Below are positions 1-24,742 of a stretch of DNA of 24,742 nt, piece by piece. The number at the start of each line of letters is the position of its first letter. Position 1 is the first letter of the stretch. The translations under genes were made by a program, and so were the position numbers. Under the pieces are notes generated by a model. That model worked only from the letters and a program-made list of their open reading frames with translations, had not been told where the DNA came from and did no database searches. Source of the DNA: a virus; the IMG/VR virus record IMGVR_UViG_3300031787_000792, positions 1 through 24,742 of that record, one strand, 5' to 3'.

Positions 1-389
1 GTCCAGATCAAGTTCTCGTTGTTCTGAGCGATACCTGCGAGCATAGTGCTGATAAGACCCTCGGTCAAGTTAGTGCCGAGTGTTCCGTTCTGAACGTCTC
101 CCGCTTCCCATGAATCGTTGAAGGTGTTCTTGCAGATCTCGCGCTGATATTGCAGCTTCTTAAGCTCAAGCACGCGCTCAGTCAAGTCTATCTCACCGGT
201 AGGAGTGAAAGCACATGTCGCGTTCGCGAAGGTAACGTTGTCGTTGATTCGCTTCACGACTTGTTTGTATGCGATGTTCTCCTTTACGGTCACGTGTTGC
301 AGTGTCTCGTTGGCGTAGAATGCAGCCTTAATGTACTCACCGGCAAAACGGCCAGCGTACGTAGTTGTGTTGTTGACAGTAGTTGCCAT
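1..389 (-). CDS. Major capsid protein, N-terminal 129 residues (partial)
   Basis: The frame opens with ATG at 389 and runs without a stop to the window edge, so only the first 129 residues are present. The product begins MATTVNNTTTYAGRFAGEY and later has an L(K/Q)YQREICKNTFNDSWEA segment. That pattern resembles the capsid proteins of Bacteroidota phages, where a TERVL..KE.Q...Q.CK.DF..DWEA stretch occurs near the same place. Position supports the call: it directly follows a prohead protease and a coiled-coil scaffold-like gene on the same strand, three bases after the scaffold stop. It would form the icosahedral shell. The family assignment rests on remembered motif similarity plus synteny and was not tested by a search. 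Confidence 0.72.
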   Translation of the reverse strand, partial: MATTVNNTTTYAGRFAGEYIKAAFYANETLQHVTVKENIAYKQVVKRINDNVTFANATCAFTPTGEIDLTERVLELKKLQYQREICKNTFNDSWEAGDVQNGTLGTNLTEGLISTMLAGIAQNNENLIW

Positions 390-392
390 GTT

Positions 393-998
393 TTAGATTT
401 TATTTTGAAGATTAAACAATATTCGCTCTTGCATGCTCATGCGTGCGAAGGGCTTCGTGGGTACCGCAGGTGCTGGCTGCTTAGTGCGGCCCAGTTGCAC
501 CTTATCCTTCACTGAAGGAGCGGCAGCGCTTGACTTCACCTCTGAGAGTTCAGTCTTGATGCTGCTCAATTCGGTGGCCTTGCTAACGTTGTCAGCTTCT
601 GCCTTCGATAGCTTGCTGAGCAGTTCGCTGTTCTGACCTTCAAGTGCAGAGATGCGCGAGCTCAAGCTCTCGATTGTTTTGATGAGGTCTGCGGTGCTCA
701 TCTCTTCCTCGACCATGACTTCCTTGATCTCTGCGACCTTGGCGTCTTCGCCGATGACAAGAGTGCGACCGTCTGCGAGGATGTACTCACCGGCCATCAG
801 AGGCGCAGCGACACCGTTCTCGTCCTTAACGTATACGTCAGCACCTACTCCCCACTCCTCGGCGCTTGTGTAGATGACTGTGCCATCTGCAAGAGCGCCT
901 TCGATCTCGAGCTTCACTTCTTCGGAGAAGATCTGCTTCGGGTCGATGCTGAACTGGTGAAAGATGTCGCGTACCTTTTGTGCGATTTGTCCTTTCAT
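393..998 (-). CDS. Putative scaffold / prohead core protein (201 aa)
   Basis: The start is taken as ATG at 998 (MKGQIAQKVRD). A longer frame reaches TTG at 1076, but that extension crosses the intergenic region and reads like noncoding sequence. The N-terminal ~100 residues are a compact acidic domain with segments such as GTVIYTSAEEW and GEYILADGRTLVIG. Residues ~105-155 form a heptad-rich coiled coil, and the tail is Ala/Pro/Lys-rich and ends in ERILFNLQNKI. A coiled-coil protein between prohead protease and capsid gene is the usual place for a scaffold, which the protease then cleaves. No conserved motif was recognised, so the role comes from position and composition. A capsid decoration protein is the alternative. 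Confidence 0.55.
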   Translation of the reverse strand: MKGQIAQKVRDIFHQFSIDPKQIFSEEVKLEIEGALADGTVIYTSAEEWGVGADVYVKDENGVAAPLMAGEYILADGRTLVIGEDAKVAEIKEVMVEEEMSTADLIKTIESLSSRISALEGQNSELLSKLSKAEADNVSKATELSSIKTELSEVKSSAAAPSVKDKVQLGRTKQPAPAVPTKPFARMSMQERILFNLQNKI

Positions 999-1030
999 GT
1001 TGCGATTGTTTGCACAATAGACTCGAGTGC

Positions 1031-1072
1031 ATAACTTTTCCCCAAAATGTAGCACGAAGCGCACTACTTTTG
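1031..1072 (-). promoter_or_regulatory. Possible late promoter / operator upstream of scaffold and capsid genes
   Basis: The 108 bases between the terminator and the scaffold start contain, on the minus strand, CAAAAGT, 15 bases, then ACATTTTGG. The same two words, 11 bases apart, occur at 15606-15633 at the start of the sigma-factor gene. TACATTTTG is one base longer than the Bacteroidota -7 box. Since a terminator precedes it and scaffold and capsid genes follow, a promoter is needed about here. The exact element is uncertain. Confidence 0.35.
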
Positions 1073-1105
1073 TCAAGAGATATAGAGGAGTGATGTTTTG
1101 AGTTC

Positions 1106-1139
1106 AAAAAAGAGGAGCGCCATCGTGCGCTCCTTTTTT
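1106..1139 (-). terminator. Rho-independent terminator after the prohead protease gene
   Basis: AGGAGCGC (1113-1120) and GCGCTCCT (1127-1134) form an 8-bp GC-rich stem around a 6-base loop. A-run and T-run flanks lengthen it through one G-T pair. Read on the minus strand the stem ends in a run of six T. It overlaps the protease stop codon, so it separates the protease from the scaffold/capsid unit. The T-run on the other strand makes it potentially bidirectional. Confidence 0.85.
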
Positions 1140-1710
1140 ATGCCAGTGCTTCGAGTAGTGCCTTGACGAACAAGTCCTCGTTCGCATCACTGAGGGTCGT
1201 GATCATGTGGTCGAATATTCCCTCGATGCTGAAGCCCTTCACTCGTCCGAGTTCGACGTCTTCCCAGATGTCATCGGCTTGCACATAAGTGCCGACCATC
1301 CACGTGCCCACCGGTACGTCGATACCCAGTGAGACGCTCTTGTCGTTCTCGTCTTCCTTGATCCAGGTCTCGACGACTGTGCATCCGGTCACTGCGACCT
1401 CGTGCTCGAGCGTGTGATTGTGGTGCAGGTTTTTCATCATAAAGTGATGCGCGCACTTGTATACTGTGTCGTCGTCGAAGTAGATATAGAACTCCTCGCC
1501 GGTATTCTTGTCGATGCGGAGTATATGCTTGTTCGGTATGAGTGCCGGGCCGTATAGCATCCGACGCTCTTTCTTTACAGCGCTGAGCTTGACATCACTC
1601 AAGGCGACCCAGTTCGTCTCGATAGCTGGAAACTCAACGAGCGATATTGCCTGCACACCGAGCTGCATGTTCTCGTCGATGACGCACTTCATAACTTTCT
1701 TTTTTTCCAT
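1138..1710 (-). CDS. Prohead serine protease, XkdF-like (Peptidase S78 type 2)
   Basis: The 190-aa product carries the recognisable core of the XkdF-like phage protease family: GPALIPNK (residues 54-61), EEFYIYFDDDTV (72-83), HNHTLEHE (97-104), TVVETWI (111-117), DVPVGTWMVG (131-140) and VKGFSIEG (157-164). In this family the His of LEHE (H103) and the Ser of GFS (S161) are the likely catalytic pair. It should mature the prohead by cutting the scaffold and perhaps the capsid N-terminus. The downstream scaffold-like and capsid genes fit that job. ATG at 1710 gives MEKKKVMK; an alternative ATG lies six codons in. The gene sits between two hairpins (1106 and 1783), so it may be transcribed as its own unit. 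Confidence 0.85.
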   Translation of the reverse strand: MEKKKVMKCVIDENMQLGVQAISLVEFPAIETNWVALSDVKLSAVKKERRMLYGPALIPNKHILRIDKNTGEEFYIYFDDDTVYKCAHHFMMKNLHHNHTLEHEVAVTGCTVVETWIKEDENDKSVSLGIDVPVGTWMVGTYVQADDIWEDVELGRVKGFSIEGIFDHMITTLSDANEDLFVKALLEALA

Positions 1711-1748
1711 GGTTTTATGTTCGATTTTAGTGTATACTTGTAGCGGTT

Positions 1749-1778
1749 CAAATATCCTTCATAGTATTCTGGTTAAAG
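1749..1778 (-). promoter_or_regulatory. Weak candidate promoter for the protease gene
   Basis: On the minus strand GATATTTG (1749-1756) matches the Bacteroidota -7 consensus TAnnTTTG at five of six fixed bases. A TTTA sits 17 bases upstream, against the -33 consensus TTTG. It lies between the tape measure hairpin and the protease start, where a promoter is expected, but it is short and imperfect. Confidence 0.3.
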
Positions 1779-1782
1779 GTTT

Positions 1783-1804
1783 GGCCGCGCTAACGAGCGC
1801 GGCT
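1783..1804 (-). terminator. GC-rich hairpin after the tape measure gene, likely terminator
   Basis: GCCGCGC (1784-1790) and GCGCGGC (1797-1803) form a perfect 7-bp stem with the loop TAACGA. It starts six bases past the tape measure stop. On the minus strand the downstream tract is weak (CAAACCTTT), while the plus strand has a T4 tract. It is therefore a modest terminator for tail transcription, possibly partly read through, or it acts in both directions. Confidence 0.6.
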
Positions 1805-1809
1805 TTTCA

Positions 1810-4332
1810 TTATAGCCTTGCCAGCTCCTCCACGCGATCACGTGCCTGCGTCGCTTTCTCTACGTCGCCTGCCAGCACATACGCTCGCGGTGTCTGTTGC
1901 TCCGGTCTGTTATTGAGGAAGTCGAGCACGAGAGGGTTGAAGCCTGGAGTCGTCGACTCACCGCCTCCACCTCCACCGGTGCCACCTCCACCGCCACCTC
2001 CTGAGATGTCCGGAAGTGATGAACTTGTCGGAGGCTGACTGCTCTCGAATTGTGTCGCCTTGATCTTCGCTATCTGAGCAGCACCAGCAGCGACTGCGGC
2101 TGCGGCAGCGATACCGCCACGGATAGCACTCGTAGGGTCTCCCACGACGAGCTGAGAGCCGAATGCGGCCACAGCACTCGCCGCTGTGTTGACGATGGCG
2201 CCTGCTATTTGTAGCTTCTTGTTCTTCTCGAATGTCTTCTTCTGCTCTGCCTCGAGTAGTGTCCTTCTCTTGATGAGATCAGCACGCTGTTGAGCAGTGC
2301 GAGCGCCTTCGATCTGCTTGTCGAGGTCGCTGAGCTTTGTCGCCAGTTCGGTCGCTGTCTTCTCGTTCAGTGAAGTGAACGCAGCCACTACGTCACCGGC
2401 TGCCTTGAGCCACTGCTCAGTAGTCTCGAGTGCTGCCTTGATGCGGAGCTCCTTCTGTTTGTTGACATACTCCTCCTCGAGTGCTGTCGAATCTTGGCCG
2501 AATTTCTTCGCCAGTGCGATGCGTGCCTCATAGTCGGCCTTCAGTACTGCCAGATCGTTGTTGAGTTGTTGCTGACGTGCAGTGAGTCCGGCATTCTGGG
2601 CCGTGAGCACTGCTTGCTGGCGCTCCTTCTCCTTGTCGACTTCCTCCTGCGCGTACTTGTCAGTGATTGCCTTGCGCTTCTTCTCGTACTCTTCCTTCAG
2701 TGCCGTCGCATCTTCGCCTTCATTCTCCAGGATAGTGATCTTCTCGAAGTAGACCTCACCAAGCGCATCGAGTTCGGCTTGCTGTGCACCCTTCTGTGCG
2801 GTCAAGTTCTCCTCGATCAGCGCCTCGAGCTCGGCTTGTTGCTCTTCGCGTGCCTTCTTCGTTAATTCCACGAGCTGCTTCGCGTACTTTTCGCGTATTG
2901 CCTGCTCTTCCTTGCCTTGAAGTTCGACGATCTGAGCAGTGTCGACCTTCGCCTTGATGGCTTGATCCTTCAGCTGTTTGTATTTCTCCTCGACTGCGGC
3001 CAGTTCCTTCTGTTGATCACTTGCTGTTGACAGTCTGAGCTCTTCTTGTGCCTTCCGGATCGCTTCGTTCACTGCGTCTTGTTGAGACTTCAGTGCATCA
3101 GCGGTCGCCTTCGCCTTGTCAGAGGCGCTCTTGGCCGCTGCTTTGTCCGTATCGGCGAAGCCCTTCTTGAGCTTATCAAGATTGTCAACGAATATCGTCC
3201 CGAGCTTGTCGAAGTCCTCCTCGGTAGCGTTCAATTTCTTAAGCTCTTCTTGTTGCTTGTTGTATTCGGTCGTAAGTTGAGCGACCGCTCTCTCGCGTTC
3301 ATTTAGTCCGACAAGATTGAACTGCTCCTGGAGCGTGACGCGCTTCGCATTGAGTGCATTGATAGCTTCGACCTTGATGATCTCGCGGTCTATCTCTTGA
3401 GTCCGATACTTGTCACGTAGTTCGGCGAGCTGCTTCTCCTGGTCTTCACTTATTCCGACATAGCTGCGCTGTAAATTCGTGAGTCGGTCAATTTTCGCCT
3501 TCGTATCGCTCAGGTCTTTTTGATTCGACTCGAGCTTCAGCTGCGTAATCTTCTGACTGTTGCCTGCCGCTTGTGCGAAGGCCAGACGCTCGGCATCCTT
3601 ACGTCGTTCAGTCGCCTTGTCTTGTGCCTCGTTGAGCTTGTCAACGTCCTCACGCTGGCCATCGATGAAGGCCTTCGCCGCGAGTGCGATGGCTATGATG
3701 GCCGCAGCTATGGCGAAGATAGGGTTCGCAAGGAGTGCCTTGCCCAGTGATGAGAACGCACCGCCGAGGCCCTTGACTCCGTCTATGATTCCTTTGAACG
3801 AGACGTTTTTGATGTTCCCGGCAAAGTTTCGGACGTCTTGACTGAGGCCTTCGAAGTCGAGGTTCTTCAGTCGATCAGTCAGTCCTCCGGAGATGTTCTT
3901 CAAGTTCTCGAGCGGAGGCCCTGCATTCTGTCCGGCGCTCTCCGCGATGTCCTTCAGTTGATCGTTGACTTCACCGAGGCGCTGTGTGAGTGCTGTGTAC
4001 TTCTCAGTCCCGAGTGCTTCTTGACCGGCAAGCAGCGCCTTCTTTAGTTCGCGCTGCTCTTGCTTGAGGTTCTGAGTCTTCGGCACCAGGTCGGAGATCT
4101 TGCCTCCGAGCTTTTCGTACTGAGCACTCAGCTCCTTGTACTGGTCGCTGTTTACCTCGGTAGCCGCGAGCTGTTCCTTCAGCTTTGCCAGCTGATCAGT
4201 AACGCTCTGAGTATTCTGCGCGACCTTCTGCTCGGCATTCGCCACCGACTCCAGACTATTTGCTACGCTGTCGAGCGTGCCTATCGTACCGTCTGCTTTA
4301 GTCTCGAGTTCAATTATGTACTTTTTAGCCAT
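1810..4332 (-). CDS. Tail tape measure protein (840 aa)
   Basis: This is a long, Lys/Glu/Gln/Ala-rich protein dominated by coiled coil (residues ~20-130 and ~225-640). A strongly hydrophobic segment, ALLANPIFAIAAAIIAIALAAKAFI, lies at ~199-223. A small-residue hydrophobic region (AGAIVNTAASAVAAFGS, then an Ala-rich stretch) lies near 705-755. A poly-Gly/Pro spacer follows, and the C-terminus RAYVLAGDVEKATQARDRVEE resembles the conserved end of Bacteroidota phage tape measures. The protein sets tail length and may aid DNA passage through the host envelope. At the usual ~1.5 angstrom per residue, 840 residues imply a tail of roughly 125 nm. Its start overlaps the preceding small membrane-protein gene by 8 bases, and a hairpin follows the stop. 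Confidence 0.88.
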   Translation of the reverse strand: MAKKYIIELETKADGTIGTLDSVANSLESVANAEQKVAQNTQSVTDQLAKLKEQLAATEVNSDQYKELSAQYEKLGGKISDLVPKTQNLKQEQRELKKALLAGQEALGTEKYTALTQRLGEVNDQLKDIAESAGQNAGPPLENLKNISGGLTDRLKNLDFEGLSQDVRNFAGNIKNVSFKGIIDGVKGLGGAFSSLGKALLANPIFAIAAAIIAIALAAKAFIDGQREDVDKLNEAQDKATERRKDAERLAFAQAAGNSQKITQLKLESNQKDLSDTKAKIDRLTNLQRSYVGISEDQEKQLAELRDKYRTQEIDREIIKVEAINALNAKRVTLQEQFNLVGLNERERAVAQLTTEYNKQQEELKKLNATEEDFDKLGTIFVDNLDKLKKGFADTDKAAAKSASDKAKATADALKSQQDAVNEAIRKAQEELRLSTASDQQKELAAVEEKYKQLKDQAIKAKVDTAQIVELQGKEEQAIREKYAKQLVELTKKAREEQQAELEALIEENLTAQKGAQQAELDALGEVYFEKITILENEGEDATALKEEYEKKRKAITDKYAQEEVDKEKERQQAVLTAQNAGLTARQQQLNNDLAVLKADYEARIALAKKFGQDSTALEEEYVNKQKELRIKAALETTEQWLKAAGDVVAAFTSLNEKTATELATKLSDLDKQIEGARTAQQRADLIKRRTLLEAEQKKTFEKNKKLQIAGAIVNTAASAVAAFGSQLVVGDPTSAIRGGIAAAAAVAAGAAQIAKIKATQFESSQPPTSSSLPDISGGGGGGGTGGGGGGESTTPGFNPLVLDFLNNRPEQQTPRAYVLAGDVEKATQARDRVEELARL

Positions 4333-4510
4333 GTACTACGATGTATGTGATGAGTGAAAGAAGAGCCCAGGCACCGAGCACAAGTGCCCAGCGAAGTAGG
4401 TAGAACATGGCAAGACGTCGCCCCTTCAGATGACGCTCTCCGGTGTTGGTTTTGTAGCCAGCCTTGATAAGCTCAAGTAGCGGCGTGATCGTGTTCGTGT
4501 TGGTATACAT
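4325..4510 (-). CDS. Small membrane protein of unknown role (61 aa)
   Basis: The 61-residue product has a polar, Thr/Lys/Arg-rich N-terminal half and one clear membrane segment near the C-terminus, about FYLLRWALVLGAWALLSLITYIVV (residues 36-59). The basic residues before the segment predict an N-in topology. ATG at 4510 overlaps the preceding stop by one base (TAATG) and the gene overlaps the tape measure start by 8 bases, so translation is coupled on both sides. No family was recognised. Its position inside the tail block suggests a virion or infection-stage membrane role. A holin-like function is possible but has no direct support. Confidence 0.7.
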   Translation of the reverse strand: MYTNTNTITPLLELIKAGYKTNTGERHLKGRRLAMFYLLRWALVLGAWALLSLITYIVVHG

Positions 4511-7500
4511 TAAGTGAGTTTTGACTGTGTGTATGTTAGTGATGCGGTCACGTGAAAAGTGTCCGGGAAGCCTGCGCCTGCTACCTGGTAGCCGATGCGG
4601 TGAAGGTTCGCGACTGCGACGTTCACGCCGAAGGTGAACACATACGCGCCGATGCCACCGATGACGTTCAAAGGTGTGAGAGCACTGACGGCTGCCACTC
4701 CTCCGCTCTTGATCATGGCGAAGCTCAGCACTCCGCTCTCATAGTTGCCGGTGAGGTTGTCGTCTTGTATCGTGTACGAGAGCAGACAATTCCAGCAGGT
4801 ATCGTCGGGCATGTCGATGTGCGAGTTCAGCACTCCATTGATGAAGAGAAACTGACCGCCTGCCGCTGCGAAGGTCTGCTTCGATTGCAGCATGATGACG
4901 CCACTCTGAGCATAGCCGTCGGGACTTGTTGCTGGTGTGTTGTTCATATAGCCACCTCCCAGATGCGTGCCGCTCTGCTTGGTGTATACGTTGCGACCGA
5001 ACATGCTCACGCCTCCGGTGCCTTCCATGATAGTCTTGTCACCGACAGCGATGCTGTAGGGGTTGTTCACGTCGAGTTTTATGTCAGAGCCAACAGCAAG
5101 CGAGTATACGTTCGTCGATGAGTTGTCAAGTCGCTCCGTCATCGTGATCGTGTTCAATGCGTTCGAGATCTCGCTTGCACTGCGTCCGACCTTCGTAGTA
5201 GCTGCGAGTGTGACGTTCTGCGGTGTAGTCGTGAAGCCGTAGCAGGTATTCGTGACGCTGTCCCAAAAGTAGCCGAAGCGCACACATGACTCTTCTGTCG
5301 ATGCGATAGGGTCGCCGTTCCCATCTACGAACTGGACGACACCGTTGTCGTCCACGTTGTCAGGCGTCTCGGTGCTCTCCGGCACTGCGTCGATGAGCTT
5401 GAGAAGTTTGACTTGAGTCACCTCTGCGCTGCCGACCTTGTAGTCGTTGATCTCGAGGATGCGCCACCACGAGTTCACTACCCAGATGCGATCGCTGAAC
5501 TTGAAGTTCAAGATGTCGCTCAGCTCGAGCGCAAAGTATGCCTCCATCAGTCGAGCTTGTGGGGAGTAGAGCTGATTCAGATAGTCACGCCAGTACTCGT
5601 TGAAGAGGTTTTTGTAAGGCGACGCGCCTATGATATACAGAGGCACTTCCGGTGCCCAGTTGAGATCGAGGTCGGTGAAGAAGGGTATGATGTTCTCGTA
5701 GTGATTCAGCACCGGGACGACATAAGCTGTGTCTGGAGTACCTACTTGGAAGTCGAAGAGCGTCATCTCATAGTCACCTGCATGGAAGAGACAGCGCATC
5801 TTCGGACTGATGAAGTTGCCATCGTTGTCTACGAACTTTGGAATGACCAGCGACGTGCCTCGAATATAGTTCGAAGGTGTCGACTGAGTGATGAGCTGAA
5901 TCTTCTGCTCGCTATCCTTCGCAAAGTCGTTCGGCACATCGTTCACGCTGACCGTAAAGTCCGCGAGCTTGTAGTCGCCATAGATTCGATTCAGTCCGGT
6001 GTAGATCTTCGAGCCTACGTCTTCGCCTGCCGAGTATGTGAACGTGAGGCGCTTCGTCTGGAAGTCGCTCGTGTTGCTGAGTGTGATGTCCTTCGAGATG
6101 TCGAGCTTCTCACTCCAGTCGCGATCGCTTCCACTGCCGACGTAGTTGCTGATAGGCTCAATGATGAGAGCATTCGGCAAGCTGCGGTCAGGCACGATGA
6201 CGCACGAGTGCATGTTGAATACATCGCGAAGGAAGTCGCCCTGCGTCATGTCCGGTGCATTCGCTGCCCAGTCAAGAGTGAGGCCGTCCATGAAATTAGC
6301 GTCGATCAGTTCGAGACCGGTGCCGCTATCGTATCCGCTGCCACCTTGCAAAGTAGCCGCAGTCGTCGCTTGATACATGAGTCGGAACTGATCACCTGCC
6401 GCTAAAAAGAACTGAGGAGCGCCGTTGACTGAGTCGAAGTTCACAGTGCTGCCAGTGATCTGCGAGGTGCCGAGCATAATATTCGCACCGCTCGTGATAT
6501 TGTTGAAGTATATGTTCACGCTACCTCCGAAGCCGGTAGACGTGAAAGTATACCAATAGCGAAAAGTATAGAGACCAGTAGCAGGTGCTGTGAAGACTGC
6601 CGAGGTGACTGTGTTGCCGTTGTCGAAGTCCTCGGTCACGTTAGTCACTGCGACAAGTGTCGGCGTCAAGGCTGTGGTCGTGTTGTTCCAGAAGCGAAAT
6701 ATAAAGCTCTGTACATTTTGAGTATATGCGAGCTGCTTGCTGTTGATCCAAGGTGCGTAGTACTTTACCAGTACGTTGTCGAGCGTCAAGCCGGTATATG
6801 TGAAACCTGCCTCCTCGATAATCTTCTCGAATATCCACTGCCAGTTGAGTGATGGCGTAAGGTCTCCGGCACGAGGTGCAAGGAAGGCTGAAGTCGAGTA
6901 GATGCTTCGCGTGCCCGGTGTTCCGCTCTCGTCCCACTTCTGACCATAGTCAGCGAGTGAATACAGATAAGGGTATCCAGTAGCAGCTACGACTTCCGCA
7001 TAGTTGAGCACTGCGTTGAGGTCAGCGAGTGCCGCGATGTCCTTGAGCTTCTTCCCTGCGATTGCATTGAAGAGGTCAGGGCTCTCCGCGTAGAACGTGA
7101 CCTCGAAGTCTGCGAGCTTGCCTGCCTGAGTGATCACGCGCATCACGCGTACGTATCCGATAGCTATCGGCAAGGTCTGCACTCGTAGCTCAGCGGGTAG
7201 CTTAGTCTGGAAGTAGTCGACGTCGGTCTTGAAGTTGACGTCGTTGAGATAGCCGAGCGCTTGCAGGTTGTTGTCGGTGCAAGGTATTCTGAATTGACGA
7301 CTGAATGAGCCCAGTGCAGCAAAGGTCTGAAGGTCTGAGAAGCGCCAGTTCTGACTGATAGTCTCGTTCTCATATAGTTCGAGGAAGCGCTTCTCGGTAG
7401 TGTCGACAAGTGTCTGAATGCGGAGCGAAGCAATCAATGGAATCGGTGACAGATTCGAAAAGTCGAGCCCTACGTCGGTCGTGATGTCACCGGTCAAAGG

Positions 7501-7734
7501 ATCAAACGTGAGCACGACACAGCTCTCAACGAGGCCACCGATAGAAGGGTCGGCTGTAATTGTGCTGCCTGGTGTGAAGAAGCTGTTGTCAGGCACCGGG
7601 TCGCCGATATTAGTCGCGCTGTTGATGTTCCAGCTTGTCTGTGCGACAAAGTAGGACGGACTGATGTTCCATAGACCGTTGTCTACCAAGGCAGTGCCGC
7701 CTCCGGTGACGATGAGCTCTACGTCGTATCTCAT
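4510..7734 (-). CDS. Large tail-tip / receptor-binding structural protein (1074 aa)
   Basis: This is the largest protein in the window and appears mostly beta-rich, with no membrane segments. Segments such as FSRQFRIPCTDNN, LGYLNDVNF, TLPIAIGYVRVMRVI and FEVTFY (residues ~135-210) resemble large tail proteins of Bacteroidota phages that follow the tape measure or distal-tail gene. From ~residue 837 the character changes. YSLAVGSDIK and YSIAVGDKT (876-904) resemble the left-handed beta-roll repeats of YadA-like adhesin heads, as do GGVSMFGRNVYT and THLGGGY. The last ~120 residues look like a globular tip domain. I infer a tail-tip hub plus fibre that contacts the receptor. Its ATG overlaps the preceding stop (ATGA). 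A tail-associated lysin domain is possible, but no catalytic motif was seen. Confidence 0.65.
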   Translation of the reverse strand: MRYDVELIVTGGGTALVDNGLWNISPSYFVAQTSWNINSATNIGDPVPDNSFFTPGSTITADPSIGGLVESCVVLTFDPLTGDITTDVGLDFSNLSPIPLIASLRIQTLVDTTEKRFLELYENETISQNWRFSDLQTFAALGSFSRQFRIPCTDNNLQALGYLNDVNFKTDVDYFQTKLPAELRVQTLPIAIGYVRVMRVITQAGKLADFEVTFYAESPDLFNAIAGKKLKDIAALADLNAVLNYAEVVAATGYPYLYSLADYGQKWDESGTPGTRSIYSTSAFLAPRAGDLTPSLNWQWIFEKIIEEAGFTYTGLTLDNVLVKYYAPWINSKQLAYTQNVQSFIFRFWNNTTTALTPTLVAVTNVTEDFDNGNTVTSAVFTAPATGLYTFRYWYTFTSTGFGGSVNIYFNNITSGANIMLGTSQITGSTVNFDSVNGAPQFFLAAGDQFRLMYQATTAATLQGGSGYDSGTGLELIDANFMDGLTLDWAANAPDMTQGDFLRDVFNMHSCVIVPDRSLPNALIIEPISNYVGSGSDRDWSEKLDISKDITLSNTSDFQTKRLTFTYSAGEDVGSKIYTGLNRIYGDYKLADFTVSVNDVPNDFAKDSEQKIQLITQSTPSNYIRGTSLVIPKFVDNDGNFISPKMRCLFHAGDYEMTLFDFQVGTPDTAYVVPVLNHYENIIPFFTDLDLNWAPEVPLYIIGASPYKNLFNEYWRDYLNQLYSPQARLMEAYFALELSDILNFKFSDRIWVVNSWWRILEINDYKVGSAEVTQVKLLKLIDAVPESTETPDNVDDNGVVQFVDGNGDPIASTEESCVRFGYFWDSVTNTCYGFTTTPQNVTLAATTKVGRSASEISNALNTITMTERLDNSSTNVYSLAVGSDIKLDVNNPYSIAVGDKTIMEGTGGVSMFGRNVYTKQSGTHLGGGYMNNTPATSPDGYAQSGVIMLQSKQTFAAAGGQFLFINGVLNSHIDMPDDTCWNCLLSYTIQDDNLTGNYESGVLSFAMIKSGGVAAVSALTPLNVIGGIGAYVFTFGVNVAVANLHRIGYQVAGAGFPDTFHVTASLTYTQSKLT

Positions 7735-9023
7735 GACCAGTAGTCTTGTGAGTATTTAACCTTCAGCACAATATTGTAGAGCTTGCCGTTTCGCTCCTTC
7801 CGTTCGAGGAAGCTCGTCTCGTCGATGCTCACCGGTAGGCAGGTGCCGTCATCGAGCACGATGTGGACTTGATTGCTGACGAGTAGACCACGCAGGAAGA
7901 CGTACTCGTTCTCTTGCACCCAGTCCGATGTGACCTGGAGCGTCTGCGTCACTATCGTCTGACGATCGGTGAGCACGCGGTCATTCGACTGATAGAACGG
8001 TGACTCTCCTCTCCAGCGTGTCTGCTTATATTGCTTGCGTTCGATGCTGTTGGTGATCTCGTTTTTCTTGATGAAGTTAAAGTAGTCCCACCCACTGCGT
8101 GAGTTCACCCAAGCAAGGCGCACCGGTGCATATCGGCAGTCCCACTGACCATAGAGCTCGGCATTGTAGAAGACGTAGTACGCTGATCTCACCGCATTGC
8201 TTGCGTTCAGTATATTGATGACATAGTACCTCCATCCAGGATACATGCTCGGCTTCTCGGTAGATGCCGAGTCATTGATGTTCGCAGGGTAGGCACCGAG
8301 ACAGAGCATCGTGTCCGGTGTCACCGATGAACTCGTATATGTGTGTGCTGTTCCAGCTGCATCATACAACAAGATGCGCCACTTGTTGGCGTTGTTCGAT
8401 GTCAAGTAGGTGTCGTTGCCAGGGAAGAAGAGCATGCCATAGTCGGCCTCGCGTGCTGGTATGTAGATCGTATTCGCCGCTGTTGCACCTACCCATGCCG
8501 ACGGCTTCATCGTCCATGTGTGTGTTGACTCGAAGCGGTCGCTCATAGCTCTGCTCGTTGCGGCACTCGTGAGTGCGTACTTCACGTCGATGCTTCCGCT
8601 GTTTGGATTCGGCTTGTAGCCGTCTCTCATCTGGTAGTAGCCGTTGACCACTACGATCTCGGCAGGCTCCGTCACGTTGCCCGAAGGCGTGAGCACTCCT
8701 CCGACTATCCAGTACTCCTCAAACGTCACCGTGTAGGTGTCCCATGCGTTGCCGATAGGCTCGTCCACGACGTCGGCTTGACTATGAATGTCGGGCATGT
8801 CCTCGTAGTTGCGAAGACTCACCAGACTACCGAGGTCGTATATGATGCCTCCGTATGGATCAACTGAGAGCATGAAGGTGTAGACCTCCGACGTACTGCC
8901 GACGGTCACGCTTGCCTGGATCCTGAAGCCCGGCTGTGAGCTGTTGTCGCTCGTCATGTGGAAGATGAGCCGCTGTCCTCTCGGACTCCACGCATACGGC
9001 TGCTCTGTGAGAGTGATTGCCAT
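7731..9023 (-). CDS. Tail-tip protein, distal-tail-like candidate (430 aa)
   Basis: A 430-residue beta-rich protein with no membrane segment. Recognisable pieces are AITLTEQPYAWSPRGQRLIFHMTSDN at the start and the block CRYAPVRLAWVNSRSGWDYFNF near residues 300-320. The latter resembles a motif in Bacteroidota phage proteins next to the large tail-tip gene. A C-terminal part, TQTLQVTSDWVQENEYVFLRGLLVSNQVHIV, probably forms another compact beta domain. It overlaps the 1074-aa gene by ATGA, so the two are probably made together and assemble at the tail end. Homology to Dit proteins is a positional guess; no fold can be proven from the sequence alone. Confidence 0.55.
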   Translation of the reverse strand: MAITLTEQPYAWSPRGQRLIFHMTSDNSSQPGFRIQASVTVGSTSEVYTFMLSVDPYGGIIYDLGSLVSLRNYEDMPDIHSQADVVDEPIGNAWDTYTVTFEEYWIVGGVLTPSGNVTEPAEIVVVNGYYQMRDGYKPNPNSGSIDVKYALTSAATSRAMSDRFESTHTWTMKPSAWVGATAANTIYIPAREADYGMLFFPGNDTYLTSNNANKWRILLYDAAGTAHTYTSSSVTPDTMLCLGAYPANINDSASTEKPSMYPGWRYYVINILNASNAVRSAYYVFYNAELYGQWDCRYAPVRLAWVNSRSGWDYFNFIKKNEITNSIERKQYKQTRWRGESPFYQSNDRVLTDRQTIVTQTLQVTSDWVQENEYVFLRGLLVSNQVHIVLDDGTCLPVSIDETSFLERKERNGKLYNIVLKVKYSQDYWS

Positions 9024-9026
9024 GTC

Positions 9027-9668
9027 TTATGTTCTGAATTTTTTCTTCGTGTTGAATATTGTGTCGACTCTGATGCTGATCGCTGCGTCAAGTGCTGCGA
9101 TGAAGTCGTCGCCTCGCTTGTCGAGCTCTGTCTCGATTGCATCACGGAAGTAGAAGATCGGCTCGATGCCCTTCTTCGAGATGCTCTTGGCAATACGTGC
9201 CGCCATGCGGAGCTTCAACTTCTCCATAGTCACCTCCTTGCCGGTGCGCTTCGACTCTCTCTCTGGTGAGGTGAACTGCGAGCGCTTCATTCGATTCTCG
9301 TCGTCGACATTGCGAGGCTTGATACCCTTCGCATTGATCCACTTCAAGATAGGACTGATAGGTATCTTCCCCCCTCGATAGGAGTAGGGACTCCCCCACT
9401 TCTTCTCGGTGCCGTTGACACCTTGCTCGATGAAGTCGCCGTATGTGGACGCCTCACCTCCTGCATAGAAGTACAGATACGATGAGCGTCCGGTCAGCTT
9501 GCGGTCGAACTTCAAGTTCTTCGCCAGCGTGCCGGTCGCATTGCGTCGTCTGCTCTTGCCACCGATGCGACGTATGATGCGAATATTCGAGACAGCGTTC
9601 TCCACTACTCCCTTCCCGAAGTCATCGAGGAGATCATAGAGCGCCTGGTATTCGACCGGTCTTGCCAT
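9027..9668 (-). CDS. HK97 gp10-like tail / head-tail completion protein (213 aa)
   Basis: The product shows the layout of gp10-like tail-completion proteins: a helical N-terminus, a basic patch, a NATGTLAKNLKFD segment (residues ~42-55), a beta region YLYFYAGGEASTYGDFIEQGVNG (~64-86), then PISPILKWINAKGIKPRN (~102-120). The SPILKWI.AKGI motif is the most telling part. The C-terminal half is helical and basic. Such proteins connect or complete the tail end facing the head. Start ATG at 9668 overlaps the upstream stop by one base (TGATG). At 213 residues it is longer than many gp10 proteins (~110-150 aa), consistent with the Bacteroidota version. Confidence 0.62.
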   Translation of the reverse strand: MARPVEYQALYDLLDDFGKGVVENAVSNIRIIRRIGGKSRRRNATGTLAKNLKFDRKLTGRSSYLYFYAGGEASTYGDFIEQGVNGTEKKWGSPYSYRGGKIPISPILKWINAKGIKPRNVDDENRMKRSQFTSPERESKRTGKEVTMEKLKLRMAARIAKSISKKGIEPIFYFRDAIETELDKRGDDFIAALDAAISIRVDTIFNTKKKFRT

Positions 9669-9928
9669 CAGCTCAGTGTCAAGTTAAGAGCACCGGCTGC
9701 ATAGATGTATGCGTCAGTGTTTGCGTCCATAGATTCGCCCCATGTCTGATATGCGTCGCCGTCGATAGGCAGCAAGCCAGTGATGAGTGCAGTGTTCTCG
9801 TTGTCGCTGAGCACATAGGCGAAGACTGCCTCGCTCTCCAAGTTGTCGAACTTGATCGTCAGCGTGAGCTGTGTTGCGTCTTGCTCGATGCCGTCCTTCC
9901 AGACGGTTATAGGTGTGATTGCTTTCAT
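9668..9928 (-). CDS. Small tail-block protein of unknown function (86 aa)
   Basis: The ATG at 9928 (MKAITPITVWKDGIEQDATQL) is chosen over an upstream GTG-type start because it lies one base after the preceding stop. The short acidic product appears to be all beta strands: an N-terminal hydrophobic strand, a variable middle with SDNENTALITGLLPIDGDAYQTWGES, and a C-terminal IYAAGALNLTLS. Similar ~80-residue proteins beginning MKAITP occur in Bacteroidota phage structural blocks, but I know of no assigned function. It is sandwiched between the fibre-like gene and the gp10-like gene, so a minor virion component is likely. Confidence 0.65.
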   Translation of the reverse strand: MKAITPITVWKDGIEQDATQLTLTIKFDNLESEAVFAYVLSDNENTALITGLLPIDGDAYQTWGESMDANTDAYIYAAGALNLTLS

Positions 9929-9929
9929 G

Positions 9930-12659
9930 TTATGATCGTTCAAGTAGTAAGCTAAAAGAGACAAAGGTGCCGCTCGCCGAGCTCGGTGCATTGTTCACGC
10001 CCTTGATGCTGATTGTGTCACCGGCTGCGACGCTGACCGTGTTGGTCGTGTCGCTCTTGGTCACGTTCGAGCCGTCAGCATTCGCGAAGGTTATAGTGAT
10101 GGCTGTGTCCGCTGCGTTTTTGCGAAGTGTGAAGACCATCGTGCCACCGCTTGACTGGAGAGCGCCGATGCGTATGTATAGGTTCTTGATTGTGCCGGCG
10201 CATGGCATGACTATGATTCGAGCATTCTCGCTCGTGTTCGGTGCAAGGCTTCCGCTGATGCCCCAGTATGCGGTGCTGTTGGCTGCTTGTGAGATGTTTG
10301 GATTCGATGCGTAAGCTATCGAGTCACCGGCAGGCTTCGAGTTGAAGGTAGACCAGTCTGCCGCACTCAGGAAGCCAGGCTGTGCAGCACTCGCCTTCTG
10401 TCCATTCGCGTAGTCGATACTGATCACTCCGCTTGAGCTGTTGAAGTCAGCCGCCGTGAAGGCCGCCGCTCCTTTGGTTGTGCCATCAGCTGCCGCGTCT
10501 GCGATGCTCAAGGTACGATCTGCACTCAAGTCACCGCCTCCAGATAGTGGCGAGCTCGTCGATATGCTTCTCGATGTCGAGACCTTGCTGTTGAAGGTCG
10601 ACCAGTCAGCACTCGATAGAGCACCACGAGCTGAAGCACCTGCCGTCGGTAGGTTAAATGTGTGAACTGAGCCAGCGCTACTGATGCCGAAGTCGGTGCC
10701 GCTCGTGCCGGTAGCGAACGTCTGAGTGTTCGCGGTGAGTCCGTTGAGTGAGCTGAGGCCGATAGCATAGGTGCTATGCACCTCGCCGATCGTCGAGTCT
10801 TCAGTGTAGAGAGTCACAGTCTTGCCGTTCGTGTTCTGTATGTCGAACTCGATGTGCACGCGGTCAGTAGCCAGTGTGACCGTGTTCGGTACTGAGATCG
10901 TGAAGGTGTAGAGGTCGAGCACATTGCCGTTCGTGATTTGCTCCACTGGTGAGACAGCCACGAGCGTGAAGTTCGTGCCGTCATAGGTGTATAGCTTGGC
11001 AAGTATCTCGGCATGATTCGCACCGCCTCCAGTCTCAGACAGATAGACGTCGATAGTCCAGACTCCGGAGGGTATGATCAAGTGATTCGGTGAGCCGATA
11101 TCTGTGATGAAGCGAGCGATGACTCCGGTAGTAGCTCGCGTGAAGTTAGCTGCTGGGCCAGTGCCAGCATCGGTGCCGAGTTCGTAGTATGCGTTGCCTC
11201 CGATAGTGCCTTGAGAGACGTTGCCGTTGAAGTAGAAGATCTGTCCTCCACCGCCTCCGGTGCTCGGAAAGTTAGCCAGTGAGCCGTCGCCTCGTATATA
11301 CTGGTCAGTCGTACCTGCTCCACTGACCGCAAGAGTGCCTGCCGTCGTGATAGGTGAGCCGGTGACTGCGAATGCGGTCGGCATCGTGAGAGCAACAGAG
11401 GTCACTGTGCCTCCGCTCGAAGGTGTCACGTTTACCCACGACGTGCCGTTGTATTGCAGTGTCTGTCCGTTGCTCGGTGTAGTGAGAGCGACGTCATTGA
11501 GTGCATCGAGCGCAAGGCCCGGTATGATGACCCACTTCGAGCCGTCCCACTCGAGCAGGTCGCCCTTCTGTGTTCCAGCTATGAGGTCGCCGACCGTCTT
11601 CGGTATTGCCGGGAAGTTCTGAAGCGCTCCGGTGCCGTCGATGTACTGCGCCGCGATTCCATTCGCCGTGATGGCAAGAGTGCCGGACGTTGTCACTGGC
11701 GAGCCACTAACAGAGAGTGCAGCGTTCGCAGGTGCAGGTACGCTCAAGCCGACAGATGTGACCGTGCCACTTCCAGTTGATGGTGTAGATGCCACCCACT
11801 CCGTGCCGTTCCACGTCAGTACCTGCCCATTCGAAGGAGTCGGTGCGTTCACATCACTGAGGTCGTCGAGCTCGCTCGGTATCGTCGGCAAGTTGTCGAG
11901 GTCGGTGTAGTCATTCGAGAAGGCCGCTGCTCCCAGACTCGAGATGTCTGCCTTGAGGTCGAGTGCAGCTTGAAGGTCGAGCTGATTGCTGAGCAGGCCT
12001 CCGATGCTTCCCCAGTTCGTGCCCACGTCACCGGTAGCGTCGAACTTCACTCTGCCGTCTCCCAGATCTGTGATCGTGATGTTCGCCCCTGCGGTTAGGT
12101 CAAGCAGGTGCTGGTTCACGTTGTCGACCGTGTTCACTCGTAGTATGATGCCGGGAAGCGGTGAAGGAGGAGTCGATGGACTACCGCCACCGATAGCCCA
12201 GTCCGCAGGTATGTCACAAGCTGAGTAGTTGTTCGGTACGCTGATCGTGAGTGCAAGTGTGCAGCCACTCAGTGTATGCGTCCACTCCTCGATGAAAGGA
12301 GTGATCGTGCTCTCGCCTTCCACTTCCACGTCCGAGCCGAAGACAGTCTGTCCGTTCTGTATCTCACTGAGCAGGTCTTCAGCCAGACGTATGCAGTCGC
12401 TGATGCTCTCCTTCTGGTAGTCGGTCTTGTCTTCCTTGTCGCGAGGTATGTCCGCGAAGATGACGTCGAAGGTGAACAGACGAGCACCTGCCGCAGCTCT
12501 CACCTCGACCGGTGCGACGTGCATCCATGGGAACTGCTGATCCTTGTCAAGGTCGGTCTGGTCTACCTGCCCATGCGTGAAGCGCTTGATGAGATAGTGA
12601 CCGTCTGCGAAGAGCTTGAAGCGCTCGATGACGACGTTATAGCTGATGTTATTAAACAT
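9930..12659 (-). CDS. Chimeric structural protein: tail-terminator-like head plus tail fibre (909 aa)
   Basis: Two parts are visible. Residues 1-~150 (FPWMHVAP, LFTFDVIFADIPRDKED, STITPFIEEWTHTLSGCTLALTISVP) resemble a stand-alone ~150-aa structural protein of Bacteroidota phages, perhaps a tail terminator or neck protein. After a Gly/Ser/Pro linker (157-170) the rest is fibre-like. Paired repeats read DLSDVNAPTPSNGQVLTWNG / ALNDVALTTPSNGQTLQYNG and GTVTSVGLSVPA / GTVTSVALTMPT, each followed by SGSP(V/I)TT.GTL, then QYI.G.G.L.NFP (residues ~265-350 and ~386-465). A beta-sandwich-like region lies at ~475-640, and ADWSTFNSK repeats occur near 700 and 795. The fibre part probably recognises host surface glycans. 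The gene overlaps the upstream chaperone frame by 8 bases. Confidence 0.6.
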   Translation of the reverse strand: MFNNISYNVVIERFKLFADGHYLIKRFTHGQVDQTDLDKDQQFPWMHVAPVEVRAAAGARLFTFDVIFADIPRDKEDKTDYQKESISDCIRLAEDLLSEIQNGQTVFGSDVEVEGESTITPFIEEWTHTLSGCTLALTISVPNNYSACDIPADWAIGGGSPSTPPSPLPGIILRVNTVDNVNQHLLDLTAGANITITDLGDGRVKFDATGDVGTNWGSIGGLLSNQLDLQAALDLKADISSLGAAAFSNDYTDLDNLPTIPSELDDLSDVNAPTPSNGQVLTWNGTEWVASTPSTGSGTVTSVGLSVPAPANAALSVSGSPVTTSGTLAITANGIAAQYIDGTGALQNFPAIPKTVGDLIAGTQKGDLLEWDGSKWVIIPGLALDALNDVALTTPSNGQTLQYNGTSWVNVTPSSGGTVTSVALTMPTAFAVTGSPITTAGTLAVSGAGTTDQYIRGDGSLANFPSTGGGGGQIFYFNGNVSQGTIGGNAYYELGTDAGTGPAANFTRATTGVIARFITDIGSPNHLIIPSGVWTIDVYLSETGGGANHAEILAKLYTYDGTNFTLVAVSPVEQITNGNVLDLYTFTISVPNTVTLATDRVHIEFDIQNTNGKTVTLYTEDSTIGEVHSTYAIGLSSLNGLTANTQTFATGTSGTDFGISSAGSVHTFNLPTAGASARGALSSADWSTFNSKVSTSRSISTSSPLSGGGDLSADRTLSIADAAADGTTKGAAAFTAADFNSSSGVISIDYANGQKASAAQPGFLSAADWSTFNSKPAGDSIAYASNPNISQAANSTAYWGISGSLAPNTSENARIIVMPCAGTIKNLYIRIGALQSSGGTMVFTLRKNAADTAITITFANADGSNVTKSDTTNTVSVAAGDTISIKGVNNAPSSASGTFVSFSLLLERS

Positions 12660-13412
12660 GTCCTCTCTTTATTCGTTTGAGCATCCGGAGCTTCTCTGCG
12701 TTATAGTCGCGCATATAGCTCAAGTGCGTGTATATCTCGTATATGTTCCTATCGAGTACTGCGTCGAACTTCGTCACGTCGTTGCTGGCAAGTATCTCGA
12801 GGATATGTAGCCAGCCATAGCGGTCGAGGCCGTCCGGTGTCAAGTCAATCTCATCCTCATCTCCATCTCCACTATCTGCTCCTCGAGCATACTTGTCACG
12901 CAGTCGCGTGCGATAGTCGAAAAAAAAACCAGCGCCCCCTGCACTTGACTCATCGACATGCCCTTCAGTGTCTCGACATAGCGCTTCGCGTCTTCCATCG
13001 AGTACTTCTTGATGTCGTAGTAGTCACCGAGCTGAGCACTGACCGGTCGGAAGAGCACCGCCATAAGCTGTGGCATATAGCTCCAGTTGACTGTCGTGCC
13101 CTTCCATATCTCACCTGCCCAGGCTTCAGCATCCACGTGCTCGCGCATGGTCATGAGATCCATGTCCGGTATGAAGCCGAAGAGCTGACCATCGAGTCTG
13201 AACTTCTCTCTGTGTATCGGTGTGCATGATGCAGCACTTCGCTCGATGAGCTCAAGTGTCTTGTTCACGAGCTCGTAGTTCCAGTTCTCGATGACCGTCC
13301 TCTTCAGTCCGGTGTATGCACTGATGCGCTCGGCATCCGTCCTCGCGGTCATGTAGGCCACGTAGGTGCGGAGTGTCACGTCGTCCAGTGTCTTTGGTAT
13401 CTCGACTCTCAT
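12652..13412 (-). CDS. Tail assembly chaperone, frameshifted long form (GT-like, ~253 aa)
   Basis: The -1 frame relative to the 190-aa gene is open from the slippery run at 12920-12928 down to TAA at 12652, with no ATG in the downstream piece. A -1 slip at 12921 gives 164 residues of the first frame followed by 89 new residues: FDYRTRLRDKYARG, an acidic linker DSGDGDEDEIDL, and a compact domain starting YGWLHILEILASND with YEIYTHLSYMRDYNAEKL. This matches the lambda gpG/gpGT logic, in which a minority frameshift product carries a T domain that contacts the tape measure and tail tube protein. Coordinates span both frames, with a change near 12921. The T part could alternatively start at TTG 12843 as a separate 63-aa protein. 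Confidence 0.68.
12840..13412 (-). CDS. Tail assembly chaperone, short form (G-like, 190 aa)
   Basis: The product begins MRVEIPKTLDDVTLRTYVAYMTARTDAER and has recognisable Bacteroidota-phage features: AYTGL near residue 40, LFGFIPDMDLMTMREHVDAE (~77-96), MPQLMAVLFRPVS and the block YVETLKGMSMSQVQGALVFF near 145-164. The region up to that block resembles a conserved family next to tail genes. It would bind tape measure during tail assembly and be absent from the virion. After the poly-T run the zero frame continues STIARDCVTSMLEEQIVEME and ends in TGA at 12840, making the major product. It follows the small terminase by 22 bases, so the tail block and packaging gene share a transcript. Confidence 0.65.
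   Translation of the reverse strand: MRVEIPKTLDDVTLRTYVAYMTARTDAERISAYTGLKRTVIENWNYELVNKTLELIERSAASCTPIHREKFRLDGQLFGFIPDMDLMTMREHVDAEAWAGEIWKGTTVNWSYMPQLMAVLFRPVSAQLGDYYDIKKYSMEDAKRYVETLKGMSMSQVQGALVFFSTIARDCVTSMLEEQIVEMEMRMRLT
12918..12930 (-). promoter_or_regulatory. -1 ribosomal frameshift slippery site, run of nine T
   Basis: On the minus strand the sequence is GGTTTTTTTTTCG. The zero-frame codons are GTT TTT TTT TCG, so the heptamer T TTT TTT sits exactly in the X XXY YYZ register needed for a -1 slip. Both the zero frame and the -1 frame stay open across it. The -1 frame leads into the T-like domain ending at 12652. No strong downstream pseudoknot was worked out. Confidence 0.72.
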
Positions 13413-13434
13413 CTGTTGTATTGACTCTTTTCGG

Positions 13435-13776
13435 TTATATGTTCCCTATGATCTCAATGATAGGCGCACCTTCTGCACCAGTCACTTCTTGCCGCTCGAC
13501 GTATCCGCGCTTCTTGCCTTGTGTCTTTAAGAAGAAGATCGTCGCTGCGACGTTGCCCTCTTTGATGAGCTTCATCAGTTCGGACTCCGCGAAGTCCAGA
13601 CGCATCTCGCGTATCTCTTCCACTCGTTGCCGGTAGTACTCGTCTTGCTCTATCCAGTTGTAGTGCGTCTGACGTGCGACCTTCATCTTGTCGCATGCCT
13701 GCTTGACGTTGCCCAAGCTATACTCGAGCGCCGCCAGCATGGCTTCCTTTCGGTCGTCGGTGTCGAATCTGTCCAT
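13435..13776 (-). CDS. terS: Terminase small subunit (113 aa)
   Basis: The N-terminal half has a helix-turn-helix typical of phage small terminases: KEAMLAALEYSLGNVKQACDKMKVARQTHYNWIEQDEYYRQRVEEI. The second half has a segment well conserved in this family, RLDFAESELMKLIKEGNVAATIFFLKTQGKKRGYVERQEV. The protein binds the packaging site on concatemeric phage DNA and hands it to the large subunit. Length (113 aa) is normal for the family. It lies 12 bases after a 47-aa gene and 22 bases ahead of the tail chaperone gene. The large subunit is not adjacent: it lies about 2.9 kb away on the opposite strand. Confidence 0.85.
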   Translation of the reverse strand: MDRFDTDDRKEAMLAALEYSLGNVKQACDKMKVARQTHYNWIEQDEYYRQRVEEIREMRLDFAESELMKLIKEGNVAATIFFLKTQGKKRGYVERQEVTGAEGAPIIEIIGNI

Positions 13777-13788
13777 CTTTTGCTACAT

Positions 13789-13932
13789 CTATTGGTTCGC
13801 GTTGTATGATGCGATGCAGACTGCGTAGCGCTGACTCGCGTCGGTGTATTCGGTGAGTAGCTTCGAGTCGGACATGCATCGAGCCATGAAGTCCTCTCGC
13901 TTCTCTTCTGGTGTCGGTGTTGGTATTGGCAT
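13789..13932 (-). CDS. Small protein with RCMSD motif upstream of terS (47 aa)
   Basis: ATG at 13932 to TAG at 13789 gives MPIPTPTPEEKREDFMARC followed by MSDSKLLTEYTDASQRYAVC and a short tail. The pattern P.P...E....F..RCM.D..+..E+.D..QR.AVC is a recurring small phage motif, found alone or attached to XkdF-like or portal proteins, so this is a real gene despite its size. Its start overlaps the 33-aa gene's stop by one base (TGATG), and terS follows after 12 bases. The two Cys residues ~20 apart and the Pro-rich start are conserved features in the motif. Its biochemical role is not known to me. Confidence 0.78.
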   Translation of the reverse strand: MPIPTPTPEEKREDFMARCMSDSKLLTEYTDASQRYAVCIASYNANQ

Positions 13933-14033
13933 CACTTTCGGTGTTTATTTGTTTGCTTGATTAAGTCGATGAGCGACAGCACTGCGGCACTGATGACAGC
14001 GATGCATAGTGTGTAGACGATGACCGTGCTCAT
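13932..14033 (-). CDS. Tiny membrane peptide (33 aa)
   Basis: ATG at 14033 overlaps the HAD-like gene's stop as ATGA, and TGA at 13932 overlaps the next start by one base. The frame therefore fills the gap between two coupled genes exactly. The peptide MSTVIVYTLCIAVISAAVLS continues with LIDLIKQTNKHRK: one hydrophobic helix (residues 3-25) and a basic tail, predicting an N-out, C-in single-pass protein. The tight coupling on both sides is the main evidence that it is translated. Function unknown. Confidence 0.62.
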   Translation of the reverse strand: MSTVIVYTLCIAVISAAVLSLIDLIKQTNKHRK

Positions 14034-14338
14034 GGTGTGTATAGTTGAGCTTGTGCTGCTGTGTTGATTCGAATCTTGTCAACCTGCTCTTGATTGTTGT
14101 CATAGTGCATCTGTATGCCGATGCGCTTGATAGTGTGCCACTTGTCGACTCCGTCGGTGAAGTAGATGCGAGCCTTCGGTATGCCGAGCTCTTTGGCCGT
14201 AGCAAGTACGTCTTCGTTCTCCTTCCAGTGTCGAGCGGTCACGATGTACACGAGGTGTCCTTGTTTCATCTTGATCGAGGCAAGTGCCTGACCGGGTCGC
14301 GTACTGAGCACGCCGTCATAGTCGAATGATATCTTCAT
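14030..14338 (-). CDS. HAD-superfamily phosphatase-like protein (102 aa)
   Basis: The N-terminus KISFDYDGVLST carries HAD motif I (nucleophile D6, acid/base D8 of DxDG). Motif II is the Thr of IVTAR (T34). A Lys at 66 or 71 can serve as motif III, and YDNN (79-82) is a plausible motif IV. At 102 residues it is a minimal HAD fold without a cap domain. Such small phage phosphatases may act on nucleotides or 3'/5' phosphate ends, but the substrate cannot be told. It is coupled by ATGA overlaps to the gene before (14335) and the peptide after (14033), within the sigma-to-terS operon. Confidence 0.78.
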   Translation of the reverse strand: MKISFDYDGVLSTRPGQALASIKMKQGHLVYIVTARHWKENEDVLATAKELGIPKARIYFTDGVDKWHTIKRIGIQMHYDNNQEQVDKIRINTAAQAQLYTP

Positions 14339-14622
14339 GCTTGAGTGATTAAGTGTTCGATGAGTTCATACTGAGCCTTGATTCGGTGCTGGTAGCCGTT
14401 CGATAGTTCAATGATGCACATGTTCGGACTGATTGCGTCGTATAGTGCGACGATATGCTCGACGTATATGCAGATTCGACTCTCGACGTATCTCTTCGCT
14501 CTTGGTATGTTGAGCTCCTTGAGTACGCGGTCGGTCGTTTCGTCGTCGACGTCTTGCTCATCGAATAGGGCTACCGCGAATAGGTAGCCGTTCTCTATGT
14601 AGCACTTGTGGCCGTTGATCAT
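14335..14622 (-). CDS. Unknown protein in sigma-terS operon (95 aa)
   Basis: ATG at 14622 overlaps the Cys-rich gene's stop (ATGA) and the stop overlaps the HAD gene's start (ATGA), so it is part of a coupled operon. The protein is acidic in the middle (FDEQDVDDETTDRVLKELNIPRAKRY), with alternating hydrophobic strands before and after (YLFAVALF, CIYVEHIVALYD, MCIIELSNGY). The pattern ELNIPRAKRYVES recalls the ELGIPKARIYFTD of the neighbouring HAD protein, possibly by chance. It may be a small alpha/beta partner of that protein. No family recognised. Confidence 0.65.
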   Translation of the reverse strand: MINGHKCYIENGYLFAVALFDEQDVDDETTDRVLKELNIPRAKRYVESRICIYVEHIVALYDAISPNMCIIELSNGYQHRIKAQYELIEHLITQA

Positions 14623-15083
14623 ATTTGTACGTCTTGCTTGTTACCTATCTGAAGCTGGAGCTCTTTGACCATAGCTCGGATGCAGTTCTCGCACCGGCGC
14701 ATCGGTCTGCCGCTTGCCTTTTCGAACCATTTCACGATGTCGTTGACCTGGTCGTTCGTTAGCTTGCCACTCTTGGGCAGTGAATTGATGAACGTCTCGA
14801 GCTTGTTGGTCTCTTCGTCCGTGAGTCGGTACTTTCCCCACTTTCCCACTGGGCACGACTCGAAGGTGAACTTCGTCTTCTCCTTCACGTAGCAGCCACA
14901 TAGGCGCACCTTCTTCTTGTAGTACTTGACGAGATTCACGTCTTGAGTCTCGGGCTCGGTGTCGACCTCGTCCGGATCCACGAGTCCACCATGAGTGCCG
15001 GAGATCAGTCCGACGAGGTTCATCGGCGTGCCACAGCTGCCGTGTTCTTCGTTGTAGAACTTGCACTTGCCGCATTCATTCAT
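14619..15083 (-). CDS. Cys-rich, probable zinc-binding protein (154 aa)
   Basis: I take ATG at 15083 (MNECGKCKFYNEEHGSCG) rather than ATG at 15125. It leaves an 8-base overlap with the sigma gene, and the 14 extra residues are a shadow of the sigma C-terminus. Three Cys clusters are visible: C..C with a further Cys ~10 on, VRLCGCYVKEKTKF..ESCPVGKWG in the middle, and RRCENCIRAMVKEL near the end. CGC(F/Y)...KT followed by CP.GKW is shared with a small zinc-binding family seen in Bacteroidota phages. Metal binding is likely, while a nucleic-acid role is inference. An acidic loop (VDPDEVDTEPETQD) separates the first two clusters. Confidence 0.68.
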   Translation of the reverse strand: MNECGKCKFYNEEHGSCGTPMNLVGLISGTHGGLVDPDEVDTEPETQDVNLVKYYKKKVRLCGCYVKEKTKFTFESCPVGKWGKYRLTDEETNKLETFINSLPKSGKLTNDQVNDIVKWFEKASGRPMRRCENCIRAMVKELQLQIGNKQDVQI

Positions 15084-15627
15084 GCGAGCTGTCCGGACTC
15101 GTGCCGGGACGTTGAGCTTGAACATTGTCTCGTATCTTTTTGATGGCCTTCTCGACCAGTTTATACAGTGCCCTCACCGGTATGCCGGTCTCCTTGCTGA
15201 CCGTCTCGTATTTAAAGTCCTTCATGGCGTAAAGCCGTAGCACGACCGCATCGAGTTCCGGCATCAGCGAGATATATGCATCTATGTACTCGTTGTCGAT
15301 GCGTGAGCCGAGCCATGGTGTCTCAGGTTCCATGTTCGCGACATCTGCCTCGGTGCTCCAGTTCGCAGCGAAGCGCTTGTACTTCTGCGCGTACTTCGTA
15401 TGCTTGCCGATGTACATCAGATATAGCGATCTGTTGACGTACTCGAACAGCTTCCCTCTTCTCGCCACATCTTCGGCCTGCTCGCGGTGCTTGTCGAATA
15501 TCTTGAGCAATGTCTCACTGAGCAGGTCTTCTCCTCGCACCTTGTCTCTCTCGAGACCGATGGCGTGCTCTCTCCACTGTGCGTAGTGAGTGTTCACAAG
15601 TAGCTCCAAAATGTCGCGATGTTGCAC
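15076..15627 (-). CDS. Sigma-70-family RNA polymerase factor, small phage type
   Basis: Two sigma regions are recognisable. Region 2 has GEDLLSETLLKIFDKHREQAED and then LFEYVNRSLYLMYIGKH. Region 4 has LMPELDAVVLRLYAMKDFKYETVSKETGIPVRALYKLVEKAIKKIRDN, a clear helix-turn-helix. This is the size of an ECF-like or phage late-gene sigma. No ATG is available. The longest frame starts at TTG 15648 (190 aa), and GTG 15627 (183 aa) is preferred because a -7 box at 15646-15653 would place the transcript start downstream of the TTG. The gene leads the operon that ends with terS and the tail genes, suggesting control of late expression. It diverges from the helix-turn-helix gene. Confidence 0.78.
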   Translation of the reverse strand: MQHRDILELLVNTHYAQWREHAIGLERDKVRGEDLLSETLLKIFDKHREQAEDVARRGKLFEYVNRSLYLMYIGKHTKYAQKYKRFAANWSTEADVANMEPETPWLGSRIDNEYIDAYISLMPELDAVVLRLYAMKDFKYETVSKETGIPVRALYKLVEKAIKKIRDNVQAQRPGTSPDSSHE

Positions 15628-15637
15628 TTTTGAGTCA

Positions 15638-15653
15638 TATCTTTGCAAACATA
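15638..15653. promoter_or_regulatory. Palindrome with back-to-back -7 boxes for opposing promoters
   Basis: TATCTTTGCAAACATA reads TATCTTTG on the plus strand (15638-15645) and TATGTTTG on the minus strand (15646-15653). Both are exact matches to the Bacteroidota -7 box TAnnTTTG. The 16-mer is an inverted repeat broken only at the fourth pair. It lies between the sigma gene and the HTH gene, so it could drive both and also serve as an operator. Good -33 boxes were not found at the usual spacing. Confidence 0.5.
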
Positions 15654-15694
15654 CAGCACCGCTTGCGGTATGCCGCGCACATAGCTGTCAACTT

Positions 15695-15967
15695 ATGCAC
15701 ATGACTCTCGAGGACTTCATAGTAGATCACTTCGGCACGAAGGAGCTCGCCGCTCGACGGCTTAAGGTTACACGATGGACGCTGTACCGATGGCTTCGTG
15801 ATCCGGACAGCATCCAGCTCAAGCACTTCAAACGACTCGCACAAATAACTCAGACCGATGTCAATATTCTTATCGCATACGGCTCAGCAAATACTCGCCG
15901 ACCTTCAAGTCATGCTCGACAAGGAGCAGGCTCGTCAGGTGCTCGTCAAGTTGCAGCCGTTAATTGA
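15695..15967 (+). CDS. Helix-turn-helix regulator (90 aa)
   Basis: The start is ATG 15695 (MHMTLEDFIVDHFG) or ATG 15701. Residues ~10-60 read GTKELAARRLKVTRWTLYRWLRDPDSIQLKHFKRLAQITQTDV, a Cro/C1-type helix-turn-helix: two helices, a turn around LKV, the recognition helix RWTLYRWL, then a hydrophobic closing helix. The last ~37 residues are Ser/Ala/Arg-rich and overlap the next gene in another frame, so they are probably a non-conserved tail. It heads the plus-strand operon and faces the sigma gene across a short region with a palindromic promoter site, so a switch-type repressor or activator is likely. Confidence 0.72.
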   Translation: MHMTLEDFIVDHFGTKELAARRLKVTRWTLYRWLRDPDSIQLKHFKRLAQITQTDVNILIAYGSANTRRPSSHARQGAGSSGARQVAAVN

Positions 15968-16433
15968 CGACCGCCACTTCAAAGAGGTGAGTCTTGCCAT
16001 CGTTGAGCTGATGCCAGACGAGCAGCTTCAAGACATCATGAAAACGGCCATCGACCGCACGCCTGCCGAGCTGTTCGAAGTCGCATGTATGTGCGTGACC
16101 GCTGTGACCGGTGTCTCTGATATTCATCGACGACGTAGCAGGCGCTCTGACGAGATCATGAGCAGGTACTACGCACTGTTCATCATGTGCGAGGAGCTCC
16201 ATACGACCTCACAAGCGACCTATCGAGACATCGGTGCTCTATTCACTCCTCCGATACATCACACTGTCATCATACATGCCCGGAAGATGGCCCTCGGCTA
16301 CCTTGAAAGTGATGAAGAGGTACGTCGTGAATTGATGAACATCACGCGACTACTCGCTCAGCATGGTCACTGGCGCTCACTCGAGAAGGTGAAGAGCATC
16401 GCACCCCTAAAAAGTAAACATATAGAACTATGA
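15858..16433 (+). CDS. Protein with DnaA-domain-IV-like C-terminal HTH (191 aa)
   Basis: The first ~65 residues are helical (SHTAQQILADLQVMLDKEQARQVLVKLQPLIDD). From ~95 on, the sequence RRSDEIMSRYYALFIMCEEL, then TTSQATYRDIGALF, then IHHTVIIHARKMALGYLESDEEVR parallels the DnaA domain IV layout. That layout is a helix with Arg, a (S/T)...IG..F turn and the DHTTV.HA signature helix, and here H, T, V and K match at equivalent places. No AAA+ Walker motifs are present, so it is not a complete DnaA. It could bind DnaA-box-like sites in the phage or host. ATG 15858 overlaps the HTH gene by 110 bases; ATG 15912 is an alternative start. Confidence 0.6.
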   Translation: MSIFLSHTAQQILADLQVMLDKEQARQVLVKLQPLIDDRHFKEVSLAIVELMPDEQLQDIMKTAIDRTPAELFEVACMCVTAVTGVSDIHRRRSRRSDEIMSRYYALFIMCEELHTTSQATYRDIGALFTPPIHHTVIIHARKMALGYLESDEEVRRELMNITRLLAQHGHWRSLEKVKSIAPLKSKHIEL

Positions 16434-16672
16434 GTACATACACACACAAGCCGAACACTGGCTCACTATGGAAAAACGACAAGAAGACCGACCCGAAGCA
16501 CCCAGACACGCGAGGTACTGCCTTAATTGATGGCAAGCTCTACCGGATCAGCGGCTGGACTCGTGACGTAAAAGGTCAGAAGATGAGCGGCCTCGTTTTC
16601 ACTCTCGATGAGCAGAAGCCTCAGACGTCTGCACCTGCTCCGACATCCGGCGACGACGATCTACCCTGGTAA
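16430..16672 (+). CDS. Small protein with SSB-like acidic C-terminal tail (80 aa)
   Basis: ATG 16430 overlaps the previous stop (ATGA). The protein opens MSTYTHKPNTGSLWKNDKK and contains DTRGTALIDGKLYRISGWTRDVKGQKMSGLVFTL, which looks like a short beta sheet. A Pro/Ala/Thr spacer follows, and it ends GDDDLPW. The acidic end closely resembles the DDDIPF tip that bacterial SSB uses to dock partner proteins. A role on single-stranded DNA or as an SSB-tail mimic is inferred. The family resembles small N-K-K-D proteins of Bacteroidota phages. The terL ATG follows its TAA by one base, so it is made with the terminase. Confidence 0.62.
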   Translation: MSTYTHKPNTGSLWKNDKKTDPKHPDTRGTALIDGKLYRISGWTRDVKGQKMSGLVFTLDEQKPQTSAPAPTSGDDDLPW

Positions 16673-16673
16673 G

Positions 16674-17975
16674 ATGCCCAAGATAGACTTCCTCCCGAAG
16701 CAGATAGAGTGCTTCCGAGCGCTCACAGTCGACTCACCGGTCGAATGGGTACTCTTTGGAGGAGGTCGTGGCGGCGCGAAGTCGTTCACTGGCTCTGTCT
16801 GGCAGATACAGAGACGTCTCAAGTATCCAGGCACGAGGGGACTCATAGGACGCAGTAAACTCGATACACTGAAGAAGACGACCCTCAAGACCTTCTTCGA
16901 AGTTTGTGCGCTCTATGGCCTACGAATGGAGAAGGATATGACCTTCAATGCTCAGTCGAATGTCATCACGTTCGCGAACGGCTCCGAGATACTACTCAAG
17001 GATCTCTTCGCATATCCTTCCGATCCGGAGTTTCAACAGCTTCAAGGTCTCGAGCTGACCGATGCCTGGATAGATGAGGCCGCGCAGGTCTCACGCCGGG
17101 CTGTGGAGGTACTCAGCTCGTGCTTCCGCTTCAAGATGAAGGAGTATGATCTCAAGCCGAAGATGCTCCTCACGTGCAATCCGCACAAGGGCTGGCTATA
17201 CCACGAGTTCTATGTGCCATGGCGCGACGGAACAACAAGCCCGAAGCGTGCCTTCGTGCAGTCGCTTGCGAGCGAGAATCCTCACCTGCCGTCGAGCTAC
17301 CTCGATACTCTCGAAGATCTCCACGAGATCGACCGGCAGCGCTTGAAGTATGGCATCTGGGAATATGACGAGAGTGCCGACGGTCTCTTCGGCTATGAGG
17401 ACTTGAGTCATGCCTTCCGTGACGAGAAGGTGATCGGTGAGATGTATCTGACCTGCGACGTCGCCAGGCTCGGCAAGGATAGGACTGTCATCGCTGTCTG
17501 GAGAGGTCTCCAGTGCATCGAGATCCATGAGCTAAGGAAGCAGCGAGTCGATGAGGTCGTGCGTGCTATACGTGAGCTGCAAGCGAGGCATAGTGTCGAG
17601 ACGCGTAATGTGATAGCCGATGCTGACGGTGTCGGTGGCGGCCTATGCGATGTGCTCCGGTGCCGTGAGTTCATGAACGGATCACGCGCGGTGCATCCGG
17701 AGCGCTTTGTTCACCTCAAGGCCGAATGCTACTACAAGCTCGCAGAGAAGGTCGAAGCTCGTGCGATAGTGCTCCCCATCAGCCACCGCGATACTATCAT
17801 GAAGGAGCTTGACATGATTCGAAGGAAGAGGCCCGAAGCCGACGGCAAGCTGTCGGTGAGTTCGAAGGATGAGATCAGTCGCCAGCATGGCCTATCTCCC
17901 GACTATGCCGACGCGATCATGATGAGAATGTTCTTCGAGCTGTATCCGAATTATGGCAAGTATAGCTATGGGTAA
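16674..17975 (+). CDS. terL: Terminase large subunit (433 aa)
   Basis: Start ATG 16674 lies one base past the upstream TAA. A longer frame begins 66 bases earlier but overlaps the SSB-like gene. The ATPase domain has Walker A FGGGRGGAKSF (residues 28-38, the usual TerL GGGRGGGKS form) and Walker B DAWIDEA (130-136). The nuclease domain has Asp motifs CDVARLGKDRTVIAVW, VIADADGVGGG and SPDYADAIMM near the C-terminus. The enzyme powers DNA packaging through the portal and cuts concatemers. Length fits the family. It is the last gene of the only plus-strand operon, facing the early operon tail to tail. Confidence 0.95.
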   Translation: MPKIDFLPKQIECFRALTVDSPVEWVLFGGGRGGAKSFTGSVWQIQRRLKYPGTRGLIGRSKLDTLKKTTLKTFFEVCALYGLRMEKDMTFNAQSNVITFANGSEILLKDLFAYPSDPEFQQLQGLELTDAWIDEAAQVSRRAVEVLSSCFRFKMKEYDLKPKMLLTCNPHKGWLYHEFYVPWRDGTTSPKRAFVQSLASENPHLPSSYLDTLEDLHEIDRQRLKYGIWEYDESADGLFGYEDLSHAFRDEKVIGEMYLTCDVARLGKDRTVIAVWRGLQCIEIHELRKQRVDEVVRAIRELQARHSVETRNVIADADGVGGGLCDVLRCREFMNGSRAVHPERFVHLKAECYYKLAEKVEARAIVLPISHRDTIMKELDMIRRKRPEADGKLSVSSKDEISRQHGLSPDYADAIMMRMFFELYPNYGKYSYG

Positions 17976-17997
17976 AAAAAAAGGGCCCGAAGGCCCT
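17976..17997 (-). terminator. UUCG-loop terminator of the early operon
   Basis: On the minus strand AGGGCC-TTCG-GGCCCT is a 6-bp stem closed by C-G over a UUCG tetraloop, followed by a run of eight to nine T. This is a textbook intrinsic terminator for leftward transcription of the early genes. The T-run reaches the terL stop codon on the other strand. No matching T-run exists for rightward transcription. Confidence 0.9.
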
Positions 17998-17998
17998 C

Positions 17999-18012
17999 TG
18001 TAACATGTTACA
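17999..18012. repeat. 14-bp perfect palindrome between converging operons
   Basis: TGTAACATGTTACA is a perfect inverted repeat located between the terL stop and the last early gene. A further ATGTTAC copy lies at 18025-18031. It could be a protein-binding site or a weak hairpin that helps end terL transcription. Confidence 0.5.
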
Positions 18013-18027
18013 ACTTGTTCCACTATG

Positions 18028-18375
18028 TTACCAAAGAAAGCGCACGCGTGCGTACTTGCCGCCTTCTCGTTCCGATAGTATGCCTCCCCTCTCTTCGAGC
18101 AGTCTGAAGAGTATCGCAGTATCTGCCATGTGGTGACGATAGCGAATATCTTGGAACTGGTCGCTCTTCGTCTCGATCCAGGCTGCATCGTACCGGTCAC
18201 GTAGCTCGTCGATGAAGGCGCGCGTGTTGCCGCGTAGGCCCTTGTAGATGTTCGATGCGAGCGGTGCAGGTTCGGTGAACATGTCCGTCTGTTTGGAAGC
18301 CTTGACCATAGCGCCGACCTCCTCCGGCGAGAGTGCTATGAGCACGCCGCCGTCGTTTGTACTTGTGATTTTCAT
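18028..18375 (-). CDS. Unknown early protein, possible winged-helix (115 aa)
   Basis: The last gene of the early operon. ATG 18375 overlaps the preceding stop (ATGA). The N-terminal ~40 residues are variable (MKITSTNDGGVLIALSPEEVGAMVKASKQ). The C-terminal part, QDIRYRHHMADTAILFRLLEERGGILSEREGGKYARVRFLW, has a helix followed by a G-rich hairpin like a small winged helix. That fold is a guess. Its product is not assigned. The stop lies about 30 bases before the operon terminator (leftward), so transcription ends right after it. Confidence 0.65.
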   Translation of the reverse strand: MKITSTNDGGVLIALSPEEVGAMVKASKQTDMFTEPAPLASNIYKGLRGNTRAFIDELRDRYDAAWIETKSDQFQDIRYRHHMADTAILFRLLEERGGILSEREGGKYARVRFLW

Positions 18376-18527
18376 CTGTATATTGAGTTATTTGTTAACT
18401 GATAGAGTTCGCCGCTGATGCTTCTCATGCGGCTCGGTGAGTACTTTACGTCTCCGCGTAGCATCTGGATGCGAAGAGTCCGGAGCTTGACTATGCGCTC
18501 CACTTGTTCGGCTGTGTATGTTTTCAT
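18372..18527 (-). CDS. Small basic early protein (51 aa)
   Basis: ATG 18527 overlaps the 72-aa gene's stop (ATGA), and TGA 18372 overlaps the 115-aa gene's start (ATGA). The peptide MKTYTAEQVERIVKLRTLRI continues with QMLRGDVKYSPSRMRSISGEL. It is rich in Arg/Lys, with a helical N-terminus, suggesting nucleic-acid or protein binding. A longer frame in another phase (18388-18582) is a shadow: it would break the coupling and reads as low-complexity Ser/Pro. Confidence 0.7.
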   Translation of the reverse strand: MKTYTAEQVERIVKLRTLRIQMLRGDVKYSPSRMRSISGELYQLTNNSIYR

Positions 18528-18742
18528 CTGATATTTGTTTGGAGTTCGGATTCGACATCTCGCCAGTACTGAGCGAGTTCATAGTTGCAGTGTAGTTGCA
18601 TCTGTTCGATGAACATCAGCGCGCACTGCCGGGCTGCTTCTGCTCTACTTCGACGACCGCGAAGTGACATGTCGTGTACGACACCACTGAGCAGGTCGTA
18701 GTACTCGTCGAAGAGTATCTGTGCGTGATCCTTTGCCGTCAT
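18524..18742 (-). CDS. Unknown helical early protein (72 aa)
   Basis: A small, mostly helical protein (HAQILFDEYYDLLSGVVHDMS, then RSRAEAARQCALMFIEQMQLH and YWRDVESELQ). It has a basic centre, RGRRSR. The stop of the gene before overlaps its ATG (18739-18742), and its own stop overlaps the next ATG. Its aromatic and Leu/Met-rich face suggests a compact helical bundle or a dimer. No family was recognised; it may be a small regulator of the early block. Confidence 0.68.
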   Translation of the reverse strand: MTAKDHAQILFDEYYDLLSGVVHDMSLRGRRSRAEAARQCALMFIEQMQLHCNYELAQYWRDVESELQTNIR

Positions 18743-19002
18743 GACTTCCCCTCCTTCTCTTGTGGCTTCCAGTTCACCTGCTCCTTCGCGACGTTTGCGA
18801 GTATCGTCCGGACGAGTATGTCTCGGTGTGCATCGCTGAGTTCATGGCTCGGGTCGATTCTGACCTCGTACTTGATGCTGCCGTTCGTGTGCCGTAGCAG
18901 CTCGAAGACATAGGTCGGCTGTGCCTCATCTGAGAGCGCCAGTGTGATAGTGCCTCGGAAGTGCTCGGTGCGCTTGTGAGGCTTGTTGTCGATAGTGATC
19001 AT
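18739..19002 (-). CDS. Unknown early protein (87 aa)
   Basis: ATG 19002 (MITIDNKPHKRTEHFRGTIT) is one base past the NinG-like stop. A longer frame upstream is a shadow of that gene. Strand-like segments GTITLALSDEAQPTYVFELLRHTNGSIKYEVRI are followed by a helix with SDAHRDILVRTILANVAKEQVNW. It looks like a small beta-alpha protein. It lies between the recombination gene and further tiny early genes. Function unknown. Confidence 0.68.
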   Translation of the reverse strand: MITIDNKPHKRTEHFRGTITLALSDEAQPTYVFELLRHTNGSIKYEVRIDPSHELSDAHRDILVRTILANVAKEQVNWKPQEKEGKS

Positions 19003-19003
19003 G

Positions 19004-19555
19004 TTATAGAGTTTTGAGTTGTTTGATTTTTGTCTTGTATAGCTTGATCTGCTCCTGAATCTCCGGCACCGATAGCGAGAGCCGTCCGTTTTTCGCAGCA
19101 TGCAGTTCATCGTATGCCTTCAGTCCGATGCGCTCAACAAGTCGCTCACCGTACTCGATGAGGTTGCCGTGCTTGTGCTGATTGCAGGTCACACACTGGC
19201 CGAAGACATTCGCTTCGTTGAAGCGTAGGTTCGGATAGCTGCCGACGCTGAAATAGTGACCGGCGTCATACTTGCCCCTGAGAGGCTTGCCGCAACTTAT
19301 GCAGGTCAGCATCTTGTCGCGTTCGCGTATGTAGGCATTGAAGACCGTCTGAAGTTCTTTAAGGTACTCCTGGCGAGTCTTGAGCTTTTCGCGCATCTCC
19401 TGGATCTTGAGCCTGCTGTCCTTTGCCTTCATGGCCTTCGCATGTGCCAGCACACAGCTCACCTTCGTGCATGTGACCTGGAGTGTGCTGATGGTCGGTG
19501 AGAAGACCTGCTTGCAGATCTTGCACTTCCTATTTTTTACGTTCGTCAATTTCAT
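19004..19555 (-). CDS. ninG: NinG / Rap-like recombination protein (183 aa)
   Basis: The protein has two Cys-rich blocks as in lambda NinG. The N-terminal one is CKICKQVFSPT with two more Cys ~15-20 on. The second is CISCGKPLRGKYDAGHYFSVGSYPNLRF, then ANVFGQCVTCNQHKHGN. The YDAGHYF..G..P.LRF block and the C..CN motif are hallmarks of the NinG family. A coiled helix with many Lys lies between (residues ~40-80). In lambda the protein (Rap) resolves recombination joints as a Holliday-junction-type nuclease. Here it sits in the same operon as a putative annealing protein and exonuclease. A 51-aa gene overlaps its start by 26 bases. Confidence 0.85.
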   Translation of the reverse strand: MKLTNVKNRKCKICKQVFSPTISTLQVTCTKVSCVLAHAKAMKAKDSRLKIQEMREKLKTRQEYLKELQTVFNAYIRERDKMLTCISCGKPLRGKYDAGHYFSVGSYPNLRFNEANVFGQCVTCNQHKHGNLIEYGERLVERIGLKAYDELHAAKNGRLSLSVPEIQEQIKLYKTKIKQLKTL

Positions 19556-19685
19556 TTTGAACTATGACGCGGTAGCGTCGATTGCGTGCTTTGCATGTTT
19601 TGTCCTCGCTGTGCTCACTGAGCAGCTTCCAGCGCAAGAGCGTGAGCTCGTTGTCTGTCATCGTTTTGACCTGCTTCTTCTTCAT
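19530..19685 (-). CDS. Small basic early protein (51 aa)
   Basis: ATG 19685 overlaps the 75-aa gene's stop (ATGA). The frame runs to TAG 19530, inside the start of the NinG-like gene (26-base overlap). The product MKKKQVKTMTDNELTLLRWK continues LLSEHSEDKTCKARNRRYR, and is highly basic with a helical middle. The ATGA junction and the gene-free gap it fills (19556-19681) argue that it is real. It could be a small DNA-binding protein. Confidence 0.62.
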   Translation of the reverse strand: MKKKQVKTMTDNELTLLRWKLLSEHSEDKTCKARNRRYRVIVQNEIDERKK

Positions 19686-19909
19686 GGCTCTATGATGTGT
19701 ATCAAGTCCATGACGTGCTTCGGTATTCGAAGGAGCTGCCGGTTGTTATGCCTCCACTTGTCGGTGACATGTCCGACCTTCTTGGCCGCGTGTACGATGT
19801 GGAACAGTTCGTTCCTTGAATTGATGACGTCGTAGGTGCCGTCAGAGTTTCGATATACTTTCATCTCTTGCTTGATTATACGGCCGCTTGACATGATTAG
19901 AAAGCGCAT
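19682..19909 (-). CDS. Small early protein next to helicase gene (75 aa)
   Basis: ATG 19909 is one base past the helicase stop, so it is the likely start; an internal ATG (MKVYRNSDGTYD) is an alternative. The segment KVYRNSDGTYDVINSRNELFHIV looks like a short beta sheet. The C-terminal part (GHVTDKWRHNNRQLLRIPKHVMDLIHIIEP) is helical and basic. No known family. Position between DnaB and NinG suggests a replication or recombination accessory. Confidence 0.62.
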   Translation of the reverse strand: MRFLIMSSGRIIKQEMKVYRNSDGTYDVINSRNELFHIVHAAKKVGHVTDKWRHNNRQLLRIPKHVMDLIHIIEP

Positions 19910-19910
19910 G

Positions 19911-21278
19911 TTAAAAGGCCTCTATGGTTTGTATGGGTTGTTTGTTGAAGTCAGTGTATTGCATCACTTCGGCCTTGAAGCGCATCTTTGCGATACCAGT
20001 CGAGCCGTTGCGCTGCTTTGCCACGATGTACTCGCCGCTTCCGGTCAGATCGTTGCCGCTGTCGTCGCGTGTGATGCCGTAGTAGTCGGGACGGAAGAGG
20101 AAGACCACGACATCCGCATCTTGCTCCAGGCTTCCCGACTCGCGAAGGTCGGAGAGCATCGGCCTCTTAGTTGACCTTGCCTCGACTCCTCGCGATAGTT
20201 GAGACAGAGCCACTACCGGTATGTCGCACTCCTTGGCGACGAGCTTCAAGTTGCGACTGATCATGCTGATCTCTTGCTCTCGGTTCTGTCCCTTGTTGCG
20301 GAATTGACTGCCCAGTGTCATGAGCTGCACATAGTCGATGAACACGATGCCGACCTTGTGCTTCTCGACCATGGCCTTGACGCGTGTGCGTAGGTCGAAG
20401 ATAGAGACGCCTGCCGTGTCGTCGATGTATATCGGTAGTCTGTTGAGTCTGTCCTTTGTCATCTGGAAGAGTCGCATCTCATCTGTGTCGAGTCGGTACT
20501 TCATCACTTTCTGACCATCCAGGCCGCTCATCATGCTGATCATGCGAAGGATCACTTGAGCACTGGACATCTCGAGCGAGAAGAAGAGCACCGGCATGCC
20601 ACGCTGTGCCATGTTCAGCATCTCGCTGATCGCCATCGCAGTCTTGCCCATGCCCGGACGACCTGCCATGTACATGAGGTCTGTCTTCTGGTGTCCTCCG
20701 ATGAGCTTGTCGACGCACTCGATGCCTGACGACACACCACTTACGCCGCTCGCTTCCTTCTCTCGTGATATGACTGACTCTGCGACCTTCTCGGTCAGCT
20801 CGTTGACGTGTGCCACTGTGGTCTTCACGTTTGTCGAGAATACTTGCGTCATCTGACTACTGAAGCGGTCGAACATCTCGAACACATCAGCGCTCGGATC
20901 GTAGGCCAGCTCGTTCACCTGGGCACTGATGCGAGCGAACTCTCTCTTCATGTAGTGCTCGCTGAGCATGAGGCACCACTGCTCAAGATTGGCGGTCGAT
21001 GCCACTCGTGAGGTGAGTCCGGCTATGTACGCAGGCCCTCCGCACTGATCAAGCAGGCGCTCCTTCCGGATGTGCTGAGTGACCGTGAGAATGTCGATAG
21101 GCTTGTTGTGAAGGAAGAGCTGAGTCATAGCCTCGAAGATAGCCGTGTGCCGGCCATCGTAGAAGCGCTCTGCCGATAGGTGAGCGATGACTGAGGTCAT
21201 GGCCTTGCTCTCCATGAGCACAGCACCGAGCACCAGCTGCTCGAGTTCTATGTCGTTTGATGGTAGTCTTGAGATCAT
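19911..21278 (-). CDS. dnaB: Replicative DNA helicase, DnaB-like (455 aa)
   Basis: The N-terminal helical domain (LPSNDIELEQLVLGAVLMES, residues 5-24) and the RecA-like domain are both present. Walker A is GRPGMGKT (206-213), Walker B IVFIDYVQLM (311-320), and the later motif SQLSRGVEAR...M.DLRESG..EQDADVV matches DnaB. The C-terminal segment has FRPDYYG and the KQRNG loop. Length matches host DnaB (~450-470 aa). I use ATG 21278, which overlaps the initiator's stop (ATGA); a further ATG at 21308 would overlap more. It is a hexameric helicase that unwinds the fork, probably loaded by the initiator protein encoded just upstream. Confidence 0.95.
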   Translation of the reverse strand: MISRLPSNDIELEQLVLGAVLMESKAMTSVIAHLSAERFYDGRHTAIFEAMTQLFLHNKPIDILTVTQHIRKERLLDQCGGPAYIAGLTSRVASTANLEQWCLMLSEHYMKREFARISAQVNELAYDPSADVFEMFDRFSSQMTQVFSTNVKTTVAHVNELTEKVAESVISREKEASGVSGVSSGIECVDKLIGGHQKTDLMYMAGRPGMGKTAMAISEMLNMAQRGMPVLFFSLEMSSAQVILRMISMMSGLDGQKVMKYRLDTDEMRLFQMTKDRLNRLPIYIDDTAGVSIFDLRTRVKAMVEKHKVGIVFIDYVQLMTLGSQFRNKGQNREQEISMISRNLKLVAKECDIPVVALSQLSRGVEARSTKRPMLSDLRESGSLEQDADVVVFLFRPDYYGITRDDSGNDLTGSGEYIVAKQRNGSTGIAKMRFKAEVMQYTDFNKQPIQTIEAF

Positions 21279-21925
21279 ACTGGTCGATATTGGTCGATAG
21301 GTTGCCATACTGCCGGTACTTCGCCGATGGCTGGGTTGTAGTGTGAGCTGAGTACTTGTGCCTGAGGCTGTTTGTTCTCGTCTTTAAACCAGACGCCTCG
21401 CATCTTCTGCTTCCAGGCTCTCACCGGCTCGCCGCGTGAGTCCTTCCAGCCTGCCTCTGCATAGTAGTGGTAGGCCTTGACTGCGATATCTCGAGTGTAT
21501 CCGTTCTCAGTGAAGAAAGTGATCACCTCGTCGAGTGATGGATAGGCAGTACTCTTATCCTTTACATTAACACTATCATTTACATTAACACTTACATTTA
21601 CACTACCGCTACGTTTGCTATCGTTTGCTACCTCTTGCTTGCTTTTGCTACCTTTTGCTACCTTTTGCTTGCTATTGGTAGCTTTAGCTTGTCCGCCTTT
21701 ACTGCCTTGAGTTCTACGTATGTCGGCTATGCGTTCCCACTTCTCAGCATCACGCGTCCACTGATTTATGAAGGGAAGCAGTATGCACTTGAGAAGTACA
21801 TCTTCTGGCTGTTCACCAGTCTCGTGATAGGTTGCCATAGCTTTGAACAGCTTACCGGCTTGCTCATCACTCAGAGCGTCGAGAACAGCGAGACTATCTC
21901 GGTGTAATAGGAAGGAGTTTTTCAT
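21275..21925 (-). CDS. Replication initiator / helicase-loader-like protein (216 aa)
   Basis: Residues 1-~75 (KNSFLLHRDSLAVLDALSDEQAGKLFKAMATYHETG.QPE, then FINQWTRDAEKWER) match the DUF6291-type N-terminal domain of phage replication proteins. A Ser/Lys/Gln/Val linker (76-125) is coded by repetitive DNA (see iterons and A/T-rich block). The C-terminal domain (YPSLDEVITFFTENGYTRDIAVKAYHYYAEAGWKD..G.PVRAWKQKM..VW, ~128-180) is the common phage initiator or loader tail. ATG 21925 is used; an upstream TTG frame would begin in the hairpin region. It is followed by DnaB, as in lambda O/P-type modules. It likely binds the origin inside its own gene. Confidence 0.78.
   Translation of the reverse strand: MKNSFLLHRDSLAVLDALSDEQAGKLFKAMATYHETGEQPEDVLLKCILLPFINQWTRDAEKWERIADIRRTQGSKGGQAKATNSKQKVAKGSKSKQEVANDSKRSGSVNVSVNVNDSVNVKDKSTAYPSLDEVITFFTENGYTRDIAVKAYHYYAEAGWKDSRGEPVRAWKQKMRGVWFKDENKQPQAQVLSSHYNPAIGEVPAVWQPIDQYRPV
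21555..21604. other. A/T-rich direct repeats, possible DNA unwinding element
   Basis: TTTACATTAACACT occurs at 21561-21574 and 21579-21592 (18-bp spacing), followed by a degenerate third unit (TTACATTTACACT, 21592-21604). The segment is much more A/T-rich than the surrounding gene and lies next to the 10-bp iterons. It encodes the VNVSVNVNDSVNVK part of the initiator linker. Confidence 0.5.
21611..21690. repeat. Iteron-like 10-bp tandem array, candidate replication origin
   Basis: Eight consecutive 10-base units: ACGTTTGCTA, TCGTTTGCTA, CCTCTTGCTT, GCTTTTGCTA, CCTTTTGCTA, CCTTTTGCTT, GCTATTGGTA, GCTTTAGCTT. The period is one helical turn. It lies inside the replication initiator gene, next to an A/T-rich repeat block, as the lambda origin lies inside gene O. 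A 10-base period is not a multiple of three, so it is not explained by protein coding alone. At protein level it appears as a 10-residue repeat, SKQKVAKGSK / SKQEVANDSK. Confidence 0.68.
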
Positions 21926-21927
21926 GG

Positions 21928-22011
21928 AAAAAATACGACTACCGCACGCAAAGGCGATCCATCGCACGAATGTGCTTAAGCAATGCGGCGGTAGTCTGTA
22001 TTCAGTTTTTT
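21928..22011 (-). promoter_or_regulatory. Long hairpin with T-run just ahead of the initiator start codon
   Basis: GACTACCGC (21937-21945) pairs with GCGGTAGTC (21988-21996) over a 42-base loop. The outer bases AATAC / GTATT add more pairs across one bulge. Small inner helices GCGA/TCGC and GCAC/GTGC are possible. On the minus strand the stem ends in GTATTTTTTCC and the initiator ATG follows at once. It may be an intrinsic terminator or attenuator, or a structure that hides the start. The 113-base gap (21926-22038) contains nothing else clear except a 12-aa frame, 21976-22014. Confidence 0.6.
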
Positions 22012-22038
22012 CATAAATGAATCGCGATACAATTATAG

Positions 22039-22791
22039 TCAACGTCCGCGTGCATTCAGCACAGACTTTTGAACATTACCTGCCCACTCTTGAACATATT
22101 GCTGCTTGATAGCCTCAGCCTTCTCCATTCGCTCGCAAAGGAGCTGAAGTGCTTCGATGTCGGCCTCAATACGTGCATAGTGAAGACGTCGGTGCTCCGG
22201 CTGACGAGGGTCATAGCTGGCAAAGTAGGCCGCTGTGGTCTGATGCACGAGCATGTTCATCTGCACCTGCCAGTAGTACTCGTCATTCTCCTTCTTCAGA
22301 CTCTCGCCATCGGTCACTCGCGTGTGATAGAAGTGTGTGACGCTGTTGTATGGGCACTTCATCTCGACGATCAGCAGAGGATCCATCTCGCGGTCGTATA
22401 TGATCGCATCCGATGAGCATCCGGCGTAGTCGTTCCAGAGCTTGAAGGCAGGCTTCATGACCATACGCACCTCGCCGCCAGTGTCGTGCTCTAGCTGCTT
22501 GTGCAGTTCGTTTAGTGCGTGCTCTTCCCACTCGTTGCCCCAGTCGATAGCACGACCGAAGGCGTGATCGTGTGATTCACCAGTGATGATCTCCATGGCC
22601 TTTTCGATGACATAGCGCTCACCTGCTACTGATAGCTTTCCTGCTTCGCGGTCGGCCTTGCTTCGAGGCTCACTCATGAGGTCGACGATAGTGCTCGCGG
22701 TGAACTTGCCGAGGCGCATTTTTTCCCATGCTTCTGACTGTTGTCTGACTCCTTGCGCGTGCTGGAGGACGTCGGCTGTATACTTATTCAT
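22039..22791 (-). CDS. YqaJ-type / lambda-exonuclease-like recombination nuclease (250 aa)
   Basis: The protein has the YqaJ fold signature: RLGKFTAST near residue 26, E89/E90 in WGNEWEEHA, the catalytic core CSSDAIIYD (D128), then LLIVEMKCPY with E143 and K145, and YYWQVQMNM with Q175. Those D, ExK and Q residues form the metal-binding nuclease centre. The enzyme digests double-stranded ends 5'-3' to give 3' overhangs for the annealing protein. It starts (ATG 22791) inside the last 8 bases of the putative annealing protein gene, a typical synexo pair. Length (250 aa) is normal, and the C-terminal helix is Glu/Lys/Gln-rich. Confidence 0.88.
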   Translation of the reverse strand: MNKYTADVLQHAQGVRQQSEAWEKMRLGKFTASTIVDLMSEPRSKADREAGKLSVAGERYVIEKAMEIITGESHDHAFGRAIDWGNEWEEHALNELHKQLEHDTGGEVRMVMKPAFKLWNDYAGCSSDAIIYDREMDPLLIVEMKCPYNSVTHFYHTRVTDGESLKKENDEYYWQVQMNMLVHQTTAAYFASYDPRQPEHRRLHYARIEADIEALQLLCERMEKAEAIKQQYVQEWAGNVQKSVLNARGR

Positions 22792-23473
22792 GTGCTTTGG
22801 TATTTAGTAGGGACTCGATGTGTTGCTTCTGCTCTGGACTGATGAGCTCGGCAAGCTCCTCCATCGCCTGGCGAATCTCGAACTCGTCCTCGCCTTTCGC
22901 GATGCTCTGCTCGATCAGCGTCATAGTGTGCTCCGGTAGCTTCGTGATAGGGACGTCCTTGCGCGTGATCTTGTAGGGCTTGTACGTGTCCTTGTTCTTG
23001 CGATTAAGGTCACGACCGAATACCTTGCCCAGGCTCTGCGCTGCGTTTTTGAGGCACTCTGCCTTGAGCTTTGGGAAGGCCATGTCGAGAGCGTTCGGCT
23101 TCTTGTTCGATGGAGACAGTGCCCACTGATTGCGGAGCTGTGCATCGTCCTTTATTGAGTCCGGAACGCGGTCGACCATGATGACCACAGAAGCGGCTCC
23201 GGTGCGTCTGATCTCGTAGCCGGTGACTGGATGCACCACGACGAGCTCGAGTGATGCCTGCACCTCGTTGGCTATCATGTGCCACTTAAAGTTCTCCGTC
23301 TTCCACTGCCCGAAGTACATCTCGTCGAGGGTCATCTCGATGTGACTGATGACCACAGTGCTCGCCTTTTTATCCGGTGTGAGCTCGACCGACTCCAGTG
23401 CAGGCTCTGAATTGAGCCGTGCCTGGAACTTTTGAAGTGCGTCTATACTGACGTCTTGAATAGGGTATCGCAT
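22784..23473 (-). CDS. Putative single-strand annealing protein, Rad52-like (229 aa)
   Basis: Residues ~1-160 form the possible annealing core: VSIDALQKFQARLNSEP, HIEMTLDEMYFGQWK, MIANEVQASLELVVVHPVTGYEIRRTGAASV, then ALDMAFPKLKAECLKNAAQSLGKVFGRDLNR. The LD..FG..W and A...LK..A...A..LG..FGR..N patterns suggest the Rad52 / Sak group rather than RecT. Pairing with the downstream exonuclease supports the role. The tail (IAKGEDEFEIRQAMEELAELISPEQKQHIESLL) is acidic and helical. It anneals complementary single strands during recombination. Other SSAP families cannot be ruled out without a search. The gene overlaps the unknown 100-aa gene by 31 bases. Confidence 0.55.
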   Translation of the reverse strand: MRYPIQDVSIDALQKFQARLNSEPALESVELTPDKKASTVVISHIEMTLDEMYFGQWKTENFKWHMIANEVQASLELVVVHPVTGYEIRRTGAASVVIMVDRVPDSIKDDAQLRNQWALSPSNKKPNALDMAFPKLKAECLKNAAQSLGKVFGRDLNRKNKDTYKPYKITRKDVPITKLPEHTMTLIEQSIAKGEDEFEIRQAMEELAELISPEQKQHIESLLNTKAHE

Positions 23474-23745
23474 GTTTGTAGAGGTTTATGGTAGTTCTTC
23501 ATGAGGTAGATGACTGCGTCGTTCAGTAGTGACCAGAAGCGATCGGGACGGCCTTCGGTGAATTGTTCGCTCTCGGCCCAGTGAACATCGTCATACATGT
23601 CGACTGTGTCACGATTGTAGGCCACGCGTATCATGTGCGTCCATTCGTTTCGCTGTACATCTTTGATCAGCTTGACGTAGTGAGTCGGATAGATAGCGAA
23701 GTATACGCCGCAGTTGCGGTTCTCGCGGTAGGTAGGCTCGCTCAT
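23443..23745 (-). CDS. Unknown early protein (100 aa)
   Basis: ATG 23745 overlaps the previous stop (ATGA). The 100-aa product MSEPTYRENRNCGVYFAIYP has several aromatic residues (YFAIYPTHYVKLI, WTHMIRVAYNRDTVDMYDD) and a helical second half (RFWSLLNDAVIYLMKNYHKPLQ). It has no membrane segment or known motif. Overlap with the annealing protein gene by 31 bases indicates translational coupling. No family recognised. Confidence 0.62.
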   Translation of the reverse strand: MSEPTYRENRNCGVYFAIYPTHYVKLIKDVQRNEWTHMIRVAYNRDTVDMYDDVHWAESEQFTEGRPDRFWSLLNDAVIYLMKNYHKPLQTCDTLFKTSV

Positions 23746-24059
23746 GGCTGCACCTCCTCTGCTTTACCGGATAGACGAGCGACGCACTGAGCGAAGAGCT
23801 CATCGAAGCGCTCGCGTGTCACGATCTGCCACTTCGGCTCGGTAAGCACACGAGCGAGTTCGCTCAATTCACTGATCTCGTCGCCTTCCTTGATGCGTTC
23901 ACTACGCAGGCTCGAGTACTGGATATTCTTCGCCATCCATCCAGTGATGAATGTGCCGTCTATGATTGCCGCGAAGGAGCAGTCAGTCACGTTTTCATAG
24001 TAGGCCGAAGTCGGCAGCATAACTGATGTCGCCGACCTTTGAGTGATAGTGATATTCAT
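23742..24059 (-). CDS. Unknown early protein (105 aa)
   Basis: ATG 24059 overlaps the previous stop (ATGA), and the stop overlaps the next ATG. It begins MNITITQRSATSVMLPTSAYYE and contains CSFAAIIDGTFITGWMAKNIQY, a strand-rich part, then a charged helical half (SERIKEGDEISELSELARVLTEPKWQIVTRERFDELFAQCVARL). It could be a small beta-alpha accessory protein. The family is unknown to me. Confidence 0.62.
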   Translation of the reverse strand: MNITITQRSATSVMLPTSAYYENVTDCSFAAIIDGTFITGWMAKNIQYSSLRSERIKEGDEISELSELARVLTEPKWQIVTRERFDELFAQCVARLSGKAEEVQP

Positions 24060-24307
24060 GACATGGCCTCCTCTTCTTCGTTGACTAAAAATGAAAAGTT
24101 TGAATGCATGAGCTCGATGCGGTAGTCATGACCGATGCCTCCGGCACTCATTAGTGCGGTGCCGTCTGGTAGGTCAGTCCACTCGTAGCCGAGCTCGTCG
24201 CAGCGCTGAATGAAGGACGTCTGTGCGTCCTTCCAGTTGTTGAAAAAGTGAACAGCGTGACTCTTCTGTGAGCCGCTGATCTGTTCGATTGTGATACAGT
24301 ACTTCAT
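24056..24307 (-). CDS. First gene of the early operon, unknown (83 aa)
   Basis: The ATG at 24307 (MKYCITIEQISGSQKSHAVH) is preferred over an upstream start at 24337, which lies within a promoter -7 box. It is about 20 bases from the predicted transcript start. The protein has a strand-turn-helix-strand look, FFNNWKDAQTSFIQRCDELGYEWTDLPDGTALMSAGG, and ends EEEEAMS. Being first after the early promoter suggests very early expression, perhaps host takeover or regulation. No known motif. Confidence 0.68.
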   Translation of the reverse strand: MKYCITIEQISGSQKSHAVHFFNNWKDAQTSFIQRCDELGYEWTDLPDGTALMSAGGIGHDYRIELMHSNFSFLVNEEEEAMS

Positions 24308-24334
24308 GTGTGTGATGTTTTGAAATTTGTTCGG

Positions 24335-24364
24335 CAAATATATGTGGTTTTTTTGCTACATCAA
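24335..24364 (-). promoter_or_regulatory. Early operon promoter (Bacteroidota type)
   Basis: On the minus strand the -7 box is TATATTTG (exact TAnnTTTG, 24335-24342). A TTG at 24362-24364 (ATTG against consensus TTTG) stands 19 bases upstream, the expected -33 spacing. Predicted transcript start is near 24328, about 20 bases ahead of the first early gene at 24307. The spacer is A/T-rich. This is the best promoter match in the window. Confidence 0.68.
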
Positions 24365-24448
24365 TAGACAAAAATCATGTAAGTATTAACACGACGCGGT
24401 TAACATCGTGCAATACACTGAAGATTAAGGTGTTGAGGTGTTGAAAAG

Positions 24449-24742
24449 TCAGACTTGAAAGTGCGGCATGTCCTTGAATCGAGGCCAGTTGCCGCCCCAT
24501 TGTACCGACTTGAAGTGCTCGGCCACGATGGCCGCGAAGTTCTTGAAGTTCTTCTCACTCCAGTCGAGCTTGCCCTCCTTCTTGAAGGCTATGTCGAATG
24601 CCTTCGAGGGGTATACGTTGTGCCTACCGTTCTCACGTAGGCGCGTGACGATCTTGCCCGGCTTCGTGCGGCCCTGAGCATAGAGCTCTCGCTGCTCTTC
24701 GTTAGTGCGATGCGTACAAGTCAAAAAGACCTGCGGCCCTTC
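24449..24742 (-). CDS. Peptidase M15-type endolysin, C-terminal part (partial)
   Basis: The 5' end lies beyond the window: in-frame codons for EGPQVFLTCTHRTNEEQREL run off the edge, and the TTG at 24724 is only internal. Visible motifs are CTHRTNEEQRELYAQGRTKPG, GRHNVYPSKAFDIAF with zinc-binding H and D, WSEKNFKNFAAIVAEHFKSVQWGGNW, and DMPHF with the third zinc ligand. These define an M15 (VanY / L-alanyl-D-glutamate-type) peptidase of phage lysins, which cuts the peptide stem of peptidoglycan at lysis. It lies just upstream of the early promoter, so it is the last gene of a transcript coming from the right. Confidence 0.88.
   Translation of the reverse strand, partial: EGPQVFLTCTHRTNEEQRELYAQGRTKPGKIVTRLRENGRHNVYPSKAFDIAFKKEGKLDWSEKNFKNFAAIVAEHFKSVQWGGNWPRFKDMPHFQV

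Follow-up and report, generated by a model that had tools for sequence, protein, structure and literature searches.

The window, which is the whole stretch of 24,742 nucleotides analysed here, comes from a 24.7-kb virus record (IMGVR_UViG_3300031787_000792) and carries its replication module on the minus strand (Table 1). At the centre of this module lies the gene of a DUF6291 protein, whose match to the family profile scores 56.4 bits against a curated cut-off of 27.2, covers residues 4-81 and spans the full profile. The longest open reading frame would begin at a TTG at 22042, a start we reject because the PF19808 match begins at the ATG at 21925. The 3' end of this initiator gene is overlapped by the gene that follows it, a DnaB helicase; the gene order is the one proposed in an initial annotation made from the sequence alone. 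Elsewhere in the window we note a sigma-factor-like protein encoded by the phage (15076-15648; phrog_1740, E 1.2e-10) and a non-coding low-GC segment upstream of the replication module (24338-24440), which is likely its promoter region. A Bacteroidota host is plausible for this phage, and relatives of the gene are carried by a Spirosoma plasmid and by Flavobacterium phages.

Table 1. Features of the replication module discussed in the text, in window coordinates.
Feature	Position	Strand	Evidence
NinG recombination protein gene, downstream in the module	19004..19555	-	PF05766, E 1.5e-47
DnaB-type replicative helicase gene, next downstream of the initiator gene	19911..21308	-	PF03796, E 6e-88; PF00772; phrog_19
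Initiator gene, 216 aa: PF19808 (DUF6291) N-domain and conserved C-terminal domain	21275..21925	-	Pfam, E 3.5e-15; ORF; AlphaFold
C-terminal domain, residues 129-183, contains RAWKQKMRGVWF (..NWKQKMRGVWF..)	21377..21541	-	High-pLDDT block 131-180
A/T-rich 6/18-bp in-frame repeats, 24% GC	21555..21604	-	Tandem Repeats Finder; low GC next to array in relatives
Iteron array, eight units of about 10 bp, core (T)AGCAAA, all three codon phases	21610..21689	-	Repeats; shuffles; relatives
N-terminal domain, residues 1-84, candidate iteron-binding domain	21674..21925	-	AlphaFold helices 9-17, 20-36, 43-84; covariation with iteron word
YqaJ-type recombination exonuclease gene, upstream in the module	22039..22791	-	PF09588, E 6e-13

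About 230-320 bp inside the initiator gene, downstream of its start, lies the strongest tandem array that Tandem Repeats Finder reports in the window (period 10 at 21614-21669, score 77; period 30 at 21614-21677, score 100). The eight back-to-back 10-bp units described initially are indeed present, although their coordinates, given as 21611-21690, were one base off. On the coding strand the units resemble TAGCAAAAGG, with five exact copies of AGCAAA at spacings of 10, 10, 20 and 10 bp; the 20-bp gap holds one AGCAAG, and the flanking units are degenerate. Does the peptide account for this register? When the gene is compared with itself at a shift of 10, the match is 36, against 10.3 +/- 4.3 (maximum 29) in 2000 synonymous-codon shuffles (p = 0.0005), and shuffles of codon order in the linker never exceed 12 at the same shift. 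Since the observed value lies above both, the peptide does not account for the 10-bp register, as had been argued initially from the mismatch between a 10-bp period and the codons.

Beside the array, the A/T-rich 18-bp repeats noticed at the outset are real (21556-21602, score 73) and run in frame through VNVNDS-type codons. The GC content of the 50 bp listed in Table 1 compares with 53% for the window, and is reached by just 12 of 24692 50-bp windows. A similar step is seen in relatives, where the 60 bp past the array have 28-32% GC against 38-39% for the gene and are lower than the gene in 93-94% of cases. We considered these repeats as a second set of iterons and rejected the idea because relatives swap them for other in-frame hexamers (GATAGT, GAGAAG, GTNAAT). 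They look like melting and linker DNA, and we propose that 21555-21604 serves both as a DNA-unwinding element and as the code for a flexible linker.

The AlphaFold model of the protein has a helical folded N-domain, a linker and a folded C-domain, which bears out the placement of the array in the linker-coding part of the gene. Confidence falls from about residue 80, and at residues 94-123, where pLDDT is below 50, the linker is predicted to be disordered; its start is encoded by the array and its remainder by the A/T repeats. The N-domain ends in the tail IRRTQGSKGG, which includes residues that co-vary with iteron type. PDB searches by sequence and by structure gave no match to its fold, so the case for DNA binding by this domain is made by covariation, and the domain, having no known structural relative, may be a DNA-binding fold that has yet to be described. 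Among the neighbours of the predicted structure in BFVD, the nearest viral ones are DUF6291 proteins, and the next include entries named Replisome organizer and Replication initiator. The C-terminal domain is common to genes with unrelated N-domains, while other relatives carry a replacement for it; we propose that it contacts the helicase or its loader and is exchangeable between relatives.

If the register matters as DNA, it should be visible beyond the window. We gathered relatives from IMG/VR with alignments of the whole protein, the N-domain and the C-domain, added named phages, and obtained 120 non-redundant genes. The significant shifts in these genes fall at 10 bp (46%), 20 bp (33%) and 29 bp (14%), with 7% at 11, 19 and 22 bp, and the remaining out-of-frame shifts are significant in 1-5%; among 279 control reading frames from the same loci, 0.7% are significant at 10 bp. 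Only 57% of the DUF6291-type genes are significant at 10, 11, 20 or 22 bp, because the arrays are short. Moreover, at residues shared between two genes the array codons are identical at a rate of 0.93, against a residue-matched expectation of 0.60 elsewhere in the same pair. Codon identity is higher in the array for 98% of 570 pairs; because common descent makes the pairs non-independent, it is the size of the difference, rather than their number, that serves as evidence. The initial annotation would have been contradicted by homologues that keep the amino-acid repeat and lose the 10-bp register, and what we find is the reverse: the peptide and the frame change, the DNA words stay and the synonymous sites are frozen.

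The frame changes are particularly telling. A 13-nt inverted repeat near AACCCAGTGGGTT is conserved while its translation moves from NPVG (18 genes) to (K/E)PSG (8 genes) to TQSV-like peptides (9 genes). The words themselves occur in every frame, AGCAAA 64/36/38 times, spaced mainly by 10 and 20 bp, and AACCCA 62/46/36 times. A T before AGCAA[AG] is found in 0 of 55 cases in the phase where it would create the stop codon TAG, against 89 of 122 elsewhere, and the window array obeys the same rule, with TAGCAAA in two phases and AAGCAA[A/G] in the third, in which TAG would end translation. A word kept across frames, a core used in all three of them and the avoidance of stops leave an explanation in terms of peptide little room, and the 120-gene comparison shows an array that is selected as DNA and not as protein. 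As a stand-alone search word, the 14-mer AAACCCAGTGGGTT performs poorly, with 5 of its 83 occurrences on viral contigs inside DUF6291 genes; the word alone is therefore no marker, and the marker is an array within the gene.

These comparisons also bear on two other accounts of the repeats. One is that they are neutral products of slippage or duplication in a part of the gene that codes for a tolerant linker. The predicted disorder of the linker would permit this, and the adjoining 6-bp in-frame repeats do resemble slippage products. Slippage, however, accounts neither for a word that stays constant across frames and across phages of different hosts nor for its tracking of the N-domain (see below), and the restriction of the periods to roughly one or two turns of the helix, together with the frozen codons, contradicts neutrality so strongly that we consider it hardly credible. 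The other account places the function in the transcript, where the element might be a structured RNA or a site for a protein. This would suit the arrays, all of which occupy the coding strand of the same gene. RNA structure is nevertheless not in excess (z -0.86), the array has no Rfam match, and inverted copies (AACCCAGTGGGTT) and spacings of 10 or 11 bp suit duplex DNA, so that a role in RNA seems very improbable.

Which part of the protein, then, goes with the word? The question can be asked because DUF6291 N-domains are paired with many C-terminal clusters and the C-terminal domain is paired with different N-domains. When each gene is compared with its nearest N-domain neighbour from another C-terminal cluster, the word agrees in 70 of 83 comparisons (mean 34 and maximum 48 under permutation); the nearest C-domain neighbour with a dissimilar N-domain shares it in 29 of 81, for a chance value of 33. 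Judged by these comparisons, the iteron word is a companion of the N-domain and not of the C-terminal domain. The correspondence can be followed to the end of the N-domain: with motif classes chosen after inspection of the data, the tail RRxxAG-KGG goes with AGCAAA (26 genes), RNxxNG-KGGRP with AACCCA (37 genes) and KNRLIA with ACCAAA-like words (7 genes), no discordant combination occurs among the 70 genes with both calls, and a few further genes are without assignment. The tails precede the array and are therefore not encoded by it.

Covariation of this kind establishes linkage rather than contact, and another protein of the phage or the host could in principle bind the array, provided that its gene travels with the N-domain. 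The linkage, however, lies inside a single gene and holds across phage backgrounds and C-terminal domains, which makes a separate binding protein quite improbable.

We note some variants within the family. Three loci (L323:2001-2900, L020:2009-2743 and L015:3989-4615; Riemerella phage RAP44, Flavobacterium elemo and Muminvirus) seem to share a word near TCGCATA/TATGCGA, and the N-domain tail contains KRW or DRW in the RAP44 and Muminvirus genes. A DUF6291 subgroup marked by MRDSFIIYRSFYEA (L012, L013, L014 and L053) has 11-bp spacing, AAGCAAAACAG, where most DUF6291 genes have 10 bp.

In the window, in Aeromonas phiA005 and in Vibrio 1.265.O the DUF6291 gene is followed by DnaB; Flavobacterium phages have a primase gene at this position, and Vibrio phage 199E37-1 has a gene for a putative replication protein P. 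At one locus (L045:3001-4905) initiator and DnaB helicase are encoded by one uninterrupted frame of 635 aa, through either a natural fusion or the loss of a stop codon, which is consistent with joint action of the two proteins. Cultured phages with the family include Flavobacterium Lillamyvirus and Muminvirus, Shewanella phage ZP9 and Aeromonas phiA005. The family is also found on a circular 17-kb Spirosoma plasmid, where AACCCA stands at 6213, 6223, 6243, 6253 and 6263, with an inverted copy, in an unannotated DUF6291 frame; since the plasmid holds phage genes, including terminase and ERF, it is probably a phage-plasmid.

Comparable binding-site arrays also serve autoregulation in plasmids, and the array might accordingly be an operator through which the initiator or another regulator controls transcription of the replication operon instead of the start of replication. 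A weak promoter-like match on the plus strand at 21597-21624, near the expectation from shuffles, would fit such a role. Against it stand the position of the array, deep within the gene past its start, beside a low-GC stretch and ahead of a helicase gene, and the fact that the location is the same whatever the N-domain. We regard an operator as unlikely, though an additional regulatory role is compatible with all of these observations.

Our preferred reading, to which we assign a probability of roughly 0.85, is that 21541-21690 is a replication origin placed in the linker of its own initiator, with the DUF6291 N-domain binding one-turn iterons, the A/T repeats melting and the C-domain bringing DnaB. 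The array, the selection on DNA, the linkage to the N-domain, the adjoining low-GC stretch and the helicase gene are seen in the data; that the initiator binds the array, that the DNA melts, that the helicase is contacted and that the origin fires is what we infer. Taken together, the array, the linkage, the layout, the plasmid carrier and the positive control provided by lambda (see below) are best explained by an in-gene origin to which the N-domain binds, and the initial interpretation is thus supported overall.

How might such an origin work? We suppose that the DUF6291 N-domain would bind short iterons with the core TAGCAAA, one per helical turn, so that several initiator molecules would align on one face of the DNA. 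The aligned initiators could then stress the adjoining A/T-rich repeats until they melt. The disordered linker, which the origin itself encodes, would tether the C-terminal domain as it recruits the DnaB made from the next gene.

The initial annotation had likened the locus to the lambda O gene, in which iterons and an A/T-rich tract lie mid-gene (PMC7466680). The O gene is positive in the periodicity test applied here, with iterons in three codon phases, and the layout is shared: an array between two folded domains, an A/T-rich tract adjoining it and a replication gene next. A Pfam scan of the window protein at E up to 0.1 reported DUF6291 and no replication O family; lambda has four 18-bp iterons every 20-24 bp where the window has about eight 10-bp units; and the next gene encodes the loader P in lambda and the DnaB helicase itself in the window. 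A second parallel is the RepA_N plasmid pSK41, whose origin is central in rep and is bound by the N-domain, the protein region encoded by the origin being a dispensable linker and the C-domain contacting the replication machinery; in the chimera pPR9 the N-domain and the origin were replaced together and the C-domain was kept (PMC5703833). The in-gene layout and the pattern of exchange are the same in our family, with the array in the place of a candidate origin. In contrast to the phage studied here, RepA_N plasmids are staphylococcal, have four Rep boxes of another type and use a winged-helix RepA_N domain, for which the window protein gave no PF06970 match at E up to 0.1 and no PDB structure match. 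The arrangement is thus a variant of known in-gene origins, and a new one, with a specificity code that can be tested.

GC skew, which had been suggested as a check, is uninformative in the window, where it has no extremum at the array. In four complete phages the skew minimum lies 0.061, 0.014, 0.165 and 0.128 genome lengths away, which is suggestive at best with gene strand as a confounder, and in the Spirosoma plasmid the minimum is far from the array. We therefore do not count skew in favour of the origin.

How general is the arrangement? Lin1244_N (PF14297) and DUF1376-like (PF07120) proteins have the C-terminal domain and the linker design in common with the window protein, and their N-domains are unrelated to it. 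Among 13 non-redundant Lin1244_N genes, 69% are significant at 10 bp, a signal due in part to A-rich stretches, and 54% at 21 bp, which comes from AACAAGTGTTGAACA-type repeats; among 28 DUF1376-like genes the figures are 39% at 11 bp, 18% at 22 bp and 0% at 10 bp, with some few hits falling in the N-domain rather than the linker. With 10 bp for DUF6291, about 21 bp for Lin1244_N and 11 bp for DUF1376, the period therefore seems to be characteristic of each N-domain family. Further afield, a scan of genome contigs gave a sole match, which is distantly related, lies in a Clostridia MAG and has an array of CGACCGCATC with a period of 10 bp; in a survey of Bacillota, 4 of 398 genomes had a member of the family, and these genes carry no weight here because several gene extractions were poor.

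More generally, we lean towards the view that one-turn in-gene iterons are widespread among tailed-phage initiators, that each N-domain family (DUF6291, DUF1376-like, Lin1244_N) sets the word and the helical period, that N-domain and origin form one cassette combined with various C-terminal domains, and that a few tail residues of the N-domain are enough to predict the word. The family descriptions list DUF6291 and DUF1376 as of unknown function and Lin1244_N as an N-terminal region only. In the open-licence literature, which leaves most subscription journals outside, we found nothing on DUF6291 as an initiator or on an origin or iterons in DUF6291, Lin1244_N or DUF1376 genes.

If our reading holds, families now listed as of unknown function would gain both a function and a DNA target, and the probable origin could be located by sequence alone in many uncultured phages. 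The locus would also illustrate how one stretch of DNA can serve as coding frame and binding array at once, by frame switching, avoidance of stop codons and frozen codons. Finally, the correspondence between tail residues and iterons would amount to a specificity code open to direct test.
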